Source of the DNA: Planctomycetota bacterium | GTDB lineage: Bacteria; Planctomycetota; Phycisphaerae; Sedimentisphaerales; Anaerohalosphaeraceae | NCBI GenBank assembly: GCA_019456225.1 | Contig: VRUI01000010.1 | Coordinates: 1-64,000 of the forward strand | Direction: 5' to 3' | DNA length: 64,000 bases | Part shown: positions 1-64,000 of the stretch, one piece after another | Position numbering within the stretch: position 1 is the first letter of the stretch | Layout: every line of letters begins with the position of its first letter | Program-made: the position numbers and the translations under genes | Notes under the pieces: generated by a model | Database searches by the model: none | What the model was told of the DNA's origin: nothing | What the model saw: the letters and a program-made list of their open reading frames with translations, nothing else

Positions 1-76
1 AGGAACCGCCGTGGTACGGAACCGTACGCCCGGTGGTGTGGGAGGACGGCGGGAGCAATCCCGCCTCCTACCCGAT
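1..76 (+). mobile_element. Group II intron 3' end (domains V and VI), partial
   Basis: This is the ribozyme end of a bacterial group II intron; the rest lies left of the window. Domain V is visible at 5-37: ACCGCCG (5-11) pairs with CGGTGGT (31-37) with one G-U pair, and GTACG (14-18) pairs with CGTAC (23-27) around a GAAC tetraloop, with a small 3' bulge at 28-30. Domain VI follows at 41-73: GGAGG pairs with CCTCC and CGGGA with TCCCG, closed by a GCAA tetraloop at 55-58. The branch-point adenosine is probably A70, and the intron should end at or next to base 76, about 7 nt beyond it. The structure and spacing are those of active introns, but whether the intron and its reverse transcriptase are intact cannot be seen. 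Confidence 0.8.
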
Positions 77-228
77 AGGCACCTTGGAATTGTGGACGCC
101 AGGTGTCGCGTGTAAGGCTTTGGTGGAAAACACACAGGTATTTCCTCAGCTACTTATCCATTTTAGGCTAAATATCTCTCAATTTGGCTATTAATAGTCA
201 AATGGTGGAATAAAATGTAAAAAAATGA

Positions 229-256
229 TTGCAAAATGGAAATATTCCGATATAAT
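229..256 (+). promoter_or_regulatory. Sigma-70-type promoter for rpsO
   Basis: A TTGCAA box (229-234) lies 16 bp before a perfect TATAAT box (251-256), about 95 bp upstream of the rpsO start. The same TTGCAA-16 bp-TATANT layout recurs before the Fur-family gene at 22497, which supports it as the local housekeeping promoter form. Confidence 0.55.
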
Positions 257-299
257 TCGCTACTTGACTGCATAATCGCAGTGAATTGTAAGTGTACGG

Positions 300-321
300 G
301 CGGCATATTTGTAGATGCCGC
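300..321 (+). promoter_or_regulatory. Leader hairpin upstream of rpsO
   Basis: GCGGCAT (300-306) and ATGCCGC (315-321) form a perfect 7-bp stem with an 8-nt loop in the predicted rpsO mRNA leader, 30 nt before the start codon. S15 represses its own mRNA in several bacteria through leader structures that differ between phyla. A regulatory role here is inference from position. Confidence 0.4.
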
Positions 322-350
322 TGAATTATTTTGAAAGGTTTTAAACCAGT

Positions 351-617
351 ATGTTGACGAAGGAAAAGAAAAACTCGATTATTGAAGATTATCGCCTCAC
401 TGACGCTGATACGGGCTCACCAGAGGTTCAAGTTGCATTATTAACCACTCGTATCAACGAACTAACTGAGCACCTTAAGACTCACAAAAAGGACCACTCT
501 TCCAGAAGAGGCCTTCTGAAAATGGTAGGTACAAGGTCTTCCCTGCTCAAATACGTCCGTAACAATGACATAGAGCGTTATCGTGAAATAATCAAGAAGC
601 TCGGATTACGTAAATAA
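351..617 (+). CDS. rpsO: 30S ribosomal protein S15
   Basis: This is small-subunit ribosomal protein S15, which binds the central domain of 16S rRNA and nucleates platform assembly. The 88-residue protein has the family's usual length. It carries the hallmark stretches [11 protein letters not shown] (residues 23-33) and [12 protein letters not shown], followed by the C-terminal LLKYVRNND helix. The ATG is preceded by a GAAAGG ribosome-binding site. pnp follows after 150 nt in the same direction, the classic rpsO-pnp arrangement found across bacteria. A promoter and a leader hairpin precede the gene. No terminator is visible between rpsO and pnp, so co-transcription is likely. Confidence 0.97.
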
Positions 618-767
618 TCCGAAAAAGAAGTTGTGTTGGTTTTGATGTGCTTTGACTGCTCTGATTGTCAGGTTCTCATCTCTGATGCTGGAAAATTAAG
701 TGACCGGTTACCGTGATCGAGTCAAAGCAATGTAAAGAAGAAGACGAATAGAAAGAAGAAAAAGTTT

Positions 768-2903
768 ATGTTTGAAGTGACTAAAGTAGAGAGAGAAATT
801 GGGGGAAAGAAGTTAACAATAGAGACAGGTAAGATCGCCCGTCAGGCACATGGATCGGTACTTGTTCAATGCGGGGACACGATTGTTCATGTTACCGCGA
901 CCTCGGCAAAACCAAGATTTGACGATATCGACTATTTCCCGTTGAGTGTCGATTATCGTGAAAAACTCAGTGCTGCCGGTAAATTTCCCGGCGGGTTTAT
1001 GAAGCGAGAAGGTCGTCCCACGACCAAAGAGATTTTGACGGCCAGAATGATCGACCGTCCGATCCGTCCGCTTTTCCCGGATGGATATTTTGACGAAGTT
1101 CAGATACTCTGTAACGTTCTTAGTGCAGACACTGAAAATGACCCCGACGTCCTTGCGATGGTCGGTGCCAGTGCCGCACTTGTAATTAGCAAGATACCGT
1201 TCCAGGGCCCGCTTGGCGCATGCCGACTCAGCCGTGTTGACGGTAAATTTATTATCAATCCTACTCACACAGAACGTGAGACAAGCGATTACAATCTCGT
1301 CCTCGCCGGACGCCGCGAAGCGATCAACATGATCGAAGTAGACGCAAAGCAGGTGTCCGAAGACGTTGTCGCAGACGGCATCGAGACGGCTCATAAGGCC
1401 ATTATAGAGCTTTGCGACATGCTGGAAGAACTTCGTTCCAAGTGCGGAGTCGAAAAAGAAATCCCAGAGATCGAAAGCGATGACGAACTCGCTGCAAAGG
1501 TAAAAGACGAATACTTCCCGCGTTTCTACGAAGCAGTCCAGATACCGGCTAAAGCAGATCGCACCGCAGCCGTTAAAGAGATCATCACCGAAGCAACCGA
1601 AAAATACACTGTCGCCGCAGAAGGCGAAGAAGAAGCTGCTTGTTCAAAGGGCCTCTTTAAACGCATCATCAGCAAGATCGAAAAGTCTGCTGTAAGAACC
1701 CTGATTCTCGAAGGCAAGCGTCCCGACGGCAGGGGATATGACGATGTTCGCCCGATCGAATGCGAAGTCGGCCTGCTGCCAAGAGCACACGGTTCGGCCT
1801 TGTTTACACGCGGCGAAACACAGGGACTGGTATCGGTTACACTCGGAACCGGCCGCGACGAGCAGATCGTCGACGGTCTCCAGGATGAATATGGACAGAA
1901 CTTCATGCTCCATTACAACTTCCCTCCCTCATCGGTTGGCGAAGTTCGTTTCATCAGGGGACCCGGACGACGCGAGATCGGTCATGGTGTACTCGCTGAA
2001 AAAGCCCTGGAACAGGCAATGCCTTCAAAAGAGGATTTCCCGTACACTGTTAAGATCGTCTCGGAGATCACAGAGTCAAACGGTTCAAGCTCGCAGGCTT
2101 CGATCTGCGGCGGAACACTGGCAATGATGGACGCCGGTGTCCCAATAGCCAACCCGGTCGCAGGTATCTCAGTAGGTATGATCAGCGACGGTGACAGGTA
2201 TGAACTCATCACCGACATTCTTGGTGACGAGGACCACTTTGGCGATATGGACTTTAAGGTCGCCGGCACAAAAAACGGTATCACTGCTATCCAGCTTGAT
2301 ATTAAGGCTTCAGGCCTTGACGGTAAGATTCTTAGAGAGACCCTTGCAAAGGCAAAAACAGCAAGGCTCGCAATCCTTGAAAGCATGGCAAAGGCTATCA
2401 GCGAACCTCGTGCAGAGATGAGCGAGTACGCACCGAAGATGATCAGTCTCAAGATCGATCCTGACTTTATCGGTAAGGTCATCGGCCCTGGCGGCAAGAT
2501 GATCAAATCGATCCAGGAAACCACCGGTGCAAAGATCGAGATCGAAGAAGACGGCACTGTCAAATTCAGTTGCGTAGGCGGCGACGGTCACCTTAAGGCA
2601 AGGGACATAGTCGAAGGAATGACTACCCCGCCAAAGGTTGGCAAAATATATGAAAACGCCAAAGTTGTATCGGTAAAGGACTTCGGAGCGTTCGTGGAAT
2701 TGACCCCGGGCGTTGAAGGACTTTGCCATATCAGCGAACTTTGCGACGGATATATCAAGAACGTATCAGACGTTTGCAAAGAGGGCGATTTCATTGCTGT
2801 TAAACTGCTTCTGATCGACGATCAGGGCAGATTTAAACTTTCGCGAAAAGCTGCTTTAGCCGAACTCGAAGGTGACAATAAATCTGAAGAGAAGAAAGAG
2901 TAA
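768..2903 (+). CDS. pnp: Polyribonucleotide nucleotidyltransferase (PNPase)
   Basis: PNPase is a trimeric 3'-to-5' phosphorolytic exoribonuclease that degrades mRNA using phosphate and can also add 3' tails. The 711-residue protein shows the full family layout. A first RNase PH-like domain carries FPGGFMKREGRP and RMIDRPIRPLFP. An alpha-helical linker is followed by the second, catalytic RNase PH domain, starting near residue 320 with DGRGYDDVRPIECEVG and containing FPPSSVGEVRFIRGPGRREIGHG-type signatures. A KH domain has its GPGG loop near residue 573, and an S1 RNA-binding domain spans about 624-695. The C-terminal tail is charged. It lies downstream of rpsO and probably shares its transcript, as in many bacteria where PNPase also controls its own message. 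Confidence 0.97.
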   Translation: MFEVTKVEREIGGKKLTIETGKIARQAHGSVLVQCGDTIVHVTATSAKPRFDDIDYFPLSVDYREKLSAAGKFPGGFMKREGRPTTKEILTARMIDRPIRPLFPDGYFDEVQILCNVLSADTENDPDVLAMVGASAALVISKIPFQGPLGACRLSRVDGKFIINPTHTERETSDYNLVLAGRREAINMIEVDAKQVSEDVVADGIETAHKAIIELCDMLEELRSKCGVEKEIPEIESDDELAAKVKDEYFPRFYEAVQIPAKADRTAAVKEIITEATEKYTVAAEGEEEAACSKGLFKRIISKIEKSAVRTLILEGKRPDGRGYDDVRPIECEVGLLPRAHGSALFTRGETQGLVSVTLGTGRDEQIVDGLQDEYGQNFMLHYNFPPSSVGEVRFIRGPGRREIGHGVLAEKALEQAMPSKEDFPYTVKIVSEITESNGSSSQASICGGTLAMMDAGVPIANPVAGISVGMISDGDRYELITDILGDEDHFGDMDFKVAGTKNGITAIQLDIKASGLDGKILRETLAKAKTARLAILESMAKAISEPRAEMSEYAPKMISLKIDPDFIGKVIGPGGKMIKSIQETTGAKIEIEEDGTVKFSCVGGDGHLKARDIVEGMTTPPKVGKIYENAKVVSVKDFGAFVELTPGVEGLCHISELCDGYIKNVSDVCKEGDFIAVKLLLIDDQGRFKLSRKAALAELEGDNKSEEKKE

Positions 2904-2929
2904 GTAAAAATTAAATATGTAGCGTAGTT

Positions 2930-3023
2930 TTTGCAATAGTTGCAAAGCCATAGAACCAGCAGCTGGTTAGTGACCAAAATTTTGGTGTGGTGTGACAGGT
3001 TCTGCTCGTTTGGCCGAGCGCGG
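2930..3023 (+). promoter_or_regulatory. Structured 5' leader of the cold-shock gene (four hairpins)
   Basis: Four successive inverted repeats sit between pnp and the cold-shock start codon: TTTGCAA/TTGCAAA (2930-2946), AACCAG/CTGGTT (2954-2968), the perfect palindrome ACCAAAATTTTGGT (2973-2986), and GCTCG/CGAGC with a 6-nt loop (about 3004-3019). Long folded leaders that act as temperature sensors are known for cspA mRNAs. Such a role here is inference. Confidence 0.45.
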
Positions 3024-3045
3024 TTTATGTAAAAGGAGGCATTTA

Positions 3046-3291
3046 ATGGCTACGGGTAAAGTAAAGTGGTTCGACCCGAAAAAGGGATTTGGGTTCGTCG
3101 TAAACGATGATGGTAAGGATGTATTTATACATTACACCAGTATTGACGGCGAGGGATTCAGATGCCTGAAGAATGGTGAGACAGTTGAGTACGATCAACT
3201 CGAATCGGACAAAGGTCTGCAGGGAAGAAATGTAAGGATTTCGGATATTATGCCAAAGTCCAAACCTGTAGAACAGAAGGCCGAAGTTTAA
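3046..3291 (+). CDS. Cold-shock domain protein (CspA family)
   Basis: This is a single-domain RNA/ssDNA-binding protein of the CspA family, acting as an RNA chaperone. The 81-residue protein starts GKVKWFDPKKGFGFV, with RNP1 as KGFGFV and RNP2 as DVFIHY. It has a short C-terminal extension (MPKSKPVEQKAEV) beyond the typical 67-70 residues. I place the start at the ATG at 3046 because AGGAGG lies 6-10 nt upstream and the CSD begins at once. An in-frame ATG at 2992 would only add residues without homology. The leader contains four hairpins. No strong intrinsic terminator follows. Confidence 0.93.
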   Translation: MATGKVKWFDPKKGFGFVVNDDGKDVFIHYTSIDGEGFRCLKNGETVEYDQLESDKGLQGRNVRISDIMPKSKPVEQKAEV

Positions 3292-3515
3292 GAGTTGATA
3301 TCTGCTCGAGTCTTAAAAATTGCATAAGAAGGGGGATAAGCGACCAGTCGCTTGTCGATACCGTTTCGTAGTAAAGGGACGGTTTCCGTAGGTGATATGT
3401 TGCTTAATTTCGTAAGGGAATGCCATAGATTTATTTAGTCACGGCGTTCCTGGCGATATCTCCTTGTATTGATTCCTCTATTTTCCTGAGACTGGATTTA
3501 ATTTTGCTGGTATAG
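3292..3515 (+). other. Intergenic leader with hairpins before the sigma-54 regulator
   Basis: No gene is visible here. The palindrome AAGCGACCAGTCGCTT (3338-3353) follows a GGGGG run, and a second possible stem, ACCGT/ACGGT, lies at about 3360-3393. There is no T-run behind either hairpin, so they do not look like a simple terminator. They could belong to a regulatory leader of the gene at 3516. I do not recognise a known riboswitch class. Confidence 0.3.
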
Positions 3516-4892
3516 ATGACGATGAATAATAAGGCCGTTATATTAGTTGTTGACGATAACAAAAAGCACGCTGATCTCCTTTGCGAATCGCTTAAAAAGT
3601 TATCCGCGAATATTAGCGTTCTTTATGATGGGCAAGAGGCGATGGACTTCATCGAGCACCATCATGTCGACCTGATCATTACAGAGTTGGATTTGCATTC
3701 GCAGACAAACGGTCTTGATATTCTGACCGCCGCGAAGACCGCAGGCTATTCGACAAATGTTATTGTTATCGCTTCCAATCCAACCATAGACTCTTGCAAA
3801 CAGGCGATTTCCCGCGGCGCACTTGATTATCTCGAAAAACCCCTCGATATTGAAAATCTCGTAGAGATCGTCGCAAAAACCTTCGATAATGCCGATAAAC
3901 TTTATAAGGTGGACAAGAATTTCATTTTCGCCGGAGTTGTCGGCCAAAGTCGCGCGATCAAGTCCGTCTTCCATATCCTGCGTCGAGTAGCCCCTACAAA
4001 TATCAGCGTACTGGTCGAAGGGCAATCAGGCACAGGAAAAGAACTCGTCGCCCGCGCTATTCATAAAAATTCCGACAGAAAAAATAAGCAGTTCATCCCG
4101 ATCAATTGTGCCGGCCTTGCCGAGTCACTTCTCGAAAGCGAACTGTTCGGCCATGCCAAAGGCGCTTTTACCGGCGCGACAGTTGACCGCAAGGGCCTTT
4201 TCGAGATCGCCGACAAAGGCACGCTCTTTCTTGATGAGATAGGCGACATGCCTATGCCGATGCAGGCCAAACTCCTGCGCGTCCTCGAAGACGGTATTAT
4301 CGTCCCTGTTGGCTCAAACAAACCTACGGTGGTCGATATTCGCGTAATAAGCGCAACCAACTGCGACCTTGCCAAACTCGTAGAGGAAAAGAAATTCCGA
4401 CAGGATCTGTATTTCCGAATAAAGGGTGTAAGCATCACTCTTCCGCCTCTTAGAAGCCGCCGGCAAGACATCCCCGAACTCTTCGGTTTTTTCCTCAAGG
4501 AAGTTTGCAGCGAACTGGGAAGAAGTATCTCCCGGATCACAGAAGCGGCTATGAGCATCCTTCAGGGATACGACTGGCCGGGCAATATCCGCCAGCTCAG
4601 GCAATGCATCAAAATAATGGTAGTCATGTGCGAAGGCGACACGCTTGACGTTATCGACATCCCGCCAGAGATCAACCGAATTAAACAGATCGAAGGCCAG
4701 GTCGCCCCTTACGCCCGCCAGGTCGTAGGCGTACAGATGCCCGATATATCAGACATGTCCCTGGAAGAGCTCGAGCAGATGCACATACGAAGCGTCCTCG
4801 AAAAAACACAGGGGAACAGATCAGAAGCGGCAAAGATTCTAAAAATAGGCGAAAGAACCCTATACAGAAAAATCAAAGAGTACAATATCTGA
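3516..4892 (+). CDS. Sigma-54-dependent transcriptional activator with degenerate receiver domain (NtrC family)
   Basis: This bacterial enhancer-binding protein uses ATP hydrolysis to open sigma-54 promoters. Of 458 residues, 1-123 form a receiver domain, about 140-375 an AAA+ domain, and 425-458 a Fis-type helix-turn-helix. The AAA+ domain looks fully functional: Walker A GQSGTGKE (169-176), the sigma-54 contact loop GAFTGA, and Walker B TLFLDEIGD. The receiver is unusual. The acidic pair D13-D14 and K108 are kept, but the phosphoacceptor position is Glu57 (codon 3684-3686) and the switch Thr position is Ala86. Phosphorylation is therefore unlikely and the protein may be constitutively active or controlled otherwise. 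No histidine kinase adjoins it. The start could also be the ATG at 3522. Confidence 0.92.
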   Translation: MTMNNKAVILVVDDNKKHADLLCESLKKLSANISVLYDGQEAMDFIEHHHVDLIITELDLHSQTNGLDILTAAKTAGYSTNVIVIASNPTIDSCKQAISRGALDYLEKPLDIENLVEIVAKTFDNADKLYKVDKNFIFAGVVGQSRAIKSVFHILRRVAPTNISVLVEGQSGTGKELVARAIHKNSDRKNKQFIPINCAGLAESLLESELFGHAKGAFTGATVDRKGLFEIADKGTLFLDEIGDMPMPMQAKLLRVLEDGIIVPVGSNKPTVVDIRVISATNCDLAKLVEEKKFRQDLYFRIKGVSITLPPLRSRRQDIPELFGFFLKEVCSELGRSISRITEAAMSILQGYDWPGNIRQLRQCIKIMVVMCEGDTLDVIDIPPEINRIKQIEGQVAPYARQVVGVQMPDISDMSLEELEQMHIRSVLEKTQGNRSEAAKILKIGERTLYRKIKEYNI

Positions 4893-4914
4893 TCCCGGTC
4901 ACTCAAAACAAAAG

Positions 4915-4949
4915 CCCGAAGCGCGAGGGCAGGGATAATCACTGTGCTC
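4915..4949 (+). repeat. Dispersed repeat, family A (copy 1)
   Basis: This 35-bp sequence beginning CCCGAAGCGCGAGGGCAGGG recurs almost unchanged at 44557-44591, and in part, inverted, at 58057-58080. It lies between two convergent genes. Confidence 0.7.
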
Positions 4950-4974
4950 AATAAACACTAAAACCTGACAATTA

Positions 4975-6285
4975 CTACAAGTTTTTCGACTGCTCTTGAA
5001 GCGTCTGTAGCACCTTACGCTCTTTAGGATTAATAAACAAAAACAAAACACTAATAACAACAGCCTGAAAAACTCCCCAGAAAATCAATATCTCACCATA
5101 GTCCATCATTTTGTCAAATTCACCGGCTAGTTTCTTTCCGATTATCGACGACAAATTCATCATTGCCATATACATCGTAAATTGCGTACCCGCAACGGCT
5201 GGCAAAGAAATGTCCATACACATAGCGAACAGCGAAACGCTAAGTGCGCCAAAGATAATACCTTCTGCACTAAAGAAGATTTTTACCGCAAAAGTATTCG
5301 ACCAGTATTGCGGGTTGCAGCCAAAATAAATATAGCAGGAGCCAAACAAGATCGTCGCGGCGATAGCAATCTTTTTATGTCCAATTTTATCTGCAAGAAA
5401 CCCGCCAATAAAGCATCCGGCGATAGTGTATAATTCTACAATTCCCCTCATTGCAGAAAAATCAACGTCCTTCCAGCCTTGATTTTGGATATAGTAAACC
5501 GAACCATAAGCAATATGCAGTTCAATAGCGGTTTTGATCACTACGCAAAGAGCGAGCATTATAAGTGCAGAGCGTATGGAAAATGCCTTTATGACCGTCT
5601 GCAAAAACAAACTAGTCGATGTTGAAATCTCCTGTTTTTCAGCACCCATTGCTTTTCCTTTTGTCCAGGGCATGAGTTTTTCTCCATCGCGTTCTCTAAT
5701 CAATATCGGAAGCAGCATTATCCCAAACAGCACAGCAGCCTGAACTGCCATCGCCGTCTTCATGTCATAATGCCCCATCACTTTCGCCAGAACATACGCA
5801 CAAAAAGCAGCTCCCCCGGATGCGGACCCGAACATAAGCCCATTAACCATGGCCCTTTCTTTTTCTTCAAGGATATCTACAGCCAAAGCATCCACAGCGA
5901 CATCCTGCATTGATGCGAAAACATTTGCGATAAATACGAGAGCAAACAATAATTTCATGTTTTCTGTTAAATCAGGTATGAAGATCATCGCAGCCAAGGT
6001 CAGCATCATGCAAAGCTGGGCAAATATTATCCAAGGCCGTCGCTTACCCATTGACCTGATAGTAAACCGGTCGACCAGTGGCCCCCAGACAAACTTAAAC
6101 GCCCATGGAAGTATCGAGAATGCGGTAAGATCGGCTACAGTTTTAACATCAAATCCTTTGCCCGCCATATATGAAGCAAGCAGATATGTAACGAATCCAA
6201 ACGGCATACCTTGCGAGAAATACATGGCACAAAGGGTAAAAACACGAGCGTATTTATTGTCAGTCAAGTTCATAGAGGTTTCCAT
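4975..6285 (-). CDS. Major facilitator transporter, AmpG-like
   Basis: This is a polytopic inner-membrane transporter of 436 residues with about 12 hydrophobic segments. The N-terminal half matches the AmpG/muropeptide permease group. It has a QGMPFGFVTYLLASY first helix, the PWAFKFVWGPLVDR loop, GKRRPWI before the next helix, and the family-typical segment FASMQDVAVDALAVDIL (compare ASATQDIxxDA in AmpG). AmpG proteins import anhydro-muropeptides for cell-wall recycling, but the substrate cannot be fixed from sequence and transport of other compounds is possible. The start may be the first ATG or Met5, which has GGAAA upstream. It lies 33 nt downstream of accD on the same strand. No intrinsic terminator is seen before the convergent regulator. 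Confidence 0.8.
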   Translation of the reverse strand: METSMNLTDNKYARVFTLCAMYFSQGMPFGFVTYLLASYMAGKGFDVKTVADLTAFSILPWAFKFVWGPLVDRFTIRSMGKRRPWIIFAQLCMMLTLAAMIFIPDLTENMKLLFALVFIANVFASMQDVAVDALAVDILEEKERAMVNGLMFGSASGGAAFCAYVLAKVMGHYDMKTAMAVQAAVLFGIMLLPILIRERDGEKLMPWTKGKAMGAEKQEISTSTSLFLQTVIKAFSIRSALIMLALCVVIKTAIELHIAYGSVYYIQNQGWKDVDFSAMRGIVELYTIAGCFIGGFLADKIGHKKIAIAATILFGSCYIYFGCNPQYWSNTFAVKIFFSAEGIIFGALSVSLFAMCMDISLPAVAGTQFTMYMAMMNLSSIIGKKLAGEFDKMMDYGEILIFWGVFQAVVISVLFLFINPKERKVLQTLQEQSKNL

Positions 6286-6318
6286 ACCTGACGGCTGAAT
6301 AAAAAAGAATTGAGCAGG

Positions 6319-7224
6319 TTATTTCCCACAGTAATCGATAAGACGCCCGATCTCTTTGCGAAGATCTTTTCGGTGTGTGATCATATCTACAAACCCGTGT
6401 TCGAGCAGAAACTCTGCCCTTTGAAAACCTTCCGGCAGTTCGATCTTTATGGTTTGTTTAATGGTCCTTGGCCCGGCAAACCCTATCAGTGCATTCGGTT
6501 CTGCGATAATGATATCCCCCAGCATTGCAAAGCTCGCCGATACTCCGCCGGTCGTCGGGTCGCTCAGTATCGAGATGAACAAACCGCCCGCTTCATCCAG
6601 TTTTCCAATTGCCGCGCTTGTCTTAGCCATCTGACCGAGCGACACAACACCTTCGTGCATCCTTGCTCCGCCGCTGCAACTGACTACAATAAGCGGAAGC
6701 GACTCTTCGATGGCCTGGTCGACCGCCTTGCAGAACTTCTCGCCGACAACCATTCCCATCGACCCGCCAAGAAAGCCAAAGTTCATCACCGCAAGCATAA
6801 CGCCTCTGCCTCGAATAAAAGCTTTGCCCGTAAGCATCGCCTCGCATCCCTTCGCGTCGTCGTCAACTTTAATACGGTCCTTGTATTTCACGCCGCGAGC
6901 CTCAAACTGAAGCGGGTCTAGCGAAGTAAGATCCGCGAGAATTTCCTCGAACGAACCGACGTCAACAAGCTGCTTTACACGGGTGGGCCCGTCAATGCGA
7001 AAATGAGCATCGCATTCCGGACAGACGTTGAGATTCTTATCGACAATCTTGCGGTAGAGCATATGCTGACAAGCAGGGCACGCAAGCCACAGACCGTCGG
7101 GCATTTCTTTACGCGGCTTTATCGAATAGCCGTCCCAGGATGTTTTATTTTTAGCGGGCATTTTAACTACCGTATTTTTTTTATTTTTATTATTGATTGG
7201 CTTTGATACTTTAATAGTACGCAT
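6319..7224 (-). CDS. accD: Acetyl-CoA carboxylase carboxyltransferase subunit beta
   Basis: This is the beta subunit of the carboxyltransferase that moves the carboxyl group from biotin to acetyl-CoA to form malonyl-CoA for fatty-acid synthesis. The 301-residue protein has the N-terminal four-cysteine zinc ribbon (CPAC and CPEC) that marks bacterial AccD. The crotonase-like core carries SGGARMHEG and GRGVMLAVMNFGFLGGSMG. About 30 basic, low-complexity residues precede the conserved start, so Met22 is an alternative start. accA is not in the window. It sits at the downstream end of a gap-pgk-rpe-accD run transcribed on the minus strand, so glycolytic flux and lipid precursor supply may share regulation. 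Confidence 0.95.
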   Translation of the reverse strand: MRTIKVSKPINNKNKKNTVVKMPAKNKTSWDGYSIKPRKEMPDGLWLACPACQHMLYRKIVDKNLNVCPECDAHFRIDGPTRVKQLVDVGSFEEILADLTSLDPLQFEARGVKYKDRIKVDDDAKGCEAMLTGKAFIRGRGVMLAVMNFGFLGGSMGMVVGEKFCKAVDQAIEESLPLIVVSCSGGARMHEGVVSLGQMAKTSAAIGKLDEAGGLFISILSDPTTGGVSASFAMLGDIIIAEPNALIGFAGPRTIKQTIKIELPEGFQRAEFLLEHGFVDMITHRKDLRKEIGRLIDYCGK

Positions 7225-7254
7225 TATACAGGATTTCCGGTAAAAATGCCAGTT

Positions 7255-7920
7255 CTAGTTTGAACCGGCCATTATGGCGTTAATTGCCGCTTTTCTGTCT
7301 GTTTTTCCGAAAATAGCGTTGCCGGCAACCAGCGTATCGGCCCCGTAAGATATGACCGTAGGCGTCGTAACCGGGTCAATCCCGCCGTCCACTTCAATCC
7401 GGATATTCGCCCCTGCGATTTCACGAATACGCGTGCACTTACGGGCAGCCTCATCGATCAATTCTTGCCCGCCGAATCCCGGATGAACCGTCATAACAAG
7501 CACCATGTCGCAAAGTGTAATCACTTTTTCAATCGCTTCAACCGGCGTTTCAGGATTCAGGCAAACCCCGACAGTCACGCCGAGTGAACGGAGATATTCA
7601 ATGAATTTCTCCGGTTCGTCAACCGTTTCGATATGGAAAGTGATATGGTCGGATCCGGCCTTGACAAAATCTTCGGCATACTTACCCGGGTCGGTAATCA
7701 TAAGATGCGTATCGAATACAAGCTTGCTGCACTTGCGAAGTTTAGCAACAACAGGCGCCCCGAAAGACATATTCGGCACAAAATGCCCGTCCATAATATC
7801 AAGGTGAAGCATCTTAATGCCAGCCGCTTCAACCTCGGCGATCTCCGAAGCAAGCTTCGAGAAATCCGCCGAAAGTATAGAAGGCGAAACCTCAACAGTA
7901 CCAGTTTTCGGTAAACGCAT
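7255..7920 (-). CDS. rpe: Ribulose-phosphate 3-epimerase
   Basis: This enzyme interconverts ribulose 5-phosphate and xylulose 5-phosphate in the pentose phosphate pathway. It is a 221-residue single-domain TIM barrel of normal length with all family signatures: SPSILSADFSKL at the start, HLDIMDGHFVPNMSFG with the metal-binding His and catalytic Asp, DTHLMI, MTVHPGFGGQ, and EVDGGI with the second catalytic Asp. It lies 30 nt upstream of accD and downstream of pgk. The hairpin between pgk and rpe may reduce read-through. Other pentose-phosphate genes in the window, zwf at 34356 and rpiB at 53994, are unlinked. Confidence 0.97.
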   Translation of the reverse strand: MRLPKTGTVEVSPSILSADFSKLASEIAEVEAAGIKMLHLDIMDGHFVPNMSFGAPVVAKLRKCSKLVFDTHLMITDPGKYAEDFVKAGSDHITFHIETVDEPEKFIEYLRSLGVTVGVCLNPETPVEAIEKVITLCDMVLVMTVHPGFGGQELIDEAARKCTRIREIAGANIRIEVDGGIDPVTTPTVISYGADTLVAGNAIFGKTDRKAAINAIMAGSN

Positions 7921-7939
7921 AATAATATCCCAAAAATTT

Positions 7940-7965
7940 AAAAGCGTGAGAGCGCAAGCTCTCCG
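7940..7965 (-). terminator. Probable intrinsic terminator after pgk
   Basis: On the minus strand GAGAGC and GCTCTC (7948-7963) form a 6-bp stem with a TTGC loop. After four bases the transcript has CTTTT and then a further T-rich stretch. It lies about 30 nt past the pgk stop codon and before rpe. Confidence 0.5.
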
Positions 7966-7990
7966 ATTAGACTATCAAAAAAGTTAGCCA

Positions 7991-9229
7991 TTACTTTTCA
8001 TCAAGTATCCCAAGGCATTTGAACTTTTTGCCTTCGAGGAATTCCAGGCTCGCGCCGCCGCCGGTCGAGATGTGGGATACCTTATCTTCCAGTCCCATAT
8101 TTACGATCGCAGTGGCACTGTCGCCGCCGCCGATAACGCTGCGTGCGCCGCCCGCTGTCGCTTCTGCAACAGCCAGAGCCACAGCTTTGGTCCCTGCGTC
8201 AAACGGTTCCAATTCAAATACACCCATCGGCCCGTTCCAGACGATAGTCTTTGCGGCTTTGACCTTTTCCGCAAACAGCTTCCGAGACTCCGGTCCAATG
8301 TCAAGTCCTACCCAGCCGTTTTCGATATCACCGGTGACAACTTTGTTTTCCGCGTTAGCCTTAAATTCCTGTGCGATTACTGTATCAACCGGCAGGATGA
8401 TCTCGCATCCGATTTCCTTCGCCCGGTCGATAAGACCTGATGCCGTATCGATGAAGTCATCTTCGCAAAGGCTGTCGCCGATTTGCCTGCCCTGTGCCTT
8501 AAAGAACGTATACGCCATCCCCCCGCCGATCAGAATGCAGTCAACCTTTGTCATAAGAGTTTCGATAACCGCCAGCTTACCAGAAACCTTTGCCCCGCCA
8601 AGGATAGCAATGAATGGCTTCTTAGCGTTCTTTACGGTATTGCCAAGGAACTTCATTTCCTTTTCGATCAAAAATCCGCTAACTCTCGGTTTGCCTTCCA
8701 TCATAACGGCAACGGTATACATAGAAGCGTTATCGCGGTGCGCGGTCCCGAACGCGTCACAGACATAGACGTCTGCAAGGCCGGCAATCTTTTTCGCGAA
8801 TGCGTCTTTGGCTTCTCTAAGCTGAGTATCATCTTTAGCGGCCTTGTCCTTGATAGTTTCACTGGAATGGAAACGCAGGTTTTCCAGCAGCATAACGTCA
8901 CCCGGCTCCAGGGCGGCGGCTTTAGCTTCTACATCGTCACCGATGCAGTCGCCGGCCAGCACGACATCCTTGCCCAGCAATTCGCCAAGCCGTTTAGCAA
9001 CAGGTGCCAGCGAAAGTTTTTCATTAACCTTCCCCTTTGGGCGCCCCAGGTGGCTCATAAGAATAACCGATCCGCCGCCGTCAAGAACATGCTTGATCGT
9101 CGGTAACGCCTTGGTAATACGTCCATCGTTAGTAATATTGCAATCATCATCCAGCGGGACATTAAAGCCGCAGCGAATTAAAACTTTTTTACCTTCTACA
9201 TTGATATCGGCAACTGTTTGCTTAGCCAT
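7991..9229 (-). CDS. pgk: Phosphoglycerate kinase (with Asp-to-Gly change in the substrate loop)
   Basis: This glycolytic enzyme transfers phosphate from 1,3-bisphosphoglycerate to ADP. The 412-residue protein begins MAKQTVADI at 9229, preceded by AGGAAGG; an earlier in-frame ATG at 9343 would run through the terminator and is rejected. It shows SHLGRPKGK, LLENLRFH, the HRDNAS loop, and the C-terminal GGGDSA and STGGGASLEFLEG nucleotide-site motifs. The odd point is the N-terminal signature RxDFNVP, which reads RCGFNVPL. The nearly invariant Asp that contacts 3-phosphoglycerate is Gly21 (codon at 9167-9169, GGC where GAC would give Asp). Asn23 is kept. A single-base difference could be real or a sequence error. 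gap lies directly upstream. Confidence 0.95.
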   Translation of the reverse strand: MAKQTVADINVEGKKVLIRCGFNVPLDDDCNITNDGRITKALPTIKHVLDGGGSVILMSHLGRPKGKVNEKLSLAPVAKRLGELLGKDVVLAGDCIGDDVEAKAAALEPGDVMLLENLRFHSSETIKDKAAKDDTQLREAKDAFAKKIAGLADVYVCDAFGTAHRDNASMYTVAVMMEGKPRVSGFLIEKEMKFLGNTVKNAKKPFIAILGGAKVSGKLAVIETLMTKVDCILIGGGMAYTFFKAQGRQIGDSLCEDDFIDTASGLIDRAKEIGCEIILPVDTVIAQEFKANAENKVVTGDIENGWVGLDIGPESRKLFAEKVKAAKTIVWNGPMGVFELEPFDAGTKAVALAVAEATAGGARSVIGGGDSATAIVNMGLEDKVSHISTGGGASLEFLEGKKFKCLGILDEK

Positions 9230-9293
9230 ACTGCTTGACCTTCCTGTTAATATTATTTGGTTATTCGATAATCCTTGTTGAGTGTTGGATATT

Positions 9294-9332
9294 AAAAAAA
9301 AAGGGCCTGCTCCCGCAATGAAAGCAGACCCT
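9294..9332 (-). terminator. Strong intrinsic terminator between gap and pgk
   Basis: Read on the minus strand, AGGGTCTGCT pairs with AGCAGGCCCT (10 bp, one G-U) and is followed by nine T residues. This is the best terminator in the window. It sits 14 nt past the gap stop, so pgk is probably transcribed at a lower level by read-through or from a separate promoter. Confidence 0.85.
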
Positions 9333-9345
9333 ATAAAAATCAATC

Positions 9346-10359
9346 TTACATCTTGGCGAGTTTTTCCATGATGTCAACTGTGCGGTTTGAGTAACCCCAC
9401 TCGTTGTCGTACCAGCTGAGAACCTTAACAGTCTTGCCTTGTACCATTGTGCACAGGCTGTCAAAGATGCTCGAAGATGTGTTGCCGATGATGTCGCTGC
9501 TGACGATAGGCTCGTCACAGTATTCCAGAATACCCTTGAGCGGGCCGTCTGCCGCTGCTTTAATGGCAGCGTTAACTTCTTCGACAGTTACTTCTCTGCC
9601 CAGGTCTGCGACCAGGTCAACACAGCTGCCTGTGATGACTGGAACGCGAAGTGCGTAACCGTCGAGCTTGCCGTTAAGTTCCGGGATAACCTTACCAACA
9701 GCAGCAGCGGCACCGGTGGTTGTCGGAATAATGTTCATGGCAGCCGCACGAGCGCGACGCATGTCGCTATGGATCTGGTCGCAAACGTTCTGGTCGTTTG
9801 TGTAACCGTGAATGGTAACCATCAGGCCTTTTTCAATACCGAAAGCATCGTTGAGAACCTTTGACAAAGGAGCCAGGCAGTTTGTTGTGCAGCTTGCGTT
9901 AGAAACGCTTACTGTGTCAGCGGTGATCGTATCATCGTTAACACCCAGTACTACGGTCGCGTCGATGTCATCTTTTGCGGGCACGGTAAGAACAACCTTC
10001 TTAGCGCCGGCCTTTATGTGGTCGTTGTATCCGCCCTTGGGAGATTCTTTAGTGCGGAAGATACCGGTTGACTCAACAACGATATCAACACCCAGAGATG
10101 CCCAGGGCAGGTCAGCAGGATTTCTTTCAGCCAGGATCTTTATTTCATTGCCATTGATTACGATTGCATCGTCTTTTGCTTCGACGGTGCCGCCCCATTT
10201 ACCGAATACCGTGTCATACTTGAACAGGTGGGCCAGGCTTGATACTGGTGCCAGGTCATTGATTGCCACAATATCCAGATCGCCGCCGCGTTCGGTGATG
10301 ATACGAGCCACTGCACGGCCGATACGGCCAAAACCATTGATTGCAACTTTTGTTGCCAT
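9346..10359 (-). CDS. gap: Glyceraldehyde-3-phosphate dehydrogenase, NAD-dependent
   Basis: This enzyme oxidises and phosphorylates glyceraldehyde 3-phosphate to 1,3-bisphosphoglycerate. The 337-residue protein has the Rossmann start VAINGFGRIGR, the acidic residue in AINDL that favours NAD over NADP, and the catalytic motif SNASCTTNCLAP with Cys157. It ends with the conserved WYDNEWGYSNR segment. AGGAG lies just before the ATG. A strong terminator separates it from pgk, and a predicted promoter lies about 75-105 bp upstream. High expression would be expected from these signals. Confidence 0.97.
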   Translation of the reverse strand: MATKVAINGFGRIGRAVARIITERGGDLDIVAINDLAPVSSLAHLFKYDTVFGKWGGTVEAKDDAIVINGNEIKILAERNPADLPWASLGVDIVVESTGIFRTKESPKGGYNDHIKAGAKKVVLTVPAKDDIDATVVLGVNDDTITADTVSVSNASCTTNCLAPLSKVLNDAFGIEKGLMVTIHGYTNDQNVCDQIHSDMRRARAAAMNIIPTTTGAAAAVGKVIPELNGKLDGYALRVPVITGSCVDLVADLGREVTVEEVNAAIKAAADGPLKGILEYCDEPIVSSDIIGNTSSSIFDSLCTMVQGKTVKVLSWYDNEWGYSNRTVDIMEKLAKM

Positions 10360-10433
10360 TTCTAAACTCCTATTATAATATTAAAGGGTTAATAGTTTAC
10401 TGCTTGCGCAAATCCACCGCAATCAGAGGCCAT

Positions 10434-10462
10434 AATGTAGGGATTAACTTCAAACTTGTCAA
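10434..10462 (-). promoter_or_regulatory. Predicted sigma-70-type promoter for gap
   Basis: On the minus strand a perfect TTGACA (10462-10457) is followed after 17 bp by TACATT (10439-10434), which matches the -10 consensus at four of six positions. It lies in the 224-bp space between tilS and gap. No other gene is seen in that space. Confidence 0.45.
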
Positions 10463-10583
10463 GACTTTTTCAAAATTTACCACAAAACAGGCAAATCCCA
10501 ACAAAAAACCCAATAATAGTGCAAAAAACAATAAACAGGATCGCAAGCACTCCGAATAAAACGCTGTCAAAACAAGAGAGAAT

Positions 10584-12026
10584 TTACAATGAAGAACTTA
10601 TTTCCAACTCCAAAATCCTCATCGACGACCCGTCAACTCTGGTTTCATCGGAGGCTCTAACCGGTCCAACCCAGATAATTCGTTTGTTATCCTCGAAGAC
10701 AATTATTTTTTTTCTCAATTGATAATTAATCTGCCCAGCCGTCAGAAACTTACCGATTTTTTTCTCACCCGCCATTCCGATAGGAACAAACCTGTCTCCA
10801 TCTTTTCTTATTCTTGCATAGATCGGCCCTGTGATCTTATCCATATCGAACCATTCGATATGGCAGGTTTTTTCGGAGATAAATTTTCCCAGATCGCAAT
10901 CGCCGGCATCGATTATTTTCGCTTTGATCTCATACCCGCCGAATTCAACCGTACCCGGAATTTTGATCTCCATCTTTTCCTCTTCTGGTGCATTGTCAAC
11001 CGACTCGGAAGGGGGGGAGAAGATAATATTGCCAAGCTCAAGCTTCGCCGTAAATCCCCCCGGAAGTTCGATTATTTTCCCGCCGGGCCCTGTCAATAGT
11101 GAAATGGTTTTGTGATAGTGTTTGCGAGTAACATCCCTCTGGCCGCAGCCGACCTTTACCAATGCCAGGCGAATAATCTCAGCCTGAATGATTGGGGTTT
11201 GATCCTTCATGATTTTGCCTGCTATAGAAATGCTTCCGCTGGGCAACTGCCGAAAAAGTTCATCTTTAAGAACCTCGATTTTCCTTTCGATTCGTTCGTA
11301 AAGTTTTTGCGAGTTTCTTGAAAGAGCACTCAAACTTTCAGCTAAAGGCCCGTTGCTTTGCTCCTGAAGATATGGAATAACCATATGCCGGATTTTATTG
11401 CGAGTATAGCCAAACTCATCGTTAGTATGGTCGTGCCGCCATTGGATTCCGCGGTCTTTGCAGTAGGCGATAATCTCCTTTTTGGTAATATACAGCAGCG
11501 GCCTGACAAACATTACCGAACTGCCGTTATGCGTAAAAACAGTTTTAGGGTTTATCCCGCAAAGCCCTCTAAAACCCGTTCCCCGACTCATTCTATGGAC
11601 CATTGTTTCGGCGTTGTCGTCTGCATGATGTGCCGTCGCAATGCGATCACAGCCAAGAGAGTCCGCCATTTCCATCAAACATTCAATTCGAAGCTGGCGA
11701 GCTGCCGTCTCTATCGAAAGTTTGTTTTCCACTGCATATCCTTTTACATCCACAGCGCGCGTAACGCATTGAAAACCGAGTTCATCTGCAAAACTCTTAA
11801 CAAACTCCTCGTCCCCGTCGGAGTCGCTGCCCCGGAGGTTATGGTTGATATGCCCAACAAATAATTCGCAGTCAATGGCTCCATCGTCCTTAAGCTGTTT
11901 GAGCCCATACAAAAGCGCAACAGAGTCACCTCCGCCGGATACGGCAACAAGCAATTTACCGCGATCCGACAAAAGCCCAGGCGACAAACAAAACTCAAGT
12001 AAAGATGTCTCAACTGCATCAAGCAT
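10584..12026 (-). CDS. tilS: tRNA(Ile)-lysidine synthase
   Basis: TilS attaches lysine to C34 of the CAU anticodon of a minor isoleucine tRNA, changing its decoding from Met to Ile; it is essential in most bacteria. The 480-residue protein has the N-type ATP pyrophosphatase P-loop SGGGDS at residues 30-35. HINHNLRG and the HHADDNAETMVHRMSRGTG segment follow, both typical of TilS. A substrate-binding middle region and a C-terminal TilS_C-like domain (FGGYEIKAKI to the end) complete it. It lies 110 bp from the next gene upstream, with a GC-rich hairpin in between. The downstream neighbour gap has its own promoter. Confidence 0.94.
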   Translation of the reverse strand: MLDAVETSLLEFCLSPGLLSDRGKLLVAVSGGGDSVALLYGLKQLKDDGAIDCELFVGHINHNLRGSDSDGDEEFVKSFADELGFQCVTRAVDVKGYAVENKLSIETAARQLRIECLMEMADSLGCDRIATAHHADDNAETMVHRMSRGTGFRGLCGINPKTVFTHNGSSVMFVRPLLYITKKEIIAYCKDRGIQWRHDHTNDEFGYTRNKIRHMVIPYLQEQSNGPLAESLSALSRNSQKLYERIERKIEVLKDELFRQLPSGSISIAGKIMKDQTPIIQAEIIRLALVKVGCGQRDVTRKHYHKTISLLTGPGGKIIELPGGFTAKLELGNIIFSPPSESVDNAPEEEKMEIKIPGTVEFGGYEIKAKIIDAGDCDLGKFISEKTCHIEWFDMDKITGPIYARIRKDGDRFVPIGMAGEKKIGKFLTAGQINYQLRKKIIVFEDNKRIIWVGPVRASDETRVDGSSMRILELEISSSL

Positions 12027-12046
12027 TAAATCAAAATATCCAGAAA

Positions 12047-12074
12047 ACTATAAACTATAAACCATAAACTAACC
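12047..12074. repeat. 7-bp periodic array (4 units)
   Basis: Four heptamers of the type ACTATAA lie between tilS and the TPR lipoprotein gene. The array directly abuts the GGGCCCG hairpin, as seen for other arrays of this family. Confidence 0.6.
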
Positions 12075-12104
12075 GGGCCCGCTCAAATTAATGAACGGGC
12101 CCGG
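12073..12104 (-). terminator. GC-rich hairpin, probable terminator after the TPR lipoprotein gene
   Basis: CCGGGCCCG (12073-12081) and CGGGCCCGG (12096-12104) form a perfect 9-bp stem with a 14-nt loop, about 32 nt beyond the stop of the gene at 12136. The minus-strand tail (GTTAGTTTATGG) is only moderately T-rich. Confidence 0.5.
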
Positions 12105-12135
12105 AAATATTATTAAGATTTGCCTTCAAGCCATG

Positions 12136-12990
12136 TTACATCTCAGAAGGCGCTTCAACGTCTTCAATCTCTACTCCGTCACCGGGAACAGCAGTTTTGT
12201 CGTTGTCGATTTTTATATCGGGCTTGGTCAACTCACGGATCATTTTCTCTGCGAATTCGACATTTTTCGGGAAGTGCTTTTCGTATTTGTACGCAAGCTG
12301 ATAGAGAGCAAGTGCCTTTTCTTTCTGCTTGAGACGTTTGTCCATTATATACGCCGCTCTCGAACGTGCCGGATCCCTGGTCTCTTCATTCCACTGGAAC
12401 GTCCTCTGGTAGTAGACCACTGCGATATCATAATCCTTAAAGTAGTCATGGATTCGCCCTCCCCTATATGCCGCATCGTCGATCTTGTCGCTTGTAGGAT
12501 ACTTGGCGATAATTTCGTTATATTTGCTCAGAGCAAGACGCAATTTTTTCTTATCAACGATCACCACTAATGCTTTTGCTTTTTTGTAGAGCTTTTCAGC
12601 TTCGATAAAAAGTTCATCGGCTTCGACGATAAGGTCAATTGCTCTAAGTTCAGGTCCGGCAATTTCCGCAACTGTCAGGTATAGGTATTGCCGCATCGCG
12701 TCAAACGATTTCAGCTCGCTCCTTGCCCAGGAAAGTTTCGTCCGGTCGCCGGCTCTCGTGTAGTATGCAACGAGTTTTACGAGAGATTCACGGTAGCTTT
12801 TGCGGTACATACCCATCACTTCGACAAGGTCAGCTTCACCTGCTTCGGTCACCATAAACTCAGTATCGTTAATTTCTTCTCCGGCTTTGCCATCTGTCCG
12901 GAAACGGGGGGCATCCTGAATTACATCCGAACATCCATAAACAAACAACAAAGCTAAAGCCAGAACTGCAATACGAACCATCTTAGACAT
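12136..12990 (-). CDS. TPR-containing lipoprotein (BamD/YbgF-like)
   Basis: This is a predicted secreted lipoprotein of 284 residues. The N-terminus has a basic start, a hydrophobic stretch (IAVLALALLF) and the lipobox VYGC, so Cys20 would be lipidated. The middle is strongly helical with charged coiled-coil character. Residues about 150-240 contain tetratricopeptide-like helical pairs (ALSKYNEIIAKYPTSDKIDDAAYRGG and the following YYQRTF repeat), the style of BamD and of cell-division coordinator YbgF proteins. The C-terminal tail is acidic. A role in envelope assembly is plausible but unproven. It is a single gene with ispD 166 bp upstream and a hairpin terminator downstream. Confidence 0.75.
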   Translation of the reverse strand: MSKMVRIAVLALALLFVYGCSDVIQDAPRFRTDGKAGEEINDTEFMVTEAGEADLVEVMGMYRKSYRESLVKLVAYYTRAGDRTKLSWARSELKSFDAMRQYLYLTVAEIAGPELRAIDLIVEADELFIEAEKLYKKAKALVVIVDKKKLRLALSKYNEIIAKYPTSDKIDDAAYRGGRIHDYFKDYDIAVVYYQRTFQWNEETRDPARSRAAYIMDKRLKQKEKALALYQLAYKYEKHFPKNVEFAEKMIRELTKPDIKIDNDKTAVPGDGVEIEDVEAPSEM

Positions 12991-13156
12991 GATATACTCC
13001 TTTATAATACGATCTAAAACAAAATTTCATTCAATTAATCAGTAACAATAACATTTCAAACGAATATGTCAAGCCAAATAAAACGAAAAATTTAAGCCTT
13101 TTCAGTATTACTAGCCGCTAAAAACAAAAAACTAACGACTATTTGCCATCTGCTAC

Positions 13157-13894
13157 CTACCATTGTGCTTCCGCATAAGGCCCTATTGGCCCATCGGGCC
13201 TGGGTTTTGGACGGGACTTTATTATTGCTTCGGCGATAGCCACATCGCATTGTCTCGTTATTTTGATATTGGAGTTGTCCGTTTCCACTATCGAAACGAC
13301 CTTCCCCAGTGCCTCAACAAGCCCGGAATCATCCGTTATTGTGCTTTTATCGATATTTTCAAGGTTCGCGTATGCCTTTTTAAGCAATTGAGCATCGAAA
13401 ATCTGCGGAGTCTGGGCCTCATAGAGATCATCCCTGTCAACGGTTTCTACGATTTTTCCGTCTTTGGCCCTCTTAATCGTCGCCACTACAGGGCAAGCCA
13501 GCATCGCTGCCCCCGTTTTTTCGGCTTCTGCGAACACATTTTCGACCCATTCTTTCGTCAGGCAGCATCGAACCGAGTCATGAACAGCGATAAAATCGAT
13601 ATCGTCATTGATAAGTTCCATCGCCTTAGCCACTGTCTCGAACCGTTCGGCGCCGCCATGGCAGAACTTCGCCCCCAAAAAGCTAAGCGTCGCCCCCCAT
13701 TTGATCTTCGCCATTTCTTCTTCCTCCGGCGAGATTGCGATAAGGATCTGTTTGACGTCATCGCGATCGGCAAAAAAGTCAACACTGCGCAAAAAAGCGG
13801 TCCGGCCGGCAACATCAACAAAAGGCTTCTTTTTCCTGCCGCCAAACCTTTCACCAGTTCCACCAGCACAAATAATAACCCCAAAATTAGCCAT
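13157..13894 (-). CDS. ispD: 2-C-methyl-D-erythritol 4-phosphate cytidylyltransferase
   Basis: IspD couples CTP to methylerythritol phosphate in the non-mevalonate isoprenoid pathway. The 245-residue protein has the nucleotide-binding start IICAGGTGERFGGRKKKPF, with the basic KKKP segment, then VHDSVRC (usually VHDAARP) and EAQTPQIF, all landmark positions of the family. The change from AAR to SVR in the second motif is a mild departure. The C-terminus is extended by a proline-rich tail (PKPRPDGPIGPY). It lies between cobO and the TPR lipoprotein gene on the same strand. ispF, often adjacent, is not here. Confidence 0.93.
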   Translation of the reverse strand: MANFGVIICAGGTGERFGGRKKKPFVDVAGRTAFLRSVDFFADRDDVKQILIAISPEEEEMAKIKWGATLSFLGAKFCHGGAERFETVAKAMELINDDIDFIAVHDSVRCCLTKEWVENVFAEAEKTGAAMLACPVVATIKRAKDGKIVETVDRDDLYEAQTPQIFDAQLLKKAYANLENIDKSTITDDSGLVEALGKVVSIVETDNSNIKITRQCDVAIAEAIIKSRPKPRPDGPIGPYAEAQW

Positions 13895-13925
13895 AATACT
13901 ACCTTAAATATAATCTATAATTAAA

Positions 13926-14465
13926 TCAAAATTCAATCCCTTTTCGTGCATGGATATCCTGCTCGAAGGGGTGTTTGATCTCTTTCATTTCCGTGACCAG
14001 GTCGGCAAGGGCGATGAGTTCTTCGGTTGCATCCCGTCCGGTCATTACGATTTCGACAGCCGGATCGCGTTTTTCGACAAGTTCGGTGACCTTTTCGATA
14101 GAGACAAGCCCATGCCGCACGCAGAATACGATTTCGTCAAGGATAATAACATTGCACGCTTTTTGTTCCGCCGCCGGGATGATCTTATCGAAAAAATCTT
14201 CGATCTCCGACATTACCATCCCGCGGGTGACGCGTTCATCGAGCGATTTTCGCATATCCCACTTATCGTTGACGGTTTTTAGCGTGATCGACTCGATCCC
14301 TTCGATGGTTTTGCGTTCCCCAATCTCAAGCGAAGCCGGCTTTAAAAACTGGCAGAACATAACCAGATTCCCATGCCCGGCCGCCCGAACAGCAAGCCCG
14401 ATAGCAGCAGTAGTCTTACCCTTACCGTTTCCGGTATAAATTTGTACAAGTCCCTTTGTGATCAT
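13926..14465 (-). CDS. cobO: Cob(I)alamin adenosyltransferase, CobO/BtuR type
   Basis: This enzyme transfers the adenosyl group of ATP to cob(I)alamin to make coenzyme B12. The 179-residue protein is of normal length, with the P-loop GNGKGKTT (residues 12-19), the Walker-B-like VIILDEIVF, and the near-invariant C-terminal segment HPFEQDIHARKGIEF. It lies 31 nt upstream of ispD and probably shares a transcript with it. No other cobalamin genes are nearby. A clear terminator precedes it, so it should have its own promoter in the space 14466-14541. Confidence 0.94.
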   Translation of the reverse strand: MITKGLVQIYTGNGKGKTTAAIGLAVRAAGHGNLVMFCQFLKPASLEIGERKTIEGIESITLKTVNDKWDMRKSLDERVTRGMVMSEIEDFFDKIIPAAEQKACNVIILDEIVFCVRHGLVSIEKVTELVEKRDPAVEIVMTGRDATEELIALADLVTEMKEIKHPFEQDIHARKGIEF

Positions 14466-14541
14466 GGACAGATTTTATAAGGAAACAAAAGAAATGTAAA
14501 GAACCCAATGAAATAAAACGACTAACGACTCACGAAGCCAT

Positions 14542-14568
14542 AAAAAAACCCGCATCTCTGCGGGTTTT
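14542..14568 (-). terminator. Intrinsic terminator after the PilZ gene
   Basis: ACCCGCA and TGCGGGT (14548-14565) form a 7-bp stem with a 4-nt loop, flanked by seven A on one side and four T on the other, so it can act in both directions. Its strong U-tract is in the minus direction, serving the PilZ gene. Confidence 0.85.
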
Positions 14569-14594
14569 ATATTGTTTATAGGGGTCAAACTAAA

Positions 14595-14999
14595 CTAAAT
14601 ACGCATTGCCTCCAAAGCCACCATAGCATCATCGACCTCTTCATCAAGTGTTAATTCGATTTTTTCAGAGTCAGCCGGATTATACGGCAGCGGTTCTGCG
14701 AATTGAATGGCGATGCGTTTCACATACGGACCATCGTCCTCGATCCTGCAGATATGTCCGGTCTTTACGAAATTTTCCATCTCGAACGGATCGGAGCTAT
14801 GATGTCGCGGCACGCTAAAACGGGCAGTAATTCTCTGACCGTGTCGCGGGCACTTGTCGGCATAACAGGTAAAAGCAGCTCCTTTGCTGGAAACATCAAC
14901 CATCTGTCCCTGCGAAAGCATGTCATCAAAGTTCTCAGCAAACCACACCGGCCAACTGTATCGAAGTCTGTTTTCTGACCTGTTATTAAGTCCGTTCAT
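14595..14999 (-). CDS. PilZ-domain protein, predicted cyclic-di-GMP receptor
   Basis: This small cytosolic protein of 134 residues is made almost entirely of one PilZ domain. The two binding signatures are present: an RxxxR box near the N-terminus (RSENRLR, residues 7-13) and the DxSxxG box in VDVSSKGAAF. PilZ domains bind cyclic-di-GMP and relay it to motility, polysaccharide or envelope functions. No GGDEF or EAL protein is in the window, so the output is unknown. The ATG follows a GGAG site. A perfect terminator lies downstream and 290 bp of non-coding DNA upstream, so it is probably monocistronic. Confidence 0.85.
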   Translation of the reverse strand: MNGLNNRSENRLRYSWPVWFAENFDDMLSQGQMVDVSSKGAAFTCYADKCPRHGQRITARFSVPRHHSSDPFEMENFVKTGHICRIEDDGPYVKRIAIQFAEPLPYNPADSEKIELTLDEEVDDAMVALEAMRI

Positions 15000-15289
15000 T
15001 GCTTGTCTCCAAAAGATAATGTTAGTTGATAATCAAGCAATCGGACAAAACGCCGGCCGGCTTAACAAGCCATTTTTCCAACTTGTTCCGATAAGCACAA
15101 AAGTATTACTAGTGGCTAAGCCGAAATGGTTATAATGCAGATACAGAGGGCATTAAAACGATGGTTGCATGCGGAATGAGCAGCAGCTAATTTTTTTGAG
15201 AAAACTTCCGAAAAAGTTATTTTGATCGCACGGTCCGATATACATTATTTCCAAAAACGAAGACAAGAATTTGCCTTGCAGGGTGTGCC
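15000..15289. other. Intergenic region between murD and the PilZ gene
   Basis: This stretch of 290 bp holds no open frame with coding character. The palindrome GCCGGCCGGC lies near 15052. I could not fix a convincing promoter for the PilZ gene here. Confidence 0.4.
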
Positions 15290-16702
15290 TCAAAACCGTC
15301 TTTGCACCTCACATCTCACGTTGCCCGCCGCCCGCCTTCTAACCGCCTCTGCGAAAACCTCTCCCCGCTGTTTGTAGTTATCGAACATATCGTAACTCGC
15401 GCACGCCGGCGACATCAACACCACATCACCGGGTTTGCTCAGCTTACTCGCCCTGATCACAGCGTCCTCCATCGAACCGACGATTTCAACATGCACATTC
15501 CGTTTCCCGGCGTCATGGATCGCCGAAGAAATAGCGTCAGCAGTCTGTCCGATCAGAATCGCCGCTTTAGCCTTTTCGGCGATAACCTTGCCAAACTCAT
15601 CGAACCCCAGCCGCTTATCGTATCCCCCGGCGATAATGATTTTAGGCTGATTAAAAGCCTTCAACGCCGCGACAGCACTATCCGGCGTCGTCGCGATCGA
15701 GTCGTCATACCATTTGACCCCATCGTACTCGGCGATCAGTTCAAGCCGATTCGGAAGCGATTTAAATGTCGAAACGGCTTTTAGAAGCCTGTCCTTGTCG
15801 ATCTCGAAATGGTCAGCCACCGCAAGTGCCGCCGCCAGGTTAGAAAGATTCATTTCCCCGGCCAGCCGGAATACACCGGCAAGCTCGGCGCCGACATCCG
15901 AGGCCTTATAAGCGTGGCTGATTCGCCCGCTTTCTGCGCTGTACTTTTCGAACCACCCGTTCGTCACCGGATCTTCGGCATTAAATATTGAAACCGCAGC
16001 CTCATCGCCGCCGATCTGTTGAAATTCAAAGATAGCCTTTTTCGCCTTGCAGTACTCCTCGAATGTCCCATGCCTGTCAAGATGGTTTGGTGTAAGATTC
16101 GTTATCACGGAAATGTGCGGTGCCTTTTTGCTGCGCCCAAGCTGCTCTGCCTGAAAGCTGCTGATCTCCAGAACGACAATATCGTCGCTTCCGACCTGGT
16201 CAAGTATATCCAAAAGAGGGCGATTGCCGATATTACCGCTGAGCCAAAGCTTTCTCGCCGGTTTAACCGCTCCTTCCAGGATATGCGCCGTAATCGCCGT
16301 TGTCGTACTTTTACCGTTAGCCCCGGTGATCCCAACGATCTTCGCCGGGCACATCTCAAAGAAAAGTTCGATCTGCGAAGTAACCGTTATGCCGGCATTT
16401 TCGGCTAGCCGGACAAACTTATTATCCGGCCGCACCGCCGGGTTTACTATTACGATATCGGTATCGCTGGTTCCGTCAAAGTCATCGCCAAGATGATTGC
16501 CAAGGTGATATGTTATGTCATAAGGCGAAAGTTTTTCAAGAGCATCCGAAAGCGTATCCTCATCGGCCATATCCGTGACGACGACTTTGGCCCCGGCCTT
16601 TGCCGCAAAAATCGCAGAATCTACCCCGCCGCCGAATCTGCCAAGCCCCATCACCAGAACCGACTTGTCTTTAAAACTACAAATATCCATATAAACCGCC
16701 AA
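15290..16702 (-). CDS. murD: UDP-N-acetylmuramoyl-L-alanine--D-glutamate ligase
   Basis: MurD adds D-glutamate to UDP-MurNAc-L-Ala in peptidoglycan synthesis. The 470-residue protein has an N-terminal Rossmann-type domain (VLVMGLGRFGGG), the central ATPase with P-loop GITGANGKST (124-134), and NLTPNHLDRHGT (normally TPDHLDRH). The C-terminal ligase domain carries YDDSIATTP and SPACASYDMFDNYKQRGE. All features of a working Mur ligase are present. Met5 is an alternative start. It stands alone, not in a dcw cluster, with the AmpG-like permease about 9 kb away. Its presence indicates that this organism makes peptidoglycan. Confidence 0.95.
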   Translation of the reverse strand: MAVYMDICSFKDKSVLVMGLGRFGGGVDSAIFAAKAGAKVVVTDMADEDTLSDALEKLSPYDITYHLGNHLGDDFDGTSDTDIVIVNPAVRPDNKFVRLAENAGITVTSQIELFFEMCPAKIVGITGANGKSTTTAITAHILEGAVKPARKLWLSGNIGNRPLLDILDQVGSDDIVVLEISSFQAEQLGRSKKAPHISVITNLTPNHLDRHGTFEEYCKAKKAIFEFQQIGGDEAAVSIFNAEDPVTNGWFEKYSAESGRISHAYKASDVGAELAGVFRLAGEMNLSNLAAALAVADHFEIDKDRLLKAVSTFKSLPNRLELIAEYDGVKWYDDSIATTPDSAVAALKAFNQPKIIIAGGYDKRLGFDEFGKVIAEKAKAAILIGQTADAISSAIHDAGKRNVHVEIVGSMEDAVIRASKLSKPGDVVLMSPACASYDMFDNYKQRGEVFAEAVRRRAAGNVRCEVQRRF

Positions 16703-16796
16703 ATTAAAAACCAGTATCTATAAAACGCATTTTTACAGTATAATCACATGAAAATCAAGATTATACTTTCAATTCTAAGCGATCTTGATAAGATTG

Positions 16797-16825
16797 TTGA
16801 CAATTGAAAGGATGTATTATATTTA
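16797..16825 (+). promoter_or_regulatory. Predicted promoter for the GH106-like gene
   Basis: A perfect TTGACA (16797-16802) is followed by TATATT (15-bp spacing) or TATTTA (17-bp spacing), about 55 bp before the start codon. The -35 is embedded in AT-rich DNA with the palindromic half-sites TTGT/ACAA. Confidence 0.45.
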
Positions 16826-16878
16826 GCTATAACATTAAATGATAGCCTTTTACCAAACGCTTTTTTAAGGAACATGTT

Positions 16879-19644
16879 ATGCAACGCCTATTTACTTATC
16901 TAGCCATATTCACCATCCTATTGATGTTTTCGTCCTGCAGTCCGTCAGTTGAGGATGAGTTATTCAACAAATTCCAGGACCCGCCGGCCGAGGCCAAACC
17001 ATTTGTGCGATGGTGGTGGGGCGAAAATTCTATCGCCGAAAAGGAGATTCTCCGCGAGATCGATGTTATGGACAAGGCCGGTATCGGCGGCTATGAGATC
17101 AACCCTATCTCGCTGCCGGTCAAGACAGAACTGTCCACCCCTTCGCTTGAGTGGCTTAGCCCGGAATTTAATCGCCTGGTCAAGGTCGCCGTTGACGAGA
17201 CGAATAGACGCGGCATGATCGCCGACCTGATCGTCGGTTCCGGCTGGCCGTTCGGTGCAGAGTTCCTCAAACCCGGCGAGATGACCAAGCGATTCTACAT
17301 GAACAGTATCGAGGTTCAGGGGCCTGCAACATTCAGCAAATCCATGGACGAACTTATCGTGCCGCTTAGGCACCGTCGCTCATTCAAAGACGCACTAAAA
17401 CCCGTCTGCCGATTCATCAGTATGGCCCCAGCCGACATTACCGATATAGCACAGTCCATCGATATCACCGACAAGATCAAAGACGGTAAACTTACCGTCA
17501 AGGTGCCTGCGGGCAAACACATCATACATGTCGGCCTGATTCAGGAAGGATTCAGTCAGGTTCATAACGGCTCACCCGGGGCGATGGGACCGGTGCTTGA
17601 CCACTACAAAGCAAGTTCCCTTCAAAGCTATCTCGACAAAATGTCCGGCAAACTTGGTCCTGCCCTTGGCGGCAAACTCGGACCAGCCGTCCGCGCCATT
17701 TTCTGCGACAGCATAGAACTGTCGGCGGCAAACTGGACGACGGATATGCCAGAAGTATTCAAGAAGCACCACGGCTATGACCTTCTGCCGTACCTGCCAT
17801 ACATCGTCGATTCCAAAAAACCGATCACCGGACAGGATCCGTGGAGTGACCGGCTGAAACGTGTTCGCTATGATTACTGCAAGACGCTCGTAGACATGTT
17901 CCAGGAAAGATTCATCAAAGTCTATCACAAGTGGTGTAATGATAACGGCTGCCTGAGCCGCTACCAGGCATACGGCACCCCGTGGCTGATGGGAATGCTC
18001 GACTCGTACCTGATACCTGACATCCCCGAAACCAACAACTGGCTCTATTCCGACCCGGACAGTCACGGCTTTCTGGTCTGGACAAAATACTGCTCTTCGG
18101 CCGGTCATATCAAGGGCCGCAAAATTATCAGCTCCGAAGCGATGACCAATACGAGCGGCGTATTCAAAGCAACACTCGACCAGATCAAGGCCGCTGACGA
18201 CATGAACTTTATCATGGGCATAAACCACTCCGTCCTGCACGGATATACATACTCACCGCTCGAAGAAGGACCGTATGCACGCGTGCGGTACGGTGCGTAT
18301 TTCAGCGACCAGAACACATGGTGGCCGTACTTCAAAAATTGGGCTAATTACAATGGGCGCCTTTCCGCCGTTTTCCAGGCCAGCAAGCCCGTCGTAAGCC
18401 TGGCCATCATGGGCCCTCGGTCGGACATCTGGAGCCAGTACGGACTCGAACGTCCGCCGTTCCATGAAAAACCCTGGTACCTGCCGCAACTCTGGAAAGT
18501 CTTCTCCCAATGCGGATCAAACGCCGACCATGTCAACGAACCGGTTCTGCAAGACGCCTCTGCTGTTCAAGGCGGCAAACTCAAATGCGGCGAAATGACC
18601 TACGATGCTCTTATTATCGCAGACGCCGAAACAATGGAACCAAAGACAGCCGAGAAGATACGTTATCTTGCCAGCCGCGGAGTCAAAATTGTATTCATTA
18701 ACAAAACACCTCTCCGCGGACCTTCTCTTAATGACCTCGGTGCAAATGACAGCAAGATAAAAGAAAATATCGACAGATCGATGAGAACCAGCCCGATAGT
18801 ATATAAGGTTACCGCACCTGAGAAAACCGAAGACTGGCAGACTACCCTGCTTGAATGGGCAGACAAACTTCTCAGCAGGATGGAAATCAAACGTGACGTT
18901 AAGATCGACACCCTCAATACCAGCTTCTATCAAACACGTCTGCGCGATGGAGATCGCGATCTCTTCTTCCTGGTCAACACAGACCCGGACAACCCGTTAT
19001 CCCTGAAAGCAGCATTTAACAGCAAAGGCAAAACAGCATGGCACTGGGATCCGGAAACAGCGAAACGTTCAGTTTACGCCTCACCTGTATCCGGCCCGAT
19101 TAACATAACATTGCCCCCGCATGGATCAATGCTGATCGTTTTCGAACCGGATTTCAGCAAAGGCAAAGCTCATCCGAAAAAGCGTGCCCTCGCCGGCCCG
19201 AAAACTTTACCAGAGACGTGGGACTGTAAGTTCGTACCGGCCCAGGGCGAGCCGTTTTTCGATCCCGAATTTGAGCTGACCGATCTGGGCAAGTCAAAAG
19301 ACAAAAAGCTGAACACTTTCGCCGGTGTGATATATTACGCCAGGATCCTTAACAGCGATAATGCTGCCGACAACCTGGAATTGGACCTGGGCACTGTTAA
19401 CGGTATATCCGAGGTGATTATTAATGGCAGGTCCATCGGCGCCCGGTGGTACGGACAGCACGTCTACGACATCGGCAATGCCATCGAAGCTGGGGAAAAC
19501 AAACTTGTTATCAAAGTAACAACAACCCTGTATAACAACCTGAGAACAAAACCCAGAACGACCGCAGCTGGTTTTTGGGCGAACAGAGGCAAAAAATCTA
19601 GACCTGTACCAGCAGGACTGGTCGGTCCGGTGACACTTAAATGA
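16879..19644 (+). CDS. GH106-like glycoside hydrolase lipoprotein (alpha-L-rhamnosidase type)
   Basis: This is a predicted outer-surface or periplasmic glycosidase of 921 residues. The N-terminus is a lipoprotein signal ending in the lipobox MFSSC, so Cys20 is the likely anchor. The mature protein opens with FVRWWWGENSIAEKEILREI and GIGGYEI, then GSGWPFG, the typical entry of GH106 alpha-L-rhamnosidases. A long catalytic region follows. The last 100 residues form a GH2-like sugar-binding jelly roll (VIYYARI, LDLGTV, VIINGRSIGARWYG). GH106 enzymes remove rhamnose from plant or algal polysaccharides such as ulvan or rhamnogalacturonan. The exact linkage cannot be told. It is a lone gene with its own promoter and terminator and no linked polysaccharide-use locus. 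Confidence 0.8.
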   Translation: MQRLFTYLAIFTILLMFSSCSPSVEDELFNKFQDPPAEAKPFVRWWWGENSIAEKEILREIDVMDKAGIGGYEINPISLPVKTELSTPSLEWLSPEFNRLVKVAVDETNRRGMIADLIVGSGWPFGAEFLKPGEMTKRFYMNSIEVQGPATFSKSMDELIVPLRHRRSFKDALKPVCRFISMAPADITDIAQSIDITDKIKDGKLTVKVPAGKHIIHVGLIQEGFSQVHNGSPGAMGPVLDHYKASSLQSYLDKMSGKLGPALGGKLGPAVRAIFCDSIELSAANWTTDMPEVFKKHHGYDLLPYLPYIVDSKKPITGQDPWSDRLKRVRYDYCKTLVDMFQERFIKVYHKWCNDNGCLSRYQAYGTPWLMGMLDSYLIPDIPETNNWLYSDPDSHGFLVWTKYCSSAGHIKGRKIISSEAMTNTSGVFKATLDQIKAADDMNFIMGINHSVLHGYTYSPLEEGPYARVRYGAYFSDQNTWWPYFKNWANYNGRLSAVFQASKPVVSLAIMGPRSDIWSQYGLERPPFHEKPWYLPQLWKVFSQCGSNADHVNEPVLQDASAVQGGKLKCGEMTYDALIIADAETMEPKTAEKIRYLASRGVKIVFINKTPLRGPSLNDLGANDSKIKENIDRSMRTSPIVYKVTAPEKTEDWQTTLLEWADKLLSRMEIKRDVKIDTLNTSFYQTRLRDGDRDLFFLVNTDPDNPLSLKAAFNSKGKTAWHWDPETAKRSVYASPVSGPINITLPPHGSMLIVFEPDFSKGKAHPKKRALAGPKTLPETWDCKFVPAQGEPFFDPEFELTDLGKSKDKKLNTFAGVIYYARILNSDNAADNLELDLGTVNGISEVIINGRSIGARWYGQHVYDIGNAIEAGENKLVIKVTTTLYNNLRTKPRTTAAGFWANRGKKSRPVPAGLVGPVTLK

Positions 19645-19860
19645 GCCTTTATTTAACATTAGTGGCGTAAAAACCTCCATTCTGGACATTGTCGACATTT
19701 CCCACCTATGGTTTTAGGCGTTTTTTTTGAATTTTTTTGGTGATTAATTGAAATTAATTGCGGTATTTTGACATTTTTTGAATTATTTTGAGTAAAATGG
19801 CGCGCTTTTGAACGTTTTTTGAAGTATTTTTCAGAGGGTAAATAAATTCAACAAAGGGAG

Positions 19861-19890
19861 AATGCCCGCTTTTCGGGCATTAATTTTGAA
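19861..19890 (+). terminator. Intrinsic terminator between GH106-like gene and icd
   Basis: AATGCCCG (19861-19868) and CGGGCATT (19874-19881) pair perfectly over a CTTTT loop and are followed by TAATTTTG. It lies about 220 nt past the GH106-like stop and could also serve icd from the other side. Confidence 0.65.
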
Positions 19891-19918
19891 TGACGAATTA
19901 CAAATTACGAATTAGGGA
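19891..19918. repeat. 7-bp periodic array (4 units)
   Basis: Heptamers TGACGAA, TTACAAA, TTACGAA and TTAGGGA run between the terminator and the end of icd. Near-identical units occur at 55503-55537. Confidence 0.65.
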
Positions 19919-19929
19919 TGGTCTATTAC

Positions 19930-22496
<2,567 letters not shown>

Positions 22497-22955
22497 ATGG
22501 TTACTTTTGAAAAATCCGGTTTTGATAATATTGAATGTTTTGAGGCCCTTTGCCGGCAGGCTGGTCTTCGGATAACTCCGCAGCGAGTCGCTGTTTATAA
22601 GGTGCTCGTCAATTCTAAAGATCATCCTTCGGCTGACTGTGTTTACCAGCAGGTTCGGCAGGATATGGGGAATATTTCGTTCGATACTGTTAACCGGACG
22701 CTGTTGACGCTTAGTGAGATCGGGGCGGCTTTTGTTGTTGAAGGTTCCGGCGATGTTAAGAGGTTCGACGGCAATCTTGAGGGTCATCAGCATTTTAAAT
22801 GTATTAAGTGTAAAAAAATCATTGATTTTCACCATGAGCCGTTTAATAATATTGAATTGCCGGAAAGCGTTGAAGAGCAGTTTACTGTTTTGCGTAAGAC
22901 CGTGCTGCTTGAAGGGCTTTGTAAGGCCTGTCGGCCGGAGACAAGTGACAAGTGA
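22497..22955 (+). CDS. Fur-family transcriptional regulator, probably PerR-like
   Basis: This is a metal-dependent repressor of 152 residues with an N-terminal winged helix and a C-terminal dimerisation domain. Visible are AGLRITPQRVAVYKVL, the FDTVNRTLLTL recognition helix, histidines at 97 and 99, and two CxxC pairs (C102/C105 and C142/C145) that bind structural zinc. Fur, PerR and Zur share this form. PerR function is inferred because the next seven genes are all peroxide, superoxide, oxygen or iron-storage proteins. A GAAAGG site precedes the ATG at 22497. The last codons (TSDK) are encoded by a short 7-bp array that continues past the stop, so its C-terminus may vary between strains. Confidence 0.88.
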   Translation: MVTFEKSGFDNIECFEALCRQAGLRITPQRVAVYKVLVNSKDHPSADCVYQQVRQDMGNISFDTVNRTLLTLSEIGAAFVVEGSGDVKRFDGNLEGHQHFKCIKCKKIIDFHHEPFNNIELPESVEEQFTVLRKTVLLEGLCKACRPETSDK

Positions 22956-22964
22956 CAGGTGAGA
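22944..22964. repeat. 7-bp periodic array (3 units) across the Fur-gene stop
   Basis: AGTGACA, AGTGACA and GGTGAGA span the stop codon of the Fur-family gene and merge into the 9-bp minisatellite. The related unit GGTGACA occurs at 40391-40418. Confidence 0.55.
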
Positions 22965-23130
22965 AAGGTGAGAAAGGTGTGAAAGGTGTGAAAGGTGTGA
23001 AAGGTGTGAAAGGTGTGAAAGGTGTGAAAGGTGTGAAAGGTGTGAAAGGTGAGAAAGGTGTGAAAGGTGTGAAAGGTGTGAAAGGTGAGAAAGGTGTGAA
23101 AGGTGTGAAAGGTGCGAAAGGTGCGAAGGT
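22958..23130. repeat. 9-bp minisatellite, about 19 copies
   Basis: The unit GGTGTGAAA repeats for 173 bp with point variants GGTGAGAAA and GGTGCGAAA. Because the unit is 9 bp, one frame stays open and would encode a collagen-like Gly-Val-Lys repeat of 64 residues (22952-23146), with a GTG overlapping the Fur-gene stop. I see no ribosome-binding site and no non-repeat protein sequence, so I treat it as a tandem repeat rather than a gene. It separates the regulator from rubrerythrin. Confidence 0.9.
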
Positions 23131-23150
23131 GCTTAGTGACGAGTAATTGA

Positions 23151-23174
23151 CAGCGTGGGCGTGGCCCACCCTAC
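23151..23174. repeat. Dispersed palindromic repeat, family B (copy 1)
   Basis: CAGCGTGGGCGTGGCCCACC plus CTAC. The second copy, at 34318-34341, differs at four positions; the stem TGGGC/GCCCA stays intact and the flanking pair changes on both sides (GTGGGC/GCCCAC to ATGGGC/GCCCAT). Both copies lie 15-30 bp upstream of a gene start. Confidence 0.65.
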
Positions 23175-23201
23175 ATTTTTTTTCATATAGAAAGGGAAGC
23201 T

Positions 23202-23774
23202 ATGAGTTTGAAAGGAAGTAAGACTGAAACGAACCTACTAACAGCGTTTGCAGGGGAATCGCAGGCGAGAAACCGTTATACCTATTTTGCCAGTGCGGCT
23301 AAGAAGGAAGGGTACGTTCAAATATCTGCGATATTTGAAGAGACCGCCAACCAGGAAAAGGAGCATGCAAAGCGTTTGTTCAAGCTGCTCGAAGGCGGCG
23401 AAGTTGAAGTTGCCGCCGCTTTTCCGGCTGGTGTGATCGGCAGTACTGCTGAAAACCTGAAAGCGGGTGCCGCCGGGGAAAATTATGAGACTACTGAAAT
23501 GTATCCCGGTTTTGCCAAGATCGCCGACGATGAGGGGTTTAGTAATGTCGCGGGCGTATTTCGCAGTATAGCTGTCGCCGAGGAACGTCACCGTGACCGG
23601 TACCTGGCCCTTGCTGCCAACATTGATAGCGGCACTGTGTTCAAGAAAGATGCTCCGGTTCGCTGGATTTGCAGGAATTGCGGGTTTGTTCATGTCGGCG
23701 AAGAGGCACCTGGTGCTTGTGCGGCGTGTGCCCATAAACAGGCGCATTTTGAGATTGACGCTCTGAATTATTAG
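23202..23774 (+). CDS. rbr: Rubrerythrin
   Basis: Rubrerythrin is a cytosolic non-haem iron peroxidase that reduces H2O2 to water using electrons from rubredoxin or NADH oxidoreductases. The 190-residue protein has the ferritin-like diiron domain first (AFAGESQARNRYTYFA, EETANQEKEH, VAEERH supply the Glu and His ligands). A C-terminal rubredoxin-type domain binds one iron through C157, C160, C173 and C176. This is the classical order, not the reverse type. The ATG follows AGAAAGGGAAG. It is the first structural gene after the Fur/PerR-like regulator and heads a run of oxygen-defence genes on one strand. Confidence 0.96.
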   Translation: MSLKGSKTETNLLTAFAGESQARNRYTYFASAAKKEGYVQISAIFEETANQEKEHAKRLFKLLEGGEVEVAAAFPAGVIGSTAENLKAGAAGENYETTEMYPGFAKIADDEGFSNVAGVFRSIAVAEERHRDRYLALAANIDSGTVFKKDAPVRWICRNCGFVHVGEEAPGACAACAHKQAHFEIDALNY

Positions 23775-23776
23775 AG

Positions 23777-23818
23777 TTAGCAATTAGCAATTAGCGATTA
23801 GCAATTAGCTATTAACAG
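23777..23818. repeat. 7-bp periodic array (6 units)
   Basis: Six heptamers of TTAGCAA type (variants TTAGCGA, TTAGCTA, TTAACAG) begin 3 bp after the rubrerythrin stop. The same unit is used at 42683-42717. Confidence 0.8.
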
Positions 23819-23895
23819 TTTTCTTTGGTTTTGATTAAATTTAAGTGTTTGCTGGATATTGCCGAATCGTAGGTATTCTGCTTATGGGGCGGCTA

Positions 23896-23930
23896 ATAGT
23901 CGATAGTCGATAGTTTTTAGTTTATAGTCT
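23896..23930. repeat. 7-bp periodic array (5 units)
   Basis: ATAGTCG, ATAGTCG, ATAGTTT, TTAGTTT and ATAGTCT run in register to 20 bp before the thiol peroxidase start codon. Confidence 0.7.
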
Positions 23931-23950
23931 TTATATTGAGAGGTCTTATT

Positions 23951-24475
23951 ATGACTGAAAGAGAATCCGTTGTAACTATGAAGGGGCAGGGTCTTGTTCT
24001 GCTCGGAAATGAAGTTAAGGTCGGAGATTCGGCTGAAGATGTTACGCTTGTTGGTAACGATCTTGGCGAGGTGAAACTGTCATCGTATCGTGGTCAGGTT
24101 TGCATTATCTCTGTGGTTCCATCGCTGGATACGCCTGTTTGTGATGTTATGACACGGCGTTTCAATGAGGCGGCAGGCGAGCTTGCAGGCGATGTTGTTG
24201 TGCTGACAATTAGTGCGGATCTGCCTTTTGCCCAGGCCAGATGGTGCGGGGCTGCCGATGCCGACAATGTCGTGACGCTATCGGATTATCGTGATGCCGC
24301 GTTTGGGCAGGCTTACGGTGTGCTTATCAAGGGTTTGCGACTTTTGGCCAGGGCGGTTTTTATTGTTGACATAGATGGCGTTGTGCGGTATGAACAGATA
24401 GTACCTGAATTGACGGACGAGCCTGATTACGATGCGGCGCTTAGAGCGGCAAAGGCTTTGCTTGCAAAAGCGTAG
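23951..24475 (+). CDS. tpx: Thiol peroxidase (Tpx, atypical 2-Cys peroxiredoxin)
   Basis: Tpx reduces hydrogen and alkyl hydroperoxides using thioredoxin. The 174-residue protein has the peroxidatic motif PSLDTPVCDVMTRRFN with Cys64 and the resolving Cys99 in ARWC, the spacing seen in Escherichia coli Tpx (about 35 residues apart). The C-terminal half ends with the normal EPDYDAAL helix. I place the start at the ATG at 23951, preceded by GAGAGG; an upstream in-frame ATG at 23936 lies before that ribosome-binding site. Thioredoxin itself is not encoded nearby. Confidence 0.95.
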   Translation: MTERESVVTMKGQGLVLLGNEVKVGDSAEDVTLVGNDLGEVKLSSYRGQVCIISVVPSLDTPVCDVMTRRFNEAAGELAGDVVVLTISADLPFAQARWCGAADADNVVTLSDYRDAAFGQAYGVLIKGLRLLARAVFIVDIDGVVRYEQIVPELTDEPDYDAALRAAKALLAKA

Positions 24476-24526
24476 TGTCTGTCTGATAATTAACTTTGTT
24501 TTTACTACAGGGAAGAAGGGATATAC

Positions 24527-25708
24527 ATGAGGGCACTTGCTGATAATGTTTATTCAGTTGGGGTTATCGATTGGGATTTGAAGCTGTTTGATCGGCTTAT
24601 CCCGCTGCCTGACGGGACGAGTTATAATTCGTACGTTGTCAAGGGCAGCGACAAGACGGCTTTGATCGATTCGGTTGAGCCTGAGCATGTTGATGAGCTA
24701 ATTGCTCATCTGGTCGCTGCAGGTATCGACAAGATCGATTATCTCGTTGCTCTCCACGGCGAACAGGACCATTCCGGGGCTTTGCCGGATATGCTCGTTT
24801 TGTATCCCGACGCAAGGGTCGTTACTAATCCGAAGTGCAAGTCGATGCTGATCGATCTGCTTGACCTTGAAGACGAACAGATCATTACGGTCGAAGATCG
24901 CGAGGTTTTATCGCTTGGGGATAAGACGCTTGAGTTTGTTTATACGCCGTGGGTTCACTGGCCGGAGACTATGTCAGTATATCTCAAGGAGGATCGCATT
25001 TTGTTTTCGTGCGATTTATTCGGATCGCATATCGCCACGAGCGATTTGTTTGTCTCTGATAAGTGTCAGGCGTATGAGCCGGCTAAACGGTATTATGCCG
25101 AGATCATGATGCCTTACCGCAAGCCGGTTTTGAATAATATCAAAAAAATCTCTGATCTTGATATCGCGATAATTGCGCCCAGTCACGGGCCTGCTTATGA
25201 CGATCCGAAATTTATTATCGATGCTTATGCCGAGTGGGCCGGCGGTGAGGTCAAAAACGAAGTTGTCATCCCGTATGTTTCGATGCATGGCAGTACTAAG
25301 GAGATGGCAGATTATCTTGCGGACGCTCTTATCGAACGGGGCGTGACGGTTAAGATTTTTGAGCTTGCCGAGGTCGATATCGGAAAGCTGGCTATCGCGC
25401 TGGTTGACGCGGCGACGATAGTTATCGGTTCGCCGACGGTTATCGTTGGGCCTCATCCCCATGCCGCAAATGCTGCTTTCCTGACGAATCTTCTTCGGCC
25501 TAAGGCGAAGTTTGCGTCGATAATCGGGTCGTACGGCTGGGGCAGCAAGATGGTTGACCAGCTTTGCTCGATGATCTCGGGGCTAAAGCTCGATCTTATC
25601 GAACCTGTCGTGGTTAAAGGGGCGGCGAAGAATGAAGATTTTGATGCGCTGGACGTGCTTGCCGACAGGATTGTGGAAAAGCACAAGGAGATTGGGATAT
25701 TTGAATGA
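24527..25708 (+). CDS. fprA: Flavodiiron protein (FprA family, O2/NO reductase)
   Basis: Flavodiiron proteins reduce O2 to water or NO to N2O in the cytosol, with electrons from rubredoxin or F420H2. The 393-residue protein has the N-terminal metallo-beta-lactamase-like domain, with diiron ligands H77, E79, D81 and H82 in HGEQDH, the later WVHWPETM, CDLFGSH and SHGPAY segments, and all expected metal residues. A flavodoxin domain starts near residue 250 (VSMHGSTKEMA), binding FMN. No extra rubredoxin or NADH domain is fused. The rubredoxin gene at 27422 is the likely partner. It lies between tpx and the superoxide reductase gene. Confidence 0.96.
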   Translation: MRALADNVYSVGVIDWDLKLFDRLIPLPDGTSYNSYVVKGSDKTALIDSVEPEHVDELIAHLVAAGIDKIDYLVALHGEQDHSGALPDMLVLYPDARVVTNPKCKSMLIDLLDLEDEQIITVEDREVLSLGDKTLEFVYTPWVHWPETMSVYLKEDRILFSCDLFGSHIATSDLFVSDKCQAYEPAKRYYAEIMMPYRKPVLNNIKKISDLDIAIIAPSHGPAYDDPKFIIDAYAEWAGGEVKNEVVIPYVSMHGSTKEMADYLADALIERGVTVKIFELAEVDIGKLAIALVDAATIVIGSPTVIVGPHPHAANAAFLTNLLRPKAKFASIIGSYGWGSKMVDQLCSMISGLKLDLIEPVVVKGAAKNEDFDALDVLADRIVEKHKEIGIFE

Positions 25709-25740
25709 TAAATTGTGGCGAATAAAAAAAAGTTGCCCTT

Positions 25741-25820
25741 TAGGGTGGCACCTTCAAGCGAAGCTTGTGGGTGTACCGGGCAACGCACCCACAAGCCTGC
25801 GGCTTGAAGGTGCCACCCTG
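25741..25820. repeat. Long inverted repeat (REP-like) between fprA and superoxide reductase
   Basis: An 80-bp palindrome. The outer arms of 20 bp (25741-25760 and 25801-25820) pair at 18 positions, and the inner arms GCTTGTGGGTG (25763-25773) and CACCCACAAGC (25786-25796) pair perfectly around a 12-nt loop. It begins TAGGGTGGCACC and ends GGTGCCACCCTG. It lacks a transposase. An A-run precedes it but no T-run follows, so it is more like a dispersed palindromic element than a terminator. Confidence 0.8.
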
Positions 25821-25865
25821 ACATTGATATTTTGTTAATAATTGGAACTTGAAAGGGATTTAAAA

Positions 25866-26240
25866 ATGGCTACTAAACTTGATATTTATAAATGTACTTT
25901 GTGTGGTAATATTGTTGAAGTTCTTACCGGCGGTGACGGCGAGCTTGTTTGCTGCGGTCAGCCGATGAAGCGTCTGGCAGAGAGCACCGCCGATGCCGCG
26001 ACCGAAAAGCATGTTCCTGTGATCGAGAAGATCGATGGCGGGTATAATGTTAAGGTCGGCAGCGTGCCGCATCCGATGGAAGAAAAGCACTATATCGAAT
26101 GGATCGAGCTGATCGCAGGCGGTAAGGCTTATCGTGAATTTTTGAGCCCGGGCAATCCCGCTGAAGCTGTCTTTATGGTCGATGCAGACGATGTCAGTGC
26201 AAGAGAACACTGCAATGTCCACGGATTATGGAAAGGATAG
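25866..26240 (+). CDS. dfx: Desulfoferrodoxin (2Fe superoxide reductase)
   Basis: This enzyme reduces superoxide to hydrogen peroxide without making O2, using electrons from rubredoxin. The 124-residue protein has both iron sites. Centre I uses C10, C13, C29 and C30 (desulforedoxin-like). Centre II uses H49, H69, H75, C116 and H119, with the catalytic Glu47-Lys48 pair in place. It is therefore the two-centre class found in sulfate reducers. The start at 25866 follows GAAAGGG; an ATG at 25842 lies upstream of that site. The ferritin gene begins 5 bp after the stop, so the two are probably translated from one message. Confidence 0.97.
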
Positions 26241-26244
26241 AACC

Positions 26245-26751
26245 ATGATTGATAAGAAACTTGAGGCTGCTTTGAATGAACAGATCAATGCTGAGTTTTA
26301 TTCGGCGTATCTGTATCTTTCGATGTCGGCGTATCTTGATACGATAAATTATGCGGGTTTTGCCAACTGGATGCTTGTTCAGTTTCAGGAAGAGCAATTC
26401 CATGCCAAGAAGATGTTTGACTACCTGATCGAGCGGGGCGGTAATGTTACTTTGACCGAGATCGCCGCGCCGCCGGTTAAGTGGGACGGTCCGATTTCGG
26501 TTTTCCAGGCAACGCTAGACCATGAAAGAATGGTTACCAAAAGAATTAACGATCTGGTCTATCTTGCCCGCGATGAAAGGGATAACGCGGTCGAGGTGTT
26601 TTTGCAGTGGTTTGTCAGCGAGCAGGTCGAAGAGGAAGATACGGCAGAGACGCTGCTGGGTCAGCTTAAGATCGCCGAATCCAGCCCGCATGCTTTGCTT
26701 ATGCTAGACAGAGAACTGGCGACGAGAGTGTTTACGCCGCCAGTTAAGTAA
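26245..26751 (+). CDS. ftn: Ferritin (non-haem, FtnA-like)
   Basis: This is an iron-storage protein forming 24-subunit shells with a ferroxidase site. The 168-residue protein shows NEQINAEFYSAYLYLSMSAY, the FQEEQFHAKKMF helix with ferroxidase Glu/His ligands, and LQWFVSEQVEEEDTAETLL, characteristic of bacterial FtnA. The start at 26245 is chosen because GGAAAGG lies 8-10 bp upstream and the family begins at MIDKKLEAALNEQ. Storing Fe2+ limits Fenton chemistry, fitting its place directly after superoxide reductase. Confidence 0.95.
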   Translation: MIDKKLEAALNEQINAEFYSAYLYLSMSAYLDTINYAGFANWMLVQFQEEQFHAKKMFDYLIERGGNVTLTEIAAPPVKWDGPISVFQATLDHERMVTKRINDLVYLARDERDNAVEVFLQWFVSEQVEEEDTAETLLGQLKIAESSPHALLMLDRELATRVFTPPVK

Positions 26752-26786
26752 ATGTCTAATGTCTATTGTATAATGTATAATGAAGG
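26752..26786. repeat. 7-bp periodic array (5 units)
   Basis: ATGTCTA, ATGTCTA, TTGTATA, ATGTATA and ATGAAGG begin right after the ferritin stop and lead directly into a terminator hairpin. Confidence 0.7.
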
Positions 26787-26789
26787 AAA

Positions 26790-26814
26790 CCGCCTGACGG
26801 CGGAAGCATTTTTA
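26790..26814 (+). terminator. Intrinsic terminator after ferritin
   Basis: CCGCC (26790-26794) and GGCGG (26799-26803) with a TGAC loop, followed by AAGCATTTTTATTT. It divides the dfx-ftn unit from the second rubrerythrin-like gene. Confidence 0.65.
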
Positions 26815-26883
26815 TTTAAAAACAGATGCTACCCAAAAGGATGATAGTAATCATGATTTTAATTAGGTACAGGGAGAATTGTT

Positions 26884-27375
26884 ATGAGTATTACATTTAG
26901 TGCGGATGAAATTTTTGAGATGGCCGAGGAACTTGAGCGTAACGGCGGCAAGTTTTATCGCCAGGCTGCTGAGAACTTTAAGGATCCCGTCAAAGAGCAG
27001 CTTTTGCTGAGCCTGGCCGAGATGGAAGATCAGCATGAGATCACCTTCCATGAGATGCGGGGGCAACTGACTGACGCTGAAAAGGAAATTGCTACCTATG
27101 ACCCGGACCATGAAGCCGCGATGTATCTGCGGGCGATGGCAGACGGTCATGTTTTCGATGTCACCCAGCCGCCTTCGGAAAAGCTTACGGGTAATGAGTC
27201 TTTTGTCGATATCCTAAAGATAGCTATCGGCTGTGAAAAGGATTCTATAGTATTCTACCTGGGCCTTAGAGACCTGGTCAGCGCAAAAGATGGTAAGGAT
27301 AAGATCGACGCGATCATACGCGAAGAGATGGGGCATATTTCGATTTTGAATAAGCAGCTGATGGCTAATTTATAA
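26884..27375 (+). CDS. Rubrerythrin-like ferritin-family protein without rubredoxin domain
   Basis: This four-helix diiron protein of 163 residues has two Glu-x-x-His motifs, at EMEDQHE and in the C-terminal REEMGHI, with further Glu residues in the first (ELERNGGKFY) and third (GCEKDSIVFY) helices. It thus has a full ferritin-like site but no CxxC rubredoxin tail. Proteins of this form act as peroxidases or iron-handling proteins; the exact activity cannot be told. It starts after AGGGAGAATT. Rubredoxin follows after 46 bp filled with a 7-bp array. Confidence 0.82.
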   Translation: MSITFSADEIFEMAEELERNGGKFYRQAAENFKDPVKEQLLLSLAEMEDQHEITFHEMRGQLTDAEKEIATYDPDHEAAMYLRAMADGHVFDVTQPPSEKLTGNESFVDILKIAIGCEKDSIVFYLGLRDLVSAKDGKDKIDAIIREEMGHISILNKQLMANL

Positions 27376-27410
27376 GATGTAAGACGTAAAGCGTAAAATG
27401 TATTGAGTTA
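27376..27410. repeat. 7-bp periodic array (5 units)
   Basis: GATGTAA, GACGTAA, AGCGTAA, AATGTAT and TGAGTTA begin at the stop codon of the preceding gene and end just before the rubredoxin ribosome-binding site (GGAGAG). Confidence 0.7.
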
Positions 27411-27421
27411 GGAGAGATGCA

Positions 27422-27580
27422 ATGCAAAAGTACAGATGTTTGGCTTGTGGTTATATTTATGATCCTGAGGTTGGCGATGCCGATGGCGGTATTGCTGCGG
27501 GGACGTCTTTTGAGGATCTTCCGGACGATTGGGTTTGTCCTGAATGCGGTGTTGGTAAGGATGAATTCGAGCCTGAATAA
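27422..27580 (+). CDS. rub: Rubredoxin
   Basis: This is a one-iron electron carrier of 52 residues, too short for many gene finders but unmistakable. It has [15 protein letters not shown] at the start, the second knuckle [13 protein letters not shown], and iron ligands C6, C9, C39 and C42. The ATG follows GGAGAG. Rubredoxin normally donates electrons to flavodiiron protein, rubrerythrin and superoxide reductase, all encoded within the preceding 4 kb. The first NQR-like gene starts only 54 bp after its stop on the same strand, which suggests co-transcription and possibly electron exchange with that complex. Confidence 0.97.
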
Positions 27581-27634
27581 AAAAGGCAGAGAGACAAAAA
27601 CTTAACTCAACAACACTCTGGGGGTATTTGATTT

Positions 27635-28612
27635 ATGGCCCATGAGAAGGCTATCGGTGAGGTATTACGCAAGCAGGCGCCTATGCGGCGTGTGCTTTTG
27701 GCGACATTGCCTTGTATCTGCGGCGGCGTTTATTTCTTCGGCTGGCGGATGCTTGCTTCTGTGATTATATGCTCACTTGCCGGATTTGTTACGGAATACA
27801 TTTTTTGCAGACAGCGTCGAGAGGCGGTTACTGAGGCGGTTTTCGTTACGGCGGTTTTGTTTGCCTTGATATTGCCGCCTGGTGTGGGATGGCATGTTCA
27901 GGTCGTCGGGGTTGTTTTTGCAGTGATGTTTTCCAAGGAGGTTTTCGGCGGCTTTGGGAGAAATCCGTTCAACCCGGCGATGGCAGGGCGGTGTTTCGTC
28001 TATGTTTGTTTTCCGGTAGCCATGACCGGCAGATGGCCTGTGTCTGCGCCGCTTGATTTTCCCGGGGCTCTGGGTGTATGGAGCACTTCGTCTTTGACCG
28101 ACGCTATTACTTCGGCGACTCCTATGGCGGTTATGAAAGCCGATGGGGTCGTACCTGCCTTTGGTGAGCTTTTCTTTGGCGGGATCAGCGGGACGGCGGG
28201 GGTTACCAGTGCGATGCTGATACTTATCGGAGGGATTTATCTGTTCTGGACGAAGACGGCTAGCAGGACGATAATTCTTTCGACTATTATTTCTTATGCG
28301 GTTATCAATCAGTCTTTGACATGGCTTGGAGTCGAGCAGTTTCAAGGTGCGTTGCCGGTTGTCCTTGGCGGCGGTTTTTTGTTCGGTGCGTTTTTTATGG
28401 CGACCGACCCTGTCAGCGGGCCCAAGACTAAACAGGGCAAGTTGATCTACGGGATCATGATCGCAGTGTTTACTACTGTTATTCGCAACTATTCGATCTT
28501 TAACGGCGGGTTGATGTTTTCGATCCTTCTGGCGAATATGTTTGCCCCGATCATCGATTATGCGATCAAGAGTTATCTGGAAATGCGTAAGATTAAAGGG
28601 GTGCGATCATGA
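27635..28612 (+). CDS. nqrB: NqrB/RnfD-like membrane subunit
   Basis: This is an integral membrane subunit of an ion-translocating NADH dehydrogenase of the NQR/Rnf superfamily. The 325-residue protein has about nine hydrophobic segments and the family core EVFGGFGRNPFNPAMAGR. The covalent FMN motif DAITSATP has Thr162 as the predicted attachment residue. It is shorter than NqrB of Vibrio-type enzymes (about 410) and close to RnfD in length; the long cytosolic N-terminal part of NqrB is missing. It overlaps nqrC by 4 bp (ATGA). The upstream neighbour is rubredoxin, not nqrA. The symbol follows the operon order B-C-D-E-F. Confidence 0.88.
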   Translation: MAHEKAIGEVLRKQAPMRRVLLATLPCICGGVYFFGWRMLASVIICSLAGFVTEYIFCRQRREAVTEAVFVTAVLFALILPPGVGWHVQVVGVVFAVMFSKEVFGGFGRNPFNPAMAGRCFVYVCFPVAMTGRWPVSAPLDFPGALGVWSTSSLTDAITSATPMAVMKADGVVPAFGELFFGGISGTAGVTSAMLILIGGIYLFWTKTASRTIILSTIISYAVINQSLTWLGVEQFQGALPVVLGGGFLFGAFFMATDPVSGPKTKQGKLIYGIMIAVFTTVIRNYSIFNGGLMFSILLANMFAPIIDYAIKSYLEMRKIKGVRS

Positions 28613-29223
28613 GAGATAAGCCCTGGTATGCGGTTGTTTATATGTTCGTTGTGACGGCATTTTTCAGTTCGATAGTTATCGGTTTTGCCGAGTTTACAAA
28701 GGGGCGTGTTGAGAGCAATAAACGGATCGCTTTTGAACGCAGCGTCCTTGAAGTGTTCGGTTTGTCGGCGGGGGTGCCTGCCGGGCGGATACATGAGGTG
28801 TTTGTTGAAAGTATACGCGAGCCTGACGACGATAGCGGCGGGGCTTATGTTTATGTTAAGGATGATGATGTTAAAGGCTATGCTGTTGAGATCGCGGGTA
28901 AGGGTTTCTGGGCTCCTATTAAGGGGATATTAGGTTTAAAGGCAGATAAGGAAACAGTTACGGGTATTTCGTTTTATGAGCAGAATGAAACTCCCGGTCT
29001 CGGAGCACAGATCGAAAGCGACGCGTTCAGGGAGCAGTTTGACGGTAAGCGGATATCTCTTAGCGGTGATCCTTTGATTATTAAACCTGTTGGCGCTGAG
29101 CTTGGCGATAATGAGGTGCATGCTATCAGCGGGGCGACACAGACCTGCAGGCGGCTTGGTGTGTTTATAAATGAAGATGTTTCAAAGTGGCTTGGTGAGA
29201 TGGCTGGAAAGGCGGATGATTAA
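28609..29223 (+). CDS. nqrC: NqrC/RnfG-like FMN-binding subunit
   Basis: This is a 204-residue subunit with one N-terminal membrane helix (VVYMFVVTAFFSSIVIGF) and a periplasmic FMN-binding domain. The covalent FMN threonine is Thr177 in HAISGATQT, the SGAT motif shared by NqrC and RnfG. GLGAQIE upstream of it matches the conserved GLG region. The length is nearer RnfG (about 200) than NqrC (about 260). Its start codon overlaps the end of nqrB, and its stop overlaps the nqrD start by one base (TAATG), indicating translational coupling and fixed stoichiometry. Confidence 0.88.
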   Translation: MRDKPWYAVVYMFVVTAFFSSIVIGFAEFTKGRVESNKRIAFERSVLEVFGLSAGVPAGRIHEVFVESIREPDDDSGGAYVYVKDDDVKGYAVEIAGKGFWAPIKGILGLKADKETVTGISFYEQNETPGLGAQIESDAFREQFDGKRISLSGDPLIIKPVGAELGDNEVHAISGATQTCRRLGVFINEDVSKWLGEMAGKADD

Positions 29224-29846
29224 TGAGTCCTAACGGCCGGACAATTGCAGGTAGAGATATAATCCGTGACGGGCTTTGGGGTAATAACCCGGTCTTTAGG
29301 CAAGTACTGGGTATCTGCAGTACTTTAGCGGTTACGAATGTTGTGCTCAATACCCTGGTGATGTGTGTTTCGCTGACATGTGTAATGTCGCTTAGCTGTC
29401 TGACTGTTTCGCTGCTTAGGAACTGGACTCCGCGGAATATTCGTATGATGGTGCAGGTGCTTATAATCGCATTTTATGTGATCATCGTCGATCTGATCCT
29501 GAAAGCTTATTGGCCGGACATGAGCAGTAATCTGGGTCCTTATGTCGGACTTATCATTACGAACTGTATTATCATGGGGCGATGTGAGGCGTTTGCCGGT
29601 TTGAATAAGCCTGTTGCTTCTCTGATTGACGGATTTTTTAACGGGCTGGGTTATTCGTTTTTGCTTTTGACGATATCTGTGTTCAGGGAGCTTATGGGCA
29701 TGGGGACGATTCTTGGCATCGAGATGCCATATTTTTCCGGGATTTGGGATAAGTGGATCATTATGGTTATGCCGCCGGGGGCATTTTTTGCTCTTGCATG
29801 TTTGATCTGGGTCTGCAGGTCTTTTAAAGCCAAGGAGGGAGCTTAG
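29223..29846 (+). CDS. nqrD: NqrD/RnfE-like membrane subunit
   Basis: This is a membrane subunit of 207 residues with six predicted helices. Sequence features lean to NqrD: NNPVFRQVLGICSTLAVTN, VDLILKAYWP, VGLIITNCIIMGRCEAFA and DGFFNGLGY match the family pattern closely. NqrD and NqrE form the inverted-topology pair that holds an Fe-S centre through conserved cysteines in the membrane; the GICS and TNC cysteines are present. It begins at the last base of the nqrC stop and ends 2 bp before nqrE. Confidence 0.9.
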   Translation: MSPNGRTIAGRDIIRDGLWGNNPVFRQVLGICSTLAVTNVVLNTLVMCVSLTCVMSLSCLTVSLLRNWTPRNIRMMVQVLIIAFYVIIVDLILKAYWPDMSSNLGPYVGLIITNCIIMGRCEAFAGLNKPVASLIDGFFNGLGYSFLLLTISVFRELMGMGTILGIEMPYFSGIWDKWIIMVMPPGAFFALACLIWVCRSFKAKEGA

Positions 29847-29848
29847 TT

Positions 29849-30442
29849 ATGCCTATTTCCGAACAAATGTGGCTGATGCTGGTTACGTGTTTTTCGGCGG
29901 TTTTTACGAGCAATATTCTGCTGACTTATTTCCTGGGCATGTGTCCGTTTACTTCTGTTTCGCGAGAGGTCAAGACTTCGGTCGGTCTGGGACTGGCAGT
30001 GATCTTTGTTATGACGGCTACGACGATGATCAACTGGGTTGCGTATCATTATGTGCTTGAATATTTTGGTCTGGAGTATTTTCGGTTCATACTTTTCATC
30101 ATTATAATCGCCGCATTCGTACAGTTTGTCGAGATGGTGATCGACCGGTATTCGCCGAGACTTTATCAGGGTCTTGGGATATTTCTGCCGCTTATTACGG
30201 TTAACTGCGCGATACTTGGGGCGTCGTTGTTTATGGTTATCAGGGATTATTCGTTTATCGTAACTGTCGGGTACGGGTTTGGCAGTTCTGTCGGCTGGAC
30301 GCTGGCAATACTTGCTATGGCCGGGATCAGGCAGAGACTTACGGAGTCAAGGATACCGGCAGGGTTGCAGGGGCCGGGGATTACGCTTATTATCGCAGGG
30401 CTTATGGCACTGGCGTTTATCGGGTTTACGGGAGTACTTTAG
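29849..30442 (+). CDS. nqrE: NqrE/RnfA-like membrane subunit
   Basis: This is a six-helix membrane subunit of 197 residues, the partner of NqrD. LGMCPFTSVSREVKTSVGLGLAV-type text, LPLITVNCAILGAS and SVGWTLAILAMAGIR are shared with NqrE. The GMCPF form is shared with RnfA, so the protein looks intermediate. Cysteines in GMC and VNC are those expected to bind the intramembrane Fe-S centre. A 7-bp array and a terminator-like hairpin separate it from nqrF. Confidence 0.9.
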   Translation: MPISEQMWLMLVTCFSAVFTSNILLTYFLGMCPFTSVSREVKTSVGLGLAVIFVMTATTMINWVAYHYVLEYFGLEYFRFILFIIIIAAFVQFVEMVIDRYSPRLYQGLGIFLPLITVNCAILGASLFMVIRDYSFIVTVGYGFGSSVGWTLAILAMAGIRQRLTESRIPAGLQGPGITLIIAGLMALAFIGFTGVL

Positions 30443-30447
30443 AGCAA

Positions 30448-30475
30448 TTACTAATTACTAATTACTAATTACTAA
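30448..30475. repeat. 7-bp periodic array (4 perfect units)
   Basis: Four perfect copies of TTACTAA begin 5 bp after the nqrE stop and run into the hairpin before nqrF. Confidence 0.8.
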
Positions 30476-30483
30476 TTTTGGAT

Positions 30484-30508
30484 TCGGCCTTATGGCCGAG
30501 GCTTTTTT
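30484..30508 (+). terminator. Terminator-like hairpin abutting the nqrF start codon
   Basis: TCGGCC (30484-30489) and GGCCGA (30494-30499) pair over a TTAT loop, followed by GGC and six T. The T-run ends at the A of the nqrF ATG. The only ribosome-binding site, GAGG (30498-30501), overlaps the stem by two bases at an ideal 7-nt spacing. The element could terminate or attenuate transcription and mask translation of nqrF. Confidence 0.6.
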
Positions 30509-31609
30509 ATGGTTACTGTTTTTATATCGGTTTTGGTTATTAGTTCTATTGGCGGGGTTCTTGCGCTTTTGCTTGTTTTGTCGGAGAAGTTTATTGCCAA
30601 TTATGGTATTTGCACAGTCGATATTAACGCTGAAAAGCAGATCGAGGTGCAGGGCGGGCAGTCGCTTTTGAGTTGCCTTGTCGAAGAAGATATTTTTATT
30701 CCAAGTGCCTGCGGCGGGCGTGGGACATGCGGGTATTGCAAATTAAAAGTCATTGAAGGGGGCGGTTTGCTTTTGCCCACTGAGACACCTTTTCTAAGCG
30801 ATCAAGAGCAAAAGGATGATATTCGTCTATCCTGCCAGGTTAAGGTTCGCAACGATATTTTTATAGAGATCGAAAAAGAACTTTTGTCGGTGCGTCAGTA
30901 TGAATGCATCTGCAGCGGCATTGAAGATCTTACGCACGATATCAAGCTCTTCAAGTTCGGTCTTGCCGGCTCTGAAGAGATTGATTTTATTGCGGGGCAG
31001 TATGTTCAACTCCTTACTCCCGTTTATTTTAAAGGCGGCGAGGAGGTTTATAGAGCGTATTCGGTTGCAAGCGATCCGCTTAATAAAGGTGCGATCGAGT
31101 TGATTATTCGGCTTGTGCCAAACGGGATATGTACAACTTATTGTTTTGAGCATCTTAGTATTGGAGATACGATATTGATGAATGGGCCTTACGGTGAGTT
31201 TCATCTGTCCGATACCGAATCGCCGATGGTTTTTATTGCGGGCGGTTCCGGGATGGCACCTATTCGGTGCATTCTTAGCCACATGCTCAACACCGGTAGT
31301 AAACGCAAAGCGGTGTATTATTTCGGTGCTAATAAGGTTAGCGAGCTTTTTATGATCGACGAAATAAAGCAGTTTGAAAATGATCTTGACGATTTTCGTT
31401 TTGTCCCGGTTGTCGCTTTGCCCGATCCCGCAGAGCACTGGACCGGGCTTACAGGGCTTGTCACAGAGGCAGTTGAAAGCGATCTGGAAAATGCCGCTGA
31501 TTATGAAGCGTATCTTTGCGGAAGCCCGGGTATGATAGAGGCGTCCGGTAAGGTGCTTGCAAAGTTGGGTGTGCCGGAAGGTAAGATATATTTTGATAGT
31601 TTTGCGTGA
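30509..31609 (+). CDS. nqrF: NqrF-like NADH-oxidising subunit (2Fe-2S, FAD)
   Basis: This is the NADH entry subunit of a Na+-NQR-type enzyme. Of 366 residues, 1-28 form a membrane anchor. A plant-type 2Fe-2S domain has ligands C68, C74, C77 and C109 (ACGGRGTCGYC and LSCQV). A ferredoxin-reductase module follows with the FAD motif RAYS at 182-185, the NAD motif GGSGMAPI near 244, and the terminal FDSF aromatic region. This subunit is unique to NQR; Rnf uses RnfB and RnfC instead. Its presence with B, C, D and E but without nqrA is the unusual feature of the locus. The start codon abuts a terminator-like hairpin. Confidence 0.92.
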   Translation: MVTVFISVLVISSIGGVLALLLVLSEKFIANYGICTVDINAEKQIEVQGGQSLLSCLVEEDIFIPSACGGRGTCGYCKLKVIEGGGLLLPTETPFLSDQEQKDDIRLSCQVKVRNDIFIEIEKELLSVRQYECICSGIEDLTHDIKLFKFGLAGSEEIDFIAGQYVQLLTPVYFKGGEEVYRAYSVASDPLNKGAIELIIRLVPNGICTTYCFEHLSIGDTILMNGPYGEFHLSDTESPMVFIAGGSGMAPIRCILSHMLNTGSKRKAVYYFGANKVSELFMIDEIKQFENDLDDFRFVPVVALPDPAEHWTGLTGLVTEAVESDLENAADYEAYLCGSPGMIEASGKVLAKLGVPEGKIYFDSFA

Positions 31610-31624
31610 AGAAACGAGGTTCGT

Positions 31625-32077
31625 ATGAAAAAGACGCCTGAAATGGAAAAGCTTGATAATTTTTTGCGGTCATCGCGGATCGTTGCCGGCGGGTTTATGG
31701 GTGAAGACATCCGTGATGTTGACGAGGTTATTGTCGCAGATACCCGGTCGGTTGAGCGGCTGGGGTATTCACTTGAGCAAGTTGCCGCCAGGATGCATGA
31801 GATTACGCATATAGCAAAGGAGGGCCTTGGTGTTTGCGTAGATGTGGGCGCCGGGCTTAAGGGGTGTGTTGATGAGGCTAAGGGGAGGATCGTTTGTCCC
31901 TGGCCGCACCCGGCGAGTTTTGATAAGAGGCTTACAACCGTCACAGATGTCGAATCGGGCAAGGAAATTACATGGTCGGATCTTCATATTCATCTGATCG
32001 AAGAACATGGTTTTTTTGAAGGGATTGGTTCGGCGATGCGGATCGAACCGGTAAAGTTAATCACAATTATTTTTTGA
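31625..32077 (+). CDS. Uncharacterised conserved-looking protein downstream of nqrF
   Basis: I do not recognise this 150-residue cytosolic protein. It has no signal peptide or membrane segment. Notable is a cluster rich in possible metal or catalytic residues in the second half: VCVDVG, KGCVDEAKG, VCPWPHPASFDKR, SDLHIHLIEEHGFFEG. The Cys-Trp-Pro-His-Pro and LHIHLIEEHGFFEG stretches look like conserved functional motifs. It starts 15 bp after nqrF with AACGAGG upstream, so it is almost certainly co-transcribed with the NQR-like genes, and may be an assembly or accessory factor. That function is inference from position only. Confidence 0.75.
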   Translation: MKKTPEMEKLDNFLRSSRIVAGGFMGEDIRDVDEVIVADTRSVERLGYSLEQVAARMHEITHIAKEGLGVCVDVGAGLKGCVDEAKGRIVCPWPHPASFDKRLTTVTDVESGKEITWSDLHIHLIEEHGFFEGIGSAMRIEPVKLITIIF

Positions 32078-32110
32078 GTTATTATGTGCTTAAAAGTTCA
32101 GGGGACAGAT

Positions 32111-34312
32111 ATGCGACGTTATTTTTTGAGAATATGTTTGGTTTTGTGGATGATAAATTTGGGGGCTCTTGCTATGAGTTTTGGTGCAGATAAGAAAGAT
32201 GCAACTGGCGGCGGTGATGGACATGGCGGCAGTGGAAAGTCTAACCGGCTTATTGATGAGGCGAGTCCTTATCTGCTGCAGCATGCTTATAATCCCGTGG
32301 ATTGGTATCCGTGGGGCGATGAGGCCCTTGAAAAAGCCCGCAAGGAAGACAAACCGATCTTTCTTTCTATCGGCTATTCGACGTGTCACTGGTGTCATGT
32401 TATGGCGAAGGAGAGTTTTTCCGATAAGAAGATCGCCGCGATAATGAACAAGCATTTTGTTTGCATAAAAGTAGATCGCGAGGAGCGGCCCGATGTTGAT
32501 TCGGTTTATATGAAGGCAGTGCAGGCGATGACGGGCAGCGGCGGTTGGCCCTTGTCGGTGTTTCTTACGCCGGATGGTAAGCCGTTTTACGGCGGGACGT
32601 ATTTTCCGCCGGTTGCTCGCGGGGGTATGCCGGGATTTGACAAGCTGCTATTGGCTGTTGCAGATGCGTGGACGAAAAATCGCAAAGAGCTTTTGGCCTC
32701 GAGCGGCCGTATAATGGATTACCTGTCTGCCGACCAGACCGCCGGCAAGAGTAAGCTTTCGCTTTCGATGCAGGCAAACGCGGCAGAGGTACTTTCGCAG
32801 ATGTTTGACAGTCAGCTCGGCGGTTTTGGCAGGGCACCTAAGTTTCCTCAGCCGAGCTATCTTTCCATGCTGATGGGGTATCATTATCGCACCGGCGATG
32901 AATCTTCGCTGGCGATGGCCGAAAAGACGCTTGAGGCTATGGCAAAGGGCGGATTGCACGATCATCTTGGCGGCGGATTTCACAGGTATTCGACGGATCG
33001 TATGTGGCTTGTTCCGCATTTTGAGAAGATGCTCTACGATCAGGCTTTGCTTTCCAGAGCGTATGTACAGGCTTATCAGATCACCGGGAAAAAACAATAT
33101 GCCGATATCGCACGCAGGATATTTGATTATGTTCTGCGCGATCTGCGAGACGCCGGCGGCGGTTTTTTCAGCGGAGAAGACGCCGACAGCGAGGGGGTGG
33201 AAGGGACGTTTTATGTGTGGGATAAAGGTGAGATCGAAAAGATTCTCGGCAAGAAAGATGCCAGGCTTTTTAACGCTTATTACGGAGTGACGAGCAAGGG
33301 GAATTTTGACGGAAGCAATATTCTCAATATTACTCGCTCGATCGGGGAAGTTGCGCGAGAACTCAGGATCAAAGAGGCCAGTGCCAGAGAGTCTGTCGAA
33401 AGGAGTAATAAGAGGCTTTTCTACGTGAGAGCAAAAAGGGTTCGGCCCCATCGGGACGAGAAGATAATCGCCGGCTGGAACGGGCTGATGATATCTTCGC
33501 TGGCTTATGGCGGTGCGGTGCTCGGTGAGAAACGTTATGTGCGGGCCGCCGCTGAATCTGCGGAATTTGTTTTAAACAGGCTTAATACCGGCGGGCGTCT
33601 GAAACGTTACTATGGAAAGGGTAAGGGGCGCGGACTAGCCGTTCTTGACGATTACTCGTTTTTGACAATGGGGCTCATCGATCTTTACCAGGCTGATTTT
33701 GAATCGAAATGGCTTGTTGAGGCAAACGGACTGGCCGGGCGAATGGTAAGCCTTTTTGCCGATAAGGAAAAGGGCGGATTCTTTCTTACAGGCAGTGACG
33801 GCAAAAAGCTGATAACGCGTGGAAAGGACGCCTATGACGGTGCAATACCGAGCGGAAATTCTTATGTGGCGAGGGTTTTGCTGACGCTTGGACAGATCAG
33901 GATGGACCAGGGATTGATCGGAGAGGGTAAGAGGGTGCTTGAGGCGTTTTCTGGGCAGCTCAAAAGGTCGCCGATCAGTTTGTCTGAGATGGTGATCGCC
34001 GTTGACTTTTATCTGGGGCCCCGACAGGAGATCGTTATAGCCGGCAAAAAGGATTCGGCAGATACGACCGCGATGATCAGTGAGGTTCGAAGGCGTTTTT
34101 TGCCCAGGGCCGTTGTTTTGCTCCATGCGGAAGGTAAAGATGGAAAGGGTATTGAAAAGATCTCCGAGTTTGTTAAAATGCAGAAAGCTGCTGATGGTAA
34201 AGCTACGGCGTACGTTTGCGAAAATTATGTGTGCAGGCTGCCGTTGACGGATTTGCCGGAATTTGGTAAAGTGCTTGATGAAGTCTCTAAAGTTGAATCG
34301 GATAGAAAGTAA
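32111..34312 (+). CDS. YyaL/Spata20-type thioredoxin-fold protein (DUF255), exported
   Basis: This large protein of 733 residues has an N-terminal signal peptide ([20 protein letters not shown]), a thioredoxin-like DUF255 domain and a C-terminal six-hairpin (glycosidase-like) fold. The DUF255 signature is clear: [18 protein letters not shown], then STCHWCHVM with redox-type Cys92 and Cys95, and [16 protein letters not shown]. The family is widespread and its biochemical role is poorly known. A signal peptide suggests a periplasmic function here. The start at 32111 is chosen because the signal sequence begins there and AGGGGAC precedes it. It sits between the NQR-linked gene and zwf. Confidence 0.88.
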
Positions 34313-34317
34313 TTTAA

Positions 34318-34341
34318 CAGCATGGGCATAGCCCATCCTAC
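34318..34341. repeat. Dispersed palindromic repeat, family B (copy 2)
   Basis: CAGCATGGGCATAGCCCATC plus CTAC, matching 20 of 24 bases of the copy at 23151, directly upstream of the zwf ribosome-binding site. Confidence 0.65.
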
Positions 34342-34355
34342 CGAAAGGAGTTATT

Positions 34356-35906
34356 ATGCCGGAAGTTTATCCTTCGGTTGATAAGCAGGAGATGATATGT
34401 GCCGAGGTGCCGGGTCGGCCTTGCGGTCTTGTGGTTTTCGGCGGGTCGGGTGATCTGACCCGGCGGAAAATCATTGACAGTCTTTTTCAGCTTTTTGTGC
34501 GGGGTTTGCTTTCCGATAAGTTTTATTTTCTCGGCTGTGGACGAAAAAAACTCTCCGACGCCGACTATAGAGTTATCGCCGAACGTGCGATTAACAGAGG
34601 AGACAGTTCCGAGAGCCAGGTTTGCCAATTCCTGTCGCTGTTTCATTTTATCACGGGCAGTTATGACGATCCGGAATTTTATGCTTCGATAAAGAAACGT
34701 CTTACCGAGCTTGACGAAGTTCATTCCGTTCCGGGGTGCAGGATATTTTATCTTGCTGTCCCGCCTATGCTTTATGGCGATATCGCCGCAAATCTTGGAG
34801 CCGCTTCGCTGTCGCATACGGATTCGCCTGGCTGTAAATTGCAGCCGAGGCTGGTTGTCGAAAAGCCGTTCGGGCGGGACCTGAAAAGTGCCGTAGAGCT
34901 TAATAAAAGGCTTAGGGCCCATTTTGAGGAATCTCAGATATACCGCATCGACCACTACCTCGGTAAAGAGACGGTTCAGAATATTTTGATGTTTCGGTTT
35001 GCCAATGCGATTTTCGAGCCGTTGTGGAATCGCAATTATATTGACAATGTTCAGATCACTATCGCAGAGTCTCTCGGTGTCGGCGACCGGGCCGGTTACT
35101 ACGACAAGTCCGGTGCTTTGCGTGATATGTTTCAAAATCATATGCTTGGTATGCTTTCGCTGGTTGCGATGGAGGCGCCGACTTCTTTTGACGCGGATCG
35201 TGTTCGCAGTGAAAAGGTTCGGCTGCTGCGATCTATTCGGCCAATTGAGCCGGCAGAGATCGATAAAACTATTGTGCGGGCTCAGTACGCCGCCGGTAAG
35301 TGCGGCGATGAGAAGCTGGACGGCTATTTGCAGGAAAATGGTGTTGACGGCGATTCGAAGACGGAGACTTTTGTCGCGGCGAAATTGTTCATCGATAACT
35401 GGCGGTGGAAGGATGTTCCGTTTTATTTGCGGACGGGAAAACGGCTTGCAAAGCGCGTAACTGAGATCGCGATAACATTTAAGAGTGTTCCGCATTCGAT
35501 GTTTGCGTCGGTGGGTCTCGACGAGATGCCGCCCAATGTCCTTGTTATGAAGATTCAGCCCAACGAGGGGATACGTCTGAGCTTCCAGGCGAAGCGTCCC
35601 GGTTCCAAGGCGTGTATGAGTACGCTGACGATGAACTTTAACTATAGCGAAGTTTTCCAGGCTCAGGCGCCGGAGGCTTATCAGCGGCTGCTGCTTGACT
35701 GTATGGTCGGCGATCAGACGCTTTTTACTCGGCAGGACGATGTGGAATTGTCGTGGGGGCTCTTGGAGCCTGTTCTTGACAGGTGGGGCGATGATGGTTC
35801 GGGTCTTTGCAGTTATCCGGCAGGCGAGGGCGCCGAAAGTTTTGACGCTGCCGACCAATTGCTGGCAGTTGACGGGAGGATGTGGCGAAAACTGTCGGAG
35901 ATGTAA
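34356..35906 (+). CDS. zwf: Glucose-6-phosphate 1-dehydrogenase
   Basis: This enzyme oxidises glucose 6-phosphate to 6-phosphogluconolactone and yields NADPH, the entry step of the oxidative pentose phosphate pathway. The 516-residue protein has the coenzyme-binding [10 protein letters not shown] near the N-terminus and the active-site signature [13 protein letters not shown] (residues 197-209) with its catalytic His and substrate-binding Lys. The normal C-terminal beta+alpha domain includes RTGKRL. AAAGGAG precedes the start. pgl and gnd are not adjacent. Its place at the end of the stress-defence run suggests supply of reducing power to peroxidases. The opposite strand also carries a long open frame, which I treat as a shadow. 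Confidence 0.96.
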
Positions 35907-36049
35907 TATTTGACCTATGGCAGAAAACGGGAAAAAGATGAAAATAAATCTTAATTATTTACTTGTATTTGGTTGCAGGCAGGTGTAAAGTGATTTAATT
36001 GTTGAATGAGGAATGTAAAATAATGTTACTTTTATTAAGGAAAAGTCAG

Positions 36050-36181
36050 ATGATCAGGAAAATTATTGCATTGTGCCTTGTATTGATGGCGGTATCGTTT
36101 GTGTTTACAGGTTGTAAGGATAAAGAGCCTGAAACGCCGGATCCCCCGCCAGTTGAAGATGTTGACCCTCCAACAGAATAA
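36050..36181 (+). CDS. Small lipoprotein, tandem copy 1 (acidic, proline-rich tail)
   Basis: This is a 43-residue predicted lipoprotein. The first 22 residues are a signal with basic start MIRK, a hydrophobic core and the lipobox FTGC, so only about 20 residues remain after processing. The tail is acidic and proline-rich (PDPPPVEDVDPPTE). The ATG follows AAGGAAAA. The gene is a near-duplicate, at leader and signal-peptide level, of the next gene at 36274. No known family is recognised. Confidence 0.7.
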   Translation: MIRKIIALCLVLMAVSFVFTGCKDKEPETPDPPPVEDVDPPTE

Positions 36182-36191
36182 GCGGTTTACG

Positions 36192-36232
36192 TGCATGCCT
36201 GCCATGCCCATACGGGTGATGGCCGGCATGCA
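36192..36232 (+). terminator. Long hairpin between the two small lipoprotein genes
   Basis: TGCATGCC (36192-36199) and GGCATGCA (36225-36232) close a stem that continues inward with GCCAT/GATGGC; it is followed by AGCCGTTTTG. It probably terminates or protects the first lipoprotein message. Confidence 0.5.
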
Positions 36233-36273
36233 AGCCGTTTTGTGAATTAACGTTTTATTAAGGAAAAAGTCAG

Positions 36274-36432
36274 ATGATCAGAAAGATTATTGCATTGTGC
36301 CTGGTATTGATGGCGGTATCGTTTGTTTTTAGTGGCTGTAAGGAAAAAGAAGACTCCGCAAGTCCAGATACTGTAAAAACCGAAGAGAATCATGATCATG
36401 ACCACGACGACGATGACGGGCATAACCATTAG
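36274..36432 (+). CDS. Small lipoprotein, tandem copy 2 (His/Asp-rich tail)
   Basis: This is a 52-residue predicted lipoprotein. The signal peptide (MIRKIIALCLVLMAVSF and the lipobox FSGC) is nearly identical to that of the gene at 36050, and so is the upstream TTTTATTAAGGAAAAAGTCAG. The tail has diverged to a metal-binding type sequence, HDHDHDDDDGHNH. Zinc, nickel or copper binding on the cell surface is plausible. A duplication followed by tail divergence is the simplest explanation. Confidence 0.7.
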   Translation: MIRKIIALCLVLMAVSFVFSGCKEKEDSASPDTVKTEENHDHDHDDDDGHNH

Positions 36433-36491
36433 TAGTGCAGAATCTCACAGCTAGCTGTTACTGGAATTATTTTTATTGAAGGTGATTGGAC

Positions 36492-36926
36492 ATGAATAAG
36501 AAGATATTATTTTTTTGTGCATTGTTTGTCGTTGTTGGCTTAGGCGGATGTAAGAAGGATAAGCTTGCTGATACGCCTGATGAAACACCCAAGTCCCCTG
36601 AGGTTAAAGTTGTTCCCGAAGCGTCAGTTACTCCGCTGTCTCCGGCTGAATATGAAGAAAAATCTAAGGAAATCATTAAAGACCTCGAGTCTAGTGATCC
36701 TGAAACAGCCAAACAGTTTGCCGCGTTATTGGAACTGGCCAAGCAGCAGACCACTCAGACTATATGTCCGATCATGGGGGGCAAGATCGAAAAGGATATT
36801 TTTGTCGAGTATCAGGGCAAAAAAGTGTATTTCTGCTGTCCGCCTTGCAAGGCTAAGTTTAATGCAGATCCGAAGAAGTTTCTGCCGAAGCTTCCGCAAT
36901 TTGCTACGCCGAAATTAACTAAATAG
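36492..36926 (+). CDS. YHS-domain lipoprotein
   Basis: This is a secreted lipoprotein of 144 residues: signal peptide with lipobox LGGC, an acidic proline-rich linker, a helical middle, and a C-terminal YHS/TRASH-type domain. The domain reads CPIMGGKIEKDIFVEY, then VYFCCPPCKAKFNADPKKFLPKL, with the spaced cysteines expected for metal sensing or chaperoning. YHS domains occur in copper-handling proteins and in heavy-metal ATPases. It follows two small metal-type lipoproteins, so the three may form an envelope metal-handling group. The start at 36492 is favoured over the ATG two codons earlier by spacing to GAAGGTG. Confidence 0.82.
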   Translation: MNKKILFFCALFVVVGLGGCKKDKLADTPDETPKSPEVKVVPEASVTPLSPAEYEEKSKEIIKDLESSDPETAKQFAALLELAKQQTTQTICPIMGGKIEKDIFVEYQGKKVYFCCPPCKAKFNADPKKFLPKLPQFATPKLTK

Positions 36927-37027
36927 TCAATATTCGTCTGATTTTACTGGCAGAGGCCAAAGAAATGTAGTATTATTACGCCTTTTACAAAACTAATGAC
37001 AATCTGTACTTGTAAAGGGATAATAAT

Positions 37028-37687
37028 ATGTTGCAAGATGGCGAAAAAGGTGTAATTATTCAGCGTGACAAAGAGACTTATGCGGTTGCGCCGCATTTTC
37101 CATGCGGTGTTGTTACGCCGGATATTCTTCGTAATATTGCCGATGTCGCAGAGAAATACGGTCATACCGCATTGAAGGTTACCAGTGCGGCAAGGATCGC
37201 GATCATCGGTCTTAAGGAAGAGGATATTGACAGCGTCTGGGAGGATCTTCATTGCTCTGCCGGTGCGGCGGTTGGTTTGTGTGTCCGCAGCGTCAAGGCG
37301 TGCCCGGGTACGACTTTCTGCAAGAAAGGTTTGCAGGACAGTCTTAGCGTGGGCATGAAGCTTGACGAAAAATACCACGGTATGGAGGTTCCCGGCAAAC
37401 TTAAGATGGGCGTTAGCGGTTGTCCCAACCAGTGTGCGGAAACTTGCATCAAGGATATCGGTCTTGTTGGGCTAAAGAACGGCTGGAAGGTGTTTGTCGG
37501 CGGTAACGGCGGCGGAAAGCCAAGGCTTGCTGTTGAGATCGCAAAGGATCTTAACAGCGAAGATGCACTCGATATGATCGACAAGATCGTCGACTATTTC
37601 AAGGCAAACGCCACAGGCCGACAGAGGCTCGGTGCGATGCTCGAAAAAACCGGTATCGACGAGTTCAAAGCCGCTGTTCTTGGCTAA
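37028..37687 (+). CDS. Short assimilatory-type sulfite reductase-like protein (siroheme, 4Fe-4S)
   Basis: This is a single half-unit of the nitrite/sulfite reductase fold, 219 residues. Residues 1-80 form the ferredoxin-like half domain (YAVAPHFPCGVVTPDILRNIADVAEKYG). The second part has the siroheme/4Fe-4S ligands C92 and C98 (CPGTTFC) and C132 and C136 (SGCPNQC). This is the size and layout of the 24-27 kDa low-spin assimilatory-type sulfite reductases of Desulfovibrio and methanogens, which reduce sulfite and also nitrite in vitro. The in vivo role is uncertain. A shortened relative lies at 38907. Promoter and ribosome-binding site (TAAAGGG) are in the 101-bp upstream gap. Confidence 0.85.
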   Translation: MLQDGEKGVIIQRDKETYAVAPHFPCGVVTPDILRNIADVAEKYGHTALKVTSAARIAIIGLKEEDIDSVWEDLHCSAGAAVGLCVRSVKACPGTTFCKKGLQDSLSVGMKLDEKYHGMEVPGKLKMGVSGCPNQCAETCIKDIGLVGLKNGWKVFVGGNGGGKPRLAVEIAKDLNSEDALDMIDKIVDYFKANATGRQRLGAMLEKTGIDEFKAAVLG

Positions 37688-37786
37688 TCGACATCGCTTG
37701 TCCGTAATTTATTTTTACACATTTTTACATTTCTGAAATGTATTCTTATTTTATGCTGCGTTTTTGCCGATAAAACTCGCTGTACA

Positions 37787-37814
37787 TTAGACAATATACA
37801 ATAGACATTATTCA
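37787..37814. repeat. 7-bp periodic array (4 units)
   Basis: TTAGACA, ATATACA, ATAGACA and TTATTCA lie between the sulfite-reductase-like gene and the next ferritin-like gene. Confidence 0.55.
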
Positions 37815-37837
37815 TTTTCAGATGGGGGTGTAACACA

Positions 37838-38326
37838 ATGGATATTCTTGAATTTGCACTGGAGAAGGAGCGTCTTACCCGTGAAAGTTATCAGCAGCTT
37901 GCCGGTAAGGCGAGAAATGCCGGTCTGCGTAACATACTCGAAATGCTCGCTGAAGAAGAGGCAATCCACTGCTATGTGATCGAGAGCATGATTAGCCAGA
38001 AACCCGGTCTTCTGACAGATACCGATGTTCTTGGTGAGGCAAAGGATATTTTTAACGGTATTCGAGAGTCCGTCGAGAAATTCGATTTCAGTGTCAGCGA
38101 GGCTGAGCTCTACCGCGATGCCAGGGACAAGGAGCAAAAGAGCATGGAGTTTTATCAGCAAAAAGCCCGCGAGGTCGAAGATGGAATTCAAAAGGAGATT
38201 TTCCTGAAACTCGCCGAAGAGGAACAGAAGCATTTTATTGTATTCGATAATATTTGCGAGTTTGTCGCCTCGCCCGAGTGCTACCTGGAAAATGCCGAGT
38301 TTGTGCATACGGCAGAAGACTTTTAG
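37838..38326 (+). CDS. Ferritin-like/rubrerythrin-family protein (third in the window)
   Basis: This all-helical protein of 162 residues has two ExxH diiron motifs, EEEAIH near residue 42 and EEEQKH near residue 130, plus first- and third-helix glutamates (EKERLTRESYQQ and DKEQKSMEFYQQK). There is no rubredoxin domain. It belongs to the rubrerythrin-like ferritin superfamily. Peroxide reduction or iron handling is likely, but the substrate is unknown. It starts after GGGGGTG and is followed by the Ni-SOD gene after 48 bp that contain a 7-bp array overlapping its stop codon. Confidence 0.82.
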   Translation: MDILEFALEKERLTRESYQQLAGKARNAGLRNILEMLAEEEAIHCYVIESMISQKPGLLTDTDVLGEAKDIFNGIRESVEKFDFSVSEAELYRDARDKEQKSMEFYQQKAREVEDGIQKEIFLKLAEEEQKHFIVFDNICEFVASPECYLENAEFVHTAEDF

Positions 38327-38357
38327 TCGTTTGTTTTTAGTTTGTAGTCTTTAGTCA
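38323..38357. repeat. 7-bp periodic array (5 units) overlapping a stop codon
   Basis: TTAGTCG, TTTGTTT, TTAGTTT, GTAGTCT and TTAGTCA; the first unit contains the TAG stop of the preceding gene. Confidence 0.6.
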
Positions 38358-38374
38358 TAATAAAGGGGGTTGCG

Positions 38375-38851
38375 ATGAGATTTATTTGTAATAAAACATT
38401 TTTGCTTCTATCGGCGGTCATATTAGCGGGGGCTTGTTCGGTCGTTTATTCGCATTGCCAGATTCCCTGCGGGATTTATGACGATGCTGCACGGTTTGAA
38501 ATGATCGCCGAACATATTATGACGATCGAAAAATCGATATCTTCGATCAATCAACTTTCTGCCGAGTCCAAACCCGATTACAACCAGATCGTCAGATGGG
38601 TTGAGAACAAGGAAAAGCACGCCGATGCGGCTAGTGGGATTATTACTTACTATTTCATGGCTCAGCGGATAAAGCCTGTCGCCAAAAACAGCCCTGGGGA
38701 ATATGATAAATATGTCAGTCAGTTGACGCTGCTTCATGAAATGCTGGTTCAATGTATGAAAGCCAGGCAATCAGCGGATGAGGCTGTAATAGAGAAATTG
38801 CGCGGATTGCTTGGAGAATTCGAGAAGGAATATTTGACCAATCGCAAGTAA
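38375..38851 (+). CDS. sodN: Exported nickel superoxide dismutase
   Basis: This enzyme converts superoxide to O2 and H2O2 at a nickel site built from the mature N-terminus. The 158-residue precursor has a hydrophobic signal (FLLLSAVILAGA) and then HCQIPCGIYDD, the nickel hook HCxxPCGxY, at residues 27-35. Cleavage after Ser26 (Val-Tyr-Ser) would expose His27 as the first residue, as the chemistry requires; the ligands are then His27, Cys28 and Cys32. Classic NiSOD instead has a short propeptide removed by SodX. A possible lipobox-like LAGAC at 17-21 is a competing reading that would abolish the hook. The four-helix body is about 15 residues longer than the usual 117. Confidence 0.88.
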   Translation: MRFICNKTFLLLSAVILAGACSVVYSHCQIPCGIYDDAARFEMIAEHIMTIEKSISSINQLSAESKPDYNQIVRWVENKEKHADAASGIITYYFMAQRIKPVAKNSPGEYDKYVSQLTLLHEMLVQCMKARQSADEAVIEKLRGLLGEFEKEYLTNRK

Positions 38852-38906
38852 TTGTTGAGATGAGTTTTATGCGTATACTGGATTTCGTTTAATTTTGGGG
38901 CAATTT

Positions 38907-39458
38907 ATGAATTTACGCACGAGCAATAGTTCTGAAGATCAAGCAGCTGTTTTCTGCGGACAATGCGGCAATGCCTCTGAAAAGGCGATTTGGGACGCCA
39001 CGGCCGGCCTTGACAATTTGGACGGTCCTGTCGTTACCCGGGTCAATACATGCGGCGGCAATGTCTTTTGTCCTGAGGGAAAGCAGGACAGCCTGGATTT
39101 AGGATTGAAATTGGAGGAAAGATTGCATAATATATACCTTCCGGCTAAACTTTGTATCGCCGTTTCCGGCTGTGACAATCAATGCGCAGAGGCTTGCGCA
39201 AAAGACATCGGTATTGTCGGGATGGAAGACGGCTGGGATTTATTTGTCGGCAGAAATGGCTGCCGGGATATAAGACATGCATGGCAGCTGGCCAAGGGGC
39301 TTTCGACGGAGCGGGTGCTTGAAGTGGTAGACAGAATAGTCGCATTATTCAGGGCAGATTGTAACGATAAGAAAAAACTCTCAGCATTGATCGAAGGTAT
39401 CGGATTTGAAAGTTTCAAAGCAAAAGTGCTCAGGCAAAAGGAACCTGCAAACAAATAA
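38907..39458 (+). CDS. Truncated sulfite-reductase-like 4Fe-4S/siroheme protein
   Basis: This is a 183-residue relative of the protein at 37028. The cluster-binding part is intact: C49 and C55 in TCGGNVFC, C89 and C93 in SGCDNQC, and the GWDLFVGRNG and VVDRIVALFR segments align with its neighbour. The N-terminal ferredoxin-like half domain is replaced by a short segment with a CxxC pair, C17 and C20 in VFCGQCG. Loss of that half domain should alter substrate access to siroheme, so it may be an electron-transfer or sensing protein. The start at 38907 follows TTGGGGC. Confidence 0.78.
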   Translation: MNLRTSNSSEDQAAVFCGQCGNASEKAIWDATAGLDNLDGPVVTRVNTCGGNVFCPEGKQDSLDLGLKLEERLHNIYLPAKLCIAVSGCDNQCAEACAKDIGIVGMEDGWDLFVGRNGCRDIRHAWQLAKGLSTERVLEVVDRIVALFRADCNDKKKLSALIEGIGFESFKAKVLRQKEPANK

Positions 39459-40296
39459 ACTTGCACAGGTGCTTGATGCGCTTTACGAGAAGTATAATCA
39501 TCGACAATTCATCGGCGACGATCCTCTCCAGTTCGTTTACAAATATTCCGATCGCGCGGATATGGAGATCGCGGGTTTTTTGTCGTCGGCTTTGGCGTAC
39601 GGGCGGGTCCAGCAGATCAGCAAGTCGCTCGAAAAGCTTTTTTCGATCATGGGAGATAGTCCCGCCGCTTTTGTGCGTCAGTTTACGCCAACCGGCAGGC
39701 GGCGTCTGAAGGGCTTTAAGCATCGTTTCAATACCGGCGACGACATTGCCGATCTGATCATTTTGCTCAAACACGCGATTAGTAAGCACGGCAGTATCGA
39801 GGGGTATTTTCTTAGCGGGTATAGTGATTCAGATGCGAATATTCTTCCGGGGCTGACTAATTTTTGCGAGGGTCTAACCAGTTTGTATGCCCGAAGGCAT
39901 GGCGGTGGGGCCGGCAGGGGGCTGATGTATCTTCTGGCGAGTCCTGTCCGCAAGAGTGCGTGCAAGCGGCTTAACCTGTTTTTGCGGTGGATGGTTCGCA
40001 ACGACGATGTCGATGCCGGGATTTGGAAGGGCGTCGATGCGTCCAAGCTGATAATACCTGTCGATGTGCACATGGCACGGTTGTGCGGGATTCTCGGCTT
40101 TCACAGCAGCAAAAACCCGACTTTAAAAACAGCAGTGGAAATTACCGAAAATTTTGCTAAGATAGATCCCGCCGATCCGGTGAAGTACGATTTCGCGCTA
40201 AGCCGCATCGGGATAATAGAAAACTGTAACGGAAAAATTAACGATAATTGCCCGCAGTGTCAGCTTTATGGATATTGCAAGGCAAAGAAGACGTAG
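39406..40296 (+). CDS. TIGR02757/DUF2400 family protein
   Basis: This is a 296-residue cytosolic protein of a conserved bacterial family of unknown function. It has the family entry KYNHRQFIGDDPLQFVYKY, the DxEIAGFLSSALAYGRVxQI region, and LIIPVDVHMARL. A C-terminal CPQCQLYGYC cysteine group is reminiscent of the Fe-S loop of endonuclease III-like glycosylases. The ATG at 39406 would overlap the preceding gene by 53 bp. A start at about 39445-39470 (CTG, TTG or GTG codons just before QVLDALYEKY) may be the real one. Its 3' end is partly duplicated 102 bp downstream. Confidence 0.82.
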   Translation: MKVSKQKCSGKRNLQTNKLAQVLDALYEKYNHRQFIGDDPLQFVYKYSDRADMEIAGFLSSALAYGRVQQISKSLEKLFSIMGDSPAAFVRQFTPTGRRRLKGFKHRFNTGDDIADLIILLKHAISKHGSIEGYFLSGYSDSDANILPGLTNFCEGLTSLYARRHGGGAGRGLMYLLASPVRKSACKRLNLFLRWMVRNDDVDAGIWKGVDASKLIIPVDVHMARLCGILGFHSSKNPTLKTAVEITENFAKIDPADPVKYDFALSRIGIIENCNGKINDNCPQCQLYGYCKAKKT

Positions 40297-40392
40297 TGTG
40301 GGCTTCCAGCCCACATGAGCTGTCGGCAAGATGCCGACAGTACGGAATAATGCTCGTAGTGTCAGCTATATGGATATTGCGTCGTAAAGAAG
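40256..40392. repeat. Duplicated 3' end of the DUF2400 gene with two hairpins between the copies
   Basis: The segment 40256-40290 (start AGTGTCAGCTTTATGGATAT) recurs at 40358-40392 with a few changes, 102 bp away. Between them lie two perfect 8-bp hairpins: TGTGGGCT/AGCCCACA (40297-40315) and CTGTCGGC/GCCGACAG (40320-40340). The first hairpin is itself a dispersed repeat, with a decayed copy at 43081-43106. Confidence 0.75.
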
Positions 40393-40418
40393 TGACAATT
40401 GACAGGTGACAGGTGAAA
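40391..40418. repeat. 7-bp periodic array (4 units)
   Basis: AGTGACA, ATTGACA, GGTGACA and GGTGAAA; the last units contain the proposed GTG start and the ribosome-binding site of the next gene. Confidence 0.6.
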
Positions 40419-42137
40419 ATACAGGACATTGAAAAATATACTTCGGCGGTTACTTTGTCGGATATGGAAGTTTTTGTTTATCCCGAGCTTATGTACAGCC
40501 TGGTTCTGGCGAATATTATGAGTCCGAATATCTGGCGGTGGCGGCAGGAAGATACCTTTAAAAAGCTCGAGGGAAAGACCCCTTATCGTAAACTCATGCG
40601 TATGCGTCAGTTCATCATGGATGAGTACGAGTTCAATCTTGACATCGAGACGTGGGGCATGACAAGCAAGGCCGGCGAGCTTAAGCGGTTTGCCCATGTC
40701 ATATCTCCCGAAGATGTCGCAAAGAGCAACGCCCTGTTCGGTTACCATGGCGATAAGTATTATTTTGATGTGGATATTCGCAGGCATTTCGGTCTCGATA
40801 AATATGACGATGATGCGATACCCTACTGGAAGACCGAGACGGTAGAGGCGATGGACGGTTTTCAGTATAAGAGCGGTTATACGAAAAAGGCCGGCGAGTG
40901 CGTTTCGCTCTCTTCGCTGTATGCAGCGGCGGCTTTTATCGTTTGCCAGATTCCACTCGAAGATATCTACATGGTGCTTACCCCGCTTCATTCCCAGAAC
41001 TTTATCGACATTCGCGAGGGTGTCATCACCAACAACCGCCGCGTCATTACCAAGCCCATGTGGTTTAACGGCACGGCGATATCCATGAAGGCTCAGCGGG
41101 CGATGAGAAACGAAAATATCACCATCGTCGCCCACAATACCGGTAGTGTCCATTGTCTGTATAAGGACGCTACTATTGATCCTGAGGCATATAAATATTT
41201 GTCATCTCGTCTGGGTGAATTTTTGGCTGCTGATTTCAGCATGCTGATCTTCTCGAATTTCCTTCGCGACCGCGGCAAGTTCCAGAAGTATTTTCAGTTC
41301 TGTCATAACCATCGCGGCCAGGATAAATTCATCAAAGCCGAGATCCTGTACAGCTATGAGCACGGCAGCAGGTTCCGCATTGCCGATGAGACTTATGAAA
41401 AGCTTCTCGACGAGGTTTCCAACGAGGATTATTCGATATATAGGATTACTTCCAGGATGTGCTGCGAGCAGCTGCGTGCGTTTATGGAATACGAAGATAT
41501 TGATCTTCGCAGCACTGCCGGTCAGAGTAAGCTTAAAGAATATCTCAAGGGACACGTCCGTGAGATCGACGAGTTTGTCGAATCGCTGGTTGATTTTATG
41601 TTCCTAAATCCCTTGCTTCCTTCGATGGATAAGGAGTTTTCGCATATCGCCCCTATCAAACTTGATCCGGCCTGGTCCAGGGAGCAAGTTATCGAGTACC
41701 TCCAGTCAATGCGCCAGACAAATTCGACCGTCGATCTGGCATTTTATGCCTACAGGGATATGGAGACGTGCAACTGGGAGCCTTTCGTCAGGGCGGCATT
41801 GGAGAGAAATCCCGTTTCGGTCGAAATGTCAGATTGTTTGAGTACAGACGATGTGTGCAGGTGGCTTGGGACGATGGTCAATGAGTCCGTTTATGACGGC
41901 AAGCGTCTTGCTCAGCCCGATGAGGCTGTCAATTTCCGCAGGGCAGACGGTATTGAAAAGGCTTTCACGATGGCAAATATCATCAGAAATAACGCCCCGG
42001 ACTCGGAGATTGAGATTATTATCGACCATGAAAACGTGACTGTTAAAGCAGATAAGGAATATCGTTTTGTGTCCTCGAAAGGCTTAAAAAAGGCGATTAA
42101 AGTGTCTCCAAACGGCGATTTGAACATTTCAGGCTGA
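40413..42137 (+). CDS. Large orphan protein with transglutaminase-like core
   Basis: This is a cytosolic protein of 574 residues that I do not recognise as a whole. A papain/transglutaminase-type triad is visible: Cys163 in KKAGECVSLSSLYAAAAF, His193 in LTPLHSQNF, and Asp199 in NFID, with the usual helix-then-strand spacing. No signal peptide or membrane helix is present. The C-terminal 180 residues are predicted mixed helical with no motif. The function could be peptide cleavage or amide transfer. The GTG start lies within a 7-bp array, which is unusual; the ATG at 40464 is an alternative. It is followed by the Rrf2 regulator. Confidence 0.6.
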   Translation: MKIQDIEKYTSAVTLSDMEVFVYPELMYSLVLANIMSPNIWRWRQEDTFKKLEGKTPYRKLMRMRQFIMDEYEFNLDIETWGMTSKAGELKRFAHVISPEDVAKSNALFGYHGDKYYFDVDIRRHFGLDKYDDDAIPYWKTETVEAMDGFQYKSGYTKKAGECVSLSSLYAAAAFIVCQIPLEDIYMVLTPLHSQNFIDIREGVITNNRRVITKPMWFNGTAISMKAQRAMRNENITIVAHNTGSVHCLYKDATIDPEAYKYLSSRLGEFLAADFSMLIFSNFLRDRGKFQKYFQFCHNHRGQDKFIKAEILYSYEHGSRFRIADETYEKLLDEVSNEDYSIYRITSRMCCEQLRAFMEYEDIDLRSTAGQSKLKEYLKGHVREIDEFVESLVDFMFLNPLLPSMDKEFSHIAPIKLDPAWSREQVIEYLQSMRQTNSTVDLAFYAYRDMETCNWEPFVRAALERNPVSVEMSDCLSTDDVCRWLGTMVNESVYDGKRLAQPDEAVNFRRADGIEKAFTMANIIRNNAPDSEIEIIIDHENVTVKADKEYRFVSSKGLKKAIKVSPNGDLNISG

Positions 42138-42228
42138 TTGTGCGTAACACCTCGGAATGGTGATTTCTGAAATATTTTTCAAAAATAATATTTTATGGTT
42201 GACTATTTTCCGATATTCACCTACGTTA

Positions 42229-42242
42229 GTCCTATATAAGAC
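42229..42242 (+). promoter_or_regulatory. Palindrome upstream of the Rrf2 gene, possible operator
   Basis: The imperfect palindrome GTCCTATATAAGAC lies about 45 bp before the Rrf2-family start and contains a TATATA -10-like core. Rrf2 proteins often autoregulate. This site is inference. Confidence 0.35.
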
Positions 42243-42284
42243 AGCAGGAAATAATTTACAGGTTATTTTGTGACAGGATTTTTA

Positions 42285-42680
42285 ATGGATATTGTTAGAA
42301 GAAATACTGATTATGCTTTACGTGCGATGATTCATCTCGCTAAGAAATATGGCGGCAAGTCGATCTCTACCCGTGTTATCGCAGAGCGTGAAGATATTTC
42401 GTACCAGCTTGCTTGTAAGCTGATGCAGAAGATGAACGAAGCCGGCCTGGTTACCAGTACCATGGGGCCAAAGGGCGGTTTTGCTCTCAGTAAAGAACCT
42501 TCGCAGATAAATTTGCTTGAGATTATCGAGGCGGTACAGGGCCCCTTGAGTGTTAACAGGTGCCTGTCCGAAGAAGAACCCTGTCCCAGGAAAGATCTTT
42601 GTCCGCTTAGCAGTAAGATGAAAGAGATACAGGATTATTTAGTAGGTTACCTGTCGGGTGCTACTCTCGGAGATTTATAA
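42285..42680 (+). CDS. Rrf2-family transcriptional regulator (NsrR/IscR-like)
   Basis: This is a winged-helix regulator of 131 residues with the Rrf2 entry RRNTDYALRAMIHLAKKYGG, the recognition region ISYQLACKLMQKM, and three cysteines C93, C100 and C106 in RCLSEEEPCPRKDLC that would bind an Fe-S cluster. Rrf2 members sense Fe-S status, NO or redox state. The next genes are a cupin, Hcp and a ferredoxin, which points to nitrosative-stress sensing as in NsrR. The start at 42285 gives the typical MDIVRRNTDYA; an upstream ATG at 42270 is possible. Confidence 0.9.
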   Translation: MDIVRRNTDYALRAMIHLAKKYGGKSISTRVIAEREDISYQLACKLMQKMNEAGLVTSTMGPKGGFALSKEPSQINLLEIIEAVQGPLSVNRCLSEEEPCPRKDLCPLSSKMKEIQDYLVGYLSGATLGDL

Positions 42681-42682
42681 AA

Positions 42683-42717
42683 TTAGCAATTAGCAATTAG
42701 CAATTAGCGATTAGCAA
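42683..42717. repeat. 7-bp periodic array (5 units)
   Basis: Four perfect TTAGCAA units and one TTAGCGA, starting 3 bp after the Rrf2 stop. Confidence 0.8.
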
Positions 42718-42734
42718 AATAGGAAAGTTTTGAA

Positions 42735-43079
42735 ATGAGTGAATCTAAAACTAATGTACTTGAGTCTTGTGTGGCAAAGTCTCAGAATATTTCTTCGCTT
42801 GTCCAGTATGCAGACGATTCGGTTGTAAGTAAGACACTGCTCAATAAACCAGTCGGCACGATCACTCTGTTTGCCTTCGACAAGGGCCAGGGACTCAGCG
42901 AGCATCAGGCTCCTTACGACGCCGTTGTTCAGGTCATCGACGGAGTAGGGCGCGTAACGATCGACGGCACCGATCACGATATAGCCACAGGTGAGATAAT
43001 AATAATGCCGGCAAATATACCGCATTCGGTTAGTGCCGATGAGAAATTTAAAATGCAGCTTACAATGATAAGGCAGTAA
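42735..43079 (+). CDS. Small cupin protein
   Basis: This is a single cupin barrel of 114 residues. The first cupin motif reads LSEHQAPYDAVVQVIDGVGRV with a reduced metal site (one His, plus Asp), and the second reads IIMPANIPHSV with its His. Such small cupins bind a metal or a small ligand; the role is unknown. It is encoded between the Rrf2 regulator and Hcp with AGGAAAG upstream, so it probably belongs to the same stress response. Confidence 0.82.
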   Translation: MSESKTNVLESCVAKSQNISSLVQYADDSVVSKTLLNKPVGTITLFAFDKGQGLSEHQAPYDAVVQVIDGVGRVTIDGTDHDIATGEIIIMPANIPHSVSADEKFKMQLTMIRQ

Positions 43080-43080
43080 A

Positions 43081-43106
43081 GTAGTGTCGGCTTCCAGCTA
43101 ACATGA
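43081..43106. repeat. Decayed copy of the hairpin repeat found at 40293-40317
   Basis: GTAGTGTCGGCTTCCAGCTA plus ACATGA differs from the 40293 copy (GTAGTGTGGGCTTCCAGCCC plus ACATGA) at three bases that break the palindrome. Confidence 0.6.
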
Positions 43107-43210
43107 AAAATGCAGGCGGTACATGCTGGAGCAAAATTTTTTATCTCTAAGTTTGAATATTTTAGTCTTATATGTTAATTTAGTTAATATAACTTTTGAA
43201 AGGGAATACC

Positions 43211-44500
43211 ATGTTTTGTTATCAATGTGAACAAGCTGCCGGCGGAACCGGCTGTACTAAAGTTGGGGTTTGCGGTAAGAATGAAGACATTCAGTCGCTT
43301 CAGGATACGCTTTTGTTTGGCCTCAAGGGCATCGGTGCCTATGCATACCATGCAAGAGAGTTTGGCAAGATCGACAGCGAAGTAGACGCGTTTATGCATG
43401 AGGCTATGTTTGCCACGCTTACAAATGTGGATTTTGACCTCGGCCGCCACCTTGAGCTCGTTCTAAAAGCAGGCGAGATGAATTACCGCATCATGAAGCT
43501 TCTAAACGACGCCCACACCGAAGCCTACGGCAATCCAACTCCCGTCGAGGTGCCCACAGGCACAAAGGCCGGGCCCGGAATTCTCGTTACAGGTCACGAT
43601 CTGCTTGACCTTTATGAGTTGCTCAAGCAGACAGAGGGCAAGGGCATCAATATTTATACGCACGGCGAGATGCTGCCGGCACACGGTTACCCGGAGCTTC
43701 GTAAGTTTGACCACCTCGTCGGTAACTACGGAACCGCCTGGCAGAACCAGAGAACCGAGTTCGACGCATTCAGCGGACCCGTGCTGATCACGACAAACTG
43801 CATAATGATCCCGAAGGATTCGTACAAGGACAGGCTTTTTACACGCGGCATCGCAGCCGCTGAAGGCGTAAAACATATCGCCGACAGGGATTTCAGTGCT
43901 GTTATCGAAGCGGCATTGGCATTGGCTCCTCTCGAAGAAAACCCGACAGGCACGCTAAGCACCGGCTTCCATTACACAGCCGTTCTCGGTCTTGCAGACA
44001 AGATCGTCGAAGCTGTCAAAGCCGGCAAGATCAAGCACTTCTTCTTTATCGGCGGATGCGACGGGGCAAAACCAGGCAGAAATTACTTCACCGAACTCGC
44101 CGAGAAAGTGCCCGCTGATTGCGTAATCCTTACTGCTGCCTGCGGCAAGTACCGCATCAACGCCGCAGACTATGGAACAATCGACGGTATTCCGCGTCTT
44201 ATCGACATGGGCCAGTGCAACGATTGCTACTCGGTAATACAGGTCGCTTTGGCACTTGCAGAAGCATTTGAATGCGGAGTGAACGACTTACCGCTTTCGC
44301 TCGTAGTATCCTGGTACGAACAAAAGGCAGTGGCGATCTTGCTTACACTGCTGCACCTTGGGGTAGAAAACATTAGGCTCGGACCTTCGCTGCCGGCGTT
44401 CATAACTCCGAATGTCCTTAACGTACTGGTAGATAAATACAAGATCAAACCAACTGGCGACGTAGACGAAGACCTCGCCGCGATGCTCGCAGGAAATTAA
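43211..44500 (+). CDS. hcp: Hybrid cluster protein (short class III-like form)
   Basis: Hcp reduces NO or hydroxylamine and also acts as an S-nitrosylase in some bacteria. The 429-residue protein has the N-terminal cluster ligands C3, C6, C15 and C21 (MFCYQCEQ and GVCGK). The hybrid-cluster ligands lie in the segments NCIMIPKDSYKDR, GGCDGAKPGRNY, AACGKYRI and GQCND, and the final Glu region WYEQKA. At 429 residues it lacks about 120 residues of the helical domain of the 550-residue enzymes, the condition of class III Hcps from archaea and anaerobes. An extra cysteine makes CNDC at the fourth ligand site. The ATG follows GAAAGGG. Confidence 0.94.
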   Translation: MFCYQCEQAAGGTGCTKVGVCGKNEDIQSLQDTLLFGLKGIGAYAYHAREFGKIDSEVDAFMHEAMFATLTNVDFDLGRHLELVLKAGEMNYRIMKLLNDAHTEAYGNPTPVEVPTGTKAGPGILVTGHDLLDLYELLKQTEGKGINIYTHGEMLPAHGYPELRKFDHLVGNYGTAWQNQRTEFDAFSGPVLITTNCIMIPKDSYKDRLFTRGIAAAEGVKHIADRDFSAVIEAALALAPLEENPTGTLSTGFHYTAVLGLADKIVEAVKAGKIKHFFFIGGCDGAKPGRNYFTELAEKVPADCVILTAACGKYRINAADYGTIDGIPRLIDMGQCNDCYSVIQVALALAEAFECGVNDLPLSLVVSWYEQKAVAILLTLLHLGVENIRLGPSLPAFITPNVLNVLVDKYKIKPTGDVDEDLAAMLAGN

Positions 44501-44556
44501 ACCCTGACAGAAACTGTAGGGGCGGGCTCAAGTGTCCGCCCTCTACACTACAAAAA

Positions 44557-44591
44557 CCCGAAGCGCAAGAGCAGGGATAATCACTGTGCTC
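44557..44591 (+). repeat. Dispersed repeat, family A (copy 2)
   Basis: This repeat begins CCCGAAGCGCAAGAGCAGGG and runs 35 bp, matching 33 of 35 bases of 4915-4949. It lies just upstream of the ferredoxin gene and rules out translation starts located within it. Confidence 0.7.
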
Positions 44592-44612
44592 GATATTTTA
44601 ATGAGGCCTGAT

Positions 44613-45341
44613 ATGGCAATAAGAAATATAGTATTGATAGACGAAGATAAGTGTAACGGATGCGGCGATTGCGTCACTTCATGTGCAGAAGGCGCTATTG
44701 AGATCATCGACGGCAAGGCTAAACTTGTTAGCGAGATATATTGTGACGGACTGGGGGCATGTCTTGGATCGTGCCCCATGGACGCCATCTCCATCGAAAA
44801 ACGCGAATCCGCCGAGTTCGATGAAGCAGCGACCGAAGATCACCTGGAAAAGATGAAACAGAAGGAAACGGCCCAGCCGAAATCACCATGTCAGTGTCCC
44901 GGCACTATGATGCAGAGTTTTAAAAGTGACGCAGGCGATGCATCTTCGGCCGGTGATGTTTCTTCGCAACTTGCCCAGTGGCCGCTTCAGCTTACGCTGC
45001 TTTCGCCGCAGACTCCGTATTTCAAGGGTGCCGATCTGATGCTGACAGCAGACTGCGTGCCGTTTGCTATGGGGGATTTCCACAGTAAACTCCTCAAGGG
45101 CAAGGCAATAGCTATCGCCTGTCCCAAACTTGACAATATCGATCCATACATTGAAAAGGTCGCAGAGATCATAAAAGTTAACGACCTGAAGTCGCTGACG
45201 GTTGTCCATATGATGGTGCCATGCTGCTCGGGAATGACCCATATCGCAAAACAGGCCATCGCATTAAGCGGTGTCGACATGAAATTTGAAGATATTACCA
45301 TTGATTTGCAGGGAAATATTTGTAATACTGAAACGCTTTAA
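44613..45341 (+). CDS. Ferredoxin-domain protein linked to Hcp
   Basis: This is a 242-residue cytosolic protein. An N-terminal 4Fe-4S site uses C14, C17, C20 and C24 (CNGCGDCVTSC). A second, incomplete site reads C44, C50 and C54 with Leu47 in place of a cysteine (CDGLGACLGSCP), so it may hold a 3Fe cluster or none. A CQCPG motif follows, then a C-terminal alpha/beta domain with CVPFAMGDFH and PCCSGMTHI. This form is common beside hcp in anaerobes and is the likely electron donor. The start at 44613 lies downstream of a dispersed repeat and follows GAGGCC; 44601 is an alternative. Confidence 0.85.
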   Translation: MAIRNIVLIDEDKCNGCGDCVTSCAEGAIEIIDGKAKLVSEIYCDGLGACLGSCPMDAISIEKRESAEFDEAATEDHLEKMKQKETAQPKSPCQCPGTMMQSFKSDAGDASSAGDVSSQLAQWPLQLTLLSPQTPYFKGADLMLTADCVPFAMGDFHSKLLKGKAIAIACPKLDNIDPYIEKVAEIIKVNDLKSLTVVHMMVPCCSGMTHIAKQAIALSGVDMKFEDITIDLQGNICNTETL

Positions 45342-45367
45342 ACTGCAAATGAAAGGTTCGGGCATAA

Positions 45368-46423
45368 ATGGATTACCTAATTAAGATTGTAAGTGAGTTT
45401 TGGGTGACGCTTACTGTTATGTCGCCGTATCTTTTGTTTGGTTTTTTCGTTGCCGGCATAATGTCGGTTTTCATTTCTCCCAAACTCATAGAAACTCATC
45501 TTGGCGGCCGCGGCATATGGCCCGTCGTCAAGGCCTCGCTTTTTGGTGTTCCTTTACCTTTGTGTTCCTGCGGCGTTATACCGGTTACGGTTTCGCTGCG
45601 AAAGCACGGGGCCAGCAGGGGGGCGTCAATATCATTTCTACTGTCCACCCCTCAGACCGGCATCGACAGTATGTTCGTTACTTACGGAATGTTGGGCCCG
45701 GTCTTTGCGATCTTTCGCCCGATGATAGCTTTTGTGACGGGAATTGTCGGCGGCGTTGCAGTCGAGACACTGGCGCATACGCCTCGTCAAGCAGACGCTC
45801 AGCCGCAAGAAGAAGATGCTAAAACATCTGAGGATGAGTGTCAGGATCCCTGTTGCAAAAAGGCGCAGGAAGGTAAAATCGTCAGACTGCTAAAATACGG
45901 TTTTCTCACACTGCCGAAAGATATCGGATCGGCCATGCTCGGCGGGCTTATTATCGCCGCACTTATCGGCGTTTTCATACCGGGAGATTATATCCTGGAA
46001 GGCGTAGAAACCCTCGGTACCTTTGGAACTATGCTTGTGATGATGGCACTGGGAATTCCCGTCTATGTTTGTGCGACTGCTTCGGTCCCGCTAGCGGCCG
46101 TCATGATCGCAAAGGGGATATGTCCGGGCGCCGTACTGGTATTTCTGATGACAGGCCCGGCAACCAACGCCGCAGCCTTTGCTACCATCTGGAAGGTCAT
46201 GGGATCCAGGACCGCAATAATTTACATTTTTACGGTCATAGGCTGTGCACTGGGTTCCGGCCTCCTCCTTGAATTATTATTTTCAACGTTTGCCGTTCAA
46301 TCCGAACACATCCACAAAATGGACCCGTCCCTTGTGGGCCACATCTCAGCGGTTCTGCTGTTGGTGCTTCTCATTAATGGCATATACGCAAAAAGCATAA
46401 AAAAACAGGAATCAGATAATTAA
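45368..46423 (+). CDS. Membrane permease, SO_0444/ArsP-like family
   Basis: This is a polytopic membrane protein of 351 residues with about eight hydrophobic helices. The family hallmark is the GVPLPLCSCGVIPV stretch, with paired cysteines in a membrane loop, followed by STPQTGIDS. Related proteins export copper/zinc or methylated arsenic. The middle loop is acidic with a CQDPCCKKA cysteine group that could bind metal. It begins 26 bp after the ferredoxin stop and so probably belongs to the hcp operon. Its substrate cannot be named from sequence. Confidence 0.82.
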   Translation: MDYLIKIVSEFWVTLTVMSPYLLFGFFVAGIMSVFISPKLIETHLGGRGIWPVVKASLFGVPLPLCSCGVIPVTVSLRKHGASRGASISFLLSTPQTGIDSMFVTYGMLGPVFAIFRPMIAFVTGIVGGVAVETLAHTPRQADAQPQEEDAKTSEDECQDPCCKKAQEGKIVRLLKYGFLTLPKDIGSAMLGGLIIAALIGVFIPGDYILEGVETLGTFGTMLVMMALGIPVYVCATASVPLAAVMIAKGICPGAVLVFLMTGPATNAAAFATIWKVMGSRTAIIYIFTVIGCALGSGLLLELLFSTFAVQSEHIHKMDPSLVGHISAVLLLVLLINGIYAKSIKKQESDN

Positions 46424-46433
46424 ATACCGACAG

Positions 46434-47210
46434 CTAATTGCTAATCGGCAATGACACAAAGAATTCAGTTCCCTCGTCCGGAGTCGATTCGAGCCGTATT
46501 GTTCCGTTGTGCCTGGCAAGGATCCTATTAATGATTGTAAGCCCAAGCCCTTCTCCCCCGACAGTGTCGTTAGGGTCGAGGCGGTGATAAACTTCGAAAA
46601 TCCTTTTTTGTTGGTTCTTGTGGATCCCGATCCCATTGTCTTTTACGCAGTAGTGGTTTTGTCCGTATTCGCGGTGGCCGGAAATATGGATATGACCCTT
46701 GCGTTTCGGGTCGAGATATTTAATGGCGTTGTCAATAAGATTTGAAAACAGCTGGTCGATCTGGGTGGAGTCTCCATGGCAGGGGGGCAAGTCGCTTTGG
46801 ATGGTTATGGATGCGCCTAGTTCCTTGGTCTTGTAAGAGACGTTTGCGATTATATTTTCGATGATCTTGTGCATGTCAAGATTTTCCATTTTGACCTCGA
46901 CAGTTCCGACCCGCGAGACCTCCAGAAGACCATTTATGAGGGTTTTCATTTTCTTTGTGCCCTCGGTAATAAACATCAGGTCCTCCGGTATGGTTTCTTG
47001 AAGCAGGTCTAAAACTTCCTTTTTGACATCTTCACTGATCTTTTCATTAGCCAGAAGTTTTCTCAGTTGTTTGCAGTTGTTTGTAAGGCTGCCGCTAAAA
47101 CCGTCGATGTTGACCAGCGGGCTCCTGAGGTCGTGTGAAGATATATAGACGATACTCTGTAGTTCTTCGATCATTTTATGCAACTGCATAATTTTTTCCG
47201 CCTGTTCCAT
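46434..47210 (-). CDS. Cytosolic sensor histidine kinase (no sensory domain)
   Basis: This protein of 258 residues is nearly all kinase core. A short coiled-coil start leads into the H-box SSHDLRSPLVNIDGFS, with the phosphorylated His in SHDLRSP. A dimerisation helix and an HATPase domain with N-box LIDNAIKY, G1 DNGIGI and G2 GGEGLGLTI follow. There is no membrane segment or PAS domain, so input must come from a partner protein. The response regulators at 57077 and 57537 are candidate partners but not adjacent. It stands convergent with the permease, 11 bp apart, and its last codons lie in a weak TTAGCAA array. Confidence 0.9.
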   Translation of the reverse strand: MEQAEKIMQLHKMIEELQSIVYISSHDLRSPLVNIDGFSGSLTNNCKQLRKLLANEKISEDVKKEVLDLLQETIPEDLMFITEGTKKMKTLINGLLEVSRVGTVEVKMENLDMHKIIENIIANVSYKTKELGASITIQSDLPPCHGDSTQIDQLFSNLIDNAIKYLDPKRKGHIHISGHREYGQNHYCVKDNGIGIHKNQQKRIFEVYHRLDPNDTVGGEGLGLTIINRILARHNGTIRLESTPDEGTEFFVSLPISN

Positions 47211-47572
47211 TGCAATTTTTTCCTTCCATCTGACAACTTATATTTTGCTGTAGATTTTCCTGCCCGGCATCAAACCTCTCACTTGCGGACTCATTGCAGG
47301 TTTCCATTTAATAATTCGTAATCTTATTGTTTCCGGCGAGTTCTGTCAAAAGATATATATCTATTTATACGATTATTTGCCAAAACCTTCTACCCTGCGG
47401 TAAAATATTGTCAGGCCGTGGGAATTGGTGAAAAAATCTCAATAAAAAAGAACTCCAGCGAGACTTTAGGCTTTTAAATGAAACAAGCTTGGAATATAAT
47501 CCCAAATGAAAGCAATAATAGCAATTAGTAAATAGCTATTCGGGATAAAATCTGATTAAAGGGCAACCGATT
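47211..47572. other. Divergent intergenic region kinase / tdh
   Basis: These 362 bp contain a 7-bp array next to tdh and otherwise AT-rich DNA. A tdh ribosome-binding site AAAGGG is at about 47560. I see no clear promoter or structured RNA. Confidence 0.4.
47518..47545. repeat. 7-bp periodic array (3-4 units) upstream of tdh
   Basis: ATAGCAA, TTAGTAA, ATAGCTA and a weaker TTCGGGA, ending 28 bp before the tdh start. Confidence 0.5.
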
Positions 47573-48598
47573 ATGAAAGCATTAGTTAAACAGCAAGCCG
47601 GGGAAGGTTTATGGCTTAAGGATGTTTCTACGCCTGAAATTGGCATTAATGACGTCCTGATCAAGGTCGAAAAGACCTCGATTTGCGGTACGGATGTTCA
47701 TATCTATAACTGGGATAAATGGGCACAGAAAACGATAAATCCGCCGTTGGTGATAGGGCATGAATTTGTCGGACATATCGTTGAGATGGGCGGCAATGTT
47801 CAGGATTTCAAGATCGGTGACAGGGTAAGCGCAGAGGGCCACGTCGTTTGCGGTCACTGTCGAAATTGCCTTGCCGGTCGCCGTCACCTCTGCAATTCCC
47901 CCAGCGGTATCGGTGTAAATCGTGACGGTGCTTTTGCCGAATTCATCTCTGTTCCTGTCACGAATACCTGGTATTGTGATGAGTCGATCTCCTCGGATGT
48001 GATCAGCTGCTTCGATCCGCTTGGCAATGCCGTTCACACCGTACTTACGTATAATCTTGTCGGCGAGGACATTCTTATTACCGGAGCCGGGCCGATCGGC
48101 TGTATGGCTGTCGCTGTCGCAAAGCAGGTTGGCGCAAGGCATATTGTCGTTACCGACATAAACCCTGACCGTCTGGAGCTGGCGAAAAAAATGGGAGCGA
48201 CTCTGACTGTCGATGCCAGGACCGAAACCATCGCCGATGCCCAGAATAAGCTTGATATGAAAGAGGGTTTCGATGTCGGGATGGAAATGTCCGGAAGCCC
48301 GCTGGCCCTTAAAGATATGATCGCCAACATGGCCCACGGCGGTAAGATCGCATTGCTTGGTATTTTGCCCCCGACCGAGATCGACTGGGATTTCGTCGTT
48401 TTCAACGGTTTGACCATCAAGGGCATTTATGGCCGTTTGATGTATGAAACGTGGTATAAGGTGACTACGCTTATCCAGGGAGGTCTGGATATTTCGCCGT
48501 TGATAACACACAGATATCACTATACAGATTTCGAAAAGGGATTCGAGGTGATGCGTTCAGGCAGTGCGTGTAAGGTCATTTTAGACTGGTCTAAATAA
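47573..48598 (+). CDS. tdh: L-threonine 3-dehydrogenase
   Basis: This enzyme oxidises threonine to 2-amino-3-ketobutyrate with NAD. The 341-residue protein of the medium-chain zinc dehydrogenase family has catalytic zinc ligands Cys38 and His63-Glu64 ([16 protein letters not shown] and GHEF). The four-cysteine structural zinc loop is [15 protein letters not shown], and the nucleotide fold is [21 protein letters not shown] is diagnostic for Tdh among relatives. It lies 14 bp upstream of kbl, forming the conserved threonine-to-glycine pathway. Confidence 0.96.
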
Positions 48599-48612
48599 GG
48601 GGGAAATAAAAA

Positions 48613-49800
48613 ATGTTTGGAAAAATAAAACAACATTTATCAAATGAACTAGAGCAAATCCGCCAGGCAGGTTTATTCAAAGGCGAGCGGATAATCACCA
48701 GTCCTCAAAACAATCGCATAGAGGTCGATACCGGTCAATCCGTGTTGAATTTCTGTGCAAATAATTATCTTGGCCTATCCGACCACCCGGACGTCGTCGC
48801 CGCGGCAAAGGCCAGTTACGATAAATGGGGTTTTGGTCTTTCTTCGGTTCGCTTTATCTGCGGAACCCAGCAGATCCACAAGCAGCTCGAACAGAAGGTG
48901 GCGGACTTTCTAGGCACAGAGGACACGATACTCTACAGCTCATGCTTTGACGCTAACGGCGGGCTTTTCGAGACGCTGCTTGGGCCCGACGATGCGATCA
49001 TCAGCGACTCTCTGAACCATGCCAGCATTATCGATGGAATCCGCCTGTGCAAAGCGGGGCGCTACCGCTTTAAAAACAGCGACATGGGGGACCTTGAAGA
49101 TAAGCTCAAAGAAGCCGCCGGCGCCCGCTTCCGCATGATCGCTACAGACGGCGTTTTTTCGATGGACGGTTACGTCGCAAAGCTCGACCAAATATGCGAT
49201 CTTGCCGACAAGTATGACGCGATGGTCATGATCGACGACTGCCATTCGACCGGCGTTATCGGAAAGACCGGCCGCGGCACTCCGGAATATCGCGGCGTGA
49301 TCGGCCGAGTTGATATTATTACAGGTACGTTCGGCAAGGCCCTCGGCGGGGCGAGCGGCGGTTTTACAACCGGCCGAAAAGAGATCGTCGATATACTTCG
49401 CCAACGCAGCCGCCCATATCTGTTTTCCAACTCTCTTGCCCCGGCGATAGTATGTGCCTCTTTGAAGGCATTGGACATGCTCAGTTCTTCGTCGGATTTA
49501 GTGGACAGACTCGCCGATAATACAAAATATTTTAGAAGTAAAATACAGGCCACCGGCCTTGAAGTCCTCGAAGGCGACCATCCGATCACCCCGGTAATGC
49601 TCGGTGATGCGGTATTGGCCCAGAAAATGGCCGCCCGCCTTCTGGAAGAGGGCATCTACGTTGTAGGGTTTTTCTACCCGGTAGTCCCCAAGGGGCAGGC
49701 AAGGATCAGAACACAAATTTCCGCCGCCCACACCAGGGAGGACCTGGATTACGCAATAGAAAAGTTCAAACTCGTAGGCAAGGAATTGGGTATTGTGTAA
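48613..49800 (+). CDS. kbl: 2-amino-3-ketobutyrate CoA ligase (glycine C-acetyltransferase)
   Basis: This enzyme splits 2-amino-3-ketobutyrate with CoA into glycine and acetyl-CoA. The 395-residue PLP enzyme of the alpha-oxoamine synthase family has [32 protein letters not shown], and the PLP lysine K242 in [14 protein letters not shown]. It is distinguished from 7-keto-8-aminopelargonate synthase chiefly by linkage to tdh. Acetyl-CoA and glycine feed central metabolism. Confidence 0.96.
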
Positions 49801-49822
49801 TTTGTTCATCATGGAAACAATA

Positions 49823-49851
49823 GCCCTAAGCGCCAGCGCCGGGCTGGGTAA
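49823..49851. repeat. Possible diverged copy of repeat family A
   Basis: GCCCTAAGCGCCAGCGCCGG resembles the CCCGAAGCGC core of family A and lies right after the kbl stop. The match is partial. Confidence 0.35.
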
Positions 49852-49919
49852 CGATTATGAATGCCATCCGAAATCGTAATATAGCATGTCGCTTGCGCTC
49901 CACGCTGTTGTTTCCACCT

Positions 49920-50207
49920 TCAGATCACCATATCAATGTATAGCCCCAGCGGCATTGGTTCCAGGAATGTGTACAGACCCAGTCTGCGGCGTACTTTTGA
50001 TTTTGTGTTTGCCCATCTTCGTTTTACCTTGGCTGAAAATGGCGGCGACTTCTGTTTTTGCTGCTGGGATTTGTTCGATCTGGTTCGGGTTTCTTTGTGC
50101 GCAGGACGGCTGTCCGGCAGATCGTTTTCGTATGCCTTTATTATGTTTGCAGGACTTCGCTTTACCAGGTAGCGAGGCGCCGGCAGCATTTTGATCGGTT
50201 GCGTCAT
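49920..50207 (-). CDS. Possible small basic protein
   Basis: This is an open frame of 95 residues starting 24 bp after the stop of the gene at 50232 on the same strand. It is rich in Lys, Arg and Pro (KRSPANIIKAYENDLPDSRPAHK) with a hydrophobic C-terminal stretch, RRLGLYTFLEPMPLGLYIDM. No ribosome-binding site is evident and I recognise no family. The reverse strand also has open frames here, so this is uncertain. Confidence 0.35.
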   Translation of the reverse strand: MTQPIKMLPAPRYLVKRSPANIIKAYENDLPDSRPAHKETRTRSNKSQQQKQKSPPFSAKVKRRWANTKSKVRRRLGLYTFLEPMPLGLYIDMVI

Positions 50208-50231
50208 TTTGTTGGGCCGTTACAGTTTCAG

Positions 50232-50780
50232 TTAGCCGATTTCGCTCAGGTCTACCGTTGTGCTGGTAGTGATCAACCCATCGAGTCCGGGCCGGCTGTG
50301 CTGGGTCTGGATTTTTAACTCATCATCGCTGCTGTAACTTTCAATAAACGTAAATGCCGGACCAGTATCTGTCGATAGTCCCGGGAAGTTTATTAGCTTT
50401 GACTTTTTGCCGCAGCGTTGTTTTAGCTCCTCATGCTGTTTTTTCAGGCAGGCTGATCTATTAATATCGAATTGGCAGTGATATTTCAGGTTGTTGCCGA
50501 ATATATGTGTATGTCTCTTTTCGCATGGAAGCTGGAATTTCGCTAAAAGCGCCCCAGCCGGCAGAGGTTGCCCCGGCCTCGCGATCAATTCGGTGATGTG
50601 GATAGATTCGACACTTATTGTCAGCACATGGCAGTGGTTAGTCACCCAAACAGTAACGTTGAATCTTTTCGTACTAAAGTCAAACTCACGGTAAATCTTA
50701 AACAGTTCCGGGTGGACAGGCCGCTGGTACAGCGTAAACGACAGCGGCACAGATGATATGTTTCTGCGTGATATTTTCAA
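50232..50780 (-). CDS. Hypothetical protein, possibly DUF2617-like
   Basis: This predicted cytosolic protein of 182 residues has no membrane segment. The N-terminal half (SFTLYQRPVHPELFKIY and VTVWVTNHCHVLTI) reminds me of DUF2617 proteins of actinobacteria and planctomycetes, whose function is unknown. This is a tentative match. It has conserved-looking Pro-Glu-Leu and CHV patches. It lies between Gfo/Idh/MocA and the small basic frame on the minus strand, separated from the former by a probable terminator. I see no strong ribosome-binding site. Confidence 0.55.
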   Translation of the reverse strand: MKISRRNISSVPLSFTLYQRPVHPELFKIYREFDFSTKRFNVTVWVTNHCHVLTISVESIHITELIARPGQPLPAGALLAKFQLPCEKRHTHIFGNNLKYHCQFDINRSACLKKQHEELKQRCGKKSKLINFPGLSTDTGPAFTFIESYSSDDELKIQTQHSRPGLDGLITTSTTVDLSEIG

Positions 50781-50919
50781 TGGCAGCTTCCCTGTAATTA
50801 ATCGAATAATTATGCGTAGGGAAAATAATAAGCAACAAGCGTGCCAGAAGCATTTTTATGTGCAGAAGTGTGTTTATTAGCAGTTAAGGCCGATTGTTTG
50901 TATGTTTCGTACTACCGAA

Positions 50920-50955
50920 AGGAACTTTTCTCCGCCCAACCCGGAAAAGTTTTCC
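50920..50955 (-). terminator. Hairpin after the Gfo/Idh/MocA gene
   Basis: On the minus strand AGGAAAACTTTTC pairs imperfectly with GAGAAAAGTTCCT, 12 nt past the stop codon. The following U-tract is weak. Confidence 0.45.
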
Positions 50956-50967
50956 TGTTTTGCCTGT

Positions 50968-52383
50968 TCACAGAAGTCGCTGCAGACCCCACTCTGGTAC
51001 GTATTTTTCGCGGATGATGGGGTCTAACTCCGGCATTCCTTTTACTTTCATATTTTTGGCGTCCCAGTAGATTCGTTTTCCTGCACGAATAGCAAGATTG
51101 CCGAGCAGGACGAATTCGGTTAATTTTGCTGCGTATTTGAAATTACTGACAGTCGTCCCGCCGTTTTTGCATGCGTCGAGCCAGTTGCGGTGGTGGCCCT
51201 TGGAACGCGGCAGTGTTTTGGCGGGCTGCTTGTATGCTTTCATCTTCACTTCCGGAATGATCCGCGGAGATGCGCTCCAGCCGCCGCCTAATATCTTGCC
51301 CTTATCGCCGATGACAAGCACGCCATTGCCGCCCATTCTGCGTTTTTCTTCAAGATCTTCCAGACGATCCGGCATGAGTTTTCCGTCATACCAGGAAAAT
51401 TTCACACCCGACCATTTGCCGGTTTTCTCGAACATCCATGTCACTTTGTTATTATCCGAAGTCGTTTCGCCGTCCAGATTTTCAGTTTTGCCCTCGATCC
51501 AGGTCGGCTGTCCGGGGTTTAGGTGTGTCCAGGCCGAATCAAAGTGATGGATCGACATATCCCCCACGATCCCGCTGCCGAACGCCCACCAGTTGCGCCA
51601 TGTATAAGGGGCGTACTCAATGCTGTAAGGACGCATGCCTCGCGGACCTACCCACATTTTCCAGTCCATACCCTTTGGTATTTCCATCTTTTCAGCCGGG
51701 CGTCCCTTATGACGAATATGTGCCTTTGCGCCGCTCCAGGCCTGAACTTCCTTAACGGTCCCGACAGCCCCGTCGGCCAGCCATTCACGCATGGTCGGGT
51801 GCCCGCCGGAAGAGCGACCCTGGTTACCCATCTGCGTAGCGACTTTGGTTTCGGCGGCGACTTTAGCAACCTGGCGAACTTCCCAGATATTGTGAGCGAG
51901 CGGTTTTTCGCAATAGACGTGCTTTCTATGTTTCATCGCCATTATCGAGACATAAGCATGCCAGTGATCCGGGGTGGCACACAAAACAGCGTCGATGTTC
52001 TTTTCTTTATCAAACAGCACACGGAAGTCATTGTAGTCATTGCATACGAATTTCGGATTTGCGGCCTGGTAATGTGTTTCGATCAATTTTTTCACCGGCC
52101 CTCGCCCGCTGAAGCCTCTATAGTAAAACCGCTTGTAATCAGCAGATTCCGTCGGGTCGGCGATGGCAACGATTTGTACGTCTTTTTGCCGCATAAGCCC
52201 ACGGATGTTTTTGCGGCCCTGTCCGCCGCACCCGATGACAGCAATATTCAGTCTCTCACTGGGTGTAACATTCCCCTTGCCGCCAAGAACATGACGCGGA
52301 ACGATAGTAAACGCTGCCGCTGCGCCGGCGGTACTGGTAATAAATTGACGTCGCGAAAGTTTCCTGTTAGTACGAATTGCCAT
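50968..52383 (-). CDS. Tat-exported Gfo/Idh/MocA-type oxidoreductase
   Basis: This is an NAD(P)-dependent oxidoreductase of 471 residues of the glucose-fructose oxidoreductase/inositol dehydrogenase type. The N-terminus is a twin-arginine signal (KLSRRQFITSTAGAAAAF), so it should be exported folded. The Rossmann fold follows, with VIGCGGQGRKN and ATPDHWHAYV, then CEKPLAHNIWEV with the catalytic Lys-Pro pair. The C-terminal (beta)8-type domain includes HFDSAWTHL. Such Tat-exported paralogues are numerous in planctomycetes and act on sugars or polyols, mostly of unknown substrate. It is apparently monocistronic. Confidence 0.9.
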   Translation of the reverse strand: MAIRTNRKLSRRQFITSTAGAAAAFTIVPRHVLGGKGNVTPSERLNIAVIGCGGQGRKNIRGLMRQKDVQIVAIADPTESADYKRFYYRGFSGRGPVKKLIETHYQAANPKFVCNDYNDFRVLFDKEKNIDAVLCATPDHWHAYVSIMAMKHRKHVYCEKPLAHNIWEVRQVAKVAAETKVATQMGNQGRSSGGHPTMREWLADGAVGTVKEVQAWSGAKAHIRHKGRPAEKMEIPKGMDWKMWVGPRGMRPYSIEYAPYTWRNWWAFGSGIVGDMSIHHFDSAWTHLNPGQPTWIEGKTENLDGETTSDNNKVTWMFEKTGKWSGVKFSWYDGKLMPDRLEDLEEKRRMGGNGVLVIGDKGKILGGGWSASPRIIPEVKMKAYKQPAKTLPRSKGHHRNWLDACKNGGTTVSNFKYAAKLTEFVLLGNLAIRAGKRIYWDAKNMKVKGMPELDPIIREKYVPEWGLQRLL

Positions 52384-52429
52384 GATCTTATTCCTTATAT
52401 TGATAGTAAGTGAATTATCTTATTTGCTT

Positions 52430-52645
52430 TTATAACTGTTCAACGATATCCTTAGCCTCGCGTAAACCGCAATTGTATGCTTTTCTGGCGGCGCTAATAG
52501 CCGCAATTTTTTTGCCTGATTCGACAAGTTCTTTAAGTTCGGCTTTAATGGCATCGTCGTCCAGACTTTGCAGGTCGGTATTATTATCTTCGCTCCGTGT
52601 GTTATTTCCTTGCAGAATACCCAGTAGGGATTTTATAAAACCCAT
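52430..52645 (-). CDS. Small protein with ribosomal L7/L12 C-terminal-like domain
   Basis: This is a 71-residue protein. The first 45 residues are low-complexity and acidic with an amphipathic N-terminal helix. The last 26 (KIAAISAARKAYNCGLREAK and the DIVEQL end) resemble the C-terminal half of ribosomal L7/L12. In L7/L12 this region contacts translation factors. Stand-alone proteins of this form occur in several bacteria with unknown function. The ATG is preceded by AAGGAGT. It lies 46 bp upstream of the Tat-exported oxidoreductase. Confidence 0.7.
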   Translation of the reverse strand: MGFIKSLLGILQGNNTRSEDNNTDLQSLDDDAIKAELKELVESGKKIAAISAARKAYNCGLREAKDIVEQL

Positions 52646-52863
52646 AATTAATACTCCTTGTTAATTTTTTTGATGTAACCTGATATTATCTATTTAGACG
52701 CCTGAGAAACATAGTTTATTCATCCCTATATCAATAATTCTATTAAAATCATCTTGAACTGTCAAAGAGTTTTAGTTTTCGGATGTTGTCTCTGATGCAG
52801 CCCATTCATCCGAAGACAGTTTTTTTGGTGACAAATTGAAGTTTTTTGTGTAGTCTTCTGGTT

Positions 52864-53997
52864 ATGAATACAGAGATCATCAGGGTTGATCCCTTAAACA
52901 TTGATATGGACAAGGTTTACGCTGCTGCTGCTGTGATCGACGGCGGCGGGCTTGTTGCCTTTCCTACCGAGACCGTCTACGGCGTTGCCTGTAGGGTGGA
53001 AGGTTCCTCGCTTGCCAAACTCGATGCAGCTAAGGGCCGGCCGGGCGATAAGCGGTACAGTTTGCATATTGCCGGGGCAGATTCCATTACGGACTATATC
53101 CATCGCCTATCTTTTCGGGCTTGTAAGCTGATAGAAAACTGCTGGCCGGGGCCGGTTACGGTAGTTTTTGAGCTTTCCGAGCCTGACCTTTCCGAGCAGA
53201 AAAAGCGTGTTGACGAAGAAATATTCAACCTTTTGTACCAAGGGGGTACTTTGGGTGTCAGGTGTCCGGATAATCCCATTGCGATCGCTTTACTTTCCGC
53301 TTGCAGCCGCCCGGTGGTTGCTCCGAGTGCGAATCTCAGCGGTCAGGAGCCTGCGCTTACCGCTGATGAGGTGCTTGCCCAACTTGACGGGCGGGTGGAT
53401 ATGGTTATTGCGCCTAATGATGAATCTAATGTTTGCCGATATCAGTTAAATAGCACTGTAGTTAAAATTAGCTCCGGAAATATTAGTATTTTACGTGAGG
53501 GTGCTGTTAAAATGGGGGATATAGAGAATATGTCGTCAATGCAGATATTGTTTGTTTGTACCGGCAATACCTGCCGCAGTCCTATGGGAGAGTATTTTTG
53601 CAAAAAATATATCGCCGAAAAACTGGAATGTAATGTTGACGAACTGGAAAAAAAAGGTTATAAAGTCGTATCTGCCGGTGTGTATGGTATGGATGGTGCT
53701 CCTGCCAGCCGTGAAGTTATTGATATCTGCAAGCAGAAGGGCATCGATGCCAGCAGTCACCACAGCAGGCTTTTGACGGCTGAGATGGTCGAAGAGAGCG
53801 ATATTATTTTTGCCATGACGCGAGGCCATGGGCGTGGTATATTAAGCATGTCCCCGCAGGCAGAATCCAAATGTTTTCTGCTTGACGGCGATAATGATAT
53901 TCCGGACCCTATCGGTGGTGGGTTTGACGTATATAACAAGTGTGCCTGCATCATAGAACGGGCTTTAGACAACAGATTATGTGAGATGATGATATGA
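52864..53997 (+). CDS. Fusion of Sua5/YrdC threonylcarbamoyl-AMP synthase with YwlE-type phosphatase
   Basis: This is a 377-residue two-domain protein. Residues about 1-200 are a Sua5/YrdC/YwlC domain (GLVAFPTETVYGVAC, KGRPGDKRYSLHI, VVAPSANLSGQ), which makes threonylcarbamoyl-AMP for tRNA t6A. Residues 228-377 are a low-molecular-weight phosphatase with P-loop CTGNTCRSP, Cys232 and Arg238, and the general acid in DPIGGGFDVY. Thr236 in the loop is the residue that marks YwlE arginine phosphatases, where tyrosine phosphatases have Ile or Leu. The B. subtilis locus has the same functions as separate genes, ywlC-ywlE-rpiB, and here rpiB overlaps by 4 bp. The start at 52864 (ATG) is preferred over 52846. 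Confidence 0.9.
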   Translation: MNTEIIRVDPLNIDMDKVYAAAAVIDGGGLVAFPTETVYGVACRVEGSSLAKLDAAKGRPGDKRYSLHIAGADSITDYIHRLSFRACKLIENCWPGPVTVVFELSEPDLSEQKKRVDEEIFNLLYQGGTLGVRCPDNPIAIALLSACSRPVVAPSANLSGQEPALTADEVLAQLDGRVDMVIAPNDESNVCRYQLNSTVVKISSGNISILREGAVKMGDIENMSSMQILFVCTGNTCRSPMGEYFCKKYIAEKLECNVDELEKKGYKVVSAGVYGMDGAPASREVIDICKQKGIDASSHHSRLLTAEMVEESDIIFAMTRGHGRGILSMSPQAESKCFLLDGDNDIPDPIGGGFDVYNKCACIIERALDNRLCEMMI

Positions 53998-54458
53998 AAA
54001 TTGTAGTAGCATGTGACCATCGTGGATTTAAAGCGATCGAGCAGGTCAAGGCGATCATTGCTCAGTTAAACCATGAATGCCTGGATTTCAGTCCTGCCGG
54101 CGACAGTCCGGTCGACTACCCTGACGTGGCTTATCATGCCGCTGTTGCGGTTTCTACGCATAAAGCCGAAGGAGCAATTCTTGTTTGCGGTACGGGTATC
54201 GGTATGAGTATCGCAGCGAATAAAGTAAAGGGCGTAAGAGCGGCTCTTTGTTTTGATGAGCTTAGCGCACAGATATCCAGGCAGCATAATGATTCTAATG
54301 TTCTTTGTCTTTCCGGCGATCTTCTGGGATCGTCGGCACTTCGTAAGATCGTTGAGACGTGGCTTACAACAGATTTTGTCGGCGGAAGGCACCAAAGACG
54401 AGTTGATAAGATCCACTCAATAGAAGAAGGGATTGACCCGCGCGAGATGAAGGATTGA
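53994..54458 (+). CDS. rpiB: Ribose-5-phosphate isomerase B
   Basis: This enzyme interconverts ribose 5-phosphate and ribulose 5-phosphate. The 154-residue protein shows ACDHRGF (Asp8, His9), the active-site loop LVCGTGIGMSIAANK with Cys65, and ARQHNDSN-like ISRQHNDSN. All are needed for RpiB-type isomerisation, which in some species also covers allose 6-phosphate. It overlaps the stop of the Sua5-phosphatase fusion (ATGA), so translation is coupled. The PfkB kinase follows after 69 bp. Confidence 0.95.
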   Translation: MKIVVACDHRGFKAIEQVKAIIAQLNHECLDFSPAGDSPVDYPDVAYHAAVAVSTHKAEGAILVCGTGIGMSIAANKVKGVRAALCFDELSAQISRQHNDSNVLCLSGDLLGSSALRKIVETWLTTDFVGGRHQRRVDKIHSIEEGIDPREMKD

Positions 54459-54527
54459 TTTTTCGGTAGTAGTAAGCAGTAAGTCCGAGATCGATATTTT
54501 TGGCCATATTGAAATAAGGAGATTTTC

Positions 54528-55493
54528 GTGGCTGTCAGGATTCCGAAGGTTGTTGTTGTTGGTTCAGCGTATGTTGATATCGCGATCAAATGCGATGTCT
54601 TTCCCGGTGCCGGTGAGACGGTAGGCGGCTCCGGTTTGACATGCTTGCCGGGCGGGCCAGGGGTAAACAGTTCTGTTCAGGCGGCTCTTTGTGGGTGTGA
54701 GACCTATTTTATAGGCAAAGTCGGCGATGATCTGTTCGGCAGGATGACCCTTGGCGCACTGGACGAGAAGGGAGTCAATACCGAATACGTCTATACGGCA
54801 CAGGCTATCAGCTCCGGCGCGGTCGTTACCATGGTTGACTCTATCGGCGAGAACAGTTCCTGTCTTTCCGAGGGCGCCAACAGGGCTCTTAGTGTCGACG
54901 AGGTCGGTTGTGCGACAGTTGAGCAGCTTATCGGCTCGGCTGACGTTTGCCTTATATGCGGCGATGTGCCTGTCGAGTCTATCTGCACTATTATCAAGCT
55001 TGCAAAAGTTTACAATACCAAAACAATTCTTCAAACCAAACTCAATGCCAGACCGGTTGCTGAGATCGGCTCGCTTAACTGGCCCGGCGAGTTTTTTTTC
55101 GTAGATGTACTGATCCCGGATTTTCACGATGTTGCCAATATTTCCGAGCCAGGCACAGGTGACAGCCATAAACTGAAATTTGTCGCCTCGGAGATGGTCG
55201 CCAGGGGGATTGGGTGCGTTCTTGTCAGGATGGGGTCTAGGGGGTGTTTTCTGGTTGACAGGGCCGGAGCGACTTTGGTTGAGGGTTTTGAAGGTGAGAA
55301 ATTCGATCAGGGCGTTGGCGGTGATGCTTTTGCCGGGGCACTGGCCGCGGCTTGCGGAAGCGGTGACGAGCCAAAGAGAGCCGTCAGGTTTGCCCAGGCG
55401 GCCGATGCTTTAACTGCCGGTAAATTCGGATCGATAGATGCTTTGCCGAGTAAACGGGAAATCATAGAATTACTTCAGAAAAGTTCGGACTAG
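54528..55493 (+). CDS. PfkB-family carbohydrate kinase, ribokinase-like
   Basis: This is a sugar kinase of 321 residues. The entry VVVVGSAYVDIAIKCDVFPGAGET, GGPGVNSSVQAALCG and the C-terminal ATP/anion-hole motif GVGGDAFAGALAAA with the catalytic Asp identify a ribokinase-like fold. The usual DTTGAGD reads DQGVGGD, a milder variant. Proximity to rpiB (69 bp) makes ribose or a related pentose a plausible substrate. The start is a GTG with AAGGAG upstream; no ATG fits better. A heptamer array and a terminator-like hairpin follow. Confidence 0.85.
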   Translation: MAVRIPKVVVVGSAYVDIAIKCDVFPGAGETVGGSGLTCLPGGPGVNSSVQAALCGCETYFIGKVGDDLFGRMTLGALDEKGVNTEYVYTAQAISSGAVVTMVDSIGENSSCLSEGANRALSVDEVGCATVEQLIGSADVCLICGDVPVESICTIIKLAKVYNTKTILQTKLNARPVAEIGSLNWPGEFFFVDVLIPDFHDVANISEPGTGDSHKLKFVASEMVARGIGCVLVRMGSRGCFLVDRAGATLVEGFEGEKFDQGVGGDAFAGALAAACGSGDEPKRAVRFAQAADALTAGKFGSIDALPSKREIIELLQKSSD

Positions 55494-55502
55494 AAATGAT
55501 AA

Positions 55503-55537
55503 TTACGAATTACAAATTACCAATGACGAATTAAGGA
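55503..55537. repeat. 7-bp periodic array (5 units)
   Basis: TTACGAA, TTACAAA, TTACCAA, TGACGAA and TTAAGGA begin 9 bp after the kinase stop and lead into the hairpin at 55537. Confidence 0.7.
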
Positions 55538-55560
55538 AGCCGCCTTTGTCGGGGGCTTTT
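55537..55560 (+). terminator. Terminator-like hairpin just before the channel gene
   Basis: AAGCC (55537-55541) pairs with GGCTT (55554-55558), with CC/GG inside and four T after it. Its 3' arm GGGGG (55551-55555) is the only ribosome-binding site for the ATG at 55566, a layout like that before nqrF. Confidence 0.5.
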
Positions 55561-55565
55561 AAAAT

Positions 55566-56771
55566 ATGACAGTTACGGTTATTAATGATATGGAAACTGA
55601 AACAGTGTTCCAGCGGGACAATCAGCTTGTCTCGTCTGAAGACATTTTGCGTGCGATGGCTTTGGGCAAGGGGATCGCACTTTCCCGGTGTACGGTTTCA
55701 GGTGAGTTTGATATTAACAGGTTTTTTGCCAAGGGCTCAGATTTTAATACCTCTGCCCTGATGGTCAGGCGGCAGGGTTGCAAAATAACGCTGACTTTTC
55801 CGCGTGCTATTACGTTTAATTCCTGCATTTTTGAGGATAATGTTTGCTTTTCCTCCCCGTGGGAGAGCGATGTGCAAATCAAAGCGGTTTTCGGGCAGGA
55901 CGTTAGTTTTAACTCGTCGATTTTTTCCGGGCAGGTCCGGTTTAGCCGAGCGGTATTTAAATCTCTTGCCGGTTTTGACGGTTGCAGATTCGAGAGGATA
56001 ACGACTTTTCGGGGCACTGAATTCCATGACAGAGCGATGTTCAGAACTGCTTTGTTTAACGGGTACGGGCTTTTTAACGCGTCTGTTTTCTTTAAGGAGG
56101 GTCGGTTTTCAAATACTTGTTTCAGCAAAAGCGGCAATTTTACGGATGTCAGGTTCAAAGGGCATACGGATTTTTCCGGTGTGTATTCCAAGAGTAAATC
56201 GGTGCCGGTGTATGAGTCCGTTCGGTTTGGCCGGCAGCGATTTGGTGAGGATGTGACATTCTGGCGGTTTATTAAGCAATCTTGTCAGGATGCCGGGTTG
56301 TACCGTGAGGCAGGAGAGGCATTCTATAGTGAGATGTGTGCTCATCTCTGTCGTCAGCTGCATGGGCCAAACTATATTGAGCTTTCCCCTTTGAAAAAGT
56401 TTGGGCGAATGATTAAGGGGGTGCGTTTGCTTCCGGAGTTGATATTCGGCAGGTTTCTTTTCGGCTATGGAGAAAGGCCGGTACGGGTTCTTGTCGCCAG
56501 TATGATCATTATTACGGTATGCGCGGTTTTCTATTCTTTTGTACCCGGATCTCTTTCGGGAAGAGAAGGCCAGTTCCTTGTCGCCGATATGTCTTTTCTT
56601 GATAGTTTATATTTTAGTGTCACGACTTTTACAACGCTGGGATTTGGCGATGTTTTCCCGTCCCAGGGGCATTCGCTTGCCAGGGTGGTGGCGATGTTCG
56701 AGGCGATTAGCGGGGCTTGTTTGACTGCTTTGTTTGTTGTGTGCCTGGCGAAGAGATTTTCGAGAGGCTAG
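55566..56771 (+). CDS. Pentapeptide-repeat protein fused to a two-TM potassium channel
   Basis: This is a 401-residue membrane protein. The first 200 residues carry repeated five-residue blocks of A/F-x-F/L type (ITFNSCIFEDNVCF, VRFSRAVFKSLAGF, TTFRGTEFHDRAMF), the pentapeptide-repeat beta-helix. The C-terminal part has two membrane helices (near 303-326 and 375-395) around a pore loop with the selectivity filter TTLGFGD (residues 356-362), the K+ form of the ion_trans_2 family. The cytosolic repeat domain probably gates the channel or binds a partner. It starts just after a terminator-like hairpin, and a good terminator follows. Confidence 0.85.
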   Translation: MTVTVINDMETETVFQRDNQLVSSEDILRAMALGKGIALSRCTVSGEFDINRFFAKGSDFNTSALMVRRQGCKITLTFPRAITFNSCIFEDNVCFSSPWESDVQIKAVFGQDVSFNSSIFSGQVRFSRAVFKSLAGFDGCRFERITTFRGTEFHDRAMFRTALFNGYGLFNASVFFKEGRFSNTCFSKSGNFTDVRFKGHTDFSGVYSKSKSVPVYESVRFGRQRFGEDVTFWRFIKQSCQDAGLYREAGEAFYSEMCAHLCRQLHGPNYIELSPLKKFGRMIKGVRLLPELIFGRFLFGYGERPVRVLVASMIIITVCAVFYSFVPGSLSGREGQFLVADMSFLDSLYFSVTTFTTLGFGDVFPSQGHSLARVVAMFEAISGACLTALFVVCLAKRFSRG

Positions 56772-57076
56772 CGATTGTTTTGTGTTTTATCAAGGTAAAT
56801 TCCGGATATCATAGTTGGTAACCCTTTTTCACTGAAGTGCGGCGGCTTTTTTCCCGATACTGATAATATGTGTAAATGCGGTTAAATCGCATTTTTTAGA
56901 GCACCGGCAACTATTGTCGTTTTTTTCGGACGTGCTGTAAGTTTTAATTGAATGATTGAGTATTTTGAAAGGGATCGCTGAAATCCGGTATATTTAATTG
57001 CAAGTATTGTTTATTGGGTAAATAATATGTCCTGTAATTGATCCGCTGTTTTTCGGGATTTTCGGAAAGTTGAATA
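56772..57076. other. Intergenic region channel / response regulators
   Basis: These 305 bp contain the terminator at 56874-56897 and AT-rich DNA with no other recognisable gene. A promoter for the response regulators is expected but not clear. Confidence 0.4.
56874..56897 (+). terminator. Intrinsic terminator after the channel gene
   Basis: AAATGCG and CGCATTT form a perfect 7-bp stem over GTTAAAT, ending in six T, about 100 bp past the channel stop. Confidence 0.75.
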
Positions 57077-57523
57077 ATGAAAAGTGATGTTGTTATTTTG
57101 ACGGCTGAGGATGATGACGGACATTTTTTGTTGATCAAGAAAAATCTCCGTCGTGAAGGTATTTCCAACGAGATCATCAGATTTTCCAACGGTCTTGAAT
57201 TGTGGGATTTTCTTAAGCAGGAAGGTGACGGTCCTGTTCGCAAAGCGAATAAGTCGTACCTGCTATTGCTTGATATTCGCATGCCGAAGATCGATGGCAT
57301 CGAGGTTCTAAGGCGTATCAAAGCCGACCCTCTATTGAAGAAAATCCCGGTAATTATGATAACTACTACGGGCAATTCTGAGGACGTTGATCATTGCCAT
57401 GATCTCGGCTGCAGCATGTATGTCGTAAAGCCCGTAGAGTACGAATCATTTGTTAAGGCAATTCGCAAGGTTGGAATGTTCTTGTCGATCGTTGAAATGC
57501 CGCAGGTTCGACAAACTGCATAG
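57077..57523 (+). CDS. Stand-alone response regulator, copy 1 (Rcp1-like)
   Basis: This is a single receiver domain of 148 residues without output domain. Acid pocket residues lie in TAEDDDGHF (E11, D12, D13). The phosphorylated Asp66 is in LLLLDIRMPKIDG, the switch Thr is in MITTTG, and the Lys is in VVKPVEY. The insertion between the second and third strands (LKQEGDGPVRKANKSY) is typical of Rcp1-type regulators from phytochrome and other signal pathways. It is followed 13 bp later by a close paralogue. Confidence 0.92.
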   Translation: MKSDVVILTAEDDDGHFLLIKKNLRREGISNEIIRFSNGLELWDFLKQEGDGPVRKANKSYLLLLDIRMPKIDGIEVLRRIKADPLLKKIPVIMITTTGNSEDVDHCHDLGCSMYVVKPVEYESFVKAIRKVGMFLSIVEMPQVRQTA

Positions 57524-57536
57524 AAGGGATTCTTTA

Positions 57537-57980
57537 ATGACGGAAGAAGTGGTAATCCTTATAGCAGAAGATGATGCGGGGCATTTTGCCCTCATTAAGA
57601 AGAATCTCTGGCGAAGCTGCATTGCTAACGAAATACTTCAGTTTAAGGACGGTCAGGAAGTTCTTGATTTTATGTCAGGTCAGGGCGGCGAACCTGTCCG
57701 AAAACCCAATACCAAGTATATTCTCCTTCTTGATATCCGCATGCCTAAAGTCGATGGCAGAGAAGTTCTTCGCCGGATGAAAGAAGATGCCCAATTGAGG
57801 AAGATCCCGGTGATTATGCTCACTACGACCGACGAAGAGGCTGAGGTTGAAAACTGTTATGATCTCGGGTGCAGTTTTTATATTGTAAAACCCGCTGATT
57901 ATAACAAATTCATGGAAGCTGTGGGGAATCTGGGGACGTTTTTGTCGTTGCAGGGGGTTTCGGTTCCGGCAATAGCTTAG
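57537..57980 (+). CDS. Stand-alone response regulator, copy 2 (Rcp1-like)
   Basis: This single receiver domain of 147 residues is strongly alike to the neighbour at 57077: IAEDDAGHF, Asp66 in LLLLDIRMPKVDG, MLTTTD, and IVKPADY. The two probably arose by tandem duplication and may share or compete for the same kinase. The start at 57537 follows GAAGGGA; earlier in-frame ATGs would overlap the first gene. A 7-bp array begins at its stop codon. Confidence 0.92.
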   Translation: MTEEVVILIAEDDAGHFALIKKNLWRSCIANEILQFKDGQEVLDFMSGQGGEPVRKPNTKYILLLDIRMPKVDGREVLRRMKEDAQLRKIPVIMLTTTDEEAEVENCYDLGCSFYIVKPADYNKFMEAVGNLGTFLSLQGVSVPAIA

Positions 57981-58011
57981 TTTTTGGTTTTTAGTTTTTG
58001 GTCTATAGATG
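57977..58011. repeat. 7-bp periodic array (5 units) overlapping a stop codon
   Basis: TTAGTTT, TTGGTTT, TTAGTTT, TTGGTCT and ATAGATG; the first unit contains the TAG stop of the response regulator. Confidence 0.7.
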
Positions 58012-58056
58012 GGGGATTTCTTGTTTTCGATTAGATGATCTTGTTCTTTAACGGTT

Positions 58057-58080
58057 TTATCCCTGCGCTCGCGCTTCGGG
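58057..58080 (-). repeat. Dispersed repeat, family A (copy 3, inverted)
   Basis: On the minus strand this reads CCCGAAGCGCGAGCGCAGGG plus ATAA, the core of family A. Confidence 0.65.
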
Positions 58081-58211
58081 TTTCTGTTTATCTTTCTTGT
58101 TTTTGTTCCAGAGCATAGAATCCGGGCTATTGCTTGTCGCGTGGGTTTGCGGTATTATGGTAGTAGCTTTTTTTATGCGCGTTGTGTGATTTTCAATTTT
58201 TAGGTGTTTTT

Positions 58212-59381
58212 ATGGCTGTACGGCTTATTATATTTCGGCTTCTGTTAATTAGTATGGCGTTATTTTTTGTCGGTTGCCGGCGAGATTCGCCTGTCGAGAA
58301 AGCTCCGAATGACCCGAATTATTATAAGCAGGCTGACTGGCCTGTTTTTGGCGGCGGTCCGGCACTTATGTCGGTCGCCTCCGGCAAACTTGCCGATTCT
58401 TATAAACTTGCATGGAGGTTTAAGACCGGCGGTGAGGTCAAGGGCTCGCCCGTTGTTGCCGGCGGCATTGTTTATTTCGGTTCGGCAGACGAAAAGATTT
58501 ATGCAGTAAGCCTGAATAAGGGGAAAAAGCAATGGGAGTTTAAAACAGATGACGTTATAGAGGGCAGCGGCTGTGTTGTCGGGGCCAGCGTTTATTTCGG
58601 CTCGGCTGACGGATTCGTTTATGCTCTTGACGCCAAAACCGGTGACTTTAAATGGAAATACGAGACGGACGGAAAAATACTTGGCGGTGTTAATTGGGTA
58701 AAATCGCCTGACGAGAAGGACATCTGGATTCTTGTCGGCAGTTATGACAGCATTTTGCATTGCATTGACAGCGTAACGGGCAAGAGACGCTGGATTTATG
58801 AGACTGACAATTATATCAACGGTACGCCTGCTATCGCCGGTGGTAAGGCCGTCGCCGGCGGCTGCGATGCACTGATACATGTCGTAGATGTTGCCGGCGG
58901 CACTTCTGTTAAACAGGTCGACGGTGGTGCCTATATCGCAGGGTCGGCTGCTATCGACGGAAACACGGTTTTTGTGGGCAACTATGAGAATGTGTTTATG
59001 GCCGCAAATGTAGAGACCGGCGAGGTTCTCTGGAAATATGAGGAGTCCGATTCGCCGATATTTTCGACGCCCGCTGTCAGCGACGGCAAGGTTGTCTTTG
59101 GCGGCAGAGACAACCTTTTGCATTGTCTCAATGCCAAAACCGGCAAAAGAGTTTGGGTATTTCCCGTGCTTGGCGAGATCGACAGTTCGCCGGTTATCTG
59201 CGGCGGGCGTGTTGTTTTTGGATGCATTGACGGGCGTGTTTATATTGTAAGTCTAAAAGACGGCAAAAAGGTCTGGTCCTTTGAGGTTGGCGAGCCGATA
59301 GTTTCTTCGCCTGCCATTGCCGGCGGCAAGATCATCATCGGCTGCGATGACGGCTATGTTTATGCGTTTGGTGTCAAATGA
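58212..59381 (+). CDS. PQQ-like beta-propeller lipoprotein
   Basis: This is a surface or periplasmic lipoprotein of 389 residues. The signal ends in the lipobox FFVGC, and the rest is a propeller of seven or eight blades with the repeated core KGSPVVAGGIVYFGSADEKIYAVSL and tryptophan-docking endings such as KWKYETDG and WRFKTGG. The fold is that of BamB and of PQQ dehydrogenases, but no quinone or metal ligands are seen, so a scaffolding or binding role is likelier. It overlaps the following glycosyltransferase by 4 bp (ATGA), indicating coupling. A cytosolic partner for an exported protein is odd and suggests shared envelope biogenesis. Confidence 0.85.
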   Translation: MAVRLIIFRLLLISMALFFVGCRRDSPVEKAPNDPNYYKQADWPVFGGGPALMSVASGKLADSYKLAWRFKTGGEVKGSPVVAGGIVYFGSADEKIYAVSLNKGKKQWEFKTDDVIEGSGCVVGASVYFGSADGFVYALDAKTGDFKWKYETDGKILGGVNWVKSPDEKDIWILVGSYDSILHCIDSVTGKRRWIYETDNYINGTPAIAGGKAVAGGCDALIHVVDVAGGTSVKQVDGGAYIAGSAAIDGNTVFVGNYENVFMAANVETGEVLWKYEESDSPIFSTPAVSDGKVVFGGRDNLLHCLNAKTGKRVWVFPVLGEIDSSPVICGGRVVFGCIDGRVYIVSLKDGKKVWSFEVGEPIVSSPAIAGGKIIIGCDDGYVYAFGVK

Positions 59382-60676
59382 GGATCGCTCAGCTTACTCC
59401 CGGTGCAGGCGGCGGTTTTTACTGTGAAAATTGCCTGCGGGACGGCGCGCTGGTTCGCGCGATGGGTAAGATCGGCCATGATATTGTACTGGTTCCGATG
59501 TATTTGCCAACGGGGATCGGCAGTACTGCCGGCGGCACCGAGCGGGTGTTTTACGGCGGGATCAATGTTTACTTGCAGCAAAAGCTTGGGCTTTTTCGAC
59601 ACACGCCCCGGTGGCTTGACCGGTTGTTCGATTCGCCCAGGCTGCTTGGCTGGGCAGCTTCCAGGGCGTCAATGACCAGCTCGGCTGATCTGGCAGATAC
59701 TACTATTTCGATGCTAAAGGGCGAAGAGGGCAGACAGGTAAAGGAGTTAAAGCGGCTTGTTCAATGGCTTGATCTGCCGGACAATCGCCCCGATGTTGTC
59801 GTGCTTTCCAATGTTATGCTGATCGGCCTTGCCCGGTTTATCAAAGAACGCCTTGGCGCAAAGGTAGTTTGTTTGCTGCAGGACGAGGCGGATTTTCTTG
59901 ATACACTTGGCGAAGGTTTCGCTGCACAGGCCTGGGAGATCATTGCCCGGCGGTGTATTGATGTTGACTGTTTTGTTTCGGTTAGCGAGTATTATGCCGG
60001 CGTTATGCGAAAGCGGCTTGGCCTGGAAAGTGATCGTGTAAGAGTCGTCTATACAGGCATCGATCTCGATGGCTATGCCGCGGTTTCGCCCTGGCAGGGC
60101 GCCCCTGCAATTGGATTTCTTTCGCAGATGTGTGATGTTAAAGGGCTGGATGTTTTGGTTGATGCGTTTTTGCAGCTTAAGTCGAAAGAAGGGCTTGAAG
60201 ATTTGCAGCTTCGCATCGCCGGCGGCCAAAGCGCCGCCGATGAGCGATTTATTACCGCCCTTAAGAGTAAACTAGAAGCGGCAGGTGTATTGAGTTCTGT
60301 TGATTTTCTTAAAGAGTTTGATAAGGCGGCCAAGCTGGAGTTTTTCGGGTCGATCTCAGTGCTCTGTGTCCCGGAAAAGAATTCGCCCGCTTATGGTTTG
60401 TATGTCCTTGAGGCAGGCGCCGCGGCGGTACCCGTTGTCCAGCCGGAGATCGGGGTTTTTGCTGAGCTTATCGACATTACTGGCGGCGGGAGGCTGTATT
60501 TGCCGAATACAGTAAAAGGCCTTGTTTCGGCCGTAGAGCCGTTGTTGCGGGATCCTGAGATGGCCAGACAAGTTGGTGCTATTGGGAGAGAAAATGTTTT
60601 TAAAAAATTTGATATTGATTGCAGCGCAACCGAGCTAGCCAATATCAGCACCGAACTTTGCGGTGAGAAAAAATAG
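59378..60676 (+). CDS. Glycosyltransferase family 4
   Basis: This is a cytosolic GT-B fold enzyme of 432 residues. The N-terminal half begins RIAQLTPGAGGGFYCEN, and the C-terminal half contains IGFLSQMCDVKGLDVLVDAF and the donor-binding region SPAYGLYVLEAGAAAVPVV, an alternative form of the EX7E motif with Glu before a stretch of Ala. Such enzymes transfer hexoses from nucleotide sugars to lipids or polysaccharides. The substrate is unknown. Overlap with the propeller lipoprotein and 9-bp spacing to the ABC ATPase point to a polysaccharide or envelope gene set. Confidence 0.88.
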   Translation: MRIAQLTPGAGGGFYCENCLRDGALVRAMGKIGHDIVLVPMYLPTGIGSTAGGTERVFYGGINVYLQQKLGLFRHTPRWLDRLFDSPRLLGWAASRASMTSSADLADTTISMLKGEEGRQVKELKRLVQWLDLPDNRPDVVVLSNVMLIGLARFIKERLGAKVVCLLQDEADFLDTLGEGFAAQAWEIIARRCIDVDCFVSVSEYYAGVMRKRLGLESDRVRVVYTGIDLDGYAAVSPWQGAPAIGFLSQMCDVKGLDVLVDAFLQLKSKEGLEDLQLRIAGGQSAADERFITALKSKLEAAGVLSSVDFLKEFDKAAKLEFFGSISVLCVPEKNSPAYGLYVLEAGAAAVPVVQPEIGVFAELIDITGGGRLYLPNTVKGLVSAVEPLLRDPEMARQVGAIGRENVFKKFDIDCSATELANISTELCGEKK

Positions 60677-60685
60677 AGGTTTATA

Positions 60686-61360
60686 ATGCTTGAACTTATC
60701 GATGTTGTCAAGGAGTACCCGGCCCCTGGCGCCGGTGATAGTTTGAAGGTGCTAAAAGATATTTCGCTTACGGTTGAAAAGGGCCAATCACTTGCCGTTG
60801 TCGGTCCCTCCGGAAGCGGAAAAAGCACTTTGCTAAATATTATCGGAGGTCTGGATCGTCCGACTTCGGGTAAGGTTATATTTGACGATTGTGACCTTTC
60901 AACGATTGGCGATGGACTCCTTGCCGTCATGCGAAATCTGAAGATCGGGTTTGTCTTTCAGCTTCATCATCTTTTGCCGCAGCTGACCGTTCTTGAAAAT
61001 GTTCTTATCCCGACTTTGGCCGGTAAGATGAAGTATTCGCGGAAGGAAAACGCTCAGCGAGCTGAATCGCTGCTTGACCGTGTCGGACTTGCAGACTGGA
61101 TGAGTCATCGGCCCGGCGAGCTTTCCGGCGGACAGATGCAGCGAGTTGCCGTCGTTCGGGCTCTGATCAATGCCCCGCAGTTATTGCTTGCCGACGAGCC
61201 TACCGGTTCGCTTGATAAGGCAGCGTCGGAAAATATCGCCGACCTGCTTGTCGAGCTAAATGAAAGCGTCGGCGTTACGCTTATTATCGTCACGCATTCG
61301 ATGAAACTCGCCGAGCGCATGAGCAAGGTTATAGAGATTAGTGATGGGCGGCTTGTTTAG
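60686..61360 (+). CDS. ABC transporter ATP-binding protein (LolD/MacB type)
   Basis: This is an ATPase of 224 residues: Walker A GPSGSGKST (40-48), Q-loop QLHHLLPQLTV, signature LSGGQMQRV (about 140), Walker B LLLADEPTGS (about 165), and the switch His in VTHS. LADEPTGSLD with QLHHLLPQLT is typical of LolD/MacB-type pumps that extract lipoproteins or export antibiotics and peptides. It pairs with the permease that starts 11 bp later and carries FtsX-like features. Lipoprotein sorting is attractive because a lipoprotein gene lies two genes upstream, but this is inference. Confidence 0.93.
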   Translation: MLELIDVVKEYPAPGAGDSLKVLKDISLTVEKGQSLAVVGPSGSGKSTLLNIIGGLDRPTSGKVIFDDCDLSTIGDGLLAVMRNLKIGFVFQLHHLLPQLTVLENVLIPTLAGKMKYSRKENAQRAESLLDRVGLADWMSHRPGELSGGQMQRVAVVRALINAPQLLLADEPTGSLDKAASENIADLLVELNESVGVTLIIVTHSMKLAERMSKVIEISDGRLV

Positions 61361-61371
61361 GGGCTTCGGTT

Positions 61372-64000
61372 ATGAATATTTTTGGATTTATTGTTCGCAG
61401 CATTGTTTATTACCGGCGGCGTAATGTCGGACTTTTTTTGACAGCCGTTGTCAGCGCCGCGGTTCTCGCCGGGGCCTTGTTAGTTGGCGACTCTGTCCGC
61501 TACAGCCTGGCCAGGATTGTCGATCTGCGCCTTGGGGCGACCGATGTTGCACTTGTCAGTCAAAAGCGTTTCTTTACCGTCGCTCTTGCCGATAGAATCT
61601 CCGAAAAACTTGATGCTGACGTTGCACCCGTTATGCAGTTGGTGGGTATGGTAAGCAATAGTGACTCCACAGAACGCCTAAATCAGGCTCAGGTGCTGGG
61701 AGTTAACGGAAGGTTTTTCGATATTGGCTCAGCAGCCGATCCGTTTGCCGAAAGGAAAGAGGGGATTGTCGTTAATCAGCAGGCCGCAGCCCGGCTGGGG
61801 GTAAAAGCTGGCGACGAGATTCTGCTTAGAATAGGCAAGCCCGGCCAAATGTCGCGGGACGTTGGGCTCGTTCCGGATACCGATCTTACAGTCGTTTATC
61901 GCGGTCAGGTCATTAAGGTTATCGACGATGAAGGCTTTGGAAGATTCAGCTTGCGAGGCGACCAGGTCGCTCCATTTAACATATTCGTACCGCTAAACTG
62001 GCTCGCTAAAAAGATCGATAAGGATGGACTTTGTAATACTTTACTAGTTGCCGGCAAGGGCCTTTCTACCAAAAAAGCTGACGCTGCTTTAACGGAGGTC
62101 ATCAGCCTCAATGATGTTGGTTTGGAGACCAAGGCAGTTGCAGGTAGTGATGAAATACACATTAAAAGTCGGCGGGTTTTCATCGACGAGTTCCTTTCCG
62201 AGGATTTGTTAGGTATTAAAGGAGCAAAGGGCCATCTTACATATTTCGTAAACGAAATTCGGTCCGGCGAAAAAGCTACTCCCTATTCTATGGTTACCGC
62301 GACAGAAATGGCAGGCATCGCCGAAGATGAGATCGTTATCAATCAGTGGCTCGCAGAAGATATCGCCGCAAATGTGGGCGATACTGTAGAGCTTGCCTAC
62401 TACGTCATGGCCGATATGCGAAAGCTCATCGTCCATAATTCAAAATTTACTGTAAAAGGTATCGTTGCCGTCGATCGAGGCTTTGGCGAAAGAGAGCTAA
62501 TGCCCGATTTCCCCGGCCTTTCCGACGCCGAGAATTGCCGCGACTGGGACCCGGGCATGCCGGTTGATCTCGATAAGATCCGTGACAAGGACGAGGCCTA
62601 CTGGGATAAATATCGCGGCACACCAAAAGCTTTCATCACGCTAGCTGCCGGACAGAAAATCTGGGCCAATAGATTTGGAAATCTTACCGGAGCCAGGTAC
62701 CAGGGACAGCCAAACCTGCAGCGAATTACCGAAGAACTCACCGCCAGGATCGATCCGTCTAAGGCAGGATTTGCTTTTATTGATGTTCGCCAAGCCGGGC
62801 AAAAGGGCGTAAGTCAGGCCACAGATTTTGGTCAACTATTCATGGGCCTCAGCATGTTTCTTATCGCCGCGGCGATGATACTTACCTCTCTGGTATTTGG
62901 ATTTAGCATCGATAAACGCAGTGCAGAGATTGGCATGCTTAAGGCCGTCGGATTTACCGCAGGAACAGTACGCCGCATGTTTTTGCTCGAGGCGTCCGGC
63001 GTAGCTTTCACCGGCTGCATTTTCGGCGCAGCTTTGGGCGTGCTGTATACCAAGGCGATGATCCTCGGCCTTTCAACCGTTTGGTCAGGTGCCGTTTCTG
63101 CCACTTTCGTTTATTTCTATGGAAATTTTTCAACCGTTTGCATCGGTGCCCTCTGCGGGTTTTCTGTATCGATGTTTTCGGTATGGCTGAGCCTGCGAAA
63201 GCATTTGCGTAAAGAGGCCAGAGAGCTTTTGAACATGGGCGCCGAGGACATCTCGTCTTTGGTCAAAGGCGGCGCCGGGAAAAGCTTATGGGTTTCAGCG
63301 GCGGCGTTTGCCGGTGCGGCGGCTATTATTTTGCGTTTTTCCGGTAGCGGGGGCAGCGGCCAGGCCGGTGCGTTTTTCTGCGCTGGTGCATTGCTGCTTG
63401 TTGCCGGTATTTCACTGGTAAGATTAGTGCTTAAGGGTGCCTCTGTCTCCAGGGTTGGTTCTTTAGGCACCCTCGCCGGGTTTGCCTGGCGAAATGCCTC
63501 CAGACGCAGCGGCAGGAGCCTTGCCGTTGTCTCACTGATCGCCGCCGGAAGTTTTCTTGTCGTCTCAATCGGCGTCTTTCGCCATGACCCGCTCGCTCAT
63601 GCCGCCGAAAGGGATTCCGGCACCGGCGGGTTTGCACTGTTTGGACAGTCATCTATCCCGGTTGTAGGCGATCTTAACGATCTAAAGGGCCGCAAAAAAA
63701 TCGATCTTCTCGACAAAAAGTTTGATCCGGTCAGGATCGTTCAGATGCGCGTCCGCGACGGCGATGACGCCAGTTGCCTGAATCTTAATCGCGCCCAGAC
63801 GCCGCAGGTTATCGGTGTCGATCCTGTAAAGTTTCAGACCCGCGCCGCTTTCGGCAAGGTAAAGATGATAAAAGACCCAGTGGCCGGCGACGTATGGCAG
63901 CTTCTGGAAGTCGATGGCGCAGCCGGTGTTGTCAATGCCGTTGCCGATAATGCCACTGTCATCTGGGCACTTGGTAAAAAACTTGGCGATACAATCGATT
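61372..64000 (+). CDS. ABC transporter permease, FtsX-like (partial, runs off the right edge)
   Basis: This is a large membrane permease; 876 codons are visible with the frame open to the edge. The N-terminus is a membrane helix (VGLFLTAVVSAAVLAGALLVGDSV), then a long periplasmic region. A first FtsX domain near 485-620 (MGLSMFLIAAAMILTSLVFGF, the RSAEIGMLKAVGF coupling loop, FLLEASGVAFTGC) is followed by further helices (VSAAAFAGAAAIILRF and LVAGISLVRLVL). The segment NASRRSGRSLAVVSLIAAGSF starts a second unit. Two-unit permeases of this size are known as YbbP-like. It belongs with the ATPase at 60686. Confidence 0.85.
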   Translation, partial: MNIFGFIVRSIVYYRRRNVGLFLTAVVSAAVLAGALLVGDSVRYSLARIVDLRLGATDVALVSQKRFFTVALADRISEKLDADVAPVMQLVGMVSNSDSTERLNQAQVLGVNGRFFDIGSAADPFAERKEGIVVNQQAAARLGVKAGDEILLRIGKPGQMSRDVGLVPDTDLTVVYRGQVIKVIDDEGFGRFSLRGDQVAPFNIFVPLNWLAKKIDKDGLCNTLLVAGKGLSTKKADAALTEVISLNDVGLETKAVAGSDEIHIKSRRVFIDEFLSEDLLGIKGAKGHLTYFVNEIRSGEKATPYSMVTATEMAGIAEDEIVINQWLAEDIAANVGDTVELAYYVMADMRKLIVHNSKFTVKGIVAVDRGFGERELMPDFPGLSDAENCRDWDPGMPVDLDKIRDKDEAYWDKYRGTPKAFITLAAGQKIWANRFGNLTGARYQGQPNLQRITEELTARIDPSKAGFAFIDVRQAGQKGVSQATDFGQLFMGLSMFLIAAAMILTSLVFGFSIDKRSAEIGMLKAVGFTAGTVRRMFLLEASGVAFTGCIFGAALGVLYTKAMILGLSTVWSGAVSATFVYFYGNFSTVCIGALCGFSVSMFSVWLSLRKHLRKEARELLNMGAEDISSLVKGGAGKSLWVSAAAFAGAAAIILRFSGSGGSGQAGAFFCAGALLLVAGISLVRLVLKGASVSRVGSLGTLAGFAWRNASRRSGRSLAVVSLIAAGSFLVVSIGVFRHDPLAHAAERDSGTGGFALFGQSSIPVVGDLNDLKGRKKIDLLDKKFDPVRIVQMRVRDGDDASCLNLNRAQTPQVIGVDPVKFQTRAAFGKVKMIKDPVAGDVWQLLEVDGAAGVVNAVADNATVIWALGKKLGDTID

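Follow-up and report, generated by a model that had tools for sequence, protein, structure and literature searches.

Nickel superoxide dismutase (Ni-SOD) uses the amine of His1 as a nickel ligand and therefore requires a free N-terminal histidine. The window analysed here, a stretch of 64,000 nucleotides from contig VRUI01000010.1 of a planctomycete assembly (GCA_019456225.1, order Sedimentisphaerales), encodes a member of this family in which the histidine lies behind a hydrophobic leader, raising the question of how the enzyme would acquire its N-terminus. Judging from sequence and structure prediction, we consider it likely that Sec export and a signal peptidase I cut at the nickel hook yield an active extracytoplasmic Ni-SOD beside a cytosolic superoxide reductase, replacing the maturation protease SodX; within this explanation, actual cleavage, nickel binding, activity and location are the parts that we infer. 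The features of the locus are collected in Table 1.

Table 1. Features of the Ni-SOD locus and of related genes in the window.
Feature	Position	Strand	Evidence
Superoxide reductase, desulfoferrodoxin type, 124 aa, without signal peptide	25866..26240	+	PF06397, PF01880, sequence
Rubrerythrin/ferritin-like protein, upstream, 48-base gap	37838..38326	+	PF02915 43.8 bits
Shine-Dalgarno-like AAAGGGGG	38362..38369	+	sequence; 6-13 bases before ATG
sodN-like gene, signal-type Ni-SOD precursor, 158 aa + stop	38375..38851	+	ORF, PF09055, TIGR02753
Sec-type signal peptide, residues 1-26, predicted cleavage VYS/H	38375..38452	+	hydropathy, -1/-3 rule, held-out matrix
Lipobox-like LAGAC, residues 17-21, competing less likely site	38423..38437	+	sequence; second-best matrix site
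Nickel hook HCQIPCGIY, start of predicted mature enzyme	38453..38479	+	invariant hook residues in alignment
Mature Ni-SOD domain, 132 aa, four-helix bundle	38453..38848	+	AlphaFold2, Foldseek
Sulfite/nitrite-reductase 4Fe-4S domain protein, downstream; ATG 38907 or TTG 38895	38895..39458	+	PF01077 84.5 bits

The reading frame, which starts with ATG, encodes a protein that matches the Pfam family Sod_Ni (PF09055) with 98.5 bits in a profile search (cut-off 25), and the SodN equivalog model TIGR02753 with 39.5 bits, under its 90-bit cut-off. Its sequence relatives in the PDB are Streptomyces Ni-SODs only, at about 20% identity, and the alignment begins at His27. AlphaFold2 models the mature domain as a four-helix bundle (pLDDT 91.1, pTM 0.83), with low confidence for hook residues 1–5, as expected without metal. 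The best 16 Foldseek matches in the PDB are all Ni-SODs (probability 1.00, E-values of at least 0.002), with a TM-score of about 0.6–0.7 by query length. By family and predicted fold the product is a Ni-SOD, as a sequence-only reading of the window had proposed. A search for a phage origin of the locus gave no match, and this origin was rejected.

Surveys of 392 genomes of the phylum and 397 of the class brought the collection to 119 Ni-SODs with a hydrophobic leader (117 unique), here called signal-type, and 14 classical ones; the sampling is mostly of Planctomycetota, with Ilyobacter and 17 loci added, some of these loci from other phyla, and the completeness of the metagenome-assembled genomes (MAGs) varies. 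Peak leader hydropathy ranges from 1.9 to 3.8 in the signal type and does not exceed 1.39 in the classical type, without overlap. TIGR02753 also separates the two, giving 143–198 bits for four classical planctomycete proteins and 34–53 bits for seven of the signal type, the window protein included. A tree of the mature domain splits the types on a single branch (SH-aLRT 96, one change); it is built on 129 columns only, has long branches and does not give the direction of change. As far as these sequences tell, signal-type Ni-SODs form a whole clade and are not a one-off.

The hook of the window fits the pattern H-C-x-x-P-C-G-x-Y. His1, Cys2, Pro5, Cys6 and Gly7 are invariant in both types (130 aligned relatives), and position 9 is occupied by Tyr or Phe. 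At residue 3 the classical proteins have Asp, and those of the signal type Gln or Glu. The place of Streptomyces Arg39 is always Arg in both types, and that of Tyr62 is Tyr in all signal-type proteins and Tyr or Phe in classical ones. At the place of Streptomyces Arg47, which we take to be a second-sphere residue, 115 of 116 signal-type proteins carry His and 13 of 14 classical planctomycete proteins carry Gln; residue 56 of the mature window protein is this near-invariant His. Activity is not guaranteed, because of the changes from Arg47 to His56 and from Asp3 to Gln or Glu. A His-rich C-terminal tail (at least four His in the last 25 residues) occurs in 28 of 114 signal-type proteins, among them L008, L009, L011, L013, L016 and L045, and in none of the 14 classical ones; such tails possibly serve nickel capture. 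The survey also contained a signal-type Ni-SOD that continues in frame for about 320 more residues (L074, a possible fusion), a second Ni-SOD copy split by a stop (L136, on contig C25 of genome G747), and, in a genome of the window's order, a Ni-SOD (L158) identical to that of a Sedimentisphaerales MAG (L004).

In the window protein the leader, MRFICNKTFLLLSAVILAGACSVVYS, runs directly into HCQIPCGIYDD, so that the hook starts at His27. The leader has the traits of a Sec substrate of signal peptidase I, namely a charged start, a hydrophobic core (maximum 11-residue hydropathy 2.65) that reaches within 1–2 residues of the hook, and small residues at −3 and −1. The predicted cleavage rests on this hydropathy, on the −1/−3 rule with a shift control, and on a matrix trained on 79 relatives from outside the window's order. 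The matrix ranks the bond between Ser26 and His27 first (8.5) and that between Ala20 and Cys21 second (6.6); it also puts the hook first in 21 of 27 proteins of the order withheld from its training. The −1/−3 rule is satisfied at the hook in 92% of the 117 unique signal-type Ni-SODs, whereas no other register between −8 and +6 exceeds 32%; since the sequences are related, these figures are not independent trials, and they cover several phyla. In each of the 17 relatives from public genomes, Ala or Ser closes a hydrophobic leader immediately before the His-Cys pair; these relatives come from several Planctomycetota, Zixibacteria, Lentisphaerae, Omnitrophota, Bacteroidales, Ozemobacteraceae, Elusimicrobia and an unclassified bacterium. 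The earlier placement of the hook behind a Sec-type signal, with a cut between Ser26 and His27, thus agrees with the top-ranked site and with its conservation across several phyla. The window leader has no twin-arginine motif (one RR match was found among the 117 leaders), so export should be by Sec, and Tat export was rejected. Two tandem Peptidase_S26 genes in the window's genome encode signal peptidase I; this pair is large (reading frames 560 and 527 residues long, contig C77 of G000, 43177–45866).

Signal-type leaders are not uniform. In nine of the 117 the residue at −1 is not Ala, Gly or Ser, and two groups carry long pro-regions, of some 15–25 residues; one-step maturation is therefore not universal, and as a rule for all signal-type members it was rejected. 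In one of the two groups, the f37 family (L060, L063, L068, L070, L071), and in L064, Arg, Trp, Leu or Phe precedes the hook and about 10–19 residues separate it from the hydrophobic core; from their sequences, these proteins seem to need a second protease. In the other, the f7 family (L069, L153, L161, L165, L166), leaders of 48–52 residues comprise a signal and a pro-region of about 20–25 residues.

The classical route of maturation was followed through sodX, detected with the TIGR02754 profile at its curated cut-off. A sodX-like gene lies on the same strand within about 450 bases downstream in 13 of the 14 classical cases, nine of them over the cut-off, and 87 bases separate the fourteenth classical gene from the end of its contig. 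Over the same cut-off, sodX was found in none of 115 genomes with signal-type Ni-SOD only (41 from the phylum survey and 74 further ones). A sodX elsewhere in the genome, for which the sequence-only reading had suggested looking, was rejected: the profile has no match anywhere in the window's genome (assembly 95.8% complete). Matches below the cut-off do occur in signal-type genomes; since E. coli and B. subtilis give such matches to this profile as well, they have the appearance of ordinary signal peptidases. Both types occur together in three genomes (G169, G191, G100), the classical Ni-SOD accompanied by a sodX-like gene and the signal-type one not; the pairs are L058 with L023, L050 with L024 and L049 with L027.

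In the mechanism that we propose, Sec would export the Ni-SOD precursor and signal peptidase I would cut it between Ser26 and His27, this one cut both releasing the protein and freeing the His1 amino terminus for nickel. Export would do the job that falls to the SodX protease in cytoplasmic Ni-SODs, because the releasing cut also creates the free amino terminus. Nickel would be loaded outside the cytoplasm, because Sec substrates cross unfolded, and the exported enzyme would remove superoxide outside while leaderless superoxide reductases act inside. Outside the cytoplasm the thiols of the hook might become oxidised, which would count against an exported Ni-SOD.

The closest counterpoint to a single cut at the hook is the bond between Ala20 and Cys21, near in score and within a motif that fits a loose lipobox. 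The LAGAC motif noticed by the sequence-only reading is indeed present; with [LVI][ASTVI][GAS]C at the end of the hydrophobic core as the lipobox pattern used, the loose pattern is matched and the strict one is not. Were Cys21 lipidated, the cut by lipoprotein signal peptidase would leave CSVVYSHCQIPC, with the hook internal and incapable of its usual nickel binding unless a second cut followed. Such a lipoprotein is unlikely. Besides the rank of the site and the fit of LAGAC to a PROSITE-type lipobox core, the presence of LspA in the window's genome makes the route possible, and two other leaders, one of the same family (L144, LIAC) and one from Omnitrophota (L010, LLGC), share a Cys 6–7 residues before the hook. 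However, Ala and Gly at −3 and −2 are atypical for a lipobox, and the alternative is weakened because Cys21 is not conserved: in L002, the nearest relative (67% identity in the mature part), the aligned residue is Ala, and such a Cys occurs in only three of 117 leaders, the window's and these two, all of which also keep a good cleavage site at the hook. We regard as about equally unlikely a protein that is exported with a Ni-SOD fold and uses its hook for another metal or another job, such as metal capture or a different redox reaction. The low identity to Streptomyces Ni-SOD, the replacements at residue 3 and Arg47 and the His-rich tails of many relatives would suit it, and other secreted proteins with an N-terminal His bind metals without being dismutases (PMC12537917). 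Against it, the primary hook residues and the equivalents of Tyr9 (Tyr or Phe), Arg39 and Tyr62 are all kept, and the neighbourhood is one of oxygen and superoxide defence.

The long pro-regions described above are the reason to consider export in two steps, with a signal peptidase cutting upstream and another protease trimming to the hook: signal-type members of this kind seem to require a second trimming, the f37 and f7 leaders keep about 10–25 residues between core and hook, and the f37 family mostly has no signal-peptidase site at the hook. For the window protein this is very unlikely, as its hydrophobic stretch ends beside the hook, leaving no room for a long pro-region, and the best site is that at His27. 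That same closeness of hydrophobic stretch and hook could instead mean that the leader is never cut, leaving the protein in the cytoplasm or anchored in the membrane and the gene non-functional as a dismutase; the retention of the −1/−3 rule at the hook in relatives of several phyla and the two Peptidase_S26 genes make this scarcely credible.

The neighbourhood bears on the role of the putatively exported enzyme. The rubrerythrin-like gene is probably co-transcribed with the Ni-SOD gene, and a homologue lies directly upstream of Ni-SOD in several loci of the same order. Scans for promoters and terminators turned up no decisive signal. These two genes are flanked by a NirB-like pair (37028–37687 and 38895–39458), stand-alone proteins similar to the C-terminal portion of NirB, its sulfite/nitrite reductase part, the second consisting of the 4Fe-4S domain only. 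Further away, positions 43196–44500 encode a hybrid cluster protein of 434 aa, whose best match starts at about residue 120–190 of models 522–546 residues long, preceded by genes for an Rrf2 regulator and a cupin. The cytosolic superoxide reductase that the earlier reading had credited to the organism is there in two leaderless copies, one in the window and one on contig C11. Neither an Fe/Mn-SOD nor a Cu/Zn-SOD was found in the window's genome (assembly 95.8% complete). Superoxide reductase is encoded in 19 of 21 genomes of the same order bearing a signal-type Ni-SOD. In three relatives (L003, L004, L018) Ni-SOD is clustered, in varying combinations, with rubrerythrin, thiol-peroxidase-type, flavodiiron-type, superoxide reductase and ferritin genes, peroxiredoxin also being described in relatives' clusters, and on an Elusimicrobia contig (L015) a superoxide reductase gene lies directly upstream of Ni-SOD. 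The occurrence of both enzymes in one cluster fits, as an association, a split between compartments. On balance we lean towards a wider reading, in which the signal type is a separate and widespread subfamily where signal peptidase I would replace SodX, nickel would be loaded outside, and anaerobes would pair the enzyme with a cytosolic superoxide reductase.

If the proposed route is correct, an anaerobe may hold an extracytoplasmic dismutase beside a cytosolic superoxide reductase, and nickel would be delivered to the enzyme outside the cytoplasm. Should signal peptidase mature the signal type, a missing sodX would say nothing about the use of Ni-SOD there. The NCBI SodN equivalog model (TIGR02753) misses the signal type.

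The window protein resembles Streptomyces SodN (TIGR02753; 1Q0D, 1T6U) in its four-helix fold, in the ligands His1, Cys2 and Cys6 together with Pro5 and Gly7, and in the need for a free N-terminal His. Unlike classical SodN, it has a Sec signal in place of a short polar leader, no accompanying sodX, and a far lower TIGR02753 score than the four classical planctomycete Ni-SODs. Its hook has Gln3 and Ile4, whereas classical hooks have Asp3, followed by Leu4 in Streptomyces and Gly4 in planctomycetes, and it has His56 at the place of Streptomyces Arg47. A signal-type leader is also found in Ilyobacter polytropus DSM 2926 (WP_013389192.1, from a complete plasmid record), where YLFA precedes HCEVPCGIYDD; this protein of the Fusobacteriota shares 45% identity with the window protein and has different neighbours. 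In algal Ni-SOD fusions, it is the removal of a ubiquitin domain that frees the hook. These fusions (PMC6332867) also place a leader that is not of the SodX type before the Ni-SOD domain, in their case a ubiquitin domain and not a signal peptide. In cyanobacteria, Ni-SOD has been described as cytoplasmic, and strains without sodX have been suspected of having no working Ni-SOD (PMC8346466).

Our search, which covered the open literature, yielded no paper that treats the signal type as a clade or deals with its independence from SodX or its operon context. Signal-peptide Ni-SODs are nevertheless already on record, because the accessible text of PMC12537917 (Nat Commun 2025 16:9244) describes one as a query: the leader and His of the Roseiconus lacunae Ni-SOD (WP_230780104.1) retrieved many Ni-SODs and were used to find other metalloproteins. 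Ni-SOD classes, SodX and superoxide reductase are not surveyed in that text. As described there, the Roseiconus lacunae protein is a planctomycete Sod_Ni whose signal peptide ends right before the His, and it is very probably of the same type as the window Ni-SOD. The principle of the sequence-only reading, an N-terminus made by a signal peptide, stands at the level of a predicted site at the hook, while the clade, this prior art and the clade members without a site at the hook had escaped it. The same text gives LPMOs and CopC as proteins in which removal of the signal peptide exposes a metal-binding N-terminal His amine. As predicted for the window Ni-SOD, these histidine-brace proteins are secreted and owe their N-terminal His to signal-peptide removal, but they have unrelated folds, bind copper instead of nickel and carry out other chemistry.
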